Shown: in pieces, positions 1 to 64,000 of the stretch | Numbering within the stretch: the stretch's first letter is position 1 | How the letters are laid out: every line of letters starts with the position of its first letter | DNA from: Castellaniella sp. | GTDB lineage: Bacteria; Pseudomonadota; Gammaproteobacteria; Burkholderiales; Burkholderiaceae_B | Reading direction: 5' to 3' | DNA: 64,000 nucleotides | NCBI RefSeq assembly: GCF_004321985.1 | Contig: NZ_SCQN01000046.1 | Location: forward strand, 124,001 to 188,000 | The notes under the pieces: generated by a model | Told to the model about the DNA's origin: nothing | The model's input: only the letters and a program-made list of their open reading frames with translations | Database searches by the model: none | Program-made: the position numbers and the translations under genes

Positions 1-1016
1 TCGACCGCTACCGTTTCACGCCGCGCACGTTGACGGACGTCAGCGTCCGGGACATCAGTACACAGCTCTTTGGCCGCAGAATCGGCATGCCCGTGGTCAT
101 CGGGCCCACGGGCTTCAATGGCATGGTGACCAAGGACGGCGACCTGAAGCTCGCCCGGGCCGCCGCTGCGCATGGCATCCCTTTTGCGCTGAGCACGGTG
201 TCCACCGTGTCCATGGAAGACATCGCGCGCGTGCCGGGCGGCTGGCCATGGATGCAGGTTTACTTTTTCCGGGACCGGAAGTTTGTCCGGGAACTGGTCG
301 CGCGCTGTGCCGCGGCAGGCTACGACACCATCGCGGTGACCACCGATAGCGCCATTTATGGCAATCGCGAGTGGGATTCGCGCAATTACTCGGCACCGCT
401 CGTGCTGAACTGGCGCAACAAGCTGAACGTGGTCTGCCGGCCGCGCTGGATGCTGGACGTGCTGGTTCCCGATGGTCTGCCGACCTTCAAGAATCTGGGC
501 GACCTGTTGCCTCCGGGCGGCATTTCGCCGCAGGGTGCTGCCGCCGAGATCGGCAAGCAGCACATGCCGTCGCTGAACTGGCAGGACATCCAGTGGCTGC
601 GCGACGAATGGAAGGGCAAGCTCATCTTGAAGGGCATCCTGTCCGTCGAAGAGGCTCGGCAAGCCCGGGAGCTTGGGGTGGATGGCGTCGTGCTCTCCAA
701 TCACGGGGGGCGGCAGCTGGACCATGCGGTGTCTCCCATGGAGATCCTGCCCGAAGTGCGCCAGGCTGTGGGCGCCAACATGACGGTGATGCTGGACAGC
801 GGCTTCCGGCGTGGCACCGACATCCTGAAAGCCATCATTCTGGGAGCCGACGCCGTGCTGCTGGGGCGTGCCACCCTCTTCGGACTCGGCGCTGGCGGGG
901 AACCAGGGGTCAACCATGTGCTTGACCTGCTGCAGACGGATCTTCATCGGACGTTGGGCTTACTGGGTTGCAGCAGCCTGAAGGAACTCGACGGCAGCTT
1001 GCTCCGAAGGGTCTGA
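1..1016 (+). CDS. FMN-dependent alpha-hydroxy-acid dehydrogenase/oxidase, 5' end outside the window
   Basis: This is the C-terminal 337 residues of an FMN-dependent alpha-hydroxy-acid oxidase (lactate, mandelate or glycolate type). The frame is open through the left edge (visible start DRYRFTPRTL), so the true start lies upstream. Family landmarks seen are APTG-like IGPTGFNG, the TTDSA strand, the FMN lysine in ILKGI (near nt 630), the catalytic-base histidine and substrate arginine in SNHGGRQLD (near nt 696-722), and the phosphate-binding DSGFRRGTDI and LLGR segments. The family oxidises L-2-hydroxyacids to 2-oxoacids, passing electrons to quinone or oxygen. The overall look is closer to mandelate/lactate dehydrogenases than to plant-type glycolate oxidase, but the substrate cannot be read from the sequence. 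The gene before it is not visible. Confidence 0.9.
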   Translation, partial: DRYRFTPRTLTDVSVRDISTQLFGRRIGMPVVIGPTGFNGMVTKDGDLKLARAAAAHGIPFALSTVSTVSMEDIARVPGGWPWMQVYFFRDRKFVRELVARCAAAGYDTIAVTTDSAIYGNREWDSRNYSAPLVLNWRNKLNVVCRPRWMLDVLVPDGLPTFKNLGDLLPPGGISPQGAAAEIGKQHMPSLNWQDIQWLRDEWKGKLILKGILSVEEARQARELGVDGVVLSNHGGRQLDHAVSPMEILPEVRQAVGANMTVMLDSGFRRGTDILKAIILGADAVLLGRATLFGLGAGGEPGVNHVLDLLQTDLHRTLGLLGCSSLKELDGSLLRRV

Positions 1017-1105
1017 GACGTCCCTTCGGCGCGGGGGGCGAGCGCAGGGCGGTAGTGGCTGTTTCCACCACACTTCTCTGACGAAAGACTGGCTGGTCTC
1101 TGAAT

Positions 1106-1147
1106 TAGGGTAAACCCCTATCTTTAACCTAGGGTAAACCCTATAAT
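1106..1147 (+). promoter_or_regulatory. Tandem palindromic operator overlapping a -10 box
   Basis: Two copies of a palindrome stand 24 bp apart: TAGGGTAAACCCCTA at 1106-1120 and the perfect TAGGGT-AA-ACCCTA at 1130-1143. The second overlaps a consensus TATAAT at 1142-1147. This looks like a repressor operator pair on the promoter of the small gene starting at 1190. The binding protein is not identified. Confidence 0.55.
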
Positions 1148-1189
1148 TCAGATATCGAATTTACGATGCTTCTGAAACAGGAGTCAGCC

Positions 1190-1423
1190 ATGATCTACAC
1201 CCACGCTCAAAACTCGATGCTGCTGTCCGATGCGCTGGAGCGCGCCTACAGCCATACCATCCTGAATGCTTCGCACCCGCTGTCGGTGGGGTATGGCATC
1301 AAGGTCGTGGGTCGCGGCCTGCGCCGCGCGGCATTGGCGACCGGGCATTTCATGGCCGACGTCATCAACGCACAGGCTGAAGCGCGCTCGCGTGATCAGC
1401 GTTACAGCCGTACGCCCTGGTAA
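1190..1423 (+). CDS. Small hypothetical protein (77 aa)
   Basis: A small basic protein of unknown function. The start at 1190 (MIYTHAQN) is chosen because AGGAG at 1179-1183 lies six bases upstream; another ATG at 1166 has no such site. The product has no signal peptide or clear membrane helix. Its middle (GYGIKVVGRGLRRAALATGHFM) is amphipathic and the C-terminus is rich in arginine and serine. It sits alone between a tandem-palindrome promoter and a strong intrinsic terminator, so it is a single-gene transcript. The well-formed promoter, ribosome binding site and terminator are the best evidence that it is a real gene. I do not recognise the family with certainty; size and position resemble the short DUF1127-like proteins of proteobacteria. 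Confidence 0.7.
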   Translation: MIYTHAQNSMLLSDALERAYSHTILNASHPLSVGYGIKVVGRGLRRAALATGHFMADVINAQAEARSRDQRYSRTPW

Positions 1424-1441
1424 TTTCCGATCGATGACATG

Positions 1442-1482
1442 ACCCGGCCCATGCCTCGCAGCGAGGCATGGGCCGGGTTTTT
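1442..1482 (+). terminator. Strong intrinsic terminator
   Basis: A perfect 17-bp stem (1442-1458 with 1462-1478) with a CAG loop is followed by a run of T on the plus strand. It ends the transcript of the small gene at 1190-1423. The convergent rep gene stops at 1482. Confidence 0.9.
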
Positions 1483-3629
1483 CATTTCTTGAGTAGTGCC
1501 TTCAGCAGTCCCAGCGTCCGGTCGGGCTCCATGTCGCCCGCTGGCGGCGCTGCCTCAGCCTGCAGCCCCATCTCGTCAATGAAGCGCGACGGCTCGCAGG
1601 CGACGTCGTCGCGTCCGCGCCGCCGTTTGCGGCACCAGCTGACCTGCAAGGTCCGCTGAGCGCGGGTGATGCCGACGTACATGAGGCGCCGTTCCTCCTC
1701 GATGCGGCGCACTTGGGCCGCGGCTCCCGCCTCGCTGTCGTCGCCTTCGTCCGTCCCGCCCCGGTGTGGCAGCAGCCCCTCTTCCACACCGATCAGGTAG
1801 ACATAAGGGAATTCCAGCCCCTTGGAGGCGTGCAGCGTCGAAAGCTTGACGGCGTCCGGCTCGTCGTCCTCTGATCGGTCCAGCATGGTGACCAGCGCGA
1901 CGTGCTGCACGAGTTCGAGCAGGGTCATGTCGTCTTCGGCGGCCTTCCGCTTGAGCCAGTCCGTGAGGTCCAGTACGTTGGTCCAGCGGGACTGCGCCTG
2001 ACGGTCATCGAACAGGTCGTACAGGTGCCGCTCGTAGTTGACCGCAGTGAGCAGGTCGTCCAGAATGCGGCCAGCGCCGTCGCCGGGCTCTCCGGCTATG
2101 CCGGCAGGTGTTTCGCGGTTCGTGGCCCGGGCTTGGAAATTCTGAATGAGTTTGACGAAGTCCTGCACCGCCTGGCGTTGGCGCGCGGCCGGCAGGATGG
2201 CCTCCGTGACTTCTACAGCCACCGTGAATAGAGACACGCCCCGATGCGCCGCTTCGGTGCCCAGGGCTTGAAGGGTGCCCTGACCGATCCCGCGTCGCGG
2301 CGTGGTGGCAGCGCGGATGAACGCGGGATCCTCGTCCTCGTTGGCGATCAGCCGCAGCCAGGACAGCATGTCGCGGACTTCGGCCTTGTCGAAAAAGCTT
2401 TGGCCACCTGATACGGTGTAGGGGATCCGCAGGTTTCGCAGCGCCTGTTCCATGACGCGCGATTGATGGTTGCCGCGATAGAGCACGGCGAAATCCTTCC
2501 ACTGTGCCTGGCGCTCGAAGCGCGAGGCCGACAGCCGCATGGCGATAGACTCTGCCTCGGCCAGATCCGAGTCCATTGGGGTGACCCGGATGGGGTCTCC
2601 CAGCCCCAGATCGGACCAGAGCGTCTTCTCGAAGGCCTTGGGGTTATGGGAGATGACCTCGTTGGCGGCCTGCAGAATGCGCTGGACCGAGCGGTAGTTC
2701 TGCTCCAGCTTGATCAGGCGCAGTTGCGGGTAGTCGCGGCCCAGCTGCGCCAGGTTCTCGGATGTGGCTCCGCGCCAGGCATAGATTGCCTGGTCGTCGT
2801 CGCCCACGGCGGTGAACATGGCCCGGTCGCCGCACAGCAGGCGCACTATCTGGTATTGGCAGACGTTGGTGTCCTGATACTCGTCCACTAGCAGGTACTG
2901 GACACGGGACTGCCAGCGCGCGCGCAGCGGTGCGTCGGCGGCCAACATCTGGGCCGGCAGCCGGATCAGATCGTCGAAGTCCACGGATTGGTAGGCCATC
3001 AGGGTGGCTTGGTAGCTGCGGTAGGTGCGGGCCGCTTCAGCCTCGTTGGCATCGCGTGCTGCGTGGGCGGCTCCGTCCGGGTCCAGAAGGGCGTTCTTCC
3101 AGAGAGAGATGGTCTGCTGGACGGCCCGCAGGCGCGCGCGGTCCGTGGTGGCCAGGAGTTCCTGCACCAGCGCCTGCGCGTCGTGGGCATCCAGGATCGA
3201 GAAGCCTCGCTTCAGACCGGCTGATGCGTATTCCTCTCGAAGGAATCGCAGGCCCAGTGAATGGAAGGTGCCTACCGTCAGTCCGCGCAGCCATTGCGGA
3301 TTGACCAGCGCCCGCACGCGTTCGTTCATTTCGCGCGCTGCCTTGTTGGTGAACGTGAGCGCCACCACCTGCCGGGCCGGGTAGCTGCACTCACGCAGCA
3401 GATACGCGATCTTCTGCGTGATCACGCGGGTCTTGCCGCTGCCTGCGCCAGCCAGCACCAGACAGGGGCCGTCCAGATACAGCACGGCCTCGCGCTGGCG
3501 CGGATTGAGGTTCGGGTCCACGGTGGCGCCGGCCGGCAACACGGAGTGTAGTGGTGTCGTGCGGCGTGCGCCATGGTGGGCGCCCGTGTCTTGCCCGGAG
3601 GGTGTGGGGTAGGGTGGAATCTGCACCAC
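1482..3629 (-). CDS. rep: ATP-dependent DNA helicase Rep (UvrD/Rep family)
   Basis: Superfamily 1A 3'-5' DNA helicase that removes proteins ahead of the replication fork and helps restart stalled forks. Walker A is AGAGSGKT at residues 60-67. The DEYQDTN motif, the GDDDQAIYAWRGA motif, QNYRS and the C-terminal VGITRAQRTL motif are all present in order. The frame shown begins with GTG two bases after the priA stop and gives 715 residues. The first 36 are proline-rich and unlike Rep. A start at the GTG at 3521 would give 679 residues, close to E. coli Rep (673), and is equally plausible; neither has a clear ribosome binding site. The gene follows priA head to tail, so the two replication-restart helicases are probably co-transcribed. 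Confidence 0.92.
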   Translation of the reverse strand: MVQIPPYPTPSGQDTGAHHGARRTTPLHSVLPAGATVDPNLNPRQREAVLYLDGPCLVLAGAGSGKTRVITQKIAYLLRECSYPARQVVALTFTNKAAREMNERVRALVNPQWLRGLTVGTFHSLGLRFLREEYASAGLKRGFSILDAHDAQALVQELLATTDRARLRAVQQTISLWKNALLDPDGAAHAARDANEAEAARTYRSYQATLMAYQSVDFDDLIRLPAQMLAADAPLRARWQSRVQYLLVDEYQDTNVCQYQIVRLLCGDRAMFTAVGDDDQAIYAWRGATSENLAQLGRDYPQLRLIKLEQNYRSVQRILQAANEVISHNPKAFEKTLWSDLGLGDPIRVTPMDSDLAEAESIAMRLSASRFERQAQWKDFAVLYRGNHQSRVMEQALRNLRIPYTVSGGQSFFDKAEVRDMLSWLRLIANEDEDPAFIRAATTPRRGIGQGTLQALGTEAAHRGVSLFTVAVEVTEAILPAARQRQAVQDFVKLIQNFQARATNRETPAGIAGEPGDGAGRILDDLLTAVNYERHLYDLFDDRQAQSRWTNVLDLTDWLKRKAAEDDMTLLELVQHVALVTMLDRSEDDEPDAVKLSTLHASKGLEFPYVYLIGVEEGLLPHRGGTDEGDDSEAGAAAQVRRIEEERRLMYVGITRAQRTLQVSWCRKRRRGRDDVACEPSRFIDEMGLQAEAAPPAGDMEPDRTLGLLKALLKK

Positions 3630-3630
3630 T

Positions 3631-5829
3631 TCAGATCTCCTGGGGGTCGATTTCGACCCCCCAGCGCAGCGCGCGGCCCTCAGCCAGCGTGTCGATCTGT
3701 GGCAGCAGTGCGTGCAGCAGGCCGTGCAGTGCCGGGCGGCTGTCGGATTCCATCAACAGCTGCGCCCGTTCGATACGCGCCACGCGGACGATGCGCAGAG
3801 GTACCGCGTCGTACAGGCGCACGGTGTTGCTGTCGGGGAGTTCGAGCGCGCGGGCGCGGACGGCCTGCAAGAAATCGAGCGCTGTCCGGACCTGGGCCGC
3901 TTGTGCCGTGAGCAGAGCTTGCGCGGAGAACGGCGGCAGGCCCAGCTCCTGGCGTTCGGCGAGGGTCTGCTGGGCGAAATGCGCGTAGTCATGGGTCAGC
4001 AGTGCCCGGTAGACGGTCTGGTCCGGATAGTCCGTCTGCACCAGAACCTGCGCACCGCCCGCGCGGCGCCCAGCGCGGCCAGCCACTTGCATCAGTTGTG
4101 CGAATAGCCGCTCGGGGGCGCGGAAATCCTGGGCAAACAGCATGGCGTCCGCATTCAGTACCCCGACCAGGCCAAGGCGTGCAAAATCGTGTCCCTTGGA
4201 TACCATCTGCGTGCCGACCAGGATATCGGCCTGGCCCGTGTGGACTTGGTTGAACAGGATCTGTGCGCTGCCCTTTCGGCGCGTGGCGTCGGCATCGATG
4301 CGCAGCACTCGTGCATCGGGATAGCGTTCGGCCAGGAACTCCTCGATGCGCTGCGTCCCTCGCCCCATGGGCTGTATGTCCGGGTCACCGCACGCCGGAC
4401 AGGCGCGCGGGACGGGTTGAGCGTCGCCGCAATGGTGGCACTGTAGCGTGCGGCGCCCCCCGTCGTGGCGATGCAGCACGGTGTGCGCCGTGCAACGCCG
4501 ACACTGGCTCACCCATCCGCAGGACGGGCAGCGCAGCACCGGCGCGTAGCCCCTCCGGTTCAGGAAAATGAGGCTTTGCTCGCCTAGCGCCAGGCGCGAC
4601 TCCAGCGCCTGCAGCAGTTGGGGGCTGAAGCCCTGTTCCAGCCTGGCCCTGCGGGTGTCGACGAGATGAATCGCCGGGAGTGGCTGTGCCTGCGCGCGTT
4701 CTGGCAGAGACAGGTAACGGTAGTCGCCGCGCTGGGCGTGTCGCCAGCTTTCCAGTGAGGGTGTGGCCGATCCCAGGACGACGGGGATGCCGAGATCGTG
4801 ACCTCGCCAGATGGCGAGGTCACGCGCCGAGTATCGCAGGCCTTCCTGTTGTTTGTAGGAGGCGTCGTGTTCCTCGTCCACCACGATGAGTCCCAGGCGC
4901 GGCATGGGGGTGAACAGCGCGAGCCGTGTTCCCAGCAGGATGTCTGCTTGACCACGCGCGACGCGCAGCCAGGCGCGCAGCCGTTCGCCTTCGGACAGGC
5001 GGCTGTGAATGACGGCCAGTGGGTCGGAGGCTGGCACCCGAGCGGTGGAGGAGGCTTCGTCAGGCAGGTGATCTTCGGAGTGGGTGTTTGTGTGCGGTGC
5101 ACCATGCTGCAGCCGATCGCGGACCACACGTTCGAGCTGGGGCGTGAGGTTGATTTCCGGGACCAGCATCAGTACCTGACGACCCTGGTTCAGCACTTGC
5201 TGCGCCAGGCGCAGATACAGTTCCGTCTTGCCGCTGCCAGTGATGCCGTGCAGCAGCGCCACGCCCTTTCCGTCCCGGAGCAGCGACTGCAGCTCATTCA
5301 GGGCCTGTTCCTGGCTGCCGGTCAGGATCGGGACGGCCGCATTGGCCGGTGGCGGGGGCCGGTGGGGGCCGGGAGTGGGGATGTCCGCGCTCTGAGCGGC
5401 CGATGTAGCGGGTGTCTTGTGGAGTTGGGTAGCGCGTGTCCGTTGGTGCCGCTGGTCGGCGCGGTCCGCTCGAAGCACGGGTCCGCCGGCGGCGCGCGTG
5501 CCGGAATAGGCCGAGGGCTTGCGCAGGGGAGGGGGCAGCACCGGCAGGAGGACTTCGCCGAGTGGTCGGTGGTAATAGCGGGCGGCGAACTCTGCGAGGC
5601 GCAGCCAGTCGCCCGGTAGTGGCGGCAGATCGTCCAGTGCTGCCGTGATGGGCTTGACCCGGTCCGGTGCGACTTCAGGCTGGCTGCGGGTCTCCCAAAC
5701 CATGCCGATCATGGCCCGGCGGCCGAACATGACCTGCACACGCACGCCGCGCGCCAGCGGCGTGTCGTGGCTGTAATCGAACAGGCCTGGCAGCGGTACG
5801 TCCAGCGCAACCGCCAGGTAGGCCGTCAT
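3631..5829 (-). CDS. priA: Primosomal protein N' (replication restart helicase PriA)
   Basis: PriA recognises abandoned replication forks and reloads the replicative helicase. The 732-residue product has the N-terminal fork-binding domain (MTAYLAVALDVPLPGLFDY), Walker A GITGSGKT, the DEEH box, the conserved ATPSLESW segment, paired zinc-binding cysteines (CPSCGW, CRRC, CHHC, CPAC) and the QMVSKGHDF and QVAGRAGR helicase motifs. Two low-complexity insertions are visible: a proline/alanine/threonine-rich linker at about residues 105-165 between the DNA-binding and helicase domains, and a hydrophilic loop (about 245-265) rich in histidine and aspartate. The stop is followed two bases later by the possible start of rep. 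Two DnaA-box-like sequences lie just upstream. Confidence 0.96.
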   Translation of the reverse strand: MTAYLAVALDVPLPGLFDYSHDTPLARGVRVQVMFGRRAMIGMVWETRSQPEVAPDRVKPITAALDDLPPLPGDWLRLAEFAARYYHRPLGEVLLPVLPPPLRKPSAYSGTRAAGGPVLRADRADQRHQRTRATQLHKTPATSAAQSADIPTPGPHRPPPPANAAVPILTGSQEQALNELQSLLRDGKGVALLHGITGSGKTELYLRLAQQVLNQGRQVLMLVPEINLTPQLERVVRDRLQHGAPHTNTHSEDHLPDEASSTARVPASDPLAVIHSRLSEGERLRAWLRVARGQADILLGTRLALFTPMPRLGLIVVDEEHDASYKQQEGLRYSARDLAIWRGHDLGIPVVLGSATPSLESWRHAQRGDYRYLSLPERAQAQPLPAIHLVDTRRARLEQGFSPQLLQALESRLALGEQSLIFLNRRGYAPVLRCPSCGWVSQCRRCTAHTVLHRHDGGRRTLQCHHCGDAQPVPRACPACGDPDIQPMGRGTQRIEEFLAERYPDARVLRIDADATRRKGSAQILFNQVHTGQADILVGTQMVSKGHDFARLGLVGVLNADAMLFAQDFRAPERLFAQLMQVAGRAGRRAGGAQVLVQTDYPDQTVYRALLTHDYAHFAQQTLAERQELGLPPFSAQALLTAQAAQVRTALDFLQAVRARALELPDSNTVRLYDAVPLRIVRVARIERAQLLMESDSRPALHGLLHALLPQIDTLAEGRALRWGVEIDPQEI

Positions 5830-5850
5830 GCGAAGTACTCCTCAACAGCC

Positions 5851-5872
5851 TGTGGATAACTTTGTGGAAAAT
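5851..5872. promoter_or_regulatory. Two DnaA-box-like sequences upstream of priA
   Basis: TGTGGATAA at 5851-5859 is a perfect DnaA box in reverse orientation (TTATCCACA). TGTGGAAAA at 5864-5872 fits the relaxed TTWTNCACA pattern. They start 22 bp upstream of the priA ATG, inside an AT-rich stretch (5870-6060) within otherwise GC-rich DNA. This could be DnaA control of priA. The lack of a longer box cluster or a neighbouring dnaA argues against an origin. Confidence 0.45.
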
Positions 5873-6068
5873 GAGGGAACAATCGCTACTGCCTTAACTC
5901 GACTGAATCGTCAAGTCTATTGATGGATAGTGGAAAACGCAAAATTCTTCATTGAAAACAGATGGTTATAAAAACATCCAATAGTGATTCTGGATTTATT
6001 AAGGTAAACCCTGATCTGTCAAAAATTGTGCATAAGCACATAAGTCGGAGAGCACTGTCGTGCTGGCC

Positions 6069-7142
6069 TCAGGCGGCGTGATAGGCGCGGCTCGCGGTGT
6101 GGACCTCGTCCACCAGCGACGTGACGGCGTCGATCGTGGTGAACTGGGAAATGCCGTGGCCCAGGTTGAACACGTGCCCGCTGCCCGACCCGACCTGGCC
6201 GAAGTCAGCCAGGATGCGGCGCGCTTCCGCACGGATCGCGGCGTCCCCGCCGAACAGGGCCATTGGGTCCAGATTACCTTGCAGTGCCACATGGTCGCTC
6301 GTCACATGGCGGGCTGCCGCCAGGTTGACGGTCCAGTCCAGCCCAAGGGCATCACAGCCGAGCTGCGCCATGTCCGCCAGCCACTGTCCGCCGCCTTTTG
6401 TGAATACGATGGCGGGCACCCGGCGGCCATCATATTCCCGCAGCAGGCCGCCGAGCACCTGGCGGGTGTGGCGGAGCGAAAATTGTTGGAACAGGCCGTC
6501 GGCCAGGACGCCGCCCCAGCTGTCGAAGACCATCACTGCCTGCGCGCCCGCCTGAATCTGGGCGTTCAGATAGGCCGTCACCGCCTGTGCATTGGTGTCG
6601 AGCAGCCGGTGCAGCAGGTCGGGGCGCTGGTACATCAGCGTCTTGATCTGGCGGTAGTCGGTGCTGCCCGCGCCCTCTACCATGTAGCAGGCGAGCGTCC
6701 ACGGGCTGCCAGAAAAGCCGATGAGCGGGACTGCGCCCGCAAGTTCCCGTCGGATCAGGGAGACCGCATCGAACACATAGCGCAGCCTGTTCAAGTCTGG
6801 TATTTGTAGCGCCGCAATCGCGGTTTCGTCGCGCAGCGGCCGAGCAAAGCGTGGGCCCTCGCCCTCTACGAATTGCAGGCCCAGCCCCATGGCGTCCGGG
6901 ACCGTCAGGATGTCCGAGAACAGGATGGCCGCGTCCAGGCCGAATCGGCGCAGTGGCTGCAGCGTGACTTCGCAGGCCAGTTCCGGAGTCTGCGCCAGAT
7001 TCATGAACGAGCCTGCCTGTTCGCGGGTGCGGCGGTATTCCGGCAGATACCGGCCAGCCTGGCGCATCATCCAGATGGGTGTGTACGGGACCGGCTCGCG
7101 CAGCAGCGCGCGCAGGAAGACGTCGTTTTTGAGTTCAGGCAC
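6069..7142 (-). CDS. hemE: Uroporphyrinogen decarboxylase
   Basis: HemE removes the four acetate carboxyl groups of uroporphyrinogen III to give coproporphyrinogen III in haem biosynthesis, in the cytoplasm. Family signatures are seen near the N-terminus ([16 protein letters not shown]), with the [30 protein letters not shown] and GNLDP blocks in order. The GTG at 7142 ([10 protein letters not shown]) gives 357 residues, the normal family length; an AGGAA sequence lies about nine bases upstream. The frame stays open for 270 codons further upstream, but that part is antisense or out-of-frame DNA of the preceding regulator gene and is not part of the protein. The regulator gene ends only 29 bases upstream on the same strand, so both may share a transcript. 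Confidence 0.96.
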
Positions 7143-7171
7143 GGCAAGGTTCCTAGTGGCAGGCCCCGATT

Positions 7172-7969
7172 TTACCCGGACCGGCTGGGGCGGGGTGGGA
7201 CGGATGGCGAGGTCCGATAGGGGCCTGGATCGATGTCGTGCTTCTGCATCAGTGCCCAGAAGGCTCTTCGGTGTTTCTGCGCCATCTGTGCTGCCAGGGT
7301 GATGTTGCCGCCGTGCCGGCCCAGCGCAGCGCGGATATAGGCGCGTTCGAACCGCGCCACCACCTCGCCTTTTGCGGTGCGGAAGGATGCGCGGGAAGTG
7401 GCCCGTTGTGTGGCCAGGGCCACCGCATAGGCCTCCAGCTCGGTCCCGGAACGATCCAGAATGGATTCGCAGATTTTGGCCTCGGTGTCGAAGGCTTTGT
7501 CTGTTGGCAGCGGGATGCCGGTGTGCGTGGGCGCGGGCGTCCCGTAGTCGGGGGGTGTCTCTGCGACGTGAGCCGGCAGTGGCCGCAGGAGGTTGTGCTC
7601 GATGCGGGCGCGCAGTTCTTCCACGCAAAAGGGCGGCTGCATGAAGTCTGTCGCGCCCAGCATCAGCAGGTCGCGGATCGCCTGGGCCCGCAGGCCCACG
7701 GCATAGATCACGAGGATCGCGGGCTGGCGGATGGACTGGGCCGACAGTGCCATCCGCCACTGCCCGAGCGACGCTTCGTCCACATAGACCAAGCCGGCGT
7801 CGTAGCGCCCTCGCTGCAGGGCCGGATCCGCCAGCATGGCGGTTGGCGAGGTGCTTTCCGGCGGCAGAGCATGCAACACCAGCCGCCCGCCGATCCGGGA
7901 GCCGGCCACTGCCCCCACCCAGTCCTGCTGATCCACTGCCAGCAGGGCGCAATCCAGTCGTTCTCGCAT
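7172..7969 (-). CDS. Orphan response-regulator-like protein with degenerate receiver and Fis-type HTH
   Basis: A 265-residue regulator with an N-terminal receiver-like domain (residues 1-125) and a C-terminal Fis/NtrC-type helix-turn-helix ([19 protein letters not shown]). The predicted acceptor aspartate is retained (GLVYVDEAS). The usual lysine before PF is replaced by glutamine/proline (DFMQPPF), and the Ser/Thr switch strand reads ILVIYAVG, so phosphorylation is doubtful. No AAA+ sigma54-activator domain is present. The ATG at 7969 is preferred over an upstream TTG at 8011 because GGGAG precedes it by six bases. There is no histidine kinase next to it. It lies directly upstream of hemE and downstream of a membrane cytochrome c, so a role in respiration or haem supply is possible but unproven. 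Confidence 0.75.
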
Positions 7970-8151
7970 GCCTGACTCCCAGGTCGTTTCAGGAGCGTCC
8001 AGATTAGGCAAAGCAAGGGAGCGTCGGTAGTCGCAAAACTACGGCAGGGTTTTCCCTGGTTTTCCGAGGGACCACCCGCCTTTGGTTGGGGCTTGGCCTG
8101 TCTTCCGCAACATGTAATTCCGCACTGGGAAGCTGCTTCAGGCTGACGAAA

Positions 8152-8173
8152 AGGGCCGACTGTCGTCGGCCCT
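8152..8173 (-). terminator. Intrinsic terminator of the cytochrome c gene
   Basis: A 9-bp stem (AGGGCCGAC at 8152-8160 with GTCGGCCCT at 8165-8173) is followed by TTTT when read on the minus strand. It lies 34 bases beyond the cytochrome c stop. Confidence 0.8.
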
Positions 8174-8206
8174 GTTATTGCGTCGATCCCGTATTCGGGC
8201 AAGCCG

Positions 8207-9115
8207 TTATTTGGCGGCGTCCACCATGTACTGGATGGCGGCCTTCATTTCAGCGTCCGTGGCTTGCGAGCCGCCGCGCGGCGGCATGGCACCCACGCCC
8301 GATATGGCGTTCTTCAGCATGGTGTCCAGGCCAGTCTTGATGAATGGTGCCCAGCTAGCCTTGTCGCCGAACTTCGGGGCACCGGCTGCACCGACGGCGT
8401 GGCAAGCGAAGCAGACCGAGTGGTAGAGCTTGTCGCCGACCGCGTTCGTGCTGGCACTCGCAGTTTTTGTTTCAGCCGGTTTGGCTGCAGCGGGTGTAGC
8501 CGTTTCGGCAGGCTTGGCCTGTGCGACAGGCGCGGGAGCAGGTGCAGGAGCTGCTGCGGGTGCTGCCGCCTGTGTCGCTGCCGGCTTGGCTGTCGCGGCG
8601 CCCGATGCCGGTTCCTTTGGTTCCGGGAAGTTGGCGCCCGAGTGGTTGGCCATGTAGACCACGGCACGCGCGACTTCAAAGTCGTCGAGCGTGGAGTTGC
8701 CACCCTTCGGGGGCATTGGGCCGATGCCGTGGATGGCATTCTTCACCAGATCGTCGTAGCCCAGTTTGATGAAAGGTGCCCACGAGGATTTATCGCCGAA
8801 TTTCGGTGCGCCCGAGACGCCAGCCGTGTGGCAGGCGGTACAGGTAGATTCGAAGACCTGTTGACCGGTCTTGAAGATCTTGGGGGCATTGGCATCGACC
8901 AGCTTGAATCCAGCGACCGGTTGAATGCGTTTGGCGATGGCGTCGGGGGTCTGGCCTTCGGACCCGGCGCCGGTGCGAATGGTGGAGCCGACCAGGTTGA
9001 CCAGCAGAATGATGACGGTGATGGGAATCAGGAACGCCAGGATGACGGTAATGAGCAGTTGACGCGGGGTCTTGATGGAACTTTCGTTTGCACTTTCGTG
9101 ATCGGGGAGACTCAT
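8207..9115 (-). CDS. Membrane-anchored diheme cytochrome c (c5-like)
   Basis: A 302-residue cytochrome with one N-terminal membrane helix (about 22-44, LLITVILAFLIPITVIILLV) and two class I cytochrome c domains in the periplasm. Haem sites are CTACH (about residue 92) and CFACH (about 236), with axial methionine candidates in GPMPPKGG and GAMPPRGG. A long Ala/Pro/Lys/Thr-rich linker joins the domains. The two domains are strikingly alike (GAPKFGDKSSWAPFIK and GAPKFGDKASWAPFIK), which indicates internal duplication. It is likely an electron carrier between quinol-oxidising complexes and terminal oxidases or other periplasmic acceptors; the partner cannot be told from the sequence. It is transcribed alone and ends in a strong terminator. 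Confidence 0.92.
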   Translation of the reverse strand: MSLPDHESANESSIKTPRQLLITVILAFLIPITVIILLVNLVGSTIRTGAGSEGQTPDAIAKRIQPVAGFKLVDANAPKIFKTGQQVFESTCTACHTAGVSGAPKFGDKSSWAPFIKLGYDDLVKNAIHGIGPMPPKGGNSTLDDFEVARAVVYMANHSGANFPEPKEPASGAATAKPAATQAAAPAAAPAPAPAPVAQAKPAETATPAAAKPAETKTASASTNAVGDKLYHSVCFACHAVGAAGAPKFGDKASWAPFIKTGLDTMLKNAISGVGAMPPRGGSQATDAEMKAAIQYMVDAAK

Positions 9116-9301
9116 GACGGGTTCCTGAAGTAATGGGGCCGCGACCGGATGCTGGTCGCGCAGTCGGTCGTAACAGGCCTTAGCCTGCGATTATAGCGAC
9201 AGGCCCGGCTACCTGCAGCCATGCCCGGCGTGGGGCCAATAAACACGCTACAATAGCGGCCCCATGCACCGTAACGGTGCATGGCCCGTCAGACCCCCGC
9301 C

Positions 9302-9378
9302 GCGCGCCCGTATTTCAATGGATAGAATGGGAGCCTCCGAAGCTTTCGATGCAGGTTCGATTCCTGCCGGGCGCGCCA
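9302..9378 (+). tRNA. tRNA-Arg (anticodon CCG)
   Basis: A 77-nt cloverleaf. The acceptor stem is GCGCCCG with CGGGCGC, followed by discriminator G and encoded CCA. The anticodon loop is CTCCGAA, giving CCG and reading the arginine codon CGG. The T arm is GCAGG-TTCGATT-CCTGC. The D stem is weak (TTTC/GAAT region) and two G-T pairs occur in the anticodon stem. A likely -10 (TACAAT, 9249-9254) lies about 50 bp upstream within the inverted repeat CGCTA-CAA-TAGCG. Confidence 0.95.
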
Positions 9379-9485
9379 GTTTCGGGTTTGGTCACCTTGC
9401 TTCACTCCTCCCATTGCGGGTTCCAGACGACATCCCAAAGATGTCCGTCCGGGTGCCCAATGGTCATTTCCGTCTGGCAGGGGAG

Positions 9486-10487
9486 TCAGCGTAACCGGTC
9501 ATCGGGCGGCGGGATGCCGGGCACGCCTTCGCGGATGACCCGGGAGTAGTCGGCTGCGTCGGGGGCCGCCAGCGCACGGCTGGTGTAATTGCCCGCCCGG
9601 CGGCGGCTGGCGACATCACCCTCGCCAGCGAGGCCACCGAGACAGTCCAGATATTCCGGCAGATACCCTGACAGCAGCAGCCGGTAGTCCATGGGCAGCC
9701 CTGGGATGATCTGGTTGGCCAAGCGCCAGATGAGGGTTGTGCAATTGGCCGTGAGGGTGTTGTAGAAGCGGGGCCGCTGCCGCAGGCGCGAGGCTGTCCG
9801 CACATAGGACACGAAAAGCGCGCGGGCGCCATCCAGCGGTATGTCAATCCTGTACAGATAGCCTTTCTCTCCGCGTACGTTGGTGCGTACGCGCAGTGAG
9901 TCTTCCTCGGTGGATGCGAGGACCGATAGTTCGTACTTCCGGAAGAATCCTCCGATTTCGGAGAAGACATCACCCCGCTTGCGCCGGATCTCGACCGAGA
10001 ATATGACGAAACTGCCGGCACCGAATCCGAACGACACCATGGCGTGCGCGACGGCCGGGTTTCCCCAAGTGGACAATACCAGATCCACGGATTCGAGCCG
10101 GTCCAGATCATAGCGGCAGGTTCTCCAGCGGACGTCGTAATCGTCTTGCGTGCGCCAGCGGAAGTCCCGTACGTTGTACAGCGTCACGATGTTGCCGGCG
10201 ACGTCTCCGTGAGTCAGCCTGGCCACCTCGGGCATCCAGTCGCGGTCGTTGGACGGACGCACGCCCAGCCACCACCATGCGAGCAGCATCAGAGAGGCCG
10301 CGCCGAATGGGTCCGTCCATCTGGTTTCGCCCGAGATGAGGCCTGCTGCGCCCAGCAGGGTCAGCCCGAGCCAGGCCGCAATGATGACCGTGTTCACCCG
10401 CCTGTTGAAAGGGAGCCTGAACCATAGGGCACAGGCGCCCCATCCAGCCCACAGCATGATTGCGGCCACTGCGATGGCCGTAGTCAT
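9486..10487 (-). CDS. DUF4105 (Lnb N-terminal-like) membrane protein
   Basis: A 333-residue protein with two or three N-terminal membrane helices within residues 1-75, then a soluble, probably periplasmic, domain. The block NCTTLIWRLANQI (about residue 255) with an upstream histidine (AHAMVSFGF) fits the DUF4105 domain, which occurs at the N-terminus of the lipoprotein N-acyltransferase Lnb and resembles papain-like cysteine enzymes. The conserved Cys and His suggest an enzyme acting on membrane or envelope substrates, but no reaction can be assigned. It is a single gene, 76 bp beyond the convergent-side DUF2892 gene on the same strand. Confidence is good for the family and low for function. 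Confidence 0.75.
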   Translation of the reverse strand: MTTAIAVAAIMLWAGWGACALWFRLPFNRRVNTVIIAAWLGLTLLGAAGLISGETRWTDPFGAASLMLLAWWWLGVRPSNDRDWMPEVARLTHGDVAGNIVTLYNVRDFRWRTQDDYDVRWRTCRYDLDRLESVDLVLSTWGNPAVAHAMVSFGFGAGSFVIFSVEIRRKRGDVFSEIGGFFRKYELSVLASTEEDSLRVRTNVRGEKGYLYRIDIPLDGARALFVSYVRTASRLRQRPRFYNTLTANCTTLIWRLANQIIPGLPMDYRLLLSGYLPEYLDCLGGLAGEGDVASRRRAGNYTSRALAAPDAADYSRVIREGVPGIPPPDDRLR

Positions 10488-10563
10488 CGCTGCGTCCTGC
10501 GTGTTTCCGGTGCGAAGGGACGCAGCCCGCCGACTTGTGTTCTGACCTGTTGGAACTTCACGT

Positions 10564-10800
10564 CTAGGGCTGTTTCGGTTCGGTCGTTGGTGAGTGCTTC
10601 GACCGATTTTCGATGGCTTGCGCCAGGCCTGCCAACCAGCACGCCGGGCAGCCGCCCATGAAGTAGACCGCTACGGCAAGAAGCCCAATTGCGGGCCAGA
10701 AATGCGGAGTCAGCAGAATGGCTCCGGTAATGGATGCTGCAGCGAGCACACCGCGCACCAGTTGTCGTGTTACAGAAGTATCACAGTACATGGTTGTCAC
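10564..10800 (-). CDS. DUF2892/YgaP-like small inner membrane protein
   Basis: A 78-residue protein with two predicted membrane helices (about 16-30 and 36-50) and the GGCPACW cysteine motif at the end of the second helix. This is the pattern of the DUF2892 domain, seen for example in the membrane part of YgaP. The GTG start overlaps the stop of the upstream sigma-factor gene by four bases (GTGA), indicating translational coupling; an ATG three codons later is an alternative. Coupling to a sigma factor suggests it is a target or modulator of that regulator, possibly thiol- or sulfur-related because of the Cys pair. That is inference. Confidence 0.7.
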   Translation of the reverse strand: MTTMYCDTSVTRQLVRGVLAAASITGAILLTPHFWPAIGLLAVAVYFMGGCPACWLAGLAQAIENRSKHSPTTEPKQP

Positions 10801-11324
10801 TCCGAATCAAGCATGTATTCACGCACCAGCTCGCGCGCGCGATGCAGGCGGCTTTTGACGGCACCCGCCTGTTCTCCCAGACGGGTGGCAATCTCGGCGA
10901 TTGTCAGTTCCTCGAAGTCGCGCAACAGGATGACCTCCAGGTAGTGAGCGGGCAGTGACTCCAGCGCGGCTGCCAGGTCGATCCGCAAGTCGTCCTGCGG
11001 CTTGTACAAGAGGCGTTCTTCGGCCAGTTCCTCTGGCAGCGGCTGATACTTGAACATACGGCGCGAGAGCTTGCGGCACTCGCGCTTCACGACGGTGAAA
11101 AGCCATGAGGAAAAGGCCGCTGCTGCCTTCAGCCCCCGCACTTTGCGGCAGATGACGAGCAGGGATTCTTGTACGGCGTCATCCACGTCGCTGGCCTCAC
11201 ATTGTTTTCGGGCATAGCGCCGCACATCTGCCTGGCATACGGTGAGCAGACGGGAAATGGCCACCCGATCGCCGGTTTGTGCCGCCAAGACCAGGTCATT
11301 TCGATTATCCATATGGAGACCCAT
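10797..11324 (-). CDS. ECF-type RNA polymerase sigma factor
   Basis: A 175-residue sigma-70 family factor of the ECF type. Region 2 includes the acidic VDDAVQESLLVICRKV segment followed by the aromatic AFSSWLFTVVKRE. Region 4 has a helix-turn-helix in ELTIAEIATRLGEQAGAVKSRLHRARE. No Cys-rich anti-sigma gene follows; instead the downstream gene is a DUF2892 membrane protein with a CPAC motif, overlapping by four bases. Two starts are possible, 11324 (MGLH) and 11312 (MDNR); neither has a strong ribosome binding site. It presumably directs transcription of its own operon and a small regulon in response to an unidentified signal. Confidence 0.88.
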   Translation of the reverse strand: MGLHMDNRNDLVLAAQTGDRVAISRLLTVCQADVRRYARKQCEASDVDDAVQESLLVICRKVRGLKAAAAFSSWLFTVVKRECRKLSRRMFKYQPLPEELAEERLLYKPQDDLRIDLAAALESLPAHYLEVILLRDFEELTIAEIATRLGEQAGAVKSRLHRARELVREYMLDSE

Positions 11325-11463
11325 GAGTTATGTACGGGGCCCAGTCCTGTCCGTGGGCCCCCAGTCAAGAGAGTCGTCCATCCGGCAAAAGGATTCGCCT
11401 GCCTGACGATATCAGCATACGCGCACGTAGTGCGTACCGGCATGGCCCAGCCGACTTCGTGGA

Positions 11464-12663
11464 TCAGTGGGTGCGGGGTCCGACACGAGCCCTCATCATC
11501 AGGGTGACCAGGCCTACCAAGCAGAAGCCGGCGGCTACATAAAAGGTGACGGGCGCCCCGAAGCTGTCCCAGAGCAGGCCGGCGATGACGCTGGCCAACA
11601 GCATCGCGATGCCGCTGACGAGGTTGAAGAAGCCATACGCGGTGCCGCGCAGATCGGCGGGAGCGGTATCGGCGACCATGGTGGCAAGCAGCCCCTGGGT
11701 GGCGCCTAGATGGATACCCCAGAGGATGATTCCCAGTAGAACGACTGACCAGTGGTTGCTCACGGCCAGCAGCAGGTCGGCGACGATCATGATGCCGAGG
11801 CCGATTGCGAGCAGCGCTCGGTGGCTGATGCGGTCGGAGAGTTTCCCGAGGGGATACGCGGTGAGGGAAAAGGCCAGGTTCATCGCGACCACGGCAAGCG
11901 GAACCAGTGCAATGGCCACGCCGACTTGCTGTACCCGCAGGACCAGGAACGCCTCGCTGAACCGCGCCAGCGTGAAGATGGCGCCGATTGCGACGACCCA
12001 CCAGTAGGCGGCATCCAGGCGGCGCAGGTTCTCACGCCGGATGGGGTTGGTGCGCCTTTCCTTGTGGGGGGCAGCGGGTTCGCGCAGACCGAAAGCCAGT
12101 AGCGCGACGCTGGCCACGCCCGGGATGACCGCGATCCAGAAGACCGTTCGGAAGTGGTCGGCCCACAGGACCATGAAAACGACTGCGAGAAGCGGGCCCA
12201 GTGTTGCCCCGACTGCGTCTAGCGCCTGGCGCAGGCCGAAGGCAGCGCCCCGGATTTCCGGCGCGGTGAAATCTGCGACCAGCGCATCTCTGGGTGCGCC
12301 CCGGATGCCTTTACCCACGCGGTCCAGCAGGCGGGCGGTCAACACGACTCCCAGCGTCGGGGCCAGCGCAAACAGCGGTTTGGTGAAGGCCGCCAGGGCA
12401 TAGCCAAAGACCGCCAGTCCCTTGCGTTTGCCGAAGTAGTCGCTCAAGGTCCCGGAAAACACCTTCGTAATGAGTGCCGTGGATTCCGCCAGGCCTTCGA
12501 TCCAGCCGACTTCCAGCGCAGTTGCTCCCAGGGTCGTCACCATGAACATGGGGAGCAGGCTGTGGATGAGCTCGGACGAGGTGTCCATCAAAAGGCTCAC
12601 GGAGCCCAGGATCCAGACCCCTTGTGGAATGTGTCGCGTCGAGCGAATTTTCTGGTTCTGCAT
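11464..12663 (-). CDS. Major facilitator superfamily transporter
   Basis: A 399-residue MFS protein with 12 predicted membrane helices. The loop-2/3 signature GTLSDYFGKRKG and its second-half counterpart GKLSDRISHR are visible. The segment DRVGKGIRGAPRDALVADF is typical of a group of MFS proteins found in many proteobacteria beside metal- or antibiotic-resistance genes. The substrate is unknown. It is the last gene of the long minus-strand metal-efflux region, but separated from the RND pump gene by about 330 bp that contain a broken dedA fragment, so it may be an independent unit. Confidence 0.85.
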   Translation of the reverse strand: MQNQKIRSTRHIPQGVWILGSVSLLMDTSSELIHSLLPMFMVTTLGATALEVGWIEGLAESTALITKVFSGTLSDYFGKRKGLAVFGYALAAFTKPLFALAPTLGVVLTARLLDRVGKGIRGAPRDALVADFTAPEIRGAAFGLRQALDAVGATLGPLLAVVFMVLWADHFRTVFWIAVIPGVASVALLAFGLREPAAPHKERRTNPIRRENLRRLDAAYWWVVAIGAIFTLARFSEAFLVLRVQQVGVAIALVPLAVVAMNLAFSLTAYPLGKLSDRISHRALLAIGLGIMIVADLLLAVSNHWSVVLLGIILWGIHLGATQGLLATMVADTAPADLRGTAYGFFNLVSGIAMLLASVIAGLLWDSFGAPVTFYVAAGFCLVGLVTLMMRARVGPRTH

Positions 12664-12675
12664 GGATATTGGCGC

Positions 12676-12840
12676 CTATTGCCGTTCTTTTCTGTGGGTG
12701 AGACGTCTCGCCAGGACGAACAGGCGCCAGCAGAGCGCTGATCCGCGCGACTTTGGGTTGCGAAGAGGGAAAGTGTGCGACCAGGTTCCCGCGGCGAGTG
12801 CCCCGTAGCCATAGGTCTGGATCAGGCTGGCGACGTCCAT
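12676..12840 (-). pseudogene. DedA-family remnant (N-terminal fragment)
   Basis: The minus-strand frame from the ATG at 12840 begins MDVASLIQTYGYGALAAGT, which closely resembles the N-terminus of DedA-family membrane proteins (typically continuing into a glycine/glutamate motif and membrane helices). After about 20 residues the resemblance stops and the frame runs through unrelated residues to a TAG at 12676. Only the start of the gene survives. It lies in the 328-bp gap between the RND pump gene and the MFS gene. The rest of the gap (12841-12991) shows nothing I can interpret. Confidence 0.5.
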
Positions 12841-12991
12841 CAGTGGTCTGTGCGTCCTTCGGGTGATTGCTGCGGTAATGAGCTTCTTTCGATTGTCCCA
12901 GAAACTGGCGGCGTGAGGTATGCGAATGCGGGCGGGTGGTGGGCAGCCCCGCCGGTGCCAGATCGGGTCGTTGTGAGAAGAGTGGCGAGCG

Positions 12992-15900
12992 TCAGTTTCT
13001 TTGCGTGTCGCGCGGTTCGAAGGTCTTTTTGCGCTCGAAGTGGCCGAAACGCAGTGCCAGCGCCGGCAGGATGATCAGATTGAGTGCCGTTGACGTGATC
13101 AGGCCGCCGAGGATGACGATGGCCATTGGGCCCTCGATTTCGTTTCCCGGCGCTCCACTTGTCACGGCGAGCGGTGTCAGCGCGAGCGCAGTCACCAATG
13201 CGGTCATGAGGATCGGCACCAGCCGTTCGGAAGCGCCACGCACTGCCGTGCTCATGTTCCAGGTCAGGTGGTCGACGTGCACGAGATGCTCGTAGTGGCT
13301 GATCAGCATGATTGAATTTCGCAGCGATATCCCCAGTAATGTCACGAAGCCGACCATGCTGCCGAGTGACAGGTTCCCTCCCGTCGCAATCACGCTAAGG
13401 ACTCCACCGACCAGTGCAAAGGGCAAGTTTGCGAGAATCAGCAGCACGGCACGCCGGTTCTTCATGGCAAGGAACAATAGCAGCGTGATGCCCACCAGCG
13501 CGATCCCGCTGTACGCGAGCAGGTTACGCTGCGATTGTGCCCGGGCTTCGCTTTCCCCATTGAAAACGGCGTATGTGCCTGGCGGCATCTTGATCTCGCG
13601 GTTCACGCGCGCCTGCGCCTCCTTGACGAAGTCGCTGGCTGGTCGACTGCCCAGGTTGACGGATACCGTTTGCACACGCTGGCCGCCGTCATGTGTGATC
13701 TGGTAGTGGCCAGCAACCTGGTGGATGGTGGCGAGTGTGCTTAGTGGAACGGTCACCCCGCTCGAGTTGCGGACCATGAGTTTGCCCACGCCGCTGATGG
13801 ATCGGCGCTGAGCCGGGTCGAGCAGGACGACGACGTCGCGAGTGCCGTTACCCTCATAGATTTGCGAGACTGTGACACCGGCGTATGCGGCGTGAATCGC
13901 ATCGAGTACCTGGGCGGGGCGAAAGCCCCAGCGGCTCAGTGCGCCAGGGTCGAGTCGCACGTTCAGTTCCGGGGTTCCGGGCGGCGAATTGACCCGCACG
14001 CTGGCGACGCCGCGCATCGTACCGATCAGTCGGGCAATCTGCTGGGCCGTGCGATCGATGACGTCGAGGTCATTGCCGAAGACATTCACGACCACGGGGG
14101 CCGTCGTACCTGAAATGGTTTCATCGATGCGCTCCTCGAGAAAAGTGTTGACTGAGGTCGAGAGGCCCGGAAAGCGGGCCAGCGCCTGGCGAATCCGGTA
14201 TAGCGCCCAGCTTTGGCCCGATGCGCCCATTGGCTTGAGGTTCACTTCAAACTCGGAAAGTTGCACGCCGGTCGGGTCGACCACGTCGTTGGCGCGGCCG
14301 GCACGCTGGGCCACCAGACGCACACCCGGTATCTGCAGTAGCGCCTGGGATACCTGCGTGCCGATGCGCATGGACTCTGCGAGGGAGGTCCCAGGCGCGA
14401 CGCCCATGTGGACGATGTAGTGACCCTCGCGCAGCGTGGGTATGAAATTGCCACTCAGGAAGGGTAGTGCTGCCAGCGTGGCGGCGCACAGCAGCGCGAC
14501 AGTGACCATGACGACCTTCACATGGCGCTCGACGTTTGTCAGTAGGGTGACATAGCGTGTCTTTAGGTGCCCGATCGCGCGTGGGTCGTGCTCGGGCAGT
14601 GGACCTCGCGCCAATAGCGCCAGGGCCATCGCTGGCGTGAGCGTCAACGCGACGCCAAGGGACGCCAGTACGGCGAGGATGTAGGCGATGCCCAGTGGCG
14701 CAAAGAGCCGTCCACCGACACCCGCGAGGCTGAGCACAGGCAGGAAAATCAGCATCACGATGAAGGTCGCGAACACGACGGCGCTACGCACTTCGAGCGA
14801 AGCTCGCAGCACGACTCGGAGTGCTGGAAGCGGTTGGGCCAGTGCGCGGTTTTCACGCAGGCGTCGGTAAATGTTCTCGACATCGATGATCGCGTCGTCG
14901 ACGACTTCGCCCAGTGCGATGGCGAGCCCCCCCAGAGTCATCGTGTTCAGGCTGACGCCGGACAACGTCAGTACAGTGGTTGCAATCAGAAGGGACAGTG
15001 GAATCGCAACGGCCGAGATCACTGCGGTGCGGGCGTTGAGCAGAAACAGGAACAGTACGGCGATGACCAGCAAGGCGCCTGCGATCAGCGATGTGCGCAA
15101 GTGGCCGACGGAGGCTTCGATGAAATTGGCGGGCCGGAAGACATTGGCGTTCACGTCGATGCCCTGGCGAGTGAGCACAGGTTCCAGTCCCGCGAGTGTT
15201 TTCTCGATGCGATTTGTCACCGCCATCGTGTTGGTGCCGTATTGGCTCTCAATCACGACCATGACACCTGGTTTGCCCATGATTGATGCGGCGCCGACGG
15301 GCGGGGCACTGCCCCAGGTCACGTTGGCGACATCACCGAGATGAACTGCGGCACCATTGCTCAGGCGCAACACGACGTTGGCGAGCTTTTGCGGGTTCGT
15401 GATCTGGCCGTCGGCATTGATGGCGATGCGCTGATTCTGATTCTCGATGAATCCTGCGCCCCGCACGCCTGTGGCCTGGCGGGCTGCGGTGATGACATCC
15501 TGGATGGACACGCCGTGGCGGATCAACTTTGCCGGGTCGACCTGAATCTGCATCTGGCGTATTTCTCCGCCGAACACGATCACGTCGGCCACGCCCGAAA
15601 CATCCAGCAGCTGGGGCCTGACGATCCTTTGTGCAGTGTCGTAGAGATCCGAGAGCGTACGTGTTTTCGAGGTGAGGCCGATGCTGCGCACCACGCTTGT
15701 GGTCGTCGTGAGCGGTAGGAGCCGGGGTGGCGAGACACCCGTCGGCAGGGTGGCTGCGGCCCCGCTGATGCGCTCGGTCACGAGCTGGCGGACTTGCATC
15801 ACGTTTGCGCGGTCATTGAAGACCAGTGTGATTGCTGAGAGGCCCTGCATGGATCGAGACCGGATCGATTGCAGCCCGGTCATTCCGCCCAGAGCGTTTT

Positions 15901-16108
15901 CGAGTGGTTGCGTCACCAGCGTCTCCACCTGTTCGCTGGTCATGCCCGGTGCGGTCGTCTGCACGATGCTCATCGGCGGCGCAAATTCGGGGAAGACGTC
16001 TAGTTTTGCCTGCGTGAGCGAAAAGATCCCATAGCCGATCGCCATGATGGCCAGTGAGAAGATGACGCCGCGAAAGCGTAGTGAGAACCGGATGATCGCT
16101 TTAAGCAT
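12992..16108 (-). CDS. CzcA-like heavy-metal efflux RND pump (HME5-like)
   Basis: A 1038-residue inner-membrane RND transporter that exports substrate through an outer membrane factor using proton motive force. The standard RND layout is seen: membrane helix near residue 15, large periplasmic domain, helices 340-480, second periplasmic domain, final helices to about 1025. In the fourth-helix signature region the sequence is GEVVDDAIIDVEN (400-412) with D404, D405, D409 and E411. This GEVVDDAxxxVEN form belongs to the heavy-metal efflux group linked to nickel (HME5), not the DGA form of CzcA or the DAA form of CusA. It is the third gene of the outer membrane factor-adaptor-pump set. Nickel/cobalt is inferred from this motif and the RcnR-like regulator; it has not been shown. 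Confidence 0.9.
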   Translation of the reverse strand: MLKAIIRFSLRFRGVIFSLAIMAIGYGIFSLTQAKLDVFPEFAPPMSIVQTTAPGMTSEQVETLVTQPLENALGGMTGLQSIRSRSMQGLSAITLVFNDRANVMQVRQLVTERISGAAATLPTGVSPPRLLPLTTTTSVVRSIGLTSKTRTLSDLYDTAQRIVRPQLLDVSGVADVIVFGGEIRQMQIQVDPAKLIRHGVSIQDVITAARQATGVRGAGFIENQNQRIAINADGQITNPQKLANVVLRLSNGAAVHLGDVANVTWGSAPPVGAASIMGKPGVMVVIESQYGTNTMAVTNRIEKTLAGLEPVLTRQGIDVNANVFRPANFIEASVGHLRTSLIAGALLVIAVLFLFLLNARTAVISAVAIPLSLLIATTVLTLSGVSLNTMTLGGLAIALGEVVDDAIIDVENIYRRLRENRALAQPLPALRVVLRASLEVRSAVVFATFIVMLIFLPVLSLAGVGGRLFAPLGIAYILAVLASLGVALTLTPAMALALLARGPLPEHDPRAIGHLKTRYVTLLTNVERHVKVVMVTVALLCAATLAALPFLSGNFIPTLREGHYIVHMGVAPGTSLAESMRIGTQVSQALLQIPGVRLVAQRAGRANDVVDPTGVQLSEFEVNLKPMGASGQSWALYRIRQALARFPGLSTSVNTFLEERIDETISGTTAPVVVNVFGNDLDVIDRTAQQIARLIGTMRGVASVRVNSPPGTPELNVRLDPGALSRWGFRPAQVLDAIHAAYAGVTVSQIYEGNGTRDVVVLLDPAQRRSISGVGKLMVRNSSGVTVPLSTLATIHQVAGHYQITHDGGQRVQTVSVNLGSRPASDFVKEAQARVNREIKMPPGTYAVFNGESEARAQSQRNLLAYSGIALVGITLLLFLAMKNRRAVLLILANLPFALVGGVLSVIATGGNLSLGSMVGFVTLLGISLRNSIMLISHYEHLVHVDHLTWNMSTAVRGASERLVPILMTALVTALALTPLAVTSGAPGNEIEGPMAIVILGGLITSTALNLIILPALALRFGHFERKKTFEPRDTQRN

Positions 16109-16149
16109 GGGGGATGATGTTGTACTGTTCAGGGCAGCGAATGTGCGGA

Positions 16150-17217
16150 TCAGCCGTCACATTCGGGCGGGTCCTGACAAGTGGTGCTGATGCTTTGCGG
16201 TTTGAGCTCTTCAGAGAGCAGCAGCTGTGCGCCTTGCGTGACGATCTGGTCGCCCGCATGGAAGCCCGATCTCACCATGAGACCGTGGTCGCCCGCATTG
16301 CCTGGTGGCACATAGTGTCGTGTGAAGTGGTTCTGATCGGTGCGCACGTATGCCCATGTTTGGCCGCCATACCACACCACTGCTTGCTCCGGGATCAGCA
16401 GTTCCAGGATGGGTTTGCTCGACGTTGGCACTCGTGCGCTTGTGTGGAGATTGGCTGGCAGTGCGGCATCGGCGATGTAAAACCAGGGATTGCCGGGTGC
16501 GGTGGGGTCGGCGAGGGGCGAGGCGGAGAGTCTTTTGGCGGTGATCGTGCGACCGTCGACCGTGTCGATTGCGACGTCCTCGGGCGGCGTCGAGCCAAAG
16601 CCCGTGGGCAGCGTGACGCGCACCACGACAGACTGGCCGGCCCGGAGCCGCTGGAAGAGCGCCGAGGTCGGTGCCGCTGCGGCGTCCGCCAGCGCCGTGC
16701 CGAACTGCTGCCGGATTGCGCCATCCATATCGTCCAGCGCGACTCTGGCGGACTGTAGCTTTGCGTTGTCGCTTTGCATGGCCGACCGCGCAGCCTGCAG
16801 GCTTTTCAGCGAAATGTTGCGGTCGTCGGCGAAGAGCGTGCGGCTGCCCTGGTAGTGCGCACGTGAATTGGCCGCTTGTGCGGTGAAGCTGTCAACATCC
16901 GCGCGGGCGCTGGCGAGCCGATTGCGCAAGTCGAAGAGCGGCCGCAAGTCGATGATGGTGGCATTGGCGCTGATGCTGGGCTGGTTCGTGACAGCTGCGA
17001 TCGGGGTGACTTCGATGTGGCTGGCGCGCTGTGCCTCCGGGCTGATGACCACGATCGTTTTGCCATTGATCTGCTGTACGGTGGGTGGTTGATCCGACGG
17101 CGTCCCCGCAGCTGTTGGCGCTACGGGGCTGTCAAGTGTTTGGTTGATGATGTACCTGCTTGCACCCGCCCCCAGGGCCAGCGAGAGGACGCAAAGGAAG
17201 ATGAGTCGCAGTTTCAT
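16150..17217 (-). CDS. RND efflux periplasmic adaptor (membrane fusion protein)
   Basis: A 355-residue periplasmic adaptor that links the RND pump to the outer membrane factor. It has an N-terminal signal/anchor helix (residues 1-20), then a short lipoyl/barrel region and a coiled-coil hairpin at about 95-165 (LRNRLASARADVDSFTAQAA, then repeated Q/A/L-rich heptads). A C-terminal membrane-proximal domain follows (IPEQAVVWYGGQTWAYV, then QGAQLLLSEELKP). The C-terminal tail carries two cysteines (TTCQDPPECDG), an unusual ending that could bind metal. Its ATG overlaps the stop of the outer membrane factor gene by four bases, and the pump gene follows after 41 bases. Confidence 0.88.
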   Translation of the reverse strand: MKLRLIFLCVLSLALGAGASRYIINQTLDSPVAPTAAGTPSDQPPTVQQINGKTIVVISPEAQRASHIEVTPIAAVTNQPSISANATIIDLRPLFDLRNRLASARADVDSFTAQAANSRAHYQGSRTLFADDRNISLKSLQAARSAMQSDNAKLQSARVALDDMDGAIRQQFGTALADAAAAPTSALFQRLRAGQSVVVRVTLPTGFGSTPPEDVAIDTVDGRTITAKRLSASPLADPTAPGNPWFYIADAALPANLHTSARVPTSSKPILELLIPEQAVVWYGGQTWAYVRTDQNHFTRHYVPPGNAGDHGLMVRSGFHAGDQIVTQGAQLLLSEELKPQSISTTCQDPPECDG

Positions 17218-18611
17218 GGTGTTGTCCCTTCGCGAGAAGTGAGGCTCGCAGCGCCCTGGCCCAGAGGTTGCTGCATCGCGTCCTCGAGTGCCCCAGCGGC
17301 GTGTTGAACGGCAACCAGGGCGTCGAGATGGGTGATCTCGCTGGTTTGGTAATCGACTTTCGCCTGGGTGAAGGTCAACCGGTCCGTATTGCCATGGGAG
17401 AACGCGGTCGCTTGGCTGTCGAGCTGGCGACGTGCGCTGGCCTGGTGCGTGTCGGCCAGCCGCAGCGCTTTGATGCTTGATTGGTAGCGCGTCAGGGCGT
17501 GTGCCAGATCACCGATGATTCTGTCCTGCAGCGCACCGGTGCGGACTGCCGCCTCACTGCGTTTGGCCTCGGCTTGCCTGATGTTTTGCTGGTTCTGGTC
17601 AAAGATCGGCAGCGTGATGCCAGCCAGTCCGAAGGCGATCTTTTCGGTGCCGGTGTCGTATGTGTAGCCGGGGCCAAGGTGGATGTCGGGGTACTGTTTC
17701 GCAATCTGGAGCTGAAGCGCCGATTCGGCTGCCGCATAGTCAGCAAGGGATGCTCGCAAATCGGCACGGTGGAAGATTGCGGCACGCTGTGCGTCCTTGG
17801 CCGGTAGTGGGGGTGGAACCGTTCCGAACGCGCTCAGGTCCAGCGTGATGCCCTCAATGGCGGTGACCGGTACGCCGATGGCGGCGGCCAGTTGTGCCTG
17901 CGCGTCATTTTCCCCGCTCTGGGCCGTTGCCAGGTCGCTTTGAGCCTGCGTGTCCGCGAGCACGGCAGCGTCCACGTCGGGCTGAGAATACTGCCCGACG
18001 GCGAGGCGGCGGCGGCTCATTCCCGTGATTTCCCGCTTGGCTTGCGCTTTTGCGGACAGGAGGGTGGTGCGCGTGCGTGCCGCGTACAGGGCGAGCATGG
18101 CATTGCGGACTCGCGAACTGACCGTCCATGCTGCGGCGATGGTGTTCAGTCTGGCTGCTTCCGACAGGTGCGTTGCCTGGTCGGTGCGATAGCGGCGTTT
18201 GTGCGCGGTCTCGATGGTGATGTCGAGTGACGGGCCCCAGGTAAAGGGGCTCCCTGGCCCTGGATTGGGCGTGCTGTGTTGGAACGGCAGCTGCAGGATC
18301 GGGTTGGGCGACGTATCGGCGACGCCGATCCCGGTTCTTGCGGTATTCCATTGCGCTCGAGCCAGGTCGAGCGTGGGGTTGTAGTAGAACGCAGCCAGGG
18401 TGAGCAGCCTGCGGTTCCAGGTAGTGGGTGGCCATGGGGTGACATCGTGGCCGCTTTCGCGCGCGATGAATGTGTGCAGCTTTTCGCCTGCCAGTGAACG
18501 CTGCTCAAATTGCCGGGCCAGCCGATCGGGGGTGATCGGCTCGGGATGATAAGTCGTGCAGCCGGCCAATCCCGTCAGGGTAATGAAGACAATCAATAGG
18601 GCACGGCGCAT
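17214..18611 (-). CDS. TolC-family outer membrane efflux lipoprotein (CzcC-like)
   Basis: A 465-residue outer membrane factor. The signal peptide ends in a lipobox (LTGLAGC), so the mature protein is probably lipidated. Two TolC-type repeats follow, each with long alpha-helical stretches (around 150-250 and 300-440), and a typical PDIHLGPGYTYDTG segment. It forms the outer-membrane channel of the tripartite metal pump with the two genes that follow. A 102-bp gap separates it from the sensor kinase gene upstream; no terminator stands there, so read-through from the regulator genes is likely. Confidence 0.9.
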   Translation of the reverse strand: MRRALLIVFITLTGLAGCTTYHPEPITPDRLARQFEQRSLAGEKLHTFIARESGHDVTPWPPTTWNRRLLTLAAFYYNPTLDLARAQWNTARTGIGVADTSPNPILQLPFQHSTPNPGPGSPFTWGPSLDITIETAHKRRYRTDQATHLSEAARLNTIAAAWTVSSRVRNAMLALYAARTRTTLLSAKAQAKREITGMSRRRLAVGQYSQPDVDAAVLADTQAQSDLATAQSGENDAQAQLAAAIGVPVTAIEGITLDLSAFGTVPPPLPAKDAQRAAIFHRADLRASLADYAAAESALQLQIAKQYPDIHLGPGYTYDTGTEKIAFGLAGITLPIFDQNQQNIRQAEAKRSEAAVRTGALQDRIIGDLAHALTRYQSSIKALRLADTHQASARRQLDSQATAFSHGNTDRLTFTQAKVDYQTSEITHLDALVAVQHAAGALEDAMQQPLGQGAASLTSREGTTP

Positions 18612-18713
18612 TCCGGCATCTCATCGAACTTTTGCCGCCCGCCCGGGTAGCTTCTGGCCAGATGCTACGCCACCGATTGTGAAGTTTCCGTCAAGATCCT
18701 GGTGGCGCTCGAG

Positions 18714-19994
18714 TCAAGTCCCGATTGTCACGGGCAGACGAAGGGAGACGCAGGTTCCCTTATCTGGTTCGCTACCGATCTTGATCGGCCATCCGTAGCG
18801 ATCGCAGAGTCTCTTGACGATTGACAGGCCGATCCCGACGCCAAGTGGTGGGTCACCTGGTGGCTCTGCCTGGTAGAACCGGTCGAAGACGTAAGGGATC
18901 GCATCGGTTGGGATACCCGGTCCCGTGTCCTCGATGGACAGCCAGCCGTTCACGTAGCGGAAGTGGATGTGCCCATGCTCAGTGTGGCGCACAGCGTTGT
19001 CCATGAGATTGGATAACACGATCGCGAGCGCAGGGCGGTTTGCCGTGATCAGGAGTTTGCGGTCCACATCGACGACTGTCTCAAGTCCCTTCTGTGCGAG
19101 CCGGTCGGCGAAAGGTGCCAGCGCGGTTTCGATCATTTCCGCCATTGCCACCGGCTCGACTTCGCGCGCCGAGTCTTCCCTGGCGAGCATGAGCAAAGCG
19201 TTGGTGAGCTCGCGCATATTGTCTGCTGCGCGCTCGATCTGCTGCAGACGTGCGCGCGATTTTCCGCGGATCTCCGCATCCTGCGCGAGCAGTTCGCAGC
19301 TTGTCTTGATGGTCGTCAGCGGCGTGCGCAACTCGTGGCTGACATCGCCTGTAAACGCCTTCTCCCGTGCAATCATGTCCGCCATGCGTTGGTGGTAGTC
19401 GTTGAACGCCTCCACGAGTCCGGCCAGTTCAGTCTCGTCGTATCGGCCTGGCTGGATTGGTGCCGATTCTCCGAGGCGCAGCATCTTTACCTGCCGTGCG
19501 AGGTCCGTGACCTGTCGCACCAGCAGTCTCGACAGGCCAAAGGCCAGCCAGATCGTGAGGAGCGCAAAGAGGCCGGTACTGGCCATCAGGGTGTTGATGA
19601 CTTTCCTGAAGTGCCTTTCGTAGATGCTGAAGTTGTACACACGGTACAGGCGTGCCGTGCCGAACGGCGCGATCGCAATGTGGATCTCCCGTTTGTCGAT
19701 GATGAGTTCGTGGGTGCCGAAGGCCATGTCCTTGATTGCCGGGGGTAGCGTGATGGATTCGTGGTCTGCCACTGATACATAGCCGTTCGCCCGCAGATCG
19801 AATGGCGGCAGCAACGTACGGTCGGCTTCAAAGCTCTTGAGTACGCTGGCCATGTCGTCGCGAATAAGGGCCGCGATCAGTTTTTCTTCCTGTGCCTCCG
19901 CCAGTGTCTTCACGCCCAGCGCCTGGGCAACCAGCAGGAGGATGGTCAGCACCGAAAAGAACAGAGCGACCGTGAAGCGCAGGCTATTTCGCAT
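18714..19994 (-). CDS. Sensor histidine kinase of the metal-efflux cluster
   Basis: A 426-residue membrane kinase. Helix 1 is at about 8-28 and helix 2 at about 133-155, with a periplasmic sensor domain of about 105 residues between them. A HAMP region, the phosphorylated H box (VSHELRTPLT), the N box (LMDNAVRH) and the glycine-rich DTGPGIP and GVGIGLSIV boxes follow. The ATG at 19994 overlaps the end of the response regulator gene by 11 bases; a second ATG one codon earlier would also work. The periplasmic loop has few histidines or cysteines, so direct metal sensing is not obvious. It should phosphorylate the adjacent OmpR-type regulator and control the efflux genes. Confidence 0.92.
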   Translation of the reverse strand: MRNSLRFTVALFFSVLTILLLVAQALGVKTLAEAQEEKLIAALIRDDMASVLKSFEADRTLLPPFDLRANGYVSVADHESITLPPAIKDMAFGTHELIIDKREIHIAIAPFGTARLYRVYNFSIYERHFRKVINTLMASTGLFALLTIWLAFGLSRLLVRQVTDLARQVKMLRLGESAPIQPGRYDETELAGLVEAFNDYHQRMADMIAREKAFTGDVSHELRTPLTTIKTSCELLAQDAEIRGKSRARLQQIERAADNMRELTNALLMLAREDSAREVEPVAMAEMIETALAPFADRLAQKGLETVVDVDRKLLITANRPALAIVLSNLMDNAVRHTEHGHIHFRYVNGWLSIEDTGPGIPTDAIPYVFDRFYQAEPPGDPPLGVGIGLSIVKRLCDRYGWPIKIGSEPDKGTCVSLRLPVTIGT

Positions 19995-20673
19995 CATCGC
20001 TGTTTTCCACGAGCCGATAGCCGACACCATGCAGGGTTCCGATGATGTCGGGCTCGCCAGGGTTGTGGAGTGCTCGGCGCAGGGTGTAGACGTGTGTGCG
20101 CAGCGTATCGCTATCGGGTAGTTCCTCGCCCCATATTTCAGACTCGAGTTCGGCGCGGCTGAAGGTGCGGTAGGGCGGCCGCATCAGGATGCGTAGCAGG
20201 TGAAAGCATTTGGGAGAGAGCTTGATCGGGCGTCCGGCGCGTTCGACGGTCATGGTCGACAAGTCAAGGCGCACATCCGCGAACCGGAAGTCCATGGAGG
20301 CAACGCCGCCCCGGTAGCGTTTGATCATGGCGCCGAGACGGGCACCCACCTCTTTCAGGGAAAACGGTTTGACCAGATAATCATCGGCGCCGTGCACGAA
20401 GCCCTGGAGCTTGTCGTCCAGCGAATCCCTCGCGGTCAACATCAGTACGGGCGTGTCCTTGTGCTCGGTCTCTCTCAGTGTGCGGCAGAGCGTGAGTCCG
20501 TCCATACCGGGTAGCGAAAGGTCGAGCAGGATGGCGTCCCAGGGTTCGGCGAGCGCCATCTGAAGCCCTGCTTTGCCATTGGGCGCCACGCCCACCTCGT
20601 AGCCGCCTGCCTCCAGATAATCATAGAGGTTTGTGGCAATTGAAGAATCGTCCTCGACAATCAGTACTTTCAT
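19984..20673 (-). CDS. OmpR-family response regulator of the metal-efflux cluster
   Basis: A 229-residue two-domain regulator. The receiver carries the acidic pair EDD at residues 7-9, the acceptor aspartate in LLDLSLPGMDG, the switch threonine in MLTARDS and the lysine in DDYLVKPFS. The C-terminal winged helix includes LSPKCFHLLRILMR and the RTHVYTLRRALH recognition segment. It partners the downstream sensor kinase, with which it overlaps. It also overlaps the stop of the upstream ATPase gene by four bases (ATGA), so ATPase, regulator and kinase are translationally coupled. The target promoter is not evident. Confidence 0.93.
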   Translation of the reverse strand: MKVLIVEDDSSIATNLYDYLEAGGYEVGVAPNGKAGLQMALAEPWDAILLDLSLPGMDGLTLCRTLRETEHKDTPVLMLTARDSLDDKLQGFVHGADDYLVKPFSLKEVGARLGAMIKRYRGGVASMDFRFADVRLDLSTMTVERAGRPIKLSPKCFHLLRILMRPPYRTFSRAELESEIWGEELPDSDTLRTHVYTLRRALHNPGEPDIIGTLHGVGYRLVENSDDAK

Positions 20674-22607
20674 GAGTGGTGGGCTCGGCCTGGAAGAAGC
20701 CGGGCTGAATTGAGAATGAAGATCATCTCTGACGTGACGTGGATGAAGGCCGCCAGCAGCGGACTCAGGAGCCCGAAAGCGGCAAGAACGATACCTAACA
20801 GGTCAATCCCGATGGTCCCTGAAAAGTTGGTCCAGATGATGCGGCGCGTGCGCCGTGCGAGGTCAAGAGTGCCGGCAAACTTCAGCAGATCATTACCGAG
20901 TAGCACCACATCGGCACTTTCACGCGCCACATCGGTTCCTGAACCCATTGCGATACCCACGTGCGCTTGCATGAGGGCAGGCGCATCGTTGATGCCGTCG
21001 CCGACCATGGCAACCGTGTGGCCGGCGTCGACCAGGCTGCGCACGATTTCGCGCTTTTCTTCCGGCAACAGGTCCGCCTTGACGTTCTTGATGCCCAGGT
21101 GTGAAGCGACGCTTTCCGCAACGCTCCTGGAGTCCCCTGTCAGTAGGACCGTCTGCATGCCCATGGCATGCAGCACCGATACGGCGGCCTGTGCCTCTGG
21201 CCGTACATGGTCGGCAATGGTGATGACGCCGAGCAGATGTCCCGATCGTGCTACATACACCAGCGAGGCTGCGGCCTGGCTCATCAGAAACGGCCCGGGG
21301 ACCGGGATGCCCCTTTCACGCATGAGGTTCAGATTCCCTGCGAGGATCTGTTCCCCCGAGAGGGTCGCGTCGATCCCGCGCCCGGGCGTGTAGCTGAATC
21401 GTTCGGGTTCGGCAATCGTGCGGCCACGTTCCCTGGCGTAGGAAACAATGGTCTTGCCCAAGGGGTGTTCTGATCGTAGCTCGGCGGTGGCGACTGCATC
21501 GAGGAGGACTTCGGCGGTCACCGCTTTGACGGGCAGCAGTTCCTGAACCTCCGGCATGCCGTGCGTCAGTGTGCCCGTCTTGTCCATAACGATGGTATCC
21601 ACCTGTCCGAGCTGTTCTAGATACCGGCCTCCTTTGATGATCGCCCCTGCACGCGCAGCGCGGCCGATGGCGCCAAGGATCGCGAGCGGCGTACCGGCGG
21701 CAATGCCGCAGGCCCCCGCGACGATGATGACTGCGATAGTTGAGCGGACGTCTTGCGTCATGAGGTAAGTGAGTGCGGCAGCGGCCAGCGCAAAATACAC
21801 CAGATAGCCTGCGAGCCGGTCCGCGAGACGTTGCACCGGCGCGCGCGACTGCTCTGCCTGCTCCACTGCTTCGATGATCTTGCCGTAGCTTGTGTCACGA
21901 CCGATGCACTGCGCGCGGACTTCCAGTGCTCCCGATTGGTTGATGGAACCAGCGAAGACACCGCTGCCTGGAGTCTTCTCGACCGGCATGGATTCGCCCG
22001 TGATGCGTGACTGGTCTGCAAACGAATGGCCCGCAACCACGGTGCCGTCGACGGGGATGCGGCCGCCCGGGCTGATGAGGATGGTGTCTCCGATGGCGAG
22101 GTCATCGGCCTCGACTTCGGCGATGCCGTGCTCGCCGCGTACCGAGACGAAGCGCGGCAGAAAGTTGAGCAGCTCACGGATCGCCCGGCGGCCCCGCGAG
22201 ACGGTCATCTCTTCCAGCACTTCGGCGATCAGCACGAACAACGTGATGATGAGGGCGGTAAAGAATTCTGAAATGGCCGCTGCCGCGACGATGGCGATGG
22301 ACATGGAGAGCTCCATCGTCATGCGCCGCGAGCGTAGGCCCTCGAGAGCTTCCTGGAATACCGGCCAGCCGCCGATCAGCAGTCCCGCAGTGCCGACCAG
22401 GCTGACGCTTGATAGCGGTTCCCAGGTGTGCAACCAGACAGCCAGCGCTGCCAGAGCGACTATCACGATACGTGCCATCTCCAGCCAGTCGAGGGTGAAA
22501 CCATGGTCCTGATGGCTTTCACCGCGTTGTCTGGTCGCACTCGATTCTGGTGACGTTTGTCGTTCGGCTTCGGATGACAGAAAAGAAGCTTCATGTGGTT
22601 GGTTCAT
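20670..22607 (-). CDS. P1B-type heavy-metal ATPase with non-canonical membrane motif
   Basis: A 645-residue metal-transporting P-type ATPase. The actuator motif ITGESMPVEK (about 202), phosphorylation motif DKTGTLT (D342), SEHPLG metal-ATPase motif and hinge GDGINDAPAL are all intact, so it should be active. There is no N-terminal HMA (CxxC) domain; the N-terminal 40 residues are hydrophilic with three histidines (SHQDHG). Where most metal ATPases have CPC, SPC or TPC, this one has GAC (298-300) in VAGACGIAAGTP. The substrate is therefore not predictable from known classes. Being coupled to an RcnR-like sensor and a nickel-type RND pump, export of nickel, cobalt or a related divalent ion is a reasonable guess. 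It starts 11 bases after the regulator gene stop. Confidence 0.9.
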   Translation of the reverse strand: MNQPHEASFLSSEAERQTSPESSATRQRGESHQDHGFTLDWLEMARIVIVALAALAVWLHTWEPLSSVSLVGTAGLLIGGWPVFQEALEGLRSRRMTMELSMSIAIVAAAAISEFFTALIITLFVLIAEVLEEMTVSRGRRAIRELLNFLPRFVSVRGEHGIAEVEADDLAIGDTILISPGGRIPVDGTVVAGHSFADQSRITGESMPVEKTPGSGVFAGSINQSGALEVRAQCIGRDTSYGKIIEAVEQAEQSRAPVQRLADRLAGYLVYFALAAAALTYLMTQDVRSTIAVIIVAGACGIAAGTPLAILGAIGRAARAGAIIKGGRYLEQLGQVDTIVMDKTGTLTHGMPEVQELLPVKAVTAEVLLDAVATAELRSEHPLGKTIVSYARERGRTIAEPERFSYTPGRGIDATLSGEQILAGNLNLMRERGIPVPGPFLMSQAAASLVYVARSGHLLGVITIADHVRPEAQAAVSVLHAMGMQTVLLTGDSRSVAESVASHLGIKNVKADLLPEEKREIVRSLVDAGHTVAMVGDGINDAPALMQAHVGIAMGSGTDVARESADVVLLGNDLLKFAGTLDLARRTRRIIWTNFSGTIGIDLLGIVLAAFGLLSPLLAAFIHVTSEMIFILNSARLLPGRAHHS

Positions 22608-22618
22608 GATGGACTGCC

Positions 22619-22897
22619 TTACTTCAGATAGGTCCGGATGACGGCGATGAGTTCGTTCGCGCCCCGATCCCGGTCTGCCTGGCTGGCCGCCTCGGAACCC
22701 GCGATGTGCCCCCGGATGTGGCTTTCGATGACTTCTCCCATCAGTCCCTGGACGGCTCCGCGCACGGCAGCGATCTGGTGCAGGATATCAGCGCATTCCT
22801 TTTCCGCGTCCAGAGACCGTTCGATGGCTTCCACTTGGCCTCGAATGCGGCGCACGCGCCCCAGGAGTCTGGTTTTGTTTTTAATCGTGTGGCTCAT
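22619..22897 (-). CDS. CsoR/RcnR-family metal-sensing repressor, RcnR-like
   Basis: A 92-residue all-helical repressor of the CsoR/RcnR/FrmR family (DUF156). The four residues that form the nickel/cobalt site of RcnR are all present: H3, C35, H60 and H64. CsoR-type copper sensors carry Cys-His-Cys, and formaldehyde sensors lack H64, so this pattern favours nickel/cobalt sensing. The protein should bind its operator when metal-free and let go when metal is bound. It is the first gene of the minus-strand cluster and is divergent from the DMT transporter; a palindrome sits in the 41-bp space between them. There is almost no leader before the ATG and no clear ribosome binding site. Confidence 0.88.
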   Translation of the reverse strand: MSHTIKNKTRLLGRVRRIRGQVEAIERSLDAEKECADILHQIAAVRGAVQGLMGEVIESHIRGHIAGSEAASQADRDRGANELIAVIRTYLK

Positions 22898-22917
22898 CGC
22901 AATATTTTATATATAGG

Positions 22918-22929
22918 ATACCTGGGTAT
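22918..22929. promoter_or_regulatory. Palindrome in the divergent rcnR-like/DMT promoter
   Basis: ATACC-TG-GGTAT is an inverted repeat with 5-bp arms and a G/C core, as expected for a CsoR/RcnR-family operator. It lies in the 41-bp AT-rich space between the two divergent genes, so one site could control both. Possible -10 boxes are TATAAA (minus strand, about 22911-22906) and TATAGT (plus, 22927-22932). Confidence 0.5.
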
Positions 22930-22938
22930 AGTATAGGT

Positions 22939-24003
22939 ATGATGAAGCTTCCTGTCTCGTGGCCGTCCGCCGTGTATGCAGCGCTCGGTGCCGCGGCGCT
23001 CTTTGGTTTGAGCACGCCAGTCGCCAAGGCACTCTTGCGCGATGGCTCCCCTGTTCTGCTGGCAGGTTTGCTTTACCTTGGCAGCGGCATCGGCCTGGGT
23101 CTGGTGAGGCTCGTGCGAGATCGCGGGTGGCGGGTACCGGCGATGTCGAGGGCCGAGTGGCTTTGGCTGCTGCTTGCCATCGGATGTGGAGGCGTGCTGG
23201 GGCCGTTGGCCCTGATGCTGGGACTGGCTCGTACCTCAGCCTCGACAGCCTCTCTGTTGTTGAATCTGGAAGCCGTGCTTACGGCGGTCCTCGCCTGGTT
23301 CGTGTTCCATGAGAATGCGAATCGGCGTGTCATCGTCGGCATGGTACTCATCGTCCTGGGCGCGGTTGCTCTCGCATTACCGGGATCGTCTGGCAAGGCT
23401 TCCGTTGACGGGGGCGGTGCCTTGGTCGTCGTAGCCTGCCTGTGCTGGGCGCTGGACAATAATTTCACGCGAAAGGTATCGGCCACCGACGCGCTTTTCG
23501 TGGCCGGGCTCAAGGGTCTGATGGCAGGGGCCGTGAATGTCGGAATCGCGGGGTGGCTCGGTGCCGGCTGGCCACAGGCGTCATTCATCGGGCTTGCAAT
23601 GATTGTCGGTTTTCTGGGCTATGGTGTGAGTCTGGCGCTGTTTGTTGTCGCCTTGCGTGGCCTGGGCACCGCCCGAACCGGCGCGTACTTCTCCACTGCG
23701 CCATTCATTGGCGCTGCGGTTGCGGTTCTCGGATTTGGCGAGCCCACAGCCTGGCCGTTCTGGGCGGCCGCCTTGTTCATGGCGACTGGCGTGTGGCTCC
23801 ATCTGACCGAGCATCATCAGCACCTGCATACGCACGAGCCCATGACGCATATGCATCGTCATGTACATGACGCACACCATCAGCATGCCCACGATTTCCT
23901 GTGGGATGGGCGTGAACCCCACACGCACGAGCACACCCACACGCCGCTCACGCATACCCATCCACACTATCCGGACATCCATCACCGGCACCGGCATAGG
24001 TGA
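22939..24003 (+). CDS. EamA/DMT-family transporter with histidine-rich C-terminal tail
   Basis: A 354-residue inner-membrane protein with ten predicted helices in two EamA halves (residues 1-290). It is followed by a cytoplasmic tail of about 65 residues in which nearly a third are histidines (for example HHQHLHTHEPMTH and HTHEHTHTPLTHTH). Ordinary DMT exporters lack such a tail, and histidine-rich segments are common in nickel, cobalt and zinc carriers. With the divergent RcnR-type repressor this points to metal export, or metal storage next to the pore. Two ATG codons occur in tandem (22939, 22942). There is no Shine-Dalgarno sequence, and a -10-like TATAGT ends only six bases before the first ATG. 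Confidence 0.85.
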   Translation: MMKLPVSWPSAVYAALGAAALFGLSTPVAKALLRDGSPVLLAGLLYLGSGIGLGLVRLVRDRGWRVPAMSRAEWLWLLLAIGCGGVLGPLALMLGLARTSASTASLLLNLEAVLTAVLAWFVFHENANRRVIVGMVLIVLGAVALALPGSSGKASVDGGGALVVVACLCWALDNNFTRKVSATDALFVAGLKGLMAGAVNVGIAGWLGAGWPQASFIGLAMIVGFLGYGVSLALFVVALRGLGTARTGAYFSTAPFIGAAVAVLGFGEPTAWPFWAAALFMATGVWLHLTEHHQHLHTHEPMTHMHRHVHDAHHQHAHDFLWDGREPHTHEHTHTPLTHTHPHYPDIHHRHRHR

Positions 24004-24052
24004 GCGCATTTTCCCGGACGGGTGAACGGGCCGGGGCTACGCGTTCTCGGCA

Positions 24053-24631
24053 TTACCATTTCAGGCCCGCCGCCGCCCCGCCCAACGTTGCCAGGCCCAG
24101 GACTGCAAAGACGATGGCAGCGATCGTATGTACCAGTTTCATCGGGATTCTGGAACCCAGTCGATCACCTATGAATACGGCCGGAACATCCGCCAGCAGC
24201 ATGCCGACGGTCGTACCGATCACGACCAGCAGGGGTGTTCCGTAATGTGCGGCCAGGGCGACGGTGGCGATCTGTGTTTTATCGCCCATTTCGGCCAGAA
24301 AGAAGGTCGTCAGGGTTGCGCCGAAGACACCCAAATGTTTGGTGGCTGCCGCTTCGCTGTCTTCTATTTTATCGGGGATCAGGGTCCAGATAGCCATCCC
24401 GATGAATGAGAATCCCAGGACCCAGCTGAGGACCACTGGATTCACAAGGGTGGTGATCCATGCCCCCAATGCGCCCGCGAGGCCGTGGTTGACGAGGGTT
24501 GCGGCAAGGATGCCCAGGATGATGGGCAACGGCTTTTTGAAGCGTGCCGCCAGGATGAAGGCAAGGAGCTGGGTCTTGTCGCCGATTTCGGCGAGGGCGA
24601 CGACACCGGTCGAAACGAGGAGGGCTTCCAT
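24053..24631 (-). CDS. GDT1/TMEM165 (UPF0016) family manganese exporter
   Basis: A 192-residue membrane protein with six predicted helices in two homologous halves. Each half carries the family signature ExGDKT (AEIGDKTQ near residue 15 and AEMGDKTQ near residue 113), which forms the cation site. Bacterial members (MneA) export manganese. The ATG at 24631 is chosen over an upstream in-frame start because it fits the family N-terminus (MEALLVSTGVVALAEIGDKT) and has GGGAA just upstream. A yybP-ykoY manganese riboswitch stands in its leader, which strongly supports the substrate. It is convergent with the His-tailed DMT transporter. Confidence 0.93.
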   Translation of the reverse strand: MEALLVSTGVVALAEIGDKTQLLAFILAARFKKPLPIILGILAATLVNHGLAGALGAWITTLVNPVVLSWVLGFSFIGMAIWTLIPDKIEDSEAAATKHLGVFGATLTTFFLAEMGDKTQIATVALAAHYGTPLLVVIGTTVGMLLADVPAVFIGDRLGSRIPMKLVHTIAAIVFAVLGLATLGGAAAGLKW

Positions 24632-24644
24632 TAGAGTTCCCGGG

Positions 24645-24806
24645 CCGGATGACAGACAAATGACCACGGTGCATCTCCGGCCAGGAAGGATGCACAGTAG
24701 TCAAAGGTCTTGCCAAGTCTGAGAACCGCTTGCACCATGGCGCGAGCCAAGTGTGTTGATGCAAGCCACTTCAGAAAGAAGTGCGGCTACTCCCCCATGA
24801 CGGTAA
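24645..24806 (-). ncRNA. yybP-ykoY manganese riboswitch
   Basis: On the minus strand, about 160 bases upstream of the GDT1-family gene, the conserved aptamer elements appear in order. They are GGGGGAGTAGCC (24796-24785), then a hairpin arm, the second conserved loop CATCAACACACTTGG, then a long stem and the GGCAAGACCTTT segment. These match the yybP-ykoY Mn2+ sensor seen upstream of mntP and alx. A -10-like TACAAT (24818-24813) lies just before it. The 3' boundary is approximate. Manganese binding is expected to switch the exporter gene on. Confidence 0.85.
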
Positions 24807-24977
24807 GGCGGGATTGTACAGGTTTCGGATTCGCCTGACGAAATCGTTATTGTTTGTTCCACAAACGGGTGCGACGGATGTTGGAGTAATACCTTGAAAT
24901 CTTGGGGTGGTGCCGGCAAGGCTTTTGCGGCTCATCTGGGCCACAATAGGCCGACTAGGTTTCCAGAGGACCGATCC

Positions 24978-25295
24978 TTGAAAAAGATCATACCTATCGT
25001 TGCCCTGATGTCTGGTGTGCTGCTGGCTGGACCGATGGCACGTGCGGGAGGCGTGGACCTGAGCATTGGTATCGGGGTTCCCGGTGTCGTGTTCGGTGGG
25101 CCGCCCGTGTACTACGCGCCGCCTCCGCCGCCGCCTCGTGTGGTCGTGGTTCCCGGTCCGGTTTATGTACCGGGTGTGCCGTACTACTACGGCGATGACG
25201 CATACGAGCATGCGACAAAGCGCTGGAGGAAGCAGCAGGAACGTGCGTGGAAGGCATACCGTCACGCCAACTACGGCGACGACGACGAGGATTGA
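24978..25295 (+). CDS. Exported Pro/Val/Tyr-rich small protein
   Basis: A 105-residue protein with a signal peptide (LKKIIPIVALMSGVLLAGPMARA) and a mature part rich in Pro, Val, Gly and Tyr (PPVYYAPPPPPPRVVVV, then PGVPYYYGDD). A charged C-terminal segment (KRWRKQQERAWKAYRH) and an acidic end (GDDDED) follow. The TTG at 24978 is taken as start because AGAGGA stands seven bases upstream and the signal peptide begins there; an upstream in-frame TTG at 24894 would bury the signal. Similar short proline-rich exported proteins are common in Burkholderiales and have no known role. It stands alone. Confidence 0.7.
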   Translation: MKKIIPIVALMSGVLLAGPMARAGGVDLSIGIGVPGVVFGGPPVYYAPPPPPPRVVVVPGPVYVPGVPYYYGDDAYEHATKRWRKQQERAWKAYRHANYGDDDED

Positions 25296-25475
25296 TCGCA
25301 GAAGCGGTTGACCGCCGGGCCGTCAAGCCGTCCGGTGGTGCTTCCCGGTCAATGGGGGCTATCTGTCTGACAAATCAGGGGACGAGTCAGGCGGATGGCC
25401 TTCTTCTTTGGCCGCGTCTGGCGCGCTATGATGGCCAAGTGCCAGATCTCTCGGGCGAGCTCGAAGGAGGCCATC

Positions 25476-26033
25476 ATGTCAGCCAAGGAATTTCCGTTGC
25501 CCAGTGGGCTGCCAATCCCCGAAGACGATGGGGCTGCCGACCATCTGCAGGGCCAGGCGCTGCCGCCCCTCGTGTTGCCGAGCACGGCCGGCCGCGACGT
25601 GGATCTGTCGCACATCGGCACCTGTGTTCTTTATGCTTACCCCATGACGGGGCAGCCAGGGGTGGCCTTGCCGGACGGCTGGGATTCGATTCCGGGCGCG
25701 CGGGGCTGCACGCCGCAATCCTGTGGCTTTCGTGATCATTATGAGCAGTTGCAGGTGCTCGGCTACGGCGTGTTTGGGTTGAGCACGCAGAGTTCCGACT
25801 ATCAGCGAGAAGCCCGGGACCGGCTGCATCTGCCGTTTCAGTTGCTCAGTGACTCCAGCCTGGCGTTGAAGCATGCGCTGAACCTGCCGACGTTCCGGGT
25901 CGCCGGGATGGAACTGTTCAAGCGGCTGACACTGATCGTCATCGGCGGCTGCATCAGCAAGGTCTTCTATCCGGTGTTCCCGCCGGACCAGAACGCTGAC
26001 GAAGTCCTGTTCTGGATCGGTGCGAACGCCTGA
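25476..26033 (+). CDS. Peroxiredoxin, AhpC/TSA superfamily (PrxQ/Bcp-like)
   Basis: A 185-residue thiol peroxidase. The motif GARGCTPQSCGFRD places the peroxidatic cysteine at 78 and a resolving-cysteine candidate at 83, the C-x4-C spacing of the PrxQ/Bcp group. The product reduces hydroperoxides using thioredoxin-like donors. The ATG at 25476 has an excellent AAGGAGG site six bases upstream, and was chosen over a longer in-frame ATG at 25395. The active-site proline before the cysteine, usual in the family (PxxxTxxC), is not in its normal place, so it is a divergent member. It converges on gshA with a 9-bp gap; both relate to thiol redox balance. Confidence 0.85.
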   Translation: MSAKEFPLPSGLPIPEDDGAADHLQGQALPPLVLPSTAGRDVDLSHIGTCVLYAYPMTGQPGVALPDGWDSIPGARGCTPQSCGFRDHYEQLQVLGYGVFGLSTQSSDYQREARDRLHLPFQLLSDSSLALKHALNLPTFRVAGMELFKRLTLIVIGGCISKVFYPVFPPDQNADEVLFWIGANA

Positions 26034-26042
26034 CCGCCTATC

Positions 26043-27605
26043 TTATTGCAGGGCGGCGTGAAAACGGGCGACGTACTGTTCGAAGCTCTCGGTATCGGAA
26101 GCCTCCAGGCGAGCCTGTTCGGCAATGGAATCGCGGGCGGCCCGATCGAAGGCTGCCAGCGCGGCGGCCGACAATTGACGGGCCTTGAGATTTGCCCAGT
26201 GGGCCTGGCTTTGCGTCAGTGTCCAGTCGTGGAATTCCCGCTTTTCCGTGTGCAGCGCAGCCAGCAGCCTGGCCGACGGTGTCGTGTCTGGATCCGCGAT
26301 CTTGGCCTTCTGGGCTTCAAGCGCGGCCCGGTGCTGTGTGTCCCCGCTACCCTCATCCAGCAGCCTGGCATAAGGTTCGATAGCTGAAAGCGCCTGCTCG
26401 GCCCAGTCTTTCATGGCCAGTGTCTGGCCATCCCGGGTCAGCGTGAGCCCGGGACGGCGCCCCTCGCGGGCTACGCGGGCAAAGTTCTCCTGGCTTTCGC
26501 CACAGTTGCCCGGGGGCGGGAACAGCGGGCTGTCTTCCACGGCGCAGCACAGCAGGAACGCGTCCAGAAAGCGCGCGGTTTCCACGCGGATGCCGGCTGG
26601 CGCCCAGGGGTCGATGTCCATGCACCGCACTTCGATGTACTGGATGCCGCGTTCGCGCAGGATGGTGTTGGGACGCTCGCATCGGCCGGCCGTCTGCTTG
26701 GGGCGGATGCTGGAGTAATACTCGTTTTCGATCTGCAGGATGTTGGTGTTCAGCTGAATGCGCTGGCCGTCGCGGTGCGTGCCGATCGCTTCGTAGGCTG
26801 GCCAGGGGGTGGTGCAGGCGGTGTAGATGCGAGCTGTAAACGTGTCCAGGTCGTTGTAGCAGAGCTGAAGGTCAGACTGAGTGGGGCTCTTGTAGCCCAG
26901 ATCGCTCATGCGCAGGCTGGTGGCCCAGGGCAGGCAATAGGTGTCAGGACTCAGCCGCGTGAGTTGCGTTTCGAAGCCGGCCCGTTGCAGGAAGCTGCGC
27001 GACACTGCGGGCGATGCCCCGAACAGATACATCAGCAGCCACGAATGCCGCATGAAGTTTCGGATCAGCCCCATGTACCCGTTGTTGCGGCGCACCTGCG
27101 CAGTATCGCCTGCGGCCAGCAGGTCCCAGGCGACCTCGGGCAAGGAGTAGTTGTAATGCACGCCGGCGATGCATTGCATGATTTTGCCGTAGCGCCAGGC
27201 CAGGCCCAACCGGTAGACGTGCTTGAGCATGCCCGTGTTGGAGGTGCCGTACCATGCCACCGGGATGTCGGCCTCAGGTGGCAGGTGCGCCGGCATGGAC
27301 TGGTTCCAGATCGCCTCATCGGGGTTCCGGTGCGCCACATAGGTGTGGATGTCGGTCAAGTCGTCGATGAGCGCGTTGGCGCTGGGGATGGGGCTGGTGA
27401 TAAGCTCCAGCAGCGACTCGGAATAGTCCGTGGTGATGTGGGGGTTCGTGAGCGCTGCACCCAGTGCTGCCGGGTGCGGGGTGCCAGCCAGGTTGCCGGC
27501 CGAATCGACGCGCAGGCCTTCCTTTTCGATACCACGCCGGATCGTGCGCAACAGGTCGGGACGCGCAGCCAGTTCGGCGCGCCGGTCGGAGGCCAGGCTC
27601 TTCAT
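26043..27605 (-). CDS. gshA: Glutamate-cysteine ligase (gamma-glutamylcysteine synthetase)
   Basis: GshA joins glutamate and cysteine using ATP, the first and limiting step of glutathione synthesis. The 520-residue product is the proteobacterial (E. coli) type and has the expected length (E. coli 518). Landmarks are RRGIEKEGLRV near residue 23, TTDYSESLLELIT near 58, GIHYN-like AGVHYNYSLP near 147, and the EVRCMDIDPWAPAG block near 324. The start MKSLASDRR is preceded by no strong ribosome binding site. It is transcribed alone on the minus strand. Confidence 0.96.
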   Translation of the reverse strand: MKSLASDRRAELAARPDLLRTIRRGIEKEGLRVDSAGNLAGTPHPAALGAALTNPHITTDYSESLLELITSPIPSANALIDDLTDIHTYVAHRNPDEAIWNQSMPAHLPPEADIPVAWYGTSNTGMLKHVYRLGLAWRYGKIMQCIAGVHYNYSLPEVAWDLLAAGDTAQVRRNNGYMGLIRNFMRHSWLLMYLFGASPAVSRSFLQRAGFETQLTRLSPDTYCLPWATSLRMSDLGYKSPTQSDLQLCYNDLDTFTARIYTACTTPWPAYEAIGTHRDGQRIQLNTNILQIENEYYSSIRPKQTAGRCERPNTILRERGIQYIEVRCMDIDPWAPAGIRVETARFLDAFLLCCAVEDSPLFPPPGNCGESQENFARVAREGRRPGLTLTRDGQTLAMKDWAEQALSAIEPYARLLDEGSGDTQHRAALEAQKAKIADPDTTPSARLLAALHTEKREFHDWTLTQSQAHWANLKARQLSAAALAAFDRAARDSIAEQARLEASDTESFEQYVARFHAALQ

Positions 27606-27764
27606 GAATGGGTACCAAGTTGGTCTGAATAACGCATTTTAGACTAGAGCGTTGCCGGTCCACGCTCGGTGTGGCGGCGCGCCCGCAGGTGCGGAGGATG
27701 ATGAATGATCCGAGGGGCCGCAGGACGGGGCCGCCGGTTGGGTGTCTTGACGAGGGTGTTGTCC

Positions 27765-28310
27765 ATGACTCGGATTTTGGCCGTGCTGATGTGTGCGCTG
27801 TTGCTGGCGGCATGCTCGCCGAAGTTCGACTGGCGGCCAGTCCCGTTTGGCCGGCAGGGAGCGGTGGGGGTATTGCCGGACAAGCCGCAGGCCCAGACCC
27901 GGACGGTCCGGTTCGGCTCTCTCGACCTGCCGCTTACCATGCATTCAGCGCGTGCCGGCTCTGTCCTGTTTGCGCTTGGCGAGGCTCCGCTGCCGGCGGG
28001 TTTGGCCAGCGACCCTGCGGCGCAGGAGCGGCTGGCGCAATGGGCTACGACGGCCATCTACCATAATGCGGGTGTCGAGCCGCCGCCGACATTGCCGCCT
28101 CCGGGTACCCGGTTCATGGTGGATGGGCACGGCCCGAAGGGCAAGCTGCGTTTCCAGGCCCAGGTCAGGGTGACGGCCAGCGAATGGTTGGAGGCGATCG
28201 TAATTGGCGATCCGGCGAACTTTGCTCGGGCGCCGGTGGACGACTTCTGGTTGTCGCTGCGTTGGTCGACGACTCCGCAAACAACAGGTCACCCCGTATC
28301 GCCGCCGTGA
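27765..28310 (+). CDS. Conserved hypothetical lipoprotein
   Basis: A 181-residue protein with a type II signal peptide (MTRILAVLMCALLLAAC; lipobox LLAAC), so it is lipidated at Cys17. The mature domain begins SPKFDWRPVPFG and has no recognised catalytic motif; short conserved-looking pieces include VRFGSLDLPLTMHS and DDFWLSLRW. The start at 27765 (with GAGGG upstream) removes 20 spurious N-terminal codons. Its last 146 bases overlap, tail to tail, a LuxR-type HTH gene on the opposite strand. Function unknown; a role in envelope structure or assembly is possible. Confidence 0.75.
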   Translation: MTRILAVLMCALLLAACSPKFDWRPVPFGRQGAVGVLPDKPQAQTRTVRFGSLDLPLTMHSARAGSVLFALGEAPLPAGLASDPAAQERLAQWATTAIYHNAGVEPPPTLPPPGTRFMVDGHGPKGKLRFQAQVRVTASEWLEAIVIGDPANFARAPVDDFWLSLRWSTTPQTTGHPVSPP

Positions 28311-28473
28311 TGGCCGCCTGGCGCGTTCGCACGGCAAGCTTGTCGCAGGTGTTTGTGATGTGAAAGTTGACGGTGCGCTCGCTGATACCCAGTATCTGGC
28401 CGATTTCCCAGCTCGTTTTGCCATGGGCGGCCCAATGCAGGCAGTCGTGCTCCCGTTTGGTCAGTGATGTCAT
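28165..28473 (-). CDS. Stand-alone LuxR-type HTH protein
   Basis: A 102-residue protein that consists almost only of a LuxR/GerE-type helix-turn-helix (LTKREHDCLHWAAHGKTSWE, then GISERTVNFHITNTCDKL). No receiver or autoinducer domain precedes it. The start at 28473 has GGAG seven bases upstream. The C-terminal 35 residues are Ser/Thr/Pro-rich and lie antisense to the lipoprotein gene. It could be a single-domain regulator or the surviving DNA-binding end of a decayed LuxR protein; the intact HTH and a good ribosome binding site favour a functional gene. Confidence 0.65.
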   Translation of the reverse strand: MTSLTKREHDCLHWAAHGKTSWEIGQILGISERTVNFHITNTCDKLAVRTRQAAITAAIRGDLLFAESSTNAATTRSRPPAPEQSSPDRQLRSPPTIRWPSP

Positions 28474-28644
28474 CCTTTGCTCCGGGTGGCTCAGGTGGCC
28501 AAATATAGTTGGCAAATGTATCACAAGTTGTAAAAGTGTTCCCGCCGCCACGGACTGTTTTGACCCGACGTGGGTGGGCGAAGACGGCGGCCGCCGGGCT
28601 TGCCTTGGACGTTGGTGCGATGGGCCTCTCGCAAGGCCGAGTGC

Positions 28645-28650
28645 TAAAAT
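28645..28650 (+). promoter_or_regulatory. Extended -10 promoter of metX
   Basis: TGCTAAAAT (TAAAAT at 28645-28650) is an extended -10 box placed so that transcription would start close to the 5' end of the SAM-II riboswitch. No good -35 is seen. Confidence 0.45.
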
Positions 28651-28660
28651 GCAGGCTTGA

Positions 28661-28717
28661 ATTGGCGCCGATTTGCCTGATCCGCTTGCGGGCGCCCCAT
28701 AAATCCAGCTAAAGAGG
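28661..28717 (+). ncRNA. SAM-II (SAM-alpha) riboswitch
   Basis: The metX leader carries the SAM-II elements in order: P1 strand GGCGCC (28664-28669), then GATTTG, a short loop, CTTGC, P1 return GGCGCC (28691-28696), then ATAAA and AGCTAAAGAGG. These match the crystal-structure metX SAM-II sequence at nearly all conserved positions. The 3' conserved segment runs into the Shine-Dalgarno sequence (AGAGGT) of metX, so S-adenosylmethionine binding should hide the ribosome binding site and lower methionine synthesis. Confidence 0.85.
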
Positions 28718-28721
28718 TCTC

Positions 28722-29969
28722 ATGACCACACCTGCCATTTCGGCCGACCATCCGGCACTTCCACCAGACATCGATCTGCCACCCGTACCTGCGGGTAGCG
28801 TAGGCTACGTTTCGCCCCGGTTCCTGTCGTTCGACGAACCACTGGCCCTGTCCAGCGGCCAGATCCTTCCGTCCTACACCCTGGCGGTCGAGACCTATGG
28901 TGAGCTGAACGCCGCCCGCAGCAACGCGGTGCTGGTCTGCCACGCCCTCAATGCGTCACATCATGTGGCGGGGCTGGAGGCTGATTCCCCGCACTCGCCA
29001 GGATGGTGGGACAACATGGTGGGGCCAGGCAAGGCGCTGGATACGGATCGGTTCTTCGTCATCGGCGTGAACAACCTGGGATCGTGTTTCGGGTCCACGG
29101 GGCCGACCACCACCAACCCGGCGACCGGGGAGCCCTGGGGCGCGTCCTTTCCCCTACTGACGGTCGAAGACTGGGTGCATGCCCAGGAGCGCGTGGCCGA
29201 CCATTTCGGGGTTGCTCGTTTTGCGGCCGTGATGGGTGGGTCACTCGGCGGGATGCAGGCGCTCAGTTGGGCCATCACCTGCCCGGAGCGTGTCGGGGAC
29301 TGTGTGGTGGTCGCCAGTACCGCACGGCTGTCGGCGCAGAACATCGCGTTCAACGAGGTCGCGCGCCGCGCGATCCTGACGGATCCGGATTTCTGCAACG
29401 GTAATTACTACGCACATGGAGTGGTGCCCGTCAATGGTCTGTCGGTGGCCCGAATGGTGGGGCACATCACGTATCAGTCCGATGAGGTCATGGACTCGAA
29501 ATTCGGTCGCACGCAGCGCAAGCCCGGCCCCAACGGCCAGTATCACTACAGCTACGACGTCGAGTTCGAGGTCGAGTCCTATCTGCGGCACCAGGGGGAG
29601 AAATTCTCGCGTTATTTCGATGCCAACACCTATCTGCTGCTGACGCGGGCACTCGATTATTTCGATCCGGCGCGCGCTTGCGACGGGGATCTCGCGCGTG
29701 CGCTCGCACCCGCCCAGGCGCGGTTCCTGCTGGTGTCCTTCACGACCGACTGGCGCTTTGCTCCCGAGCATTCTCGTGAAATCGTGCGGGCGCTGTTGAA
29801 GAATCACCGCGAAGTCACCTATGCCGAGATCGATGCGCCCCATGGGCACGATGCGTTCCTGCTGGGTGATGCGCGTTACCATGCCATCGTTCAAGGATAT
29901 TACGATGACATGGCGCGGCGTCTGGGGCTTGGGGAACGCAAGCGCACCACGGGGGTGTTGGCGCAATGA
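28722..29969 (+). CDS. metX: Homoserine O-acetyltransferase/succinyltransferase MetX
   Basis: An alpha/beta-hydrolase-fold acyltransferase (415 residues) that acylates homoserine to start methionine synthesis. The nucleophile serine lies in [14 protein letters not shown]. The oxyanion region is [12 protein letters not shown], and the catalytic His is in [10 protein letters not shown] near the C-terminus, with an Asp in SFTTDWRF. MetX enzymes of proteobacteria use either acetyl- or succinyl-CoA, and the sequence alone does not settle which. It is controlled by the SAM-II riboswitch in front of it and overlaps metW by four bases (ATGA). Confidence 0.95.
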
Positions 29970-30622
29970 GTGTGGAATCGTCGGTTTCGGTGTCGGGCGG
30001 GACCTTGGTGACCGGTGAGGCGCCACCACGCATCGACCTGCTGCGCATCGCTCAGTGGATTTCGCCCGGCAGCCGCGTGCTGGATCTAGGATGCGCCGAT
30101 GGCCGCCTGTTGGCCTATTTGCAGCAGACCCGCCAGGTTCGCGGGGCGGGAGTGGAGATCGACGACAACCAGGTGATCGCCGCCGTGCGACGCGGGGTCC
30201 GTGTCATCCAGCAGAATCTGGAGGATGGTCTGGCGTTGTTCGACGATGCTCAGTTCGACACGGTGGTTCTGTCGCAGACGCTGCAGTCCATGCGTCACAC
30301 CGAACACATCCTGCGCGAGATGGCGCGGGTGGCGCGCTACGGCATTGTGTCGTTTCCGAATTTCGGCTATTGGCCGCATGGCTGGTCCATCCTGGCGGGC
30401 CACATGCCGGTGAATGATCAAATGCCTTACCAGTGGTATGACACGCCGAATATTCATCTGTGCACGTTGCGTGACTTTCAGAGCCTGGCGGCTCGCCTGG
30501 GGCTGAAGATCACGGATCTGGCGGCATTCAGGGGAGAGCACGAGATCCGCTATCTGCGCGGCTGGCGCAGCATGCTGGCGGTCTATCGCTTTGAATCGCC
30601 GGCGGCGGGCGCCCGCTCATGA
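29966..30622 (+). CDS. metW: MetW, methionine biosynthesis methyltransferase-like protein
   Basis: A 218-residue protein of the MetW family with an SAM-binding Rossmann motif ([15 protein letters not shown]) and the conserved blocks [16 protein letters not shown] and SFPNFGYW. MetW is almost always coded directly after metX and is required for, or stimulates, MetX activity in several proteobacteria. The start codon overlaps the metX stop (ATGA), and its own stop region overlaps the ampG-like gene, so the three are translationally coupled. Confidence 0.95.
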
Positions 30623-31860
30623 CCGAGGGTTGGCGCGTCTACAGCAGCCGCCGCGTCGCACCGCTTCTGGCGCTGGGTTTTTCCAGCGGGTTGCCCCTGG
30701 CGCTGACCTCCGGCACGCTGCAAGCCTGGGCGACGGTCGAGAAGGTCTCGTTGCAGGACATCGGCTTCCTGACATTGGCCGGTACGGCCTATACCCTGAA
30801 ATTTCTTTGGGCGCCGCTGGTCGATCGATTCGTGCCGCCTTGGCTGGGGCGGCGGCGTGGTTGGGTATTCCTGACCCAATGGTTGCTCGCGGCCTCCATC
30901 GCAGCCATGGGTCTGTTCTCGCCGGGTGACGAGCTGCGGACGATTGCGCTGCTGGCCGTCTGGGTGGCCTTCCTCTCGGCGACGCAGGACATCGCTTTCG
31001 ACGCGTACAGCACCGATGTGCTGCATCACGAGGAACGTGCTGCCGGGGCTGCGCTGAAGGTCATGGGGTATCGCCTGGCCATGGTGGTGTCGGGAGGGCT
31101 CGCGCTGATCATCGCTGATCAGTGGCTGGGCTGGCGGGCCACCTACTGGTTGATGGGCGGACTGATGGCGCTTGCTTCGTTGACCACTCTGTGGGCGCCT
31201 GAACCGGAAGCGGCGCCCCAGCCGCCGCGTTCGTTGCAGCAGGCGGTCGTGGAGCCCCTGCGCGAATTCTTTGGCCGGCCTGGTGTCTGGATGGTGCTGC
31301 TGCTCATCGTGCTCTACAAGCTCGGTGATGCCTTTGCGGGCGCGCTATCCACGACCTTCCTGATTCGTGGGGCAGGCTTCGATGTGACGGATGTGGGCAT
31401 GGTCAACAAGGTCTTCGGGCTGGTGGCGACCATCGTTGGCGCATTGGCGGGCGGTACGCTCATGACGCGCCTGGGGCTGTATCGGGCGCTGATGTTGTTC
31501 GGTGTCCTCCAGGGGGTGTCCAATTTTGGCTATTGGGTACTGGCGGTCACACCTCCGCACCTGTATTCCATGGCGGTAGTGGTGGCTGTCGAAAACCTCT
31601 GCGGCGGCCTGGGTACGGCCGCTTTCGTTGCGTTGCTGATGGCGCTGTGTCAGGCGCGGTTTTCGGCGACCCAATTTGCGCTGCTGTCGGCCTTGTCCGC
31701 GGTGGGGCGCATCTATCTGGCCGGGCCGCTCACGCCGGTGCTGGTAGGCTGGGCGGGCTGGCCGGCGTTCTTCGTCATGACCATTGCGATTGCAGTTCCG
31801 GGTCTGGTGTTGCTTTGGTTGATGCGCGACCTGGTCGACCAGTTGGACGTGAACGGCTGA
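30619..31860 (+). CDS. ampG: AmpG-like muropeptide MFS permease
   Basis: A 413-residue MFS protein with about 12 helices. It resembles AmpG, which imports anhydromuropeptides for cell-wall recycling: LALGFSSGLPLALTSGTLQA at the N-terminus, the TLKFLWAPLVDRF loop and SATQDIAFDAYSTDVL are typical. It overlaps metW by four bases. In Burkholderiales it often sits behind metXW, although there is no known link to methionine. It could therefore simply be co-transcribed. Confidence 0.88.
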   Translation: MTEGWRVYSSRRVAPLLALGFSSGLPLALTSGTLQAWATVEKVSLQDIGFLTLAGTAYTLKFLWAPLVDRFVPPWLGRRRGWVFLTQWLLAASIAAMGLFSPGDELRTIALLAVWVAFLSATQDIAFDAYSTDVLHHEERAAGAALKVMGYRLAMVVSGGLALIIADQWLGWRATYWLMGGLMALASLTTLWAPEPEAAPQPPRSLQQAVVEPLREFFGRPGVWMVLLLIVLYKLGDAFAGALSTTFLIRGAGFDVTDVGMVNKVFGLVATIVGALAGGTLMTRLGLYRALMLFGVLQGVSNFGYWVLAVTPPHLYSMAVVVAVENLCGGLGTAAFVALLMALCQARFSATQFALLSALSAVGRIYLAGPLTPVLVGWAGWPAFFVMTIAIAVPGLVLLWLMRDLVDQLDVNG

Positions 31861-31948
31861 GGGGTGTCGGGGGCTGCTGGTTGCAGAGCGTGCGCGGTCC
31901 CACTAAGCTTTGCCTTTTGCCGCTCGAATCCTCGTGTTTTTCCGGCCT

Positions 31949-32962
31949 ATGTCCGTTGTCTTGAAGCTCCGCCTGCTGCTCGACCGCTTCACCCTGACCC
32001 TGGTGGCGGTCGTGGTGGCCGCCTCGCTTTTGCCAGCCCACGGTGCGGGGGCGGTGTTCTTCAAGTGGCTCACGACTGCAGCCATTGCGCTGCTGTTTTT
32101 CATGCATGGCGCAAAACTGTCCCGGGACGCCATCATCGCGGGGGCCACCCACTGGCGTCTGCACATCACCGTGTTCGTCTGGACATTCGTGATTTTCCCG
32201 CTGCTGGGCTGGTCGCTGCGCCCAGTTCTGCTGCCGTTGCTGGGTGAGCCGCTCTACATCGGGGTGCTGTATCTATGCACTTTGCCCGGGACGGTGCAGT
32301 CGGCCATTGCCTTTACTGCGATTGCGCGCGGCAACGTCCCGGCTGCAGTCTGCGCGGCTTCGGCTTCCAGCATCGTGGGAATCGTGATCACGCCGCTGCT
32401 GCTGCGGATATTGCTGGGGACTGACACCTCGGCGCTAGGGGCGGGGTCGTTGCTGCAGTCCATCGGTCACATCAGTGTCGAGATTCTGCTGCCATTCATC
32501 GCTGGCCATCTGTCACGGCCGCTGGTCGGACGGTGGATGGATCGGCACCGCAAGCTGGTCACCAATGTGGATCAGAGTTCGATCTTGCTGGTCGTCTACA
32601 CGGCGTTCAGCGAATCGGTGGTCGCCGGACTGTGGCAGAAAGTGGATCCCGTCTCGCTGGTCTGGCTGGGAGTGGTCTGCTGTGCGCTGCTGGCCTTGGT
32701 GCTGGTGCTGAATACCTGGTCCACTCGCCGGCTGGGGTTCGGCCGCGCCGACGAAATCACCATCGTATTCTGCGGTTCCAAGAAGAGCCTGGCTAGCGGC
32801 GTTCCCATGGCCAGTGTGTTGTTCAGCTCGGCGGTCATCGGTCCGGTACTGCTGCCGCTGATGCTCTTTCACCAGATTCAGCTCATGGTGTGCGCCGCGC
32901 TTGCCCAGAACTATCGGCGCCAGTGGGAGACCCTGGCGCAGCCAGGGCACACGCCGGCGTAG
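31949..32962 (+). CDS. Bile acid:sodium symporter family (SLC10A7/YfeH-like) transporter
   Basis: A 337-residue membrane protein with about ten helices, of the bacterial SLC10A7/YfeH group (BASS-like fold). Characteristic segments are FFMHGAKLSRDAI, LYLCTLPGTVQSAIAFT, and CGSKKSLASGVPMA in the second half (cation-binding cross-over region). The natural substrate of the group is not known. The ATG at 31949 (MSVVLKLRL) is preferred to the in-frame ATG at 31910 because the preceding residues are not membrane-compatible and no ribosome binding site is seen. It converges on xth with an 11-bp gap. Confidence 0.85.
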   Translation: MSVVLKLRLLLDRFTLTLVAVVVAASLLPAHGAGAVFFKWLTTAAIALLFFMHGAKLSRDAIIAGATHWRLHITVFVWTFVIFPLLGWSLRPVLLPLLGEPLYIGVLYLCTLPGTVQSAIAFTAIARGNVPAAVCAASASSIVGIVITPLLLRILLGTDTSALGAGSLLQSIGHISVEILLPFIAGHLSRPLVGRWMDRHRKLVTNVDQSSILLVVYTAFSESVVAGLWQKVDPVSLVWLGVVCCALLALVLVLNTWSTRRLGFGRADEITIVFCGSKKSLASGVPMASVLFSSAVIGPVLLPLMLFHQIQLMVCAALAQNYRRQWETLAQPGHTPA

Positions 32963-32973
32963 TCGCCGCACGG

Positions 32974-33762
32974 TCAGTCGCCGTAGTCCACCGTCAACGG
33001 TGCGTGGTCGCTGAAGCGTTCGTCCTTGTAGATCGATGCCTGCTTCGCTCGCGTGGCAACGCCCGGCGTCGCCACCTGGTAGTCGATGCGCCACCCCACG
33101 TTCTTGGCCCAGGCCTGGCCGCGGTTGCTCCACCAGGTGTAGGCATCCCCGGTGGTATCCGGGTAGAGCTTGCGGTAGACGTCCACCCAGCCCTGGGTGT
33201 CGAACAGCTTGGTCAGCCACGCGCGTTCTTCGGGCAGAAAACCGCTGTTCTTGCGGTTGCCGCGCCAGTTCTTCAGATCGATTTCGTGGTGGGCGATGTT
33301 CCAGTCGCCACAGACGATGAACTCGCGGCCGGTGTCCCGGTGTTCCTGCATCAGACCCTGCATCCAGGCCTCGAACAGGTCCAGAAATCGGTATTTCGCG
33401 GTCTGGCGCTCATCGCCGCTGGTGCCGGACGGCAAATAGGCGCTCACCACCGTCAGCTCCGGCCAGTCGGCCCGCAGCACACGGCCTTCTGAATCGAATT
33501 CCGGATTGCCCATGCCGATGGTGACGGTGGCTGCCGGTTGGCGGGCGTAAAGCCCCACACCGCTATAGCCTTTTTTTTCGGCGTGATGGAAGTAGCTGGT
33601 ATAGCCGTCCGGGTGGCGCATTTCGTCGCTCAGATCGGCGTCCTGGATCTTGATTTCCTGCAGGCAGACGACGTCGGGGCGAGTCGCCGTGAGCCAGTCG
33701 GCGAAGCCCTTGCGAAAGGCCGAACGGATGCCGTTCAGGTTCAGAGTGGTGATGCGCGGCAC
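32974..33762 (-). CDS. xth: Exodeoxyribonuclease III (AP endonuclease)
   Basis: A metal-dependent nuclease of 262 residues in the EEP superfamily. It cuts at abasic sites and degrades 3' ends in base excision repair. The catalytic residues are in LQEIKIQ (Glu), GDWNIAHHEIDL (Asp/Asn) and SDHAPL (Asp-His pair), and the YSGVGLY block is also present. The GTG at 33762 is the start: AGGAGG is seven bases upstream, and the resulting VPRITTLNLNG matches the family N-terminus. The open frame upstream is not coding. Confidence 0.95.
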   Translation of the reverse strand: MPRITTLNLNGIRSAFRKGFADWLTATRPDVVCLQEIKIQDADLSDEMRHPDGYTSYFHHAEKKGYSGVGLYARQPAATVTIGMGNPEFDSEGRVLRADWPELTVVSAYLPSGTSGDERQTAKYRFLDLFEAWMQGLMQEHRDTGREFIVCGDWNIAHHEIDLKNWRGNRKNSGFLPEERAWLTKLFDTQGWVDVYRKLYPDTTGDAYTWWSNRGQAWAKNVGWRIDYQVATPGVATRAKQASIYKDERFSDHAPLTVDYGD

Positions 33763-33940
33763 GGGATCCTCCTGCGGTCGATGACGCTTAACTGTAGCGC
33801 ACCCGTCGTCGGCGTCGCCGCGCCGGCCGCAGTGGAACCTTGGGACCGGGGGTGTCCTGGCAGCGCGTCCGGGATCCACGGGCCGGAGACGATATTGGTG
33901 AAATCACCTAGACGTGACAGCAGGTTTTGCTATGAATTGT

Positions 33941-33978
33941 CTAAAAATTTAGTTTAGTATAAAAAAGTAGATAATTAA
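33941..33978. promoter_or_regulatory. AT-rich promoter/operator of the orotate-type operon
   Basis: An AT-rich island at about 33930-33985 precedes the MFS gene. It contains the palindrome CTAAA-AA-TTTAG (33941-33952), repeated TTTAGT elements, and AAAAAAGTAGATAATT. It is sharply different in base composition from its surroundings and is the natural promoter region of the following six-gene operon. It is a plausible binding site for the operon's XRE-family regulator. Confidence 0.4.
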
Positions 33979-34040
33979 TCATTGGCGGGCGCCATTCGGC
34001 GACGCCCCCCCTTCTCATCCGGATACAGGAGCCAACCACA

Positions 34041-35288
34041 GTGGACGCTCAACTCAACATTGACCAACGGGGTGGCAGCTCACCCGATACGGTATCGCCC
34101 TACGCCTGGAAGGCCCTATGGGGCTCGGCGATCGGTTATGCCATGGACGGCTTCGACTTGCTGATTCTTGGGTTCATGCTGACAGCGATTTCGGCCGATC
34201 TGCATCTGGCCCCGAGTCAGGCGGGGGCACTGGTGACGTGGACGCTAGTGGGGGCCGTCTGTGGTGGCATTGTGTTTGGCTCACTGAGCGATCATTACGG
34301 TCGGGTGCGGGTGCTGACCTGGTCCATCTTGCTGTTTGCCGTGTTCACGGGGCTCTGTGCCGTTGCACAAGGTTATTGGGATCTTCTCGTCTACCGGACC
34401 ATCGCCGGGGTGGGCCTGGGCGGCGAGTTCGGCATCGGTATGGCATTGGCCGCCGAGGCCTGGCCAGCCCGGCACCGGGCGCGAGTCTCGTCCTATGTGG
34501 CATTGGGCTGGCAGGCCGGAGTGCTGGTGGCTGCCATCGTGATTCCGTTCCTGTTGCCGCGCATCGGTTGGCGCGGCATGTTCCTGGTCGGCATCTTCCC
34601 GGCTGTTGTCGCCTGGGTGATCCGCCGCCATCTGCATGAGCCGGATCTGTTCGTCGAGAAAGTCGAGAAGCAGCGCCACAGCCTGTTGGATTCGTATCGC
34701 ATGCTGGTGAGTGATCCGCGCACTACACGTACCAGTGTGGGCATGTTCATCCTGTGCTCGGTCCAGAACTTCGGCTACTACGGGATCATGATCTGGATGC
34801 CGACCTACCTGGCGAAGTCCCAGGGCTTTGGATTGACCAAATCCGCCGTCTGGACCGGAGCCACGATCATCGGGATGGCTTTCGGGATCTGGCTCTTTGG
34901 TCATCTGGCCGACCGCATTGGCCGCAAGCCCAGTTTCCTGATCTATCAGCTGGGGGCCATCGTCATGGTGCTGTATTACTCTCAGTTGACCAATCCCGAC
35001 ACCATGCTCTGGGCGGGTGCGGTGATGGGGCTGTTCGTCAACGGCATGCTGGGCGGCAATGGCGCGGTGATGTCCGAGGCCTACCCGACGGAAGCCCGCG
35101 CCACGGCGCAGAACGTGCTGTTCAATCTGGGTCGGGCCGTGGGCGGTTTCGGTCCGCTGGTGGTCGGCGCGATTGCCGCTGCCTATTCCTTTCATGTGGC
35201 CATCGCATTGCTGGCTTCCATCTACGTGCTGGACATGCTGGCAACGGTGTTTCTGATCCCCGAGCTGAAGGGGGCGGAGCTGAAGTAA
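34041..35288 (+). CDS. MFS transporter, AAHS-like (aromatic acid:H+ symporter)
   Basis: A 415-residue 12-helix MFS transporter that resembles the aromatic acid/H+ symporter group: GYAMDGFDLLILGFML in helix 1, GSLSDHYGRVRVL in loop 2-3, the substrate-region RTIAGVGLGGEFGIG in helix 4 and GHLADRIGRKPSF in the second half. Its GTG start has AGGAG nine bases upstream. It is the first gene of a tight operon that includes a dihydroorotate dehydrogenase. Orotate is an aromatic carboxylate, so uptake of orotate or a related pyrimidine acid is the simplest reading; this is inferred from context. Its stop overlaps the next start (TAATG). Confidence 0.85.
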   Translation: MDAQLNIDQRGGSSPDTVSPYAWKALWGSAIGYAMDGFDLLILGFMLTAISADLHLAPSQAGALVTWTLVGAVCGGIVFGSLSDHYGRVRVLTWSILLFAVFTGLCAVAQGYWDLLVYRTIAGVGLGGEFGIGMALAAEAWPARHRARVSSYVALGWQAGVLVAAIVIPFLLPRIGWRGMFLVGIFPAVVAWVIRRHLHEPDLFVEKVEKQRHSLLDSYRMLVSDPRTTRTSVGMFILCSVQNFGYYGIMIWMPTYLAKSQGFGLTKSAVWTGATIIGMAFGIWLFGHLADRIGRKPSFLIYQLGAIVMVLYYSQLTNPDTMLWAGAVMGLFVNGMLGGNGAVMSEAYPTEARATAQNVLFNLGRAVGGFGPLVVGAIAAAYSFHVAIALLASIYVLDMLATVFLIPELKGAELK

Positions 35289-36178
35289 TGACGGTTGGGA
35301 CGCGTGAGGATCTGCGGCAGTGCACGGATATGCGGGATGTGCAGGGTTTCCGGCGCAATGCGCAGGCAGTGGCATCGCATGTGTGCCGCGTGCAGGAACA
35401 CCGCTGGGTGAATGCCCGCTACAAGTACCTGCGCCTGGAGTCCGATACGGGTCTGGCCAGTGTGACGTTTCCGGGTCAGTTCTATCAGTTGAAATGCCCC
35501 GTCACGGAGGCGTCGCAGCCGTTCCTGCTGCGTCCCATGAGCGTCTACGGGACGGGGCCAGGAGCCGGCGGGATCCAGTTCCTGTACAACGTCACGGGTA
35601 CCGGTACGCGGGCGCTGGCAGAATTGCGGGTTGGCGACACGATGCAGATCGTGGGGCCGCTGGGCAATACCTTCACCATACAGCCAGCCTTCCGGCGCAT
35701 TCTCTTGGTAGCCCGGGGAGTGGGCCTGGCGACGCTTGCGCCAGTGGTTCGGGCGGCAGCATCGGCAGGGACAAACATCGTGGCCGTCATGTCGGCCCGC
35801 ATGCCGGCCGATCTGATGCGCGATGAGTTCCTCGGGGACGCGCCGGCCGACGTTCACTGTGTGTATGACAGCAATGGTTCATCGGCGGTGGATCGGGTGG
35901 AGATCCTGGTTCGCCGCCTGTTGACCGAGCAGCCTGCCGATGCGGTTTATACCTGCGGCTCGCAGCGGTTGCTGATGCTGCTACAACGGGTGTTGGGCGA
36001 TTTCCCGGACGTGCTGGGCGAGGTGGCCATGGAGCAGCACATGGCCTGCGGCATGGGGGTGTGCCTGTCCTGTGTGCGGTTGTTCGATCGGGACGGGAGC
36101 AAGCAGTTCCTTCGCGTCTGCCGTGATGGGCCGGTGTTTCCCATCCGCGATGTGGTGGGCGAGGTGCAATATGGTTGA
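35288..36178 (+). CDS. Dihydroorotate dehydrogenase electron-transfer subunit (PyrK-like)
   Basis: A 296-residue FAD and [2Fe-2S] subunit of the ferredoxin reductase superfamily, like PyrK of class 1B dihydroorotate dehydrogenases. It has an N-terminal FAD domain with LRPMS (about residue 82), a nucleotide-binding segment VARGVGLATLAP (about 142), and four C-terminal cysteines (ACGMGVC, SC, RVC) in a C-x4-C-x2-C-x15-C pattern that would hold the iron-sulfur cluster. The usual GGGxG of PyrK is ARGVG, so it is divergent. It would pass electrons between NAD(H) and the catalytic subunit. It overlaps the transporter gene by one base and the next gene by eight. Confidence 0.85.
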   Translation: MTVGTREDLRQCTDMRDVQGFRRNAQAVASHVCRVQEHRWVNARYKYLRLESDTGLASVTFPGQFYQLKCPVTEASQPFLLRPMSVYGTGPGAGGIQFLYNVTGTGTRALAELRVGDTMQIVGPLGNTFTIQPAFRRILLVARGVGLATLAPVVRAAASAGTNIVAVMSARMPADLMRDEFLGDAPADVHCVYDSNGSSAVDRVEILVRRLLTEQPADAVYTCGSQRLLMLLQRVLGDFPDVLGEVAMEQHMACGMGVCLSCVRLFDRDGSKQFLRVCRDGPVFPIRDVVGEVQYG

Positions 36179-37121
36179 TCTGAGCGTGGATCTCGACGGT
36201 CTGCCGTTGCGCAGCCCCATCATGCCCGCGTCGGGCTGCTTCGCCATCGAATATGCCGAGGCGCTGGATTTCAATCGATTGGGCGCGCTGGTCATCAAGA
36301 GCGTCTCGCCCAGGAGCCGGCTCGGCAATCCGACGCCGAGGGTGGCCGAGACAGCCAGCGGCATGCTGAATTCCATCGGGATTCCCAGCAAGGGCCTGGA
36401 TTACTTCCTGGATCATGTGTTGCCGCCCTATCTGCAGTTCCGCACACCCGTGGTCGTATCCATCTCGGCCGACACTGTGGATGAATTCGCGCAGGCGGCC
36501 GCCCGGCTGTCAGTGCCTGGTGTGGCGGTGATCGAGGCCAATATTTCCTGCCCCAACCTGGAGGCCGACGGCCTGGCGTTCGCGATGGATCCGGAAGCGA
36601 CCCGTGCGGCCATGCGGGCCGTGAAGGCGCAGACCGCGCTTCCTGTGTGGGCCAAACTCACCCCCAATGTGTCGCATGTGGCGGAGATCGCCTGTGCTGC
36701 CGAGGCGGGCGGCGCCAGTGCGCTGGTCATGGGCAATACCGTGCTGGGCATGGCCATCGACGTCCATACGCGCAAGCCCCGGCTCGGGAATGTCATGGGG
36801 GGTTTGTCCGGGCCTGCGATCAAGCCCATCGCGGTGCGCATGGTGTACCAGTGCCACCGCAGCGTCAGCATTCCCATCATCGGCTGTGGCGGAATCGCCT
36901 GCGCCGAGGATGTCGTGGAGTTCATGCTGGCGGGCGCCAGTGCCATACAGGTGGGGGCCGCGTCGTTCCAGGATCCGGCAATCATGCAGAAGATTACCGA
37001 TGACCTGGTCCGGTTCTGCGATGAGACGGGGGTTCCGGCCGTTGGCGGACTGACCGGCGCCATCGCTCTGGACGCGGATCTGACCGACAGCTGGCTGCGC
37101 ATGGCGCAGCAATCGGGCTAG
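36171..37121 (+). CDS. Dihydroorotate dehydrogenase catalytic subunit (class 1B, PyrD-like)
   Basis: A 316-residue FMN TIM-barrel enzyme interconverting dihydroorotate and orotate. Motifs seen are MPASGCF at the N-terminus, KSVSPRSRLGNPTPR, the substrate loop MLNSIGIPSKG, and the active-site base Cys in NISCPN (serine in membrane class 2 enzymes). VMGGLSGPAIKPIAVRMV and GCGGIACAEDVVEFMLAG complete the FMN site. Pairing with a PyrK-type subunit makes it the NAD-linked class 1B type. Betaproteobacteria normally synthesise pyrimidines with a quinone-linked class 2 PyrD, so this pair is probably an accessory enzyme. In anaerobic orotate breakdown, class 1B enzymes run in the reducing direction. 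Confidence 0.88.
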   Translation: MVDLSVDLDGLPLRSPIMPASGCFAIEYAEALDFNRLGALVIKSVSPRSRLGNPTPRVAETASGMLNSIGIPSKGLDYFLDHVLPPYLQFRTPVVVSISADTVDEFAQAAARLSVPGVAVIEANISCPNLEADGLAFAMDPEATRAAMRAVKAQTALPVWAKLTPNVSHVAEIACAAEAGGASALVMGNTVLGMAIDVHTRKPRLGNVMGGLSGPAIKPIAVRMVYQCHRSVSIPIIGCGGIACAEDVVEFMLAGASAIQVGAASFQDPAIMQKITDDLVRFCDETGVPAVGGLTGAIALDADLTDSWLRMAQQSG

Positions 37122-37172
37122 CCGAGGCCGGCAGCCGCCGCAGCGGGCGCAACTTGAAGGTGCAGCACAATC

Positions 37173-38429
37173 ATGATCGATCTTATCCAATATCGGGCGC
37201 TGGCGGAAAAGATTTTCGCTGACATCCGCGAGTTCTCCTTTGATGGCGTGGGCATCACCCGCGAAAGCTACGGGCGCGGTGAGTCCGCAGCCGCCGATTA
37301 TCTGCGGGGTCTTGCCGAGTCGGAGGGGCTGGCCGTGCAGGCCGATCGGGCCGCCAACCTGGTTTTCCGGTTTCCGGAGACGCCGGCTAGTAACTCGGTC
37401 ATCTGGATGGGATCGCACATGGACTCGGTGCCCCAGGGGGGCAATTACGATGGTCTGGCGGGTGTCGTGGCCGGTTTGCTGTGTCTGGTGGCGCGCCGCC
37501 GCGAAGGCGTGGGCGGCCCGCTTGAGGTCATCGGCTTCCGGGGCGAGGAAAGCGCCTGGTTTGGCAAGGCCTACATGGGTTCCAGCGCGCTGCTGGGAAA
37601 ACTGTCCGAGGCCGATCTGGCGCTCAGGCGCCGGGGCGCGGATGAGTCCCTGGGCGACTGCATGCAGGCGCTGGGTGCCGACATGACGGCCATTCGGGCT
37701 GGTGAAAGGCTGTTTGATCCCGCTCGCGTGAGAACGTATCTGGAGCTCCACATCGAGCAGGGACCGGTCATGGTGGCGCGCGATCTGCCGGTTGCGGTGG
37801 TGTCCAGCATCCGGGGGAACTTTCGTCACAATCATATTGTGTGCGAGGGCGAGTCGGGGCATTCCGGTGTGGTGCCCCGGTGGTTGCGGCACGATGCCAT
37901 GTTTGCGGTGGCCGACCTGCTGATGCGGCTGGACGAGCATTGGCGGATGCTGCAGGAACGTGGCACGGATCTTGTGCTCACGGCGGGCATCGTCGGGACC
38001 GATCCTGCGGAACACGCGGTCTCGCGCATTCCGGGCCGCGTCGCGTTCAGCCTGGAGGCGCGTAGCCGCAGCACGGATACGCTGGAGGCCTTCTATCAGC
38101 TAGTGCGAGCAGAGTGCTCGGCGATCGCGCACGAACGCGGTGTGGCGTTCGATTTTGACCGGCGGGTGCTGTCGGCCCCTGCCACGATGAATACGCGTGT
38201 GTGTGATACGCTTTCTGCCGCCTGCGCGGCGCGCGAGCTGGCTCACGACGTAATCCCCAGCGGCGCCGGGCATGATGCGGCCCTGATGGCCAATGCCGGC
38301 ATCCCCAGCGGCATGGTGTTCGTGCGTAACCAGAACGGATCGCATAATCCGCGCGAGGCGATGGATCTGGACGATTTCATGCTGGGTGTGCAGGTGCTCA
38401 GCGATGCGCTGGAGCCCCTGAGCGCGTGA
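37173..38429 (+). CDS. M20-family carbamoylase-type amidohydrolase
   Basis: A 418-residue zinc/manganese amidohydrolase of the allantoate amidohydrolase/N-carbamoyl-amino-acid hydrolase group. Metal-ligand motifs are complete: GSHMDSVPQGGNYDG (His and Asp), GEESAWFG (Glu), LELHIEQGPV (His) and the C-terminal GSHNPREAMD (His). A lid domain lies between about residues 210 and 325. Such enzymes split ureido groups to an amine, CO2 and ammonia. Next to a dihydroorotate dehydrogenase, the attractive substrate is N-carbamoyl-L-aspartate (ureidosuccinate), yielding aspartate. Hydantoin-derived carbamoyl amino acids or beta-ureidopropionate are alternatives. It starts 52 bases after the previous gene. 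Confidence 0.88.
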   Translation: MIDLIQYRALAEKIFADIREFSFDGVGITRESYGRGESAAADYLRGLAESEGLAVQADRAANLVFRFPETPASNSVIWMGSHMDSVPQGGNYDGLAGVVAGLLCLVARRREGVGGPLEVIGFRGEESAWFGKAYMGSSALLGKLSEADLALRRRGADESLGDCMQALGADMTAIRAGERLFDPARVRTYLELHIEQGPVMVARDLPVAVVSSIRGNFRHNHIVCEGESGHSGVVPRWLRHDAMFAVADLLMRLDEHWRMLQERGTDLVLTAGIVGTDPAEHAVSRIPGRVAFSLEARSRSTDTLEAFYQLVRAECSAIAHERGVAFDFDRRVLSAPATMNTRVCDTLSAACAARELAHDVIPSGAGHDAALMANAGIPSGMVFVRNQNGSHNPREAMDLDDFMLGVQVLSDALEPLSA

Positions 38430-38475
38430 TGGCGTTGTGGATGGCGGTCGCTCGGGCTGTTCGGGAGAGGAGGCA

Positions 38476-39186
38476 ATGGTGAATTCGTCGATGTTTTTTG
38501 GCCCCGATGTCTTCGGGCAGCAGGCTGATCCAGCCGCGGCGGTGGCGCGGGCGTTGCTTGAGGCCGGCTGCGTCCGATTGCGCGCCGAGGAGCCGTTTCA
38601 CCTTCCATCAGGGTGGGCCAGTCCCGTCTACATCGATTGCCGGCGGCTGATCTCGTTTCCAGCTCTGCGCCGTCAGCTGCTGGCGCGCGCTCTGCGGGTG
38701 CTGCAAGCGCGTGGCGCGCTGGATGGGCTTGTCGCCGTGGCCGGCGGCGAGGCCAGCGGAATTGCCCTGGCGGCCTGGATGGCCGAGGCGTTCGGGCTGC
38801 CGCTGCAGTACGTGCGCAAGCGGCGTACCAGTCGCAATCAGGTCGAGGGTGTCGTCGTAGCGGGCGGCAGGGTGCTGCTGGTGGATGACATGATGGCCGG
38901 CGGCCAGTCAAAGGTCCGGTTTTGCAAGGCGTTGTCGGCGGCCGGTGCACGGGTCGACACGCTGTTCGTCGTGTTCGACTATGGGACATTCCCCACCGAT
39001 GAGCTTCTCGCTCCACTGGGGGTATCAGTCTGTGCGCTGGCGACTTGGCAGGATGTCCTGGGGGTCTGGCGGGCTGATGGTGGCATTGCTCCACAGGCCC
39101 TGCGCGATTTCGAGTCTTTCCTGTCGGACCCGGCTGGCTGGTCGCAGGCCCACGGCGGCCTGGGGCAGAATCCGGCCAGGCGCTGA
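38476..39186 (+). CDS. Divergent orotate phosphoribosyltransferase-like protein
   Basis: A 236-residue protein with the type I phosphoribosyltransferase fold and clear OPRT features: FHLPSGWASPVYIDCRRLIS, VAVAGGEASGI and YVRKRRTSRNQVEG (catalytic flexible loop region). The PRPP-binding loop, normally VDDVxTxGTS, reads VDDMMAGGQS (136-145), so it is altered at the TxGT positions. The housekeeping pyrE at 40605 has the normal [10 protein letters not shown]. The protein may convert orotate to OMP as salvage, use another base, or act as a regulator. Start codon choice among ATG 38476, GTG 38479 and ATG 38491 is unclear, since AGGAGG lies very close to the first. Confidence 0.8.
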   Translation: MVNSSMFFGPDVFGQQADPAAAVARALLEAGCVRLRAEEPFHLPSGWASPVYIDCRRLISFPALRRQLLARALRVLQARGALDGLVAVAGGEASGIALAAWMAEAFGLPLQYVRKRRTSRNQVEGVVVAGGRVLLVDDMMAGGQSKVRFCKALSAAGARVDTLFVVFDYGTFPTDELLAPLGVSVCALATWQDVLGVWRADGGIAPQALRDFESFLSDPAGWSQAHGGLGQNPARR

Positions 39187-39189
39187 CGG

Positions 39190-40098
39190 GTGCCACCCAT
39201 GCCCGATGCGCCCGCGTTCAAGTCTGCGATCGACTATGCTGCCCTGGGTGACCGCCTGCATGCCTATCGCATTGGCGCTGCGCTGCAGGCTGAGGACGTG
39301 GCCGCCCAGCTTGGCATCTCCAGGGCGGCCGTCTACCGTATGGAAAAGGGCGAGATCGTCAAGATCGATACGCTGGAGCGGGTCGCCGAACTGCTGGGGA
39401 CGTCGCTGGCATCGCTGCTGGGCGTGGAGGTCGAGTATTACGCCAACGCCCTGGGGTTTTTCGAGCGCATGCGTCAGCTCGAACGCAGCGCCGACAATAT
39501 CTTCGCCCATTTCGAGCCTGTCTCTCTGCTGCTGGCCTCGGACGACTACCCGGAGCTGCTGCGCGGCATGCTGCTGGAGGTCACCGCGCGGCGGGCGGGC
39601 GGGGCGCTGACCGAGGATGAGGCCAACGCCATCATCGGTGTGATCGCGGATCGGCGGGCGACCTTTCGCGAGCGTCGTCCCCAGGTCGTGGGCCTGATCG
39701 GCATGCACGGGCTGGAGCGCTTCCTGCAGATGGGCATGGTGGGCCGGGTCAGGCTGTCGGAGGCCGTCCGGCGGCAGCGCCTGGCGGCTGCGCGGCGGGA
39801 GATCGGCCGGCTGGCCGATCTGATGGCCAGCGAGTTGCTGAATGTCCGCATTGGCTTGATCGATGACGCCATGCCGGCGTCTACCTTCGAGTTTTTCTCA
39901 GGGCCGTCCGGCAAGGCGGTCGCGGTCAGCCCATTCCGTCTGGGAGAGCTGCCCAATGTTCGCAACGGCATCGCCACCGTGACGTCGGCGCCCGAGGCGA
40001 TCCGGCGCTACGAGCACCTGATTGCTCGTTTGTGGAAGAGCGCATACAAGGGCGCGGCCGGTGCGGCCCATCTGCATAAACTGCTGGGCCGGCTCTGA
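39190..40098 (+). CDS. XRE-family transcriptional regulator
   Basis: A 302-residue regulator (299 if the ATG at 39199 is used). The N-terminal Cro/C1-type helix-turn-helix at about 20-75 (HAYRIGAALQAEDVAAQLGI, then SRAAVYRMEKGEI) is followed by a large domain of about 210 residues with no family I recognise, probably a ligand-binding domain. It is the last gene of the operon beginning with the MFS transporter, three bases after the PRT-like gene, and most likely senses a pathway intermediate such as orotate or dihydroorotate to control the operon. The palindrome near 33941 is a candidate operator. Confidence 0.8.
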   Translation: MPPMPDAPAFKSAIDYAALGDRLHAYRIGAALQAEDVAAQLGISRAAVYRMEKGEIVKIDTLERVAELLGTSLASLLGVEVEYYANALGFFERMRQLERSADNIFAHFEPVSLLLASDDYPELLRGMLLEVTARRAGGALTEDEANAIIGVIADRRATFRERRPQVVGLIGMHGLERFLQMGMVGRVRLSEAVRRQRLAAARREIGRLADLMASELLNVRIGLIDDAMPASTFEFFSGPSGKAVAVSPFRLGELPNVRNGIATVTSAPEAIRRYEHLIARLWKSAYKGAAGAAHLHKLLGRL

Positions 40099-40207
40099 TG
40101 GTTGGGCGATCGGCTGTGATGCGCCTTTCTGACGCCACGTGTGTTTGCGGCTATGCTATTAGACTGTTCTCGTGTGGGGCGGTCGTCTGGATCTGGAGTT
40201 GCCGGGA

Positions 40208-40534
40208 ATGACATTCAAGGAAATCACGCAGCGTTTCGCGCAGTCGGAATCGGGCAGCGATTCGTTCAAGCAGTTCTACAAGGACGCGTTCCAGCTCATG
40301 AAGCAGGATCCGGCCAACGCCGGGCTGTATTTCGTGGTGGGGATCGCTGCCCAGACCTACGTCATCAAATACGAGGATCAGGAGGTCGCGCCGGAATTCG
40401 CCGATCGCGTGAAGGCGACATTGGAGTCCTTCAACAGCCGGTTGCTGGCTGCGCTGGACATGGCGCCCGCCGAGCGCCTGAAGGCCCTCGGTGAAGTGGC
40501 CGTCGACTACGAGTGGAACGAAGACGCGTTCTGA
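40208..40534 (+). CDS. Conserved hypothetical protein (108 aa)
   Basis: A soluble, acidic protein of 108 residues starting [10 protein letters not shown]. There is no signal peptide, membrane helix or known motif, but the composition and codon use look like a real gene. The ATG at 40208 is preceded by a GGGA just upstream. A strong hairpin follows its stop and separates it from pyrE. A link to pyrimidine synthesis is possible by position only. Confidence 0.65.
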
Positions 40535-40540
40535 TCCCCA

Positions 40541-40577
40541 TGCCATTATCGCGCCGCCAAATGGCGCGATAATGGCA
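40541..40577 (+). promoter_or_regulatory. 15-bp perfect hairpin in the pyrE leader
   Basis: TGCCATTATCGCGCC (40541-40555) pairs perfectly with GGCGCGATAATGGCA (40563-40577) around a 7-base loop, ending 27 bases before the pyrE ATG. No T-run follows, so it is not a plain terminator. It may be an operator, an attenuator part, or an RNA-stability element that controls pyrE. Confidence 0.6.
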
Positions 40578-40604
40578 CGTTTACCCGATTCGAGACCTTC
40601 CATC

Positions 40605-41273
40605 ATGCCCGGGACGCACGCCCTAGCCTTCGTTCGCTTTGCCCTGGAACACGGGGTTCTGCGCTTTGGTGAGTTCAAGACCAAGTCGGGGCGCGTGAGC
40701 CCCTACTTTTTCAATGCGGGCCTGTTCAACGATGGCGCCTGTGTCGGCCGGCTAGGCAAGTTCTACGCCGAGGCTCTGGTGAATTCCGGGCTGGAGTTCG
40801 ACATGCTGTTTGGCCCCGCCTACAAGGGCATTCCGCTGGCGACGACGGCGGCGGTCGCGCTGGCCGAACACCCCGTGCTGGCTGGTCGCCATGTTCCGTT
40901 TGCCTTCAATCGGAAAGAGGCCAAGGACCACGGTGAAGGCGGCGTGTTGGTGGGGGCGCCGCTCGCCGGCCGGGTGGTGATCATCGATGACGTGGTCACT
41001 GCTGGTACGTCCGTGCGAGAGTCCGTGGCGCTGATCCGTGCCGCTGGTGCCCAGCCTGCCGCCGTGCTGATCGCAATGGACCGCATGGAGCGTGCGGGTA
41101 CGCTCGGCAACCTGTCGGCGCATTCCGCCGTCCAGGATCTGGAGCAGACCTATGACCTCCCCGTCATCAGCATTGCCTCGCTCACGGATGTGATCGGTCT
41201 GCTGGACGGCGACCAGGATTTGAACACGCACCGCGAAGCAGTGGTCGCGTACCGCGCGCAATACGGGATCTGA
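40605..41273 (+). CDS. pyrE: Orotate phosphoribosyltransferase
   Basis: PyrE joins orotate to PRPP to form OMP in pyrimidine synthesis. The 222-residue product has [19 protein letters not shown] at the N-terminus, the substrate loop [10 protein letters not shown], the catalytic loop [13 protein letters not shown] and a normal PRPP motif [10 protein letters not shown]. The ATG at 40605 ([10 protein letters not shown]) is chosen over upstream in-frame starts because it fits the family N-terminus and begins after the leader hairpin. It is a separate housekeeping copy; a diverged paralogue is coded at 38476-39186. Confidence 0.95.
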
Positions 41274-41287
41274 TCGGGCTCAGCTAT

Positions 41288-41306
41288 CGTCTCGGGAGAC
41301 GCTTTT
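41288..41306 (+). terminator. Probable intrinsic terminator of pyrE
   Basis: CGTCT-CGGG-AGACG hairpin (41288-41301 including loop closing bases) followed by CTTTT. It lies 15 bases beyond the pyrE stop. The stem is short but GC-capped. Confidence 0.5.
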
Positions 41307-41338
41307 CCCGGCCGCATGACGCGTCAGCCATCCGGGTG

Positions 41339-42796
41339 TCAGCCGTCCAGTTTTTCCTTCAGCAGTGTGTTGACCTGCTGAGGGTTGGCCTTGCCGCGGG
41401 CGGCCTTCATGACCTGGCCGACCAGGGAATTGAACGCCTTCTGCTTACCGGCACGGTATTCTTCGACGATGGCCGGGTGCGCGGCCAGTACCGTGTCTAT
41501 CATGGCCTCGATGGCGCCGGTATCGCTGATCTGGCGCAGACCCCGCGCCTCGATGATCACGTCGGGGTCTCCGCCAGATTCTCCCGTCCACATGGCGGCG
41601 AAGACGTCGCGCGCGATCTTGTTGGAGATCGTGCCGTCCTGGATGCGGCTGATGAGGGCGGCCAGGCGCTTTGGCGAAACTGGCGACTGGCTGATTTCCA
41701 ATTCTTCGCGGTTCAGGGCGGCTGACAGCTCCCCGAGGATCCAGTTGGCTGCCTGCTTGGCCTGGTCTGTCGGCAGTGCGCCGGCGGTTGCCTCGAAGTA
41801 ATCCGCGATGGCACGGTGCAGCGTGAGCTGTGCGGCGTCGTAGCCCGTCAGTCCCATGTCGGATTCGAAGCGGGCGCGCTTGGCGGCCGGCAGTTCCGGC
41901 AGAGCGGCCCGCACGCGTTCGATCCAGTCCTGTGGCACGATCAGCGGCGGCAGGTCCGGGTCGGGGAAATAGCGGTAGTCGTTGGAGTCTTCCTTGGAGC
42001 GCATGGTGCGGGTTTCGTCGCGCTCGGAATCGTAGAGGCGGGTTTCCTGGCGGACTGTGCCGCCGTCCTCGATCAGTTCGATCTGGCGGCGGGCTTCGTA
42101 CTGGATCGCACGCTCCAGGAAGCGGAACGAGTTGATGTTCTTGATTTCGCAGCGGGTGTTGAATTCCTTCTGGCCCTTCGGGCGGACCGAGACGTTGGCG
42201 TCGCAGCGGAAAGAGCCTTCCTGCATGTTGCCGTCCGAAATCCCCAGCCAGACCACCAGCCCGTGCAGTGCCCGGGCGTAGGCCACGGCCTCGGCGGCCG
42301 ACCGCATTTCGGGCTCGGAGACGATTTCCAGCAGCGGTGTGCCGGCGCGGTTCAGGTCGATGCCGCTGGAGGACTCGCCGTGCGGTCCCTGGAAGTGCTC
42401 GTGCAGGGATTTGCCGGCGTCTTCTTCCAGGTGGGCGCGTGTCAGGTTGATGGTGTGTTCCTGTTCACCCACGAAGAAGGACATCTGGCCGCCGACCACG
42501 ATGGGTAGCTCGAATTGGCTGATCTGGTAGTTCTTCGGTAGGTCGGGGTAGAAGTAGTTCTTGCGCGCGAAAACCGATCGGTTTGCGACTTTGGCGCCGA
42601 TGGCCAGGCCGAAGCGGATGGCGCGTTCCACGGCGCCCCGGTTCATCACCGGCAGGGATCCGGGCAGCGCCATGTCCACTGCGTTGGCCTGGGTGTTCGG
42701 CACTGCGCCAAATCGGGTGCTGCTGCGGGAGAAGATTTTCGATTCCGTGGAAAGCTGGGTATGGGTTTCCAGCCCGATGACGATTTCCCAATCCAT
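41339..42796 (-). CDS. gatB: Asp-tRNA(Asn)/Glu-tRNA(Gln) amidotransferase subunit B
   Basis: GatB is the tRNA-binding and kinase subunit of the GatCAB amidotransferase that converts Asp-tRNA(Asn) or Glu-tRNA(Gln) to the amidated forms. Landmarks are [15 protein letters not shown] at the start, [27 protein letters not shown] and the C-terminal YqeY-like domain (about 335-485). The ATG at 42796 gives 485 residues, normal for the family. It overlaps the gatA stop by one base (TAATG). Confidence 0.97.
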
Positions 42797-44319
42797 TATG
42801 CGTGTCCTGGAATGCGTTGGTGCCAGTCGGTGACCTGCTGGTAGCGGTCGGCGATGGCCAGCAGGTGGCCCTCGTCGAAGTAGCGGCCGACGATCTGTAA
42901 GCCGATGGGAAGTTGTCCGGATGGGCCGCCGAAACCGCAGGGAATGGACATGCCGGGCAGGCCGGCCAGACTCACGCCCAGGGTGTAGATGTCGGCCAGC
43001 CAGTCGGCGATGGGGTCCTGGCGGTTGTCGCCGATGCGGCGCGCCACGTCCGGCGTCACCGGCCCCATGATCACATCGCATTCAGCCGATAGCGCCCGCT
43101 GGAAATCGTCCACGATCATGCGTCGCACGCGCTGCGCCTGCAGGTAGTAGGCGTCGTAGTACCCGTGCGACAGCACATAGGTGCCCACCAGAATGCGGCG
43201 GCGGACTTCGTCGCCGAAGCCTTCGGTCCGCGAGCGGCTGGTCATGTCGATCAGGTCACTGTAGTGTTCGGCACGGTGGCCATACCGGACCCCGTCGTAG
43301 CGCGACAGGTTGCTGGAGGCTTCGGCCGGGGCGATCACGTAGTACGCGGGGATGGACAGCCGGGTGCGCGGCAGCGAGATATCCACGCGCGTCGCACCCA
43401 ACGATTCAAAGGTCTTCAGGGCTGATTCGATGGCGTCGCCCACGCATGCGGCCAGGCCCTCGTTGAAGAATTCACGCGGCACACCGATCCGCAGCCCCTG
43501 CAGTGGCCGGGCACCCGCCGCTGCGAAGCGGGACTGCGCGGCCGCGAAGTCGGCCTGGATGCGGCCGGCTGCGTTGGGCTCGCCGTCGCATGCTTCGAGG
43601 CTGGTGGAGTCGTTGCTATCGAACCCGCTCATGGCGTCCAGCATGGGCACCAGGTCGCGGGCGTTGCGCGCCAGCGGCCCGGCCTGGTCCAGGCTGGAGG
43701 CGTAGGCGATGATGCCATAGCGGGATACCGTACCGTAGGTGGGTTTGATGCCGCTCACCCCGCAGAGCGCCGCCGGCTGGCGCACCGATCCGCCCGTATC
43801 GGTGCCGGTGGCGGCCATGACCAAGTGTGCGGCCACCGCTGCCGCCGATCCGCCCGAAGAGCCGCCCGGCACCCGCTCGGGGTCCCATGGGTTGTGGACG
43901 GGACCGAAGGCGGAATTTTCGTTGCCCGAACCCATGGCGAATTCGTCGCAGCTCAGCTTGCCCAGCGAAACGGTCCCTGCCGTGCGCAGGTGATCCACGA
44001 CGGTTGCGTCGAAGGGGCTGGTGTAATGAGCCAGCATCTTGCTGGAAGCCGTGGTCCGCCAGCCGCGCGTGACAAACAGGTCCTTGTGGGCAATCGGGAT
44101 GCCTGTCAGCGGCCCGGCGGTTCCGGCCGTCAGCGCCTGGTCGGCTTCACGCGCCTGGGCCAGGGTGAGCTCGTCGTCGATGTGCAGGAAAACGTGGGAA
44201 TCGGTGTAGCTGCGGGCCGCCCGCAGGGCGTCGGTCGCCAGTTCGACCGCATTCACCCGTCGATCGCGCAATGCGAGGCTCAGATCCTGGATGCTGGAAA
44301 ATTCAGAAAGCGCAGTCAT
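42796..44319 (-). CDS. gatA: Amidotransferase subunit A
   Basis: GatA (507 residues) is the glutaminase/amidase subunit of the same complex. The amidase signature is clear: the catalytic lysine in IPIAHKDLF (about residue 81), [13 protein letters not shown] (cis-Ser and nucleophile Ser, about 155-165) and [13 protein letters not shown]. Ammonia released from glutamine is channelled to GatB. It lies four bases after gatC and is translationally coupled to gatB. Confidence 0.97.
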
Positions 44320-44323
44320 GGTT

Positions 44324-44632
44324 TCATTCGATGACGGTGGGGACCAGAAACAGGCCCTGGTGGGCGGCGGGCGCGTTGGTCATGCAGGCATCGCGCTGGT
44401 TCACGGTCTGCGCCGGTTCGGCGTCGTCGTCACGCAGGCGCAGGGCGATATCCTGGTGAGCGGCCAGGGGATGCGCCATGGGCTCTATGCCCTGGGTGTC
44501 GACGGCCTGCAGTTCCTGGATCAGGGCCAGGATCCGGGTCAGTTCCTGTTGAGCGCGTTGCTGGTCATCGGCCGTGAGCTGCAGCCCGGATAGCTGCGCC
44601 AGCCAGGCGATGTCCTGTTCGGTAAGTGCCAT
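44324..44632 (-). CDS. gatC: Amidotransferase subunit C
   Basis: GatC (102 residues) wraps around GatA and GatB to stabilise the complex. The typical [18 protein letters not shown] helix and IEPMAHPL segment are present. It is the first gene of the gatCAB operon; the promoter must lie in the region shared with divergent mreB. Confidence 0.93.
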
Positions 44633-45984
<1,352 letters not shown>

Positions 45985-46065
45985 TCCGCCTGCTGCTGCC
46001 CCGCCAGTTCCGGCCTGTGTCTGGACGATGGCGCGGGGCGGTCAGGCCATTGTTGCTGTCCTGCC

Positions 46066-46947
46066 ATGCGAGAACCGGGCAAACTGACACTCTTCAAGAC
46101 TGGGCCCAGCGTGGAAGTTCGCTTGGTGCTGCTGGTCGTGGTGTGTCTGGTCCTGGTGGTGGTGGATGCGCACTGGTCGGTGATGGCGCCAGCGCGACGC
46201 GCATTGGCGGTGGCGATCTATCCCTTCGAACGGGTGGTCCTGGCGCCGCGTGATGCGCTGGAATATTTCGACAGCTGGTCGCATGCTGCCACGCTCGCGC
46301 GTGACGAGCAGGATGCCTTGCGGCGCCAGCGTATCGAGATGGCGCAGCTTTCCACGCACTCGGCGCAGCTTGCTGCCGAAAACGAGCAGCTCCGGCGCCT
46401 GCTGAACGTTTCTGAGCGGATCTCACAGAAGTCCGTCGCGGTGGAAGTCTTCTACGTGCCGCCCAATGCCTTCAGCCATCGGCTGATCTTCAACAAGGGA
46501 TCGCGCGCCGGCATCGAACCTGGCATGCCGGTGATCGACGAAGGCGGGGTAGTCGGCCAGATCATTCGCGTGACGCCGTTCACCTCCGAGGCCGCGTTGC
46601 TGATCGATGATCAGGTATCCATTCCGGTGCAGGTGCTGCGCAATGGCTTGCGGCTGATCGCGTTTGGCAGTGACGAGGTCGGGAAGCTGGAGATCCGTTA
46701 TCTGTCGGGCAACGTCGACGTGAAGGCGGGCGACACGTTGGTGACCAGCGGCATTGGCGGTCTGTTTCCGGCGGGCTTGCCGGTCGGGCAGGTCGAAAAG
46801 GTTGATCACGACCCAGGCACCGGGTTTGGGATGGCGATCGCCGATCCGTTGTCCCATCCCGAGCGCTACCGGCATTTCCTGGTGTTGCAGGTGGATGTGA
46901 GCGACGTGCCGAATCCGGAGGAGATCGAGCATGAACTCGCCAACTAA
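46066..46947 (+). CDS. mreC: Rod shape-determining protein MreC
   Basis: A 293-residue bitopic protein with a membrane helix (about 15-35), a coiled coil (about 65-110) and a beta-barrel periplasmic domain (QIIRVTPFTSEAALLIDDQ, then GDTLVTSGIGGLFPAGLPVG). It bridges MreB and PBP2 in the elongasome. It overlaps the start of mreD by 17 bases. Confidence 0.95.
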   Translation: MREPGKLTLFKTGPSVEVRLVLLVVVCLVLVVVDAHWSVMAPARRALAVAIYPFERVVLAPRDALEYFDSWSHAATLARDEQDALRRQRIEMAQLSTHSAQLAAENEQLRRLLNVSERISQKSVAVEVFYVPPNAFSHRLIFNKGSRAGIEPGMPVIDEGGVVGQIIRVTPFTSEAALLIDDQVSIPVQVLRNGLRLIAFGSDEVGKLEIRYLSGNVDVKAGDTLVTSGIGGLFPAGLPVGQVEKVDHDPGTGFGMAIADPLSHPERYRHFLVLQVDVSDVPNPEEIEHELAN

Positions 46948-47497
46948 CCGGCCGGCACCGTCCTCGCTGATGGCATTGCAGCCCATCGACGCGGCGCCGT
47001 TTGCGCGGCCCGCGCCGGCGCTGTTGGTCTGGGGGTCGCTGCTGTTTGTCTGGATGGCTTCGCTGCTGCCCTGGCGGTTGTGGTCTCCGGTGCCCGATCT
47101 TCTCATGCTGGTGCTGGCTTTCTGGTGTCTGCATGAGCCCAACCGGGTGGGGCTGTTCACGGCCTTCGTGCTGGGCCTGCTCATGGACGTGCATGATTCC
47201 GGTCTGCTGGGCCTGCACGCGCTGTGCTATGTGCTGGTCGCCTACGGCATGCTCAGGTTGAACCGGCGACTGCAGCACTTCGGCTTCAATCCCTGGGTGC
47301 AGACGCTGCACGTGATGCCGGTGTTCGTCGTGGCGCTCATGGTGTCCCACTTGCTGGGGGCCTGGCTCAATGGCGAGTGGGTGGGGTGGGACTGGTTGTG
47401 GTCGGCCCTGATCACCAGCGCGCTCTGGCCGCTGGCCGATGTGCTTCTGCTGCTTTATCAGCGCCGCCTGGATGGCGGAGACGTCGGCTCCGTCTGA
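46931..47497 (+). CDS. mreD: Rod shape-determining protein MreD
   Basis: A 188-residue inner-membrane protein with five or six helices, the integral partner of MreC. Typical segments are PDLLMLVLAFWCLHEPNRVG and GLLMDVHDSGLLGLHALCY. The proline/alanine-rich N-terminus of about 30 residues is longer than in E. coli. It is followed after three bases by mrdA. Confidence 0.93.
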   Translation: MNSPTNRPAPSSLMALQPIDAAPFARPAPALLVWGSLLFVWMASLLPWRLWSPVPDLLMLVLAFWCLHEPNRVGLFTAFVLGLLMDVHDSGLLGLHALCYVLVAYGMLRLNRRLQHFGFNPWVQTLHVMPVFVVALMVSHLLGAWLNGEWVGWDWLWSALITSALWPLADVLLLLYQRRLDGGDVGSV

Positions 47498-47500
47498 ATC

Positions 47501-49525
47501 ATGTTCGAATTTCGCAAGACCAGCCAGCATCAGCGTCAGACGGTGTTGCTGCGTGCGTGGGTGGCGGGCCTGTTTGCGCTGGTCTGCCTGCTGTTGCTGG
47601 TGGGGCGGTTGTGGTTCCTGCAGGTGGTCCGCTATGACAATCTGTCCGCGCGTGCGGAACAGAACCGCATCGCGATCGTGCCGATTCCGCCCCGACGGGG
47701 CCAGATCATGGACCGCAACGGAGTGGTGCTGGCGCGTAACGAACGCGATTACACGCTGCTGGTGACCCGGGCGCAGATCAAAGGCAACGTGGAGTCCGTG
47801 CTGGACCGGCTGGGAGCCCTGGTCTACATCAGTGCGGGTGATCGGCGCAAATTCCTGCGGCTCTATCAGCAGAGCGGCCGTTATGCACCGGTCCTGCTGC
47901 GCAACAACCTGAACGACATCGAGGCCTCGTGGTTCGCGGTACATGCCTATCAGTTTCCGGGCGTGAGCCTGGAGGCGCGCTGGGTCCGGTCCTATCCAGG
48001 GCATGAGTCCGCCGCCCATGTGCTGGGGTTCGTGGGGCGGATCTCCGAAGAAGACGAGCAGCATCTGGAAGACACCGGCCAGTCGGGCAATTATCGCGGC
48101 ACACAGGTGATGGGCAAGAAGGGCATCGAGAAGACCTGGGAGAAAACGCTGCACGGCCGCACCGGTGTGGAAGAACTCGAGGTCACTGCGACCGGTCGGC
48201 CGGTCCGGGAGCTGAGCCGCACCGATCCCATCCCCGGGTCGAACCTGGAGCTCTCGCTGGACATCGGTTTGCAGAGGCTTGCCGAGTCGCAATTCGAGGG
48301 CAAGCGCGGCGCGCTGGTGGCGATTGCGCCCAAGACAGGCGAGGTGCTGGCCTTCGTTTCAGCCCCGTCCTTCGATCCCAACCTGTTCGTCGATGGCATC
48401 GACGTGGAGAACTGGAAGAAGCTGAACGACTCTCCCGATCATCCGCTCATCAATCGCCCTCTGTATGGCACCTACCCGATAGGCTCCACCTACAAGCCGT
48501 TCGTTGCGCTGGCTGCATTGCAGATGGGGGTGCGCTCGCCCACCGAACTGATTCCTGACCCCGGATATTTCGAGCTGGCTGGCCAGAAATTTCGCAATGC
48601 CGCCGGTGCCGTGTACGGGCCGACGGACATGCACAAGGCCATCGTCAAATCCTCGGACACCTACTTCTTCTCGCTGGGTGCCATCATGGATGTGGACAAG
48701 CTGCACGATTTCTCGAAGCAGTTCGGGTTCGGACAGATCACCGGCATCGATCTGGACGGCGAGCGCCGGGGTGTGCTGCCGTCGCGCGCCTGGAAGCGCA
48801 AGGCCTACAAAAAGCCGTCACAACAGCACTGGTACCGCGGGGAGACCGTCTCGGTGACAGTCGGGCAGGGCTACAACGCCTTCACCCTGCTGCAGCTTGC
48901 GCAAGCGACGTCCGTCCTGGCGAACAATGGTGTCTACATGAAGCCGCACCTGGTGCGTCGCATCATCGATCCCATCACGGGGCGCTTCAGCTATCCGGTG
49001 ACCGGGCCGCAATACACCATCAAGCTGGATCCCAAGAACCTGAAAATCATCCGTGACGCCATGGTGGATGTGGTCCGCCAGGGGACCGCGCGGCAGGCGT
49101 TCGTCGGCGCAACCTACCAGGCGGCCGGCAAGACCGGAACCGCTCAGGTCTACAGCCTGAGGGGGGCCAAGTACAGGTCTCATTCCGTGGATGAACGCTT
49201 GCGTGATCACGCGCTGTTCATGGCTTACGCGCCAGCCGACGACCCTCAGATTGCCGTGGCCCTGATCGTGGAGAACGGCGGCTGGGGCGCGTCGGTGGCG
49301 GCGCCCATTGCGCGCAAGGTATTCGATTATTGGCTGGCTCCGGCGCGCGTGGCCGCCCGTCAGCAGAAGCAGCAGGCCGAAGATGCTGCCCGCACCCAGG
49401 TCATCAAGGCGTCGGGCCGGCCTGAGACCGCGCCTGCTCCCGATGATGAGGAGGCCCCCGAACCTGCGCCGCTGCCCGATGGCAGTGATGAGCCTGTGAG
49501 CGGCACTCAAGAGGACACCCAATGA
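47501..49525 (+). CDS. mrdA: Penicillin-binding protein 2 (peptidoglycan transpeptidase)
   Basis: PBP2 cross-links peptidoglycan during side-wall elongation. The 674-residue product has one membrane helix (about 22-42), a pedestal domain and a C-terminal transpeptidase domain. The active-site serine lies in STYKPF, with the SSDTYFF (SxN-like) and GKTGTAQ (KTG) boxes. An extension after the catalytic domain (about 610-674) is rich in Gln, Ala, Pro and Glu (acidic tail), longer than in E. coli. Its stop overlaps the rodA start by four bases. Confidence 0.96.
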   Translation: MFEFRKTSQHQRQTVLLRAWVAGLFALVCLLLLVGRLWFLQVVRYDNLSARAEQNRIAIVPIPPRRGQIMDRNGVVLARNERDYTLLVTRAQIKGNVESVLDRLGALVYISAGDRRKFLRLYQQSGRYAPVLLRNNLNDIEASWFAVHAYQFPGVSLEARWVRSYPGHESAAHVLGFVGRISEEDEQHLEDTGQSGNYRGTQVMGKKGIEKTWEKTLHGRTGVEELEVTATGRPVRELSRTDPIPGSNLELSLDIGLQRLAESQFEGKRGALVAIAPKTGEVLAFVSAPSFDPNLFVDGIDVENWKKLNDSPDHPLINRPLYGTYPIGSTYKPFVALAALQMGVRSPTELIPDPGYFELAGQKFRNAAGAVYGPTDMHKAIVKSSDTYFFSLGAIMDVDKLHDFSKQFGFGQITGIDLDGERRGVLPSRAWKRKAYKKPSQQHWYRGETVSVTVGQGYNAFTLLQLAQATSVLANNGVYMKPHLVRRIIDPITGRFSYPVTGPQYTIKLDPKNLKIIRDAMVDVVRQGTARQAFVGATYQAAGKTGTAQVYSLRGAKYRSHSVDERLRDHALFMAYAPADDPQIAVALIVENGGWGASVAAPIARKVFDYWLAPARVAARQQKQQAEDAARTQVIKASGRPETAPAPDDEEAPEPAPLPDGSDEPVSGTQEDTQ

Positions 49526-50661
49526 AAATGCTCGTCCTGGCAGTCCGCCGCATGTTTGCCGTGCTGGACTGGCCGTTGCTTGCGCTGCTCGTCGTGATGG
49601 CTCTGGTCGGCATGGCGACCATGCATTCGGCCGTCGGCAACACGGACTGGCGTTTTTCCGACCAGTTGCGCAACTTCCTGATTGCCTTCGTGGTGATGTG
49701 GTGTGTGGCGCTGTTGCGGCCGACCTGGGTCCTAAAGGCGGCGCCCTACATCTACATTCTGGGCATTGCCATGCTGGTCGCCGTCACGCTGTTCGGGGTG
49801 ACCAGCAAGGGTGCGACCCGCTGGCTGGATGTGGGAGTGGCGCGCATCCAGCCTTCGGAAATGATGAAGATTGCCGTGCCGCTGATGCTGGCCTGGTATT
49901 TCCAGCGTCAGTCCGTGAACCGTATCCGCATCCGGGATTTCCTGGTGGCCAGCCTGCTGCTGGCCATTCCGGCGGCTCTCATCATCGAGCAGCCGGACCT
50001 GGGTACTGCGCTGCTGGTGCTGGCCTCCGGGTTTTGCGTCATGTACTTTGGCGGGCTCTCGTTCAAGCTGCTCATTCCGGTGGTTCTGGTGGCCGCCGTC
50101 GGACTGGGAACGCTCGTGACATACGAGGACCAAATCTGTCAGCCGGATGTGGACTGGGTCGTCCTGCATGACTACCAGAAGTACCGCGTCTGCGTGCTGC
50201 TCAATCCCGGGACTGATCCACTGGGCAAAGGCTTCCACACCATCCAGTCCATGATTGCGGTGGGCTCGGGCGGGGTCTACGGCAAGGGCTACATGCAGGG
50301 GACCCAATCCCACCTGGATTTCGTTCCGGAGCGGACCACGGATTTCATCTTTTCTGTGTTCGCCGAGGAGTTCGGCCTGTATGGCGGCGTGGCGCTACTG
50401 GCGCTCTATGCGCTGCTGGTGTTTCGCGGTCTCAGCATTACGGTGCGTGCGCCCAGTCAGTTCGGGCGGCTGGTGGGTGGTGCCATGTCCATGATGATGT
50501 TCGTCTATGTGTTCGTGAATGTGGGCATGGTGACCGGGGTGTTGCCGGTAGTGGGCGTTCCGCTACCTTTCATGAGCTATGGCGGCACGGCGCTGATCAC
50601 GCTCGGGGTGGCCTGCGGGCTGCTCATGAGCATAGGGTCGGACCGTCCTCGGGCGGTGTAG
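49522..50661 (+). CDS. rodA: SEDS peptidoglycan polymerase RodA
   Basis: A 379-residue SEDS glycosyltransferase with about ten helices that polymerises lipid II together with PBP2. SEDS landmarks are GATRWLDVG, QPSEMMKI, IEQPDLGTALL and the final PFMSYGGTALI. It ends the cell-shape operon and is convergent with mutY (15-bp gap). Confidence 0.96.
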   Translation: MKMLVLAVRRMFAVLDWPLLALLVVMALVGMATMHSAVGNTDWRFSDQLRNFLIAFVVMWCVALLRPTWVLKAAPYIYILGIAMLVAVTLFGVTSKGATRWLDVGVARIQPSEMMKIAVPLMLAWYFQRQSVNRIRIRDFLVASLLLAIPAALIIEQPDLGTALLVLASGFCVMYFGGLSFKLLIPVVLVAAVGLGTLVTYEDQICQPDVDWVVLHDYQKYRVCVLLNPGTDPLGKGFHTIQSMIAVGSGGVYGKGYMQGTQSHLDFVPERTTDFIFSVFAEEFGLYGGVALLALYALLVFRGLSITVRAPSQFGRLVGGAMSMMMFVYVFVNVGMVTGVLPVVGVPLPFMSYGGTALITLGVACGLLMSIGSDRPRAV

Positions 50662-50676
50662 GCACCGCCCGTGTGG

Positions 50677-51786
50677 TCAGGTCGGATCGGGGTAGAGGCC
50701 CGCGAGCAGCCGCGCCACCGGGGTCGGCATTCCCCGGTCGCGCAGGGTCTGGACCGAGACCCAGGCATGTCCGGACGGCGTGGCCGGGGCGGGGGCGTCG
50801 GGGACGCGCAGCAGCCAGGGCTGCAGATGCAGCCGGAAGTGCGTGAAGACGTGGTCGAAGGCGGCCAGCTTTTCCGGTGTGGGGGTCCCGGACGGCAGTT
50901 TCGGGCAAAAATCGGCCATCTGGTCCTGGGTCTCGAATTGCGGTAACGACCACAGCCCACCCCAGATGCCTCGTTCGGGGCGCCGTTGCAGCAGTACATT
51001 CGTGCCGCGCTGCACAATCAGCAGGTGGCAGGACTGCTGGGGTTGCTGGCGTCTGGCGCGCGCCCGTGGCAGCTCGTGCTGGCGGCCCTGGATCCGGGCC
51101 ATGCAGTCGTCTGCGAGCGGGCAGTGCGCGCAATCCGGATTCGTGCGCGTACACACGGTGGCACCCAGGTCCATCTGGCCCTGTGTATAGGCCCGCATGT
51201 CCAGGTCGAGCGGGGACTGTGCCAGCCATTCCCGGGCCCAGGTCCACAGTTGTCGCGTTGAAGCGCTGGTCCCCGGATCCTCCTCCAGCGCGTGGTGCCG
51301 CGCCAGGACCCGGCGTACGTTCCCGTCCAGGATCGCGGCCCGCTCGCCGTAGGCGAAGGCGGCGATGGCCGCCGCCGTCGACGGGCCAATGCCCGGCAGC
51401 TCGGCCAGGCCTGCGGCGTTGGGTGGAAAGCGCCCGCCGTAGACGTCGCATACCGCCTGTGCGCAGCGGTGCAGGTTGCGCGCCCGGGCGTAGTACCCCA
51501 AGCCGGCCCAGGCTTGCAGGACCGCGTCCAGCGGTGCGCCGGCCAGAGCCCGCACGTCGGGGAAGCGGGCGAGAAAATTCCGATAATAGGGGATGACCGT
51601 ATTCGCCTGCGTCTGCTGCAGCATGGTTTCAGACAGCCAGATGGGATAGGGGTCATGGGTCGCCTGCCAGGGCAGTTCGTGGCGCCCGCTGCGAATCTGC
51701 CAGGCCGCAATGCGCGACGCTGGGTCGCGCATTGCAGCGGGGGTGGTCTCCTGGTCGCGGGGAAGACCGCCGTGCGCTGATTTCAT
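50677..51786 (-). CDS. mutY: A/G-specific adenine glycosylase
   Basis: MutY removes adenine mispaired with 8-oxoguanine. The 369-residue product has the helix-hairpin-helix ELPGIGPSTAAAI, the catalytic aspartate in ILDGNVRRVL, and a [4Fe-4S] cluster with C-x6-C-x2-C-x5-C spacing (CTRTNPDC, AHC, PLADDC). A C-terminal NUDIX-like domain for 8-oxoG recognition (about 230-369) includes RGIWGGLWSLPQFE. The ATG at 51786 overlaps the ftsX stop (ATGA). The open frame that extends further upstream is antisense to ftsX coding logic and not part of the protein. Confidence 0.96.
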   Translation of the reverse strand: MKSAHGGLPRDQETTPAAMRDPASRIAAWQIRSGRHELPWQATHDPYPIWLSETMLQQTQANTVIPYYRNFLARFPDVRALAGAPLDAVLQAWAGLGYYARARNLHRCAQAVCDVYGGRFPPNAAGLAELPGIGPSTAAAIAAFAYGERAAILDGNVRRVLARHHALEEDPGTSASTRQLWTWAREWLAQSPLDLDMRAYTQGQMDLGATVCTRTNPDCAHCPLADDCMARIQGRQHELPRARARRQQPQQSCHLLIVQRGTNVLLQRRPERGIWGGLWSLPQFETQDQMADFCPKLPSGTPTPEKLAAFDHVFTHFRLHLQPWLLRVPDAPAPATPSGHAWVSVQTLRDRGMPTPVARLLAGLYPDPT

Positions 51787-52694
51787 CAGAATTGCGTGTG
51801 GCGCGTGACGGACAGCCGCGCGGCGACAGCCCCCATAATGATGATGAGCGCGCCCCACAGCACCAGATCCGGGACAGCCGGCAAGTGAATCACCCATTCG
51901 ATGCCATAGCTGTGGGCGAACTTGTTCAGGATCGCGTTCAGCGGGATGAGTGATGCGCGGGCCAGCAACACCGCTACCGCGCTGGCGGCCAGTCCCGTCA
52001 GTGCCCCCAGGTACAGGAACGGACGGCGCACGAATGATTCGGTCGCGCCCACCAGCCGCGCTACAGCGATTTCCTCGCGCTGTGTGAGCGCTTGCAGCCG
52101 TACGGTGTTGAAGACGGTCGCCAGCACCACCACTGCGACGGCGATCGCCAGCAGACCCAACCCCAAGCGCAGGAACGACAGCAGAGACTCCAGCCGGCGG
52201 ACCCACTCGCTGTCCATCTGGACGTGGGCGACGCCGGGCCATTGCTCCCAGGTTCGGGTCAGGTTCGCGGCATCCTGTGCAGGAGAGGCTGAATCGCGTA
52301 GTGTGACCACGATGGCGTCCGGCAGCGGGTTCTCCGGCAATGCGTCCAGCGCCTGCGCCCACGCGGGATCCGCCCGGAGTTGTGCCATCGCCTGGTCGCG
52401 TGGCAGCAGCCGTGCCTGGGCGATGTGGCTGCCCGACTCCTGCTGGATGCGGGCAAGCAGTGCCTGCTGGTCCGCTGTGCTGGTCCGCGGTGCCAGGAAC
52501 AGCGTCAGCTCAGGCGTGACGGCGAGCTGGCGGGTCAGCGGCTGACTGGATTCCAACACGGCGGCGCCCAGAATGGGGACCGTGAGCATGAGCGCGATGA
52601 CCACGATGTTCGCCAGCGACGAGAGGGGGTGCAGCCTCAGCCGGTGCAGGGCGACTCGCAAGGCGTAGCGGTGGTGGCGCAGCCAGCGGTTCAT
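51786..52694 (-). CDS. ftsX: Cell division ABC transporter permease subunit FtsX
   Basis: A 302-residue membrane protein with four predicted helices (about 23-43, 170-195, 225-245 and 270-290) and one large periplasmic loop between the first two. It works with FtsE at the division site to control peptidoglycan hydrolases. The FtsX block VRLQALTQREEIAVARLVGA is conserved. It overlaps ftsE by four bases upstream and mutY downstream. Confidence 0.95.
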   Translation of the reverse strand: MNRWLRHHRYALRVALHRLRLHPLSSLANIVVIALMLTVPILGAAVLESSQPLTRQLAVTPELTLFLAPRTSTADQQALLARIQQESGSHIAQARLLPRDQAMAQLRADPAWAQALDALPENPLPDAIVVTLRDSASPAQDAANLTRTWEQWPGVAHVQMDSEWVRRLESLLSFLRLGLGLLAIAVAVVVLATVFNTVRLQALTQREEIAVARLVGATESFVRRPFLYLGALTGLAASAVAVLLARASLIPLNAILNKFAHSYGIEWVIHLPAVPDLVLWGALIIIMGAVAARLSVTRHTQF

Positions 52695-53362
52695 GCCGGT
52701 ACCCCCGGAAAGTCGTTGAACCGGCCGCCGTCGATGTGCAGCGTGCGCTGTGCATAGTGGGCCATGAGTGCCGTGTCGTGCGAGGCGATCAGCGTGGTGG
52801 CTCCTACCTGGTTGAAGTCGCGAAAGACATCCATGATGCGTACTGCGCTGGCGTGATCCAGGTTTGCGGTGGGCTCATCCGCGATCAGGATGGTGGGGCG
52901 GCCGACGATGGCGCGCGCGATGGCCAGGCGCTGCTGCTCGCCACCCGACATTTCGATGGGGCGGAGGTCTTCCTTGCCGCGCAGGCCGACCTTCTCCATG
53001 GCGGCGCGGGCCCGTGTGCCCGCCGTACCCCGATCCAGGCCGATCACGTTCAGGGGCAGCATCACGTTGTCGAGCGCCGTGCGGTCGAACAGCAGGTGGG
53101 CATCCTGCAAGATGAGTCCGACCGTGCGTCGCAGGTAGGGGCGCGCGCGCGCCGCCAGGCGGTCGATGCGGTGGCCGTTCACCGTGACGGATCCGCGGCT
53201 GGGCGGCTCCAGCCCCCCGACCAGCTTGAGCAGGGTGGACTTGCCGGCACCCGAGGGCCCGGAGACGAAAACGAACTCTCCGGGTGCGACGTGGAAGTTG
53301 ACGTCGGCCAGGATGTTTCGGCTGCGCCCGAACGACTTGAAGACGTGCTGGAACTCGATCAT
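52691..53362 (-). CDS. ftsE: Cell division ATP-binding protein FtsE
   Basis: A 223-residue ABC ATPase, partner of FtsX in septal peptidoglycan remodelling. Walker A is GPSGAGKST, the signature is MSGGEQQRLAIARA, and Walker B is ILIADEPTANLD. The ATG at 53362 (MIEFQHVFKSFG) gives the usual family length; earlier in-frame starts are not supported. It heads the ftsE-ftsX-mutY operon and is divergent from aapJ, with a perfect palindrome GGGATATCCC at 53425-53434 between them. Confidence 0.96.
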   Translation of the reverse strand: MIEFQHVFKSFGRSRNILADVNFHVAPGEFVFVSGPSGAGKSTLLKLVGGLEPPSRGSVTVNGHRIDRLAARARPYLRRTVGLILQDAHLLFDRTALDNVMLPLNVIGLDRGTAGTRARAAMEKVGLRGKEDLRPIEMSGGEQQRLAIARAIVGRPTILIADEPTANLDHASAVRIMDVFRDFNQVGATTLIASHDTALMAHYAQRTLHIDGGRFNDFPGVPA

Positions 53363-53559
53363 GCGTGTCCTGAGAAAACGTCGCAGCATCAGTATCCCGC
53401 AACGTAGTAAAGTCTGTAGCTGCAGGGATATCCCCCATATTTGGGCTGCCAGTATCACGCTACGATTCGGCCTGATGGAGCGATTCCACAAGATTGTATT
53501 CCGTCTCATTCAACGCTACCTGCAACGAAGACAGGAAATTCTGGAAGAAGGGAAGAATC

Positions 53560-54576
53560 ATGAAATTCATGAAATTAGCGGCCATTGGTGCCGCTTTGCT
53601 GTTCGTCGGGGCTACCGCTCAGGCAGGAGATACCTACAAGGCGGTCAAGCAGCACGGTCATGTGCAATGCGGGGTGAACGTCGGGCTGCCGGGATTCGCG
53701 CTGGCTGACAGCAAGGGCGTCTGGAAGGGCCTCGATATCGCCACTTGCAAGGCCGTCGCGGCCATGGTGTTCGGGGATGCAAGTAAATTCAAGGCTACGC
53801 CGTTGACCACGCAACAACGCTTCACCGCGTTGCAGTCGGGCGAAATCGACGTGCTGACCCGCAACACCACGGCCACCATGTCGCGCGGTACCACGCTGGG
53901 GTTGATGAGCGCGGGCACCAACTACTACGACAGCCAGGGTGTGCTGGTGAAAAAGAGCCTGGGCGTGAAGAGCGCGACCGAGCTCAACGGCGCCTCGATC
54001 TGCGTTCTGCAGGGCACCACCACTGAACTGAACCTGGCTGACTGGTTCCGCGCGCACAAGCTGGACTTCAAGCCGGTGGTCATCAATACGTCCGAAGAAG
54101 GTTTCCGCACGTTCGAGTCCGGTCGTTGTGACGTGGTCACCAGCGACAAGTCCCAGCTGGCCAGCCTGCGTGCATCGTCGGCCACGCCCGACGATTACAT
54201 CATCCTGCCGGAAAACTTCTCCAAGGAACCGCTGGGCCCCATGGTCCGCCAGGGCGATGATGAATGGTTCATGGTCGTGCGCTGGGCGCTGAATGCCATG
54301 ATCGAGGCCGAAGAGTACGGCATCACATCCAAGAACGTGGACGAGATGCTCAAGTCCAACAACCCCAACATCCAGCGCATCCTGGGGGTTTCCGGCGACA
54401 TGGGCAAGGGCCTGGGGCTGGACAAGAAATGGGCCTACAACATCATCAAGCAGGTGGGCAATTACGGTGAGTCTTTTGATCGTAACCTGGGCAAGGGTTC
54501 ACCGCTGAAGCTCGATCGTGGCCTGAACGCGCAATGGAACAAGGGCGGTATCCTGTACGCTTGGCCGATCCGCTGA
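53560..54576 (+). CDS. aapJ: General L-amino-acid ABC transporter, periplasmic binding protein
   Basis: A 338-residue solute-binding protein of the polar amino-acid family with a signal peptide (KLAAIGAALLFVGATAQA). Sequence landmarks are GVNVGLPGFALAD, GLDIATCKAVAAMVFGD and VLTRNTTATMSRG, typical of AapJ/BztA. It delivers amino acids (broad L-amino-acid range in the family) to the AapQM permease. The start is at 53560; a second ATG three codons on would also fit. Two GC hairpins after its stop probably reduce read-through so the binding protein is made in excess. Confidence 0.93.
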   Translation: MKFMKLAAIGAALLFVGATAQAGDTYKAVKQHGHVQCGVNVGLPGFALADSKGVWKGLDIATCKAVAAMVFGDASKFKATPLTTQQRFTALQSGEIDVLTRNTTATMSRGTTLGLMSAGTNYYDSQGVLVKKSLGVKSATELNGASICVLQGTTTELNLADWFRAHKLDFKPVVINTSEEGFRTFESGRCDVVTSDKSQLASLRASSATPDDYIILPENFSKEPLGPMVRQGDDEWFMVVRWALNAMIEAEEYGITSKNVDEMLKSNNPNIQRILGVSGDMGKGLGLDKKWAYNIIKQVGNYGESFDRNLGKGSPLKLDRGLNAQWNKGGILYAWPIR

Positions 54577-54592
54577 TCGGGTTCTTCTGACG

Positions 54593-54634
54593 GCCGGGGG
54601 GTTCTCCCCCGGCGTTGTGCGCCCTGAGGGGCGC
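54593..54634 (+). terminator. Intercistronic hairpins between aapJ and aapQ
   Basis: Two GC-rich hairpins in tandem: GCCGGGGG-GTTCT-CCCCCGGC (54593-54613) and GCGCCC-TGAG-GGGCGC (54619-54634), the second followed by CTTTG. The weak T-run suggests partial termination or mRNA protection, typical between a binding protein gene and its permease genes. Confidence 0.6.
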
Positions 54635-54665
54635 CTTTGCGTCCTGCCGCGATTCTCCCCTCCCT

Positions 54666-55853
54666 ATGACTAAGACCAAACATCGTGCACCCAGGGGCCC
54701 CAGGCGTCGGTGGTCCTGGAACGACCCGGGAACCCGTGCCCTGATTTATCAGATCCTGATCCTCGGTCTGGTGGCGCTGGGGGTGTGGTATCTGGCTTCC
54801 AACACGCTGCACAATCTTGCGGCGCGGAATATTTCGACCGGTTTTGCCTTCCTGCACGAGGAAGCGGGCTTTGCCATCGGCGAGTCCATGATCGATTATT
54901 CACCGGCCAGCACCTACGGCCATGCCGTCCTGGTGGGCCTGCTCAATACGCTGAGGGTTTCGGTGATCGGGGTGATTGCGGCCACTTTATTCGGCACACT
55001 GCTGGGCATCAGCCGTTTGTCGAAGAACTGGCTGATCTCGCGCCTGTCCGGGCTGTATATCGAGATCATGCGCAACATCCCGCTGCTGCTGCAGCTCTTT
55101 TTCTGGTATGCGCTCATCACCGAGGTCATGCCTGGACCGCGTCAGGCGCTCGCGCCTCTGCCCAGTGTCTTCATTTCGAATCGTGGCCTGAAGATCCCCT
55201 GGCTGAAGGGCGACGCCATGGACTGGGTCTTTGGCGGGCTCGCGCTGGCTATCGTGCTGATCGTGCTGCTGGCCCATTGGGCCCGGCGTCGCCAGGAAGC
55301 CACAGGCCGGATCTTCCCGCTGGTGCGCATGGCGCTTGTGCTGCTCGTCGTGGTGCCCCTGCTGCTTTGGTGGGCCAGCGGCAACAGTATCGAACTCGAC
55401 CGGCCGGTCCTGAAGGGCTTCAACTTCCAGGGCGGGCTGAGCCTGTCACCGGAATTCGCAGCACTGCTCGCCGGGCTGGTCATCTATACATCGGCGTTCG
55501 TGGCCGAGGTCGTGCGCTCGGGGATTCAGGCGGTCGACCAGGGGCAATGGGAGGCGGCGGCCTCCATCGGTCTGCCACGTGCGCGGATCCTGCGGCTGGT
55601 CATCCTGCCGCAGGCCATGCGAGTCATCATCCCACCCATGACCAGCCAGTACCTGAATCTGACGAAGAACAGCTCGCTGGCCGTGGCTATCGGCTATCCG
55701 GACATTGTGGCCGTCACCAATACCATCCTGAATCAGACGGGTCAGGCGATCGAGGGCATCATGATCATCATGGCCGCGTACCTGGTGGTCAGCCTGTCCA
55801 TCTCGGTTTTCATGAACTGGTACAACAGGCGTATTTCACTGGTGGAGCGATAG
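54666..55853 (+). CDS. aapQ: Amino-acid ABC transporter permease AapQ
   Basis: A 395-residue permease with about eight helices. The C-terminal half has the ABC permease signature VRSGIQAVDQGQWEAAASIG followed by LPRARILRLVILPQAMRVI, which contacts the ATPase. The long N-terminal part, with a large periplasmic loop, is a feature of the AapQ/BztB type. It pairs with AapM. Confidence 0.94.
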   Translation: MTKTKHRAPRGPRRRWSWNDPGTRALIYQILILGLVALGVWYLASNTLHNLAARNISTGFAFLHEEAGFAIGESMIDYSPASTYGHAVLVGLLNTLRVSVIGVIAATLFGTLLGISRLSKNWLISRLSGLYIEIMRNIPLLLQLFFWYALITEVMPGPRQALAPLPSVFISNRGLKIPWLKGDAMDWVFGGLALAIVLIVLLAHWARRRQEATGRIFPLVRMALVLLVVVPLLLWWASGNSIELDRPVLKGFNFQGGLSLSPEFAALLAGLVIYTSAFVAEVVRSGIQAVDQGQWEAAASIGLPRARILRLVILPQAMRVIIPPMTSQYLNLTKNSSLAVAIGYPDIVAVTNTILNQTGQAIEGIMIIMAAYLVVSLSISVFMNWYNRRISLVER

Positions 55854-56951
55854 ATGGACAAGGCACTCCCTGGTACACCTGATCGCCTGCCGCCGCGCGC
55901 CACCGGCGGAATCGTGGGCTGGCTGCGCACGCGCCTGTTTTCTTCGCCTCTGAATGCGGTGCTGACGATTCTCGCCATGTGGTTCCTGCTCATGGCGATT
56001 CCGGCGCTGATCGACTATCTGTTCGTGAAGCCGAATTTTTCGGCCACGACAGCGGCGCAGTGCCGCGAGACGGGCGGCTACTGCTGGGCGTTCGTGCGCG
56101 AGAAACACCGGCTGATCCTGTTCGGAATCTATCCGTATGCCGAGCAGTGGCGGCCGCTGCTGGCCTCGGTCATTCTGGTGGCCGCCGTGATCTGCAGTTG
56201 CATCCGCTGGTTTTGGAAGCCGTTTCTGGGCGTCCTGTGGCTGGTCGCGCTGGCCGCCTTCGGCATCCTGATGTGGGGGGGCGTGTTTGGCCTGACCTAC
56301 GTCGAGAACAGTCGCTGGGGGGGGCTGCCGGTGACGCTCATCCTGTCGACCTTCGGCATCGCACTGGCGTTCCCGTTTGGCCTGCTGCTGGCGCTGGGGC
56401 GGCGTTCGGACATGCCTGGGGTGAAGGCGGTCTGTGTGGTCTATATCGAACTGATCCGGGGCGTGCCCCTGGTCAGCCTGTTGTTCATGTCCTCGGTCAT
56501 GCTGCCGTTGTTCCTGCCGGAAGGCTTTTCCATCGACAAGCTGCTTCGGGCGCAGATTGCCATCATCCTGTTCGCGGCCGCCTATGTCGCCGAGACGGTG
56601 CGTGGCGGACTGCAGGCCATGCCCAAAGGACAATACGAGGGGGCACAGTCCATCGGTCTGAGCTACTGGCAATCCATGCGCAAGATCATTCTGCCGCAGG
56701 CGTTGAAGATCGTCATTCCGCCGCTGGTAGGGATTTTCATCTCGCTCTTCAAGGACACTTCGCTGGTGGTGATCATCGGGATCTTCGATCTGACCCAGGC
56801 GGCCAAGGCGGCCGTATCTGATGCGCTCTGGCGCGGGTACAGCACCGAGGCCTACCTGTTCATCTCCGTCATTTATTTCATTTTCTGCTTTTCGATCTCG
56901 CGCTACAGCCTGTCGCTGGAACGTCAGCTTGATCAAGGACAGAAGCGTTAG
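55854..56951 (+). CDS. aapM: Amino-acid ABC transporter permease AapM
   Basis: A 365-residue permease with about eight helices and the conserved loop [20 protein letters not shown] ending in [11 protein letters not shown]. It follows aapQ with no gap (stop at 55853, start at 55854). A periplasmic loop with two cysteines ([13 protein letters not shown]) precedes the transport core. It forms the heteromeric channel with AapQ. Confidence 0.94.
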
Positions 56952-56995
56952 CATTTTGCGCGGGCCGCTTGCCGTGCCCGCAGGAGCCTTCATCC

Positions 56996-57736
56996 ATGTC
57001 GGAACCCATCATCCGTCTGAAGAACGTCAACAAGTGGTACGGCCAGTTCCATGTCCTGAAAGACCTGAATCTGGATGTTGCGCCTGGCGAACGCATCGTG
57101 ATTTGCGGACCGTCCGGGTCGGGGAAGTCCACGATGATCCGCTGCATCAATCGGTTGGAAGAACACCAAGAGGGCCAAATCGTCGTCGATGGCACCGAAC
57201 TGACCAACGACATCAAGCAGATCGAAATCATTCGGCGCGATGTGGGTATGGTGTTCCAGCATTTCAATCTGTTCCCTCACATGACGGTACTGGAAAACCT
57301 GACGCTGGGGCCATCCTGGGTCCTCAAGCGTCCGAAGGCCGAAGCCGAGGCGACTGCCATGAAATACCTGGAACGGGTGCGGATTCCCGACCAGGCGAAC
57401 AAGTATCCTGGCCAGCTCTCGGGCGGACAGCAGCAGCGGGTTGCCATCGCCCGATCCCTGTGCATGAATCCCAAGATCATGCTGTTTGACGAGCCCACCT
57501 CGGCGCTGGATCCCGAGATGGTCAAGGAAGTCCTGGATGTCATGGTGGAACTGGCTGGGGTATCCGGCATGACCATGCTCTGCGTCACGCACGAGATGGG
57601 GTTCGCGCGCAAGGTCGCCAATCGCGTGATCTTCATGGATCATGGCGAGATCATCGAGCAGAACGCGCCCGATGCCTTCTTTGATCACCCCCAGAATGAG
57701 CGGACCCGGCTGTTCCTGAGTCAGATTCTGCACTGA
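56996..57736 (+). CDS. aapP: Amino-acid ABC transporter ATP-binding protein AapP
   Basis: A 246-residue ABC ATPase of the polar amino-acid group. Walker A is GPSGSGKST, the Q loop is [13 protein letters not shown], the signature is [14 protein letters not shown], Walker B is [12 protein letters not shown] and the H loop is [10 protein letters not shown]. It energises uptake through AapQM. The ATG at 56996 ([10 protein letters not shown]) is the natural start after a 44-bp gap that holds a GGAG site. Confidence 0.96.
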
Positions 57737-57807
57737 TACACCTTTTCACAGTTGCCACCGTGCTTCTTGTTACGCTAGGGGCCTAACTGTCCACAAGGAG
57801 AGCAAAA

Positions 57808-58479
57808 TTGGGCGCAATCACTTATCGAGCAGCTTCTACCCGAGCGGTTCATCTGGCCGCGATCGGAAGCCTGGCGCTGCTGACAGCTTGTGCGAACATG
57901 TCGCCTCAGGGCCAGAATACGGCGGTTGGCGCTGGTGCCGGCGCAGCGCTTGGGGCAGGCCTGGGCGCACTCATTGGTGATAGTAGTCACGCTGCGCTGA
58001 TCGGTGCGGGCCTGGGCAGCGTCGTGGGTGGTGTTGTGGGTTACAATTGGAAGGCCGTGAAGCAGAGCGTTGAAAAATCAGGCGCATCCAGCCTGGGGGT
58101 CGCAGTGACGGAAATGCCGGATGGCTCACTGAAGGTCAACATCCCGAGCAACGTGTCCTTCAGCACGAACCAGTCGGTGCTCAAGCCGCAATTGCTCCCT
58201 GTGCTCGACAGTGTGGCGAAGGCCATGAACGAACACCCCGAATTGCGAGCCAAGTCGATCGGTTATACCGACAGCAGCGGGTCCAACGCGATCAACCAGC
58301 CTTTGTCGCAGCGGCGGGCGGCGGCGGTCACCCAGTATCTGTCCGGACAAGGCGTTGCCACTACCCGGTTGACGGCGGAAGGCCGCGGTTCGGCCAGTCC
58401 GATCGGAGACAACAGTACGCCTGAAGGCCGTGCCCTGAATCGGCGCGTGGAGTTGTTCCTGTATGCCGTGAAGCAGTAA
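57808..58479 (+). CDS. OmpA-family lipoprotein with glycine zipper
   Basis: A 223-residue lipoprotein. The TTG start has AAGGAG eight bases upstream. The signal ends in a lipobox (SLALLTAC). A glycine-zipper segment (GAGAGAALGAGLGALIGD, then VVGGVVG) follows at about 40-80. The C-terminal OmpA domain (about 100-223) carries the peptidoglycan-contacting pieces GYTDSSGSNAINQPLSQRRA and NRRVELFLY. It probably links the outer membrane to peptidoglycan, like YiaD and related proteins. Confidence 0.9.
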   Translation: MGAITYRAASTRAVHLAAIGSLALLTACANMSPQGQNTAVGAGAGAALGAGLGALIGDSSHAALIGAGLGSVVGGVVGYNWKAVKQSVEKSGASSLGVAVTEMPDGSLKVNIPSNVSFSTNQSVLKPQLLPVLDSVAKAMNEHPELRAKSIGYTDSSGSNAINQPLSQRRAAAVTQYLSGQGVATTRLTAEGRGSASPIGDNSTPEGRALNRRVELFLYAVKQ

Positions 58480-58497
58480 TAGCGGGTCGGCAGGTTT

Positions 58498-58531
58498 CTG
58501 GCGCGGTGCGGCCTGCGGTCGGCCGCGCCAG
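58498..58531. terminator. GC-rich hairpin downstream of the OmpA-like gene
   Basis: CTGGCGCGG (58498-58506) pairs with CCGCGCCAG (58523-58531) across a 16-base loop. There is no T-run, so termination is uncertain; it may be a Rho-related or stability element. Confidence 0.35.
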
Positions 58532-58565
58532 GAGACTCGCCCTAGGACGTGGCCACGCAACCTGC

Positions 58566-58593
58566 TTGATTGGAAAGCCAATTTCCGTATAAA
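58566..58593 (+). promoter_or_regulatory. rplU promoter
   Basis: TTGATT (58566-58571), a 16-bp spacer, then TATAAA (58588-58593) forms a good sigma-70 promoter. It implies a leader of about 180 bases before rplU at 58782. The 302-bp gap 58480-58781 holds only this promoter, the hairpin above and the 11-bp repeat tract. Confidence 0.7.
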
Positions 58594-58690
58594 ATGCAAG
58601 GCTTAGTCCGCGTTTTTCTTGCCAATCGGCGATTGCATCGGCTGGCGCTTTCAGTCTGATGGCTGCTTGGCAACTGCGCGGGCTGGTATT

Positions 58691-58768
58691 GCAGACCCGT
58701 GGCAGACCCGTGGCAGACCCGTAGCAAACCTTGCGGCAACCCCACAGTAAGCCCGTTGTAAACCTATT
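58691..58768 (+). repeat. 11-bp tandem repeat tract in the rplU leader
   Basis: Three near-identical 11-bp units GCAGACCCGTG/A run head to tail at 58691-58723. They are followed by weaker copies (GCAAACCTTGC, GGCAACCCCACA, GTAAGCCCGTT, GTAAACCTATT) up to the ribosome binding site of rplU. The tract lies inside the transcribed leader. Confidence 0.7.
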
Positions 58769-58781
58769 TCAGGAATTCCCC

Positions 58782-59093
58782 ATGTACGCGGTCATAAAAA
58801 CCGGCGGCAAACAGTATCGTGTTTGTGCCGGCCAAAAACTGAAAATCGAACAGATACCGGCTGACATTGGGCAAGAAATTTCGCTCGACCAGGTGTTGTC
58901 CGTCGGCGAAGGCGAGTCGCTTCAGATCGGCACGCCCTTCGTCTCGGGCGCCTCGGTGCGTGCGACCGTTCTTGCACAAGGCCGTCATGACAAGGTCAAG
59001 ATCTTCAAGATGCGCCGTCGCAAGCACTATCAGAAGCATCAGGGCCATCGCCAGAACTACACCGAAATCCGCATCGAAGCCGTTGCGGTCTGA
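58782..59093 (+). CDS. rplU: 50S ribosomal protein L21
   Basis: L21 (103 residues) binds 23S rRNA in the large subunit. The [14 protein letters not shown] start and the [19 protein letters not shown] basic loop are characteristic. It is coded with rpmA, 28 bases upstream of it, and both end at the terminator near 59427. AGGAA lies upstream of the start at 58782. Confidence 0.97.
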
Positions 59094-59121
59094 TCCCGGT
59101 CATCGAATTTAGGAGCTCATC

Positions 59122-59382
59122 ATGGCACACAAAAAGGGCGGCGGCTCGACTCGTAACGGCCGCGATTCCGAATCGAAACGGCTGGGCGTGAAGGTCTACG
59201 GTGGTCAGCGCATCCTGGCTGGCGGCATCATCGTTCGCCAGCGCGGGACCCAGTTCCACCCCGGCGTCAATGTCGGCATCGGCAAGGACCACACGTTGTT
59301 CTCGCTCGTGGACGGAACCGTGCAATTCACCATACGCGGGGCGCTCAGCAAGCGCACCGTCTCGGTCGAAGCCGCAAGCTGA
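59122..59382 (+). CDS. rpmA: 50S ribosomal protein L27
   Basis: L27 (86 residues) sits at the peptidyl-transferase centre. The [20 protein letters not shown]-terminus, with its flexible Gly/Lys-rich tail, is typical. An AGGAG site lies ten bases upstream of the start. No proteolysed N-terminal extension as in Firmicutes is present. Confidence 0.97.
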
Positions 59383-59405
59383 AGCGGCAGACAACAGTCA
59401 GCATG

Positions 59406-60573
<1,168 letters not shown>

Positions 60574-60578
60574 CTCCC

Positions 60579-61742
60579 ATGGTCTCCCAGGATTCCGCTG
60601 TCTCCGTTGCACAAGGGGCTCATCGACTGGTCCTCAAGGTCGGTTCTTCGCTGGTCACGAACGAGGGCCGGGGCATCGACATGGACGCCGTGGCGCAGTG
60701 GGCGTCGCAGATTGCGGGGCTGCATGCCGAGGGGCGCCAGATCGTGCTGGTCTCCAGCGGCGCCATTGCCGAGGGCATGGCGCGCCTGGGCTGGCCCCGG
60801 CGTCCCGGCACCATGCCGGAGCTTCAGGCGGCGGCTGCAGTCGGCCAGATGGGCCTTATCCAGGCCTATGAGTCGGCCTTTGCCCGCCATGGCATCCGGA
60901 CCGCCCAGATCCTGCTCACCCATGAGGACCTGTCGCACCGGCGGCGCTACCTGAATGCGCGCAGTACGCTGGTCACGTTGCTGAACCTGGGTGTGGTGCC
61001 TATCGTCAACGAGAACGACACGGTCGTGACCGACGAAATCCGTCTGGGCGACAACGACACGCTGGGGGCGCTGGTCACCAATCTGATCGAGGCCAATGTC
61101 CTGGTGATCCTTACCGACCAGCCGGGCCTGTACAGTGCCGATCCTCGCAAGCATCCTGATGCCACCTTCATCCACCACGGACAGGCGGGAGACCCGGCAC
61201 TGGAATCCATGGCGGGGGGCTCGGGCAGCACCATCGGGACGGGCGGGATGCTCACCAAGGTTCTCGCCGCCCGGCGTGCGGCCAATAGCGGCGGGCATAC
61301 CATCATCGCGTCGGGCCGTGAGCCAGACGTGCTGCTGCGGCTCGCGGCCGGCGAATCCATTGGCACGGAGCTGCGGGCCGTGTTGCCGGTCCGGTCGGCC
61401 CGCCAGCGCTGGCTGGCCAACCACCTGCGGCTGCGGGGCCGCGTGACGCTGGATGCCGGCGCAGTGCGGGCGCTCACCCAGGGCCATCACAGCCTGCTGC
61501 CGGTGGGTGTGATCGCGGTCGAGGGCGAATTCGACCGCGGCGACGTGGTGGCCTGTGTCGACGAGCACGGCGTGGAATGCGGGCGCGGCCTGATCAACTA
61601 TTCATCGGCCGAGACGGCTCGCATCCTGCGGCAGCCCAGCACGCGCATCGTGGAGATCCTGGGCCACCTGTCCGATCCCGAACTGATTCATCGCGACAAT
61701 CTGGTGGTGCTGCGGCCGCGCGCGGCGGCGTCCCCGAAGTAG
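60579..61742 (+). CDS. proB: Glutamate 5-kinase
   Basis: ProB phosphorylates glutamate at the first step of proline synthesis. The 387-residue product has an amino-acid kinase domain ([44 protein letters not shown]) and a C-terminal PUA domain (about 295-370). The enzyme of this type is feedback-inhibited by proline. It begins six bases after obgE. No proA follows in the window. Confidence 0.95.
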
Positions 61743-61792
61743 CCGCGAATGCGGGGAATGCCCGCCGGCCCCGTCTGGACGAGGCTGGCGGG

Positions 61793-62281
61793 CTACTTCT
61801 GCGCCGGGATGAACTGGGTTTCCTTGACCTCTTCCATGACCACGCAGCTCTTCGTCTGCGTCACGCCAGGCAGGCGCAGCAGGATGTCGCCCAGCAGGTT
61901 CCGGTACTGGCTGATTTCCTTGATGCGCGCCTTGATCATGTAATCGAAGTCGCCTGATACCAGATGGCATTCCAGCACCTGTGGCACGCACAGGACCTCA
62001 CGGCGGAACTCTTCGAAGGTGCGTTCGGATTTGCTGGACATGCTGATTTCGACGAAGACCAGCAGCCCCGCATCCAGCGCCGCCGGGGAAACCCTGGCGT
62101 GGTAACCCATGATCACGCCATCTCGTTCCAGCCGCCTGACCCGCTCGATGCAGGGCGTGACTGTCAGGCCGATGGCGTCGGCCAGCTCCGTCATGGAGAG
62201 ACGGCCATTCTGCTGAAGCAGGTCCAGAATGCGTCGATCGATTTTGTCCAGGGCGTGGACGGATTCTTTCTGGATGCGCAT
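61793..62281 (-). CDS. Lrp/AsnC-family transcriptional regulator
   Basis: A 162-residue regulator with an N-terminal helix-turn-helix (RILDLLQQNGRLSMTELADA, then PCIERVRRLERDG) and a C-terminal RAM ligand-binding domain (VLECHLVSGDFDYMIKARI). It is divergent from dadA, so it very likely controls D-amino-acid (alanine) catabolism, as Lrp/BkdR/DadR-type regulators do. It is nearly the size of E. coli Lrp (164). Confidence 0.93.
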   Translation of the reverse strand: MRIQKESVHALDKIDRRILDLLQQNGRLSMTELADAIGLTVTPCIERVRRLERDGVIMGYHARVSPAALDAGLLVFVEISMSSKSERTFEEFRREVLCVPQVLECHLVSGDFDYMIKARIKEISQYRNLLGDILLRLPGVTQTKSCVVMEEVKETQFIPAQK

Positions 62282-62420
62282 GGCGGGAATTCCTGGTCAG
62301 GAGCTGGCTGTCGACGGGACCATGCGCCGGGCTGCGGCGCCAGGCTGGGGCGTGCCAGCATTTCATGCTGTGGGCGCTCGATTGTGCTGCCAAGTCCTCA
62401 TTGTATTTCATGGAAACCTG

Positions 62421-62437
62421 ATTTTTTCATAAAAAAT
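62421..62437. promoter_or_regulatory. A/T palindrome in the lrp-dadA intergenic region
   Basis: ATTTTTT-CAT-AAAAAAT is a perfect inverted repeat with 7-bp arms, at 62421-62437. Lrp/AsnC regulators prefer such A/T-centred dyads, so it is a candidate operator for the adjacent divergent genes. Confidence 0.4.
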
Positions 62438-62489
62438 TAGCCAGCTATATCGCCTATCATCATGAAAAATCATCTGTTTGAGGAACGTC

Positions 62490-63740
62490 ATGAAGGTTCT
62501 GATCTTGGGAGCCGGCGTAGTGGGTGTCACGAGCGCCTATTACCTTGCCCGCCAGGGGCACGAAGTGACCGTCGTGGATCGCGAGCCGGACACGGCCGAA
62601 GAGACCAGCTTTGGGAATGCCGGTCAGCTCTCCTTTGGCTATTCCTCTCCGTGGGCGGCACCGGGGATTCCGTTGAAAGCGCTGAAGTGGATGTTCCAGG
62701 AGCATTCGCCGCTGACCATTCGCCCCGATGGCAGCGTGGACCAGGTCAAGTGGCTGTTGCAGATGTGGCGCAACTGCACGCCGGCGCGCTACGCCCTGAA
62801 CAAAGAGCGCATGCTGCGGATGTCGTCCTACAGCCGGCAGTGCCTGCATGCACTGGAAGCCGACACCGGCATCCAGTTCGAGGGCCGGCGTCAGGGTACC
62901 CTGCAGCTGTTCCGCACCCAGAAGCAGATGGACGATGCGCAGCGCGACGTCCAGGCGCTCAGCGATGCGGGGGTGTCTTTCGAGCTTGTGGAAGGAGATC
63001 GCCTGGCACAGTATGAGCCGGCGCTGGCCCGGGTCCGCCACAAGCTGGTGGGCGGTTTGCGCACACCCGATGACGAGACGGGTGACTGCCGTCTGTTCAC
63101 GCATGCGCTGACCCGGCTGGCCGAGGATCTGGGTGTCCGGTTCCGCTACAACGAAACCATTCAGTCATTGCAGCAATCGGGCGGTCGCCTGACGGGTGTG
63201 CAATGCGCCTCCGGCTTGCTGCAGGCCGATGCCTACGTCGTGGCGCTGGGTTCCTGGTCGCCCCTGTTGCTGAAGGGGCTCGTCGATATTCCGGTCTATC
63301 CGATGAAGGGTTATTCGATTACGGTGGACATCGCCGACGCGGCCTGCGCGCCCGAGTCCACCCTGTTGGACGAAACCTACAAGATCGCATTGACGCGTTT
63401 TGACCAGCGCATTCGCGTTGGCGGCATGGCAGAGGTCGTGGGTTACGACAAGTCGCTGAACCCGCGCCGTCAGCAGACGCTGGAAATGGTGCTCAACGAT
63501 TTGTTCCCAGGCAGCTATCGCCCGGGTGACGTGCACTTCTGGACGGGGTTGCGCCCCAAGACCCCGGACAGTACCCCCATCGTCGGCCGTACGCCGCTGG
63601 ACAACCTGTATCTGAACACCGGCCACGGCACGTTGGGCTGGACCATGTCCTGCGGCAGTGGCCAGCTGATCGCCGATATCGTGTCTGGCAACCCGACGGC
63701 AATCCGCAGCGATGACCTGGGGGTCTCGCGGTACCGTTGA
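62490..63740 (+). CDS. dadA: D-amino-acid dehydrogenase (small subunit type)
   Basis: DadA (416 residues) is a membrane-associated FAD enzyme that oxidises D-alanine and other D-amino acids to oxoacids, feeding electrons to the respiratory chain. The FAD-binding GxGxxG motif is [15 protein letters not shown] at the N-terminus, with the ATGQ-like GSGQLIADI and [14 protein letters not shown] blocks near the C-terminus. GAGGAAC lies upstream of the ATG at 62490. No alanine racemase gene (dadX) is present beside it. Confidence 0.94.
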
Positions 63741-63753
63741 TCCGGGCGGTGTT

Positions 63754-64000
63754 CTAAGACCGGTAGTCGGCGTTGATGCTGACGTATTCGTGCGACAGGT
63801 CGCAGGTGTAGACCGTGTCGGTTACGTCGCCGCGCCCCAGCGCTACCCGTACCAGGATCTCGGCGGCTGCCATGACGCGTTGGCCGTCAGCTTCCTGGTA
63901 GCCGGGATCGCGCCCGCCGTGGCTCGCCACGCGCACGTCCCCCAGCCAGAGCGTGATCCTGGACACATCCAGATCCTCCACACCCGAATAGCCGATGGCG
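63754..64000 (-). CDS. argJ: Glutamate N-acetyltransferase ArgJ, C-terminal part
   Basis: The last 80 or so residues of ArgJ, the arginine-pathway enzyme that moves the acetyl group between N-acetylornithine and glutamate. The tail [19 protein letters not shown] is the signature C-terminus of the family. The rest lies beyond the window edge. Confidence 0.9.

Follow-up and report, generated by a model that had tools for sequence, protein, structure and literature searches.

The window analysed here, a 64,000-nucleotide stretch of a Castellaniella sp. contig, holds six adjoining genes for an MFS transporter, a PyrK-like subunit, a class 1B PyrD, an M20-family hydrolase, an OPRT-like protein and an XRE-family regulator (Table 1). 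A sequence-only reading had described them as running in one direction just upstream of a normal pyrE and had proposed, by analogy with Clostridium oroticum, that they serve the breakdown of orotate or dihydroorotate. ORF calls and profile models bear out this layout: all six genes lie on the plus strand, each is real and correctly typed, and the downstream pyrE scores well above its family cut-off. The MFS and PyrK genes have one base in common (35288), and the PyrK and PyrD genes overlap by 8 bases; a GTG at 38437 is a possible alternative start for the OPRT-like gene. A small gene beyond the regulator accompanies the operon in relatives, as seen by neighbourhood comparison, and is a seventh member of the set. 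Values of dN/dS between the Castellaniella operon and a related locus (L001) were 0.05-0.15 for all eight genes (the six, the small gene and pyrE), indicating that they are under purifying selection.

Table 1 Features of the operon region (positions in the window)
Feature	Position	Strand	Basis or remark
Putative operator	33939..33972	no strand	cross-genome motif
MFS transporter, AAHS-like; proposed orotate importer	34041..35288	+	GTG start; profile models
PyrK-like FAD/2Fe-2S electron-transfer subunit	35288..36178	+	profile models, structure match, conserved cysteines
Class 1B PyrD; proposed NADH-linked orotate reductase	36171..37121	+	profile models, structure match, conserved Cys127
M20 carbamoylase-family hydrolase; proposed N-carbamoyl-L-aspartate amidohydrolase (ureidosuccinase)	37173..38429	+	models, alignment, tree
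OPRT-like protein, shortened catalytic loop, altered PRPP motif	38476..39186	+	ATG start
XRE-family regulator, C-terminal domain resembling PLD-like fold	39190..40098	+	profile models, fold comparison
Small conserved protein, 108 aa, seventh set member	40208..40534	+	co-occurrence in relatives
Normal pyrE, downstream of operon	about 40605-41273		TIGR00336 192 bits, cut-off 107

The PyrD protein carries a DHO_dh domain and exceeds the class 1B model cut-offs (NF005574, 355 bits against 269; TIGR01037, 314 bits against 270), and its active-site Cys127 is kept in at least 97% of 45 sequences. Its PyrK-like partner combines DHODB_Fe-S_bind and FAD_binding_6 domains and matches the PyrK of 1ep1 at E 2.6e-22; each of its Fe-S cysteines (254, 259, 262 and 278) is likewise kept in at least 97% of 45 sequences, and the PyrK equivalog models gave at best 113 bits against cut-offs of 219-314. 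The transporter is nearest to the aromatic acid/H+ symporters of TIGR00895, though below that model's cut-off (349.5 versus 418.55 bits).

The M20 hydrolase exceeds the cut-off of the hydantoinase/carbamoylase model TIGR01879 (261.8 bits against 204) and stays below those of the sub-families PRK12891 (387 against 461), PRK09290.1-5 (381.5 against 399), ErtE (281 against 520) and AllC (199 against 598). It has its metal and catalytic positions in common with L-carbamoylase (3n5f) and allantoate amidohydrolase (1z2l) but differs from both by extra arginines at positions 123, 214, 236 and 285, which were present in 46, 46, 44 and 44, respectively, of 46 M20 proteins from PyrK/PyrD-containing loci (Castellaniella included), and in neither of two M20 paralogues of the same genome nor any of five aligned solved chains. 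Such clade-specific arginines would suit a substrate with two carboxylates, N-carbamoyl-aspartate being an example. Family, gene partners and these arginines together lead us to infer that the enzyme is an N-carbamoyl-L-aspartate hydrolase, or ureidosuccinase (EC 3.5.1.7), an activity to which, to our knowledge, no gene has been assigned.

Gene neighbourhoods in other genomes supplied the steps that the Castellaniella operon lacks. The operon itself contains no dihydroorotase, as the sequence-only reading had noted; among 45 other loci holding M20, PyrK and PyrD genes, PyrC was found in 11, AspA in 10, and one or both in 19 (tblastn matches to one reference each, the PyrC of L013 being a partial match at the locus edge). 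Both lie inside the cluster in L008 and L034, and Cupriavidus necator SHC 2-3 carries MFS, PyrK, PyrD, M20, PyrC, AspA and OPRT genes in one run. The class II PyrC of relatives exceeded the NCBIfam cut-off in four of four cases tested. A transporter was present in 41 of the 45 loci, either MFS (28) or TRAP (13) and never both.

In total, 67 M20 loci were counted, leaving out five loci from contigs counted before (L130, L179, L181, L185 and L186), short search fragments (including L126 and L127) and two paralogues from the Castellaniella genome; the plasmid loci L221-L223 were added after this count. Because 79 loci had been collected with the OPRT sequence (the best 79 of at least 540), the frequency of OPRT among the counted loci is inflated; the PyrD and M20 searches are free of this bias. 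In the M20 tree the rows with PyrKD fall into more than one clade (7 changes). A search with M20 alone was positive in 30 of 250 genomes of the family, 20 of them with PyrK, PyrD and MFS genes adjoining. A phylum-wide sample of 398 genomes gave eight positives, and among the six contexts read (G460 and G476 were short fragments) PyrK/PyrD were seen only in the Castellaniella genome itself. Conservation of gene order, which had been suggested as a check across Burkholderiales, was found. The operon set is not limited to Burkholderiales: it occurs in Alpha-, Beta- and Gammaproteobacteria, and a partial set in Desulfovibrio. On Klebsiella plasmids the set adjoins lacZY and lacks an OPRT gene. Milk or mastitis milk was the labelled source of 9 of 53 Klebsiella operon records, compared with milk labels in 4 of the 60 rows listed for a copper-receptor control (199 records overall, some of them operon carriers), so a link to milk is suggestive only. 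Among 20,395 E. coli records, none closely matched the part of the Klebsiella operon that extends from PyrK through the small gene.

We propose, with a probability of about 0.85, that the locus is an accessory operon through which orotate is catabolised under the control of the XRE protein. The presence in relatives of PyrC, the missing ring-opening enzyme, and of AspA, the next catabolic step, is hard to explain otherwise and supports the breakdown role first suggested for the Castellaniella genes. The MFS protein would import orotate, a precursor of the units that make up RNA and DNA; PyrK/PyrD, run reductively with NAD, would convert it to L-dihydroorotate, as their class and context suggest. 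A dihydroorotase, presumably from the chromosomal pyrC in Castellaniella and encoded within the operon in some relatives, would open the ring to N-carbamoyl-L-aspartate, and the M20 enzyme would release L-aspartate, CO2 and NH3. Aspartase, in-operon in some relatives and elsewhere in the Castellaniella genome, could then yield fumarate and NH3. The candidate aspartase (L207) exceeds the cut-off of PRK12273 (636 bits against 510) and falls below that of TIGR00839 (568 against 681); since a fumarase (L208) also passes PRK12273 (523 bits), the name is likely rather than certain. Outside the operon, the genome carries a quinone-type PyrD, pyrE and one class II pyrC, and a distant PyrD is found in 10 of 10 genomes of the genus while the operon PyrD occurs in two, which together indicate that the operon is accessory and probably catabolic.

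The OPRT-like protein had been taken for a salvage enzyme, which is doubtful for the window's clade given its altered catalytic and PRPP loops and an operon in Klebsiella that does without it. It scores below the OPRT models (NF001729, 215.6 bits against 245; TIGR00336, 68 against 107), and its loops read RKRRTSRNQVEG and DDMMAGGQSK in place of the RKKPKGFGRNAQIEG and EDLTTDGRSK found in most other copies. Relative to its closest solved relative, the Burkholderia-type orotate phosphoribosyltransferase 4ohc (E 4.4e-52), the window-clade protein has a shorter loop and a changed PRPP motif. These losses, and the lack of OPRT in Klebsiella operons, weigh against a role in salvage or backup synthesis, in which imported orotate or dihydroorotate would be turned into UMP: PyrKD would act as an additional dehydrogenase of biosynthesis (for example when oxygen is low), and OPRT would be the way out. 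Synthesis, too, uses PyrD, PyrC and OPRT, and the OPRT copies of alphaproteobacterial loci are intact, both of which speak for such a role; it leaves no place, however, for M20 and AspA, the host has its own full synthesis set, and we consider it improbable.

Slightly less probable still is that the operon degrades a different ureido or cyclic compound, whether a hydantoin like carboxymethylhydantoin or some other pyrimidine carboxylate, the DHODH- and PyrC-like enzymes then working on analogues. In favour of this, M20 proteins are a broad family and some relatives have other neighbours: a 13-row clade adjoins OPRT (and LysR, where read) without PyrK/PyrD, so membership of the wider M20 clade does not fix the substrate, and two more relatives adjoin 5-oxoprolinase-like genes. 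A second type of PyrKD cluster, moreover, lies next to molybdenum hydroxylases. Yet PyrD and PyrC score above the cut-offs of models for orotate and dihydroorotate enzymes, the PyrD active site is kept, and AspA points to aspartate as the product. A reductive route for uracil or thymine of the PydA/PydX-PydB-PydC type, which likewise proceeds through reduction, ring opening and carbamoyl removal in the same order, is highly improbable, as PyrD reaches just 130.9 bits on the PreA dihydropyrimidine dehydrogenase model (cut-off 335), PyrK does not resemble PreT, and relatives open the ring with PyrC, not dihydropyrimidinase.

The XRE regulator has a helix-turn-helix by profile models, and its C-terminal domain best matches PLD-fold proteins (E 5.8e-5) and TrmBL2 (E 2.3e-4), though the query TM-scores reach only 0.31-0.40. 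A 16-bp palindrome, GTCTAAAAATTTAGTT, lies at 33939-33954 (102 bp before the MFS start), followed by a weaker copy, GTATAAAAAAGTAGAT, at 33957-33972 (84 bp before it). Among loci having both PyrK and PyrD, the palindrome was upstream in 30 of 30 with XRE versus 3 of 15 without; by the same rule, four M20 loci with XRE and without PyrK/PyrD (L053, L066, L068 and L076) had the site in L068 alone. Sites were first picked by eye upstream of MFS and then used for training, and since the beta matrix had served to locate the alpha sites, the two crossed matrices are not wholly independent. The operator alone is not significant: it ranks first in the 64 kb at 11.9 bits (alpha-trained matrix), yet 4 of 15 simulated windows reached at least 11.9. 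It is, however, the one place in the whole genome with zero mismatches; a regulon elsewhere in the genome was rejected (15 pattern rows versus 8 for the reversed control). The co-occurrence suggests binding of the palindrome by the XRE protein, which would in turn sense the substrate. The 108-aa protein is predicted to be a five-helix bundle, with no PDB match at E ≤ 0.001. Conceivably, though we think it doubtful as a whole, the cassette is mobile and has spread over Proteobacteria, the OPRT-like protein of the window's clade, no longer an enzyme, joins XRE and the small helical protein in a module that senses orotate or PRPP, and the cassette's M20 gene is the missing ureidosuccinase sequence.

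If our reading is correct, a degradation route of classical biochemistry would gain genes, including a sequence for its carbamoyl-aspartate hydrolase, and what is annotated in such clusters as dihydroorotate dehydrogenase, dihydroorotase, OPRT or 'Zn-dependent hydrolase' would be catabolic rather than biosynthetic. With the regulator and its site defined, an orotate-responsive switch could be put to the test, and the copies next to lacZY on Klebsiella plasmids prompt one to ask whether a milk nutrient is being used. We found no gene-level report of orotate breakdown in the openly accessible literature that we searched. The class 1B enzymes of Lactococcus lactis (1ep1-1ep3) and of 5ksw/5ue9, which are biosynthetic, likewise pair two subunits with an active-site Cys and Fe-S cysteines, whereas Castellaniella carries a quinone-type PyrD in addition, and here the operon partners are probably catabolic. 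The reactions proposed here would be those of orotate fermentation by Clostridium (Zymobacterium) oroticum, old chemistry that comprises NAD-linked orotate reduction, dihydroorotase and ureidosuccinase; in contrast to that system, the proteobacterial operon joins transport and enzymes with its own regulator and operator and with OPRT-like and helical proteins.

The six genes that the sequence-only reading had joined into a candidate operon for use of orotate or dihydroorotate lie where it placed them, all on the + strand, and the normal pyrE it described just downstream is present as well (see table; families were assigned with Pfam, NCBIfam and solved relatives). Between the window and a Castellaniella relative (locus L001), dN/dS was 0.05–0.15 for all eight genes compared.

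Genes of the proposed orotate catabolic operon and its downstream flank
Feature	Coordinates	Strand	Remarks
MFS	34041-35288	+	Pfam and NCBIfam; recognisable, under NCBIfam cut-off
PyrK	35288-36178	+	Pfam and NCBIfam; recognisable, under NCBIfam cut-off
PyrD, class 1B	36171-37121	+	over NCBIfam cut-off
M20, carbamoylase family	37173-38429	+	over NCBIfam cut-off
OPRT-like	38476-39186	+	recognisable, under NCBIfam cut-off
XRE	39190-40098	+	Pfam and NCBIfam
Small gene	40208-40534		108 residues; between XRE and pyrE
pyrE (usual)	about 40605-41273		downstream of operon

The operon is accessory and probably not biosynthetic. A distant PyrD (29–32%) occurs in 10 of 10 genomes of the genus, and the operon PyrD in only the host genome (100%) and G005 (88%), with a 37% relative in G007. 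The host also encodes a PyrD of the quinone-dependent type (527 bits against a cut-off of 457), a single class II PyrC (451 bits against 293), an aspartase-like protein and a fumarase. ExoIII and pyrE flank the operon in the window, so that it looks like an insert at this place. ExoIII was near pyrE in seven of the eight genus genomes without operon PyrD (fragments of ~1.5 kb either side of pyrE), and neither operon genes nor the small gene matched in these flanks in any of the eight; one longer stretch (L142) has the order pyrE, one gene, ExoIII.

Pathway steps missing from the window operon occur in the loci of relatives, 79 of which were retrieved from species genomes with OPRT as query. 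Alphaproteobacterial loci carry a class II dihydroorotase between M20 and OPRT (410–421 bits in the four tested, cut-off 293), and Pusillimonas-type loci have an aspartate ammonia-lyase gene in that place, two products of which scored 746 and 742 bits on PRK12273 (cut-off 510) and 689 and 680 bits on TIGR00839 (cut-off 681). The order in Cupriavidus necator SHC 2-3 (L008) is MFS-PyrK-PyrD-M20-PyrC-AspA-OPRT with XRE divergent, and in Variovorax sp. RA8, in a record listed as a plasmid, MFS-PyrK-PyrD-M20-PyrC-XRE-PRT-small gene. Across 45 loci with M20, PyrK and PyrD, PyrC was found in 11, AspA in 10 and either in 19; XRE was found in 30, MFS in 28 and TRAP DctM in 13 (one of these transporters in 41, both in none), and OPRT in 44, a frequency inflated by the retrieval of the 79 loci with OPRT. 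L034, L048 and L051 each have a second OPRT gene outside the operon, no more than a few kb from the one inside it. Two Desulfovibrio loci (L068 and L076) hold TRAP genes, M20, PyrC and OPRT, with no PyrK or PyrD match within the fetched stretch.

The M20 protein is the proposed N-carbamoyl-L-aspartate amidohydrolase. A fully supported branch of its tree separates 68 rows (operon M20 and near relatives) from two M20-family paralogues of the host genome. Arg 123, 214, 236 and 285 are found in 46, 46, 44 and 44 of 46 M20 proteins from loci with PyrK and PyrD (PyrKD loci); all four are absent from both paralogues and from the five aligned solved chains (two being the same enzyme). R123 adjoins a Glu pair and R285 a position held by Asn in the paralogues, and we take both positions to line the substrate pocket in the M20 family. 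In the 22 M20 loci without PyrD, position 285 is R in seven (six with PyrC nearby), V in 13 (OPRT-M20 pairs, forming one clade with support 95/99) and K in two (beside 5-oxoprolinase-like genes); R285 thus tends to accompany other orotate-pathway genes. This pattern is consistent with N-carbamoyl-L-aspartate, a dicarboxylate, as the putative substrate.

A search of 250 family genomes with M20 only gave 30 positives at E <= 1e-100, of which 20 have PyrK, PyrD and MFS, 10 have an OPRT-M20 pair without these three, and 29 have OPRT. A sample of 398 genomes from across the phylum contained 8 that were M20-positive at E <= 1e-60: six whose context was read (the host, three OPRT-M20 pairs and two beside 5-oxoprolinase-like genes) and two at 40% and 38% identity. 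Of 399 Burkholderiales genomes searched with PyrD, 18 were positive at E <= 1e-70. The four matches of highest identity (61–100%) have M20 next to them; it was not found beside the other 14 (nine viewed over 14–19 kb, five over 3–4 kb only). The operon is therefore widespread but rare and patchy.

Related arrangements were also seen. A second type of PyrK-PyrD cluster (L131-L139 and fragments L106-L119; PyrD 48–52%), in which no M20 was found, is often accompanied by PyrC and an XRE of the same kind, and in L131, L132 and L134 adjoins molybdenum-hydroxylase-like genes (named by eye). Where context was read, OPRT-M20 pairs without PyrK or PyrD (L143-L145, L197-L206) come with assorted transporter genes and a LysR-type gene in divergent orientation. 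M20 relatives of 43–44% identity in L146 and L147 adjoin 5-oxoprolinase-like genes (PxpA/PxpB/PxpC-like, by eye).

Among 72,556 plasmid records, 84 matched M20, 53 of them from Klebsiella. The Klebsiella set (MFS, PyrK, PyrD, M20, PyrC, XRE and small gene) was present at >= 80% query coverage and >= 99% identity in 53 records, all Klebsiella. Among 20,395 E. coli records, none closely matched its stretch from PyrK to the small gene. It adjoins lacZ-lacY (L221, NZ_CP050823.1 55957-75186), and the stretch including these genes was covered to >= 80% in at least 49 records. One carrier plasmid, pBckp091-1, came from milk; two papers describe orotic acid as occurring naturally in milk (PMC12111157, PMC8614319). 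Enrichment of the operon among milk isolates was weak.

The operon is preceded by a palindrome resembling GTCTMAAAAWTDAGAC, the only zero-mismatch match to the pattern in the host genome. A site was counted if it scored >= 12 bits and lay no more than 500 bp upstream of MFS, DctP, PyrK or XRE. By this rule, with the matrices from beta- and alphaproteobacterial sites crossed, all 30 PyrKD loci with XRE had a site, versus 3 of 15 without an XRE match (L006, L007 and the AT-rich L035). Divergent XRE genes have two sites in the XRE-MFS interval, and similar sites lie upstream of PyrK in Klebsiella and of MFS in Variovorax; none was found in the Roseomonas locus, which has no XRE match. The palindrome is carried by the molybdenum-hydroxylase clusters L131 and L134; among four M20 loci that have XRE and lack PyrKD, only one carries it. 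The XRE model has a mean pLDDT of 85.6, and the nearest solved folds to its predicted C-terminal domain, at low TM-scores, are PLD-like, the archaeal regulator TrmBL2 among them; we infer that this domain senses a ligand.

The OPRT-like protein may be a non-catalytic binder. Copies from the window, L001-L005 and L179-L186 have MMAGGQSK or similar in place of the PRPP motif LTTDGRSK, and a shortened form (RKRRTSRNQVEG in the window) of the loop that reads RKKPKGFGRNAQIEG in most other copies. Copies from Cupriavidus and L128 have a changed motif and a full-length loop, and those of genus g378 and the alphaproteobacteria look intact. The gene and its neighbours are under selection of similar strength (dN/dS, window versus L001). 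An obligatory regulatory role is disfavoured, since the operon of Klebsiella, with its XRE and similar sites, gave no OPRT match.

The small gene accompanies the operon in L001-L005 and G106. Of the 20 genomes in the family search that carry PyrK, PyrD and MFS (window and G005 counted), 19 have it, the single exception being L195, whose locus is cut by a contig end. It occurs in 19 of 45 M20+PyrKD loci versus none of 22 M20 loci without PyrD; the Klebsiella and Variovorax plasmids carry it at 40% and 68% identity, respectively, and three further loci (L025, L051 and L078) show weak profile matches next to OPRT or M20. It had no match in Pfam, and its product, confidently predicted as a five-helix bundle (mean pLDDT 91.7), had none in the PDB at E <= 0.001.

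The proposed reactions are those of Clostridium oroticum. The openly accessible literature searched gave no account of a cluster of this kind at the level of genes. The operon would represent a known pathway in a new genetic form, regulated and partly plasmid-borne, with an as yet unassigned candidate hydrolase, a new putative operator, and the OPRT-like and small proteins as further members.
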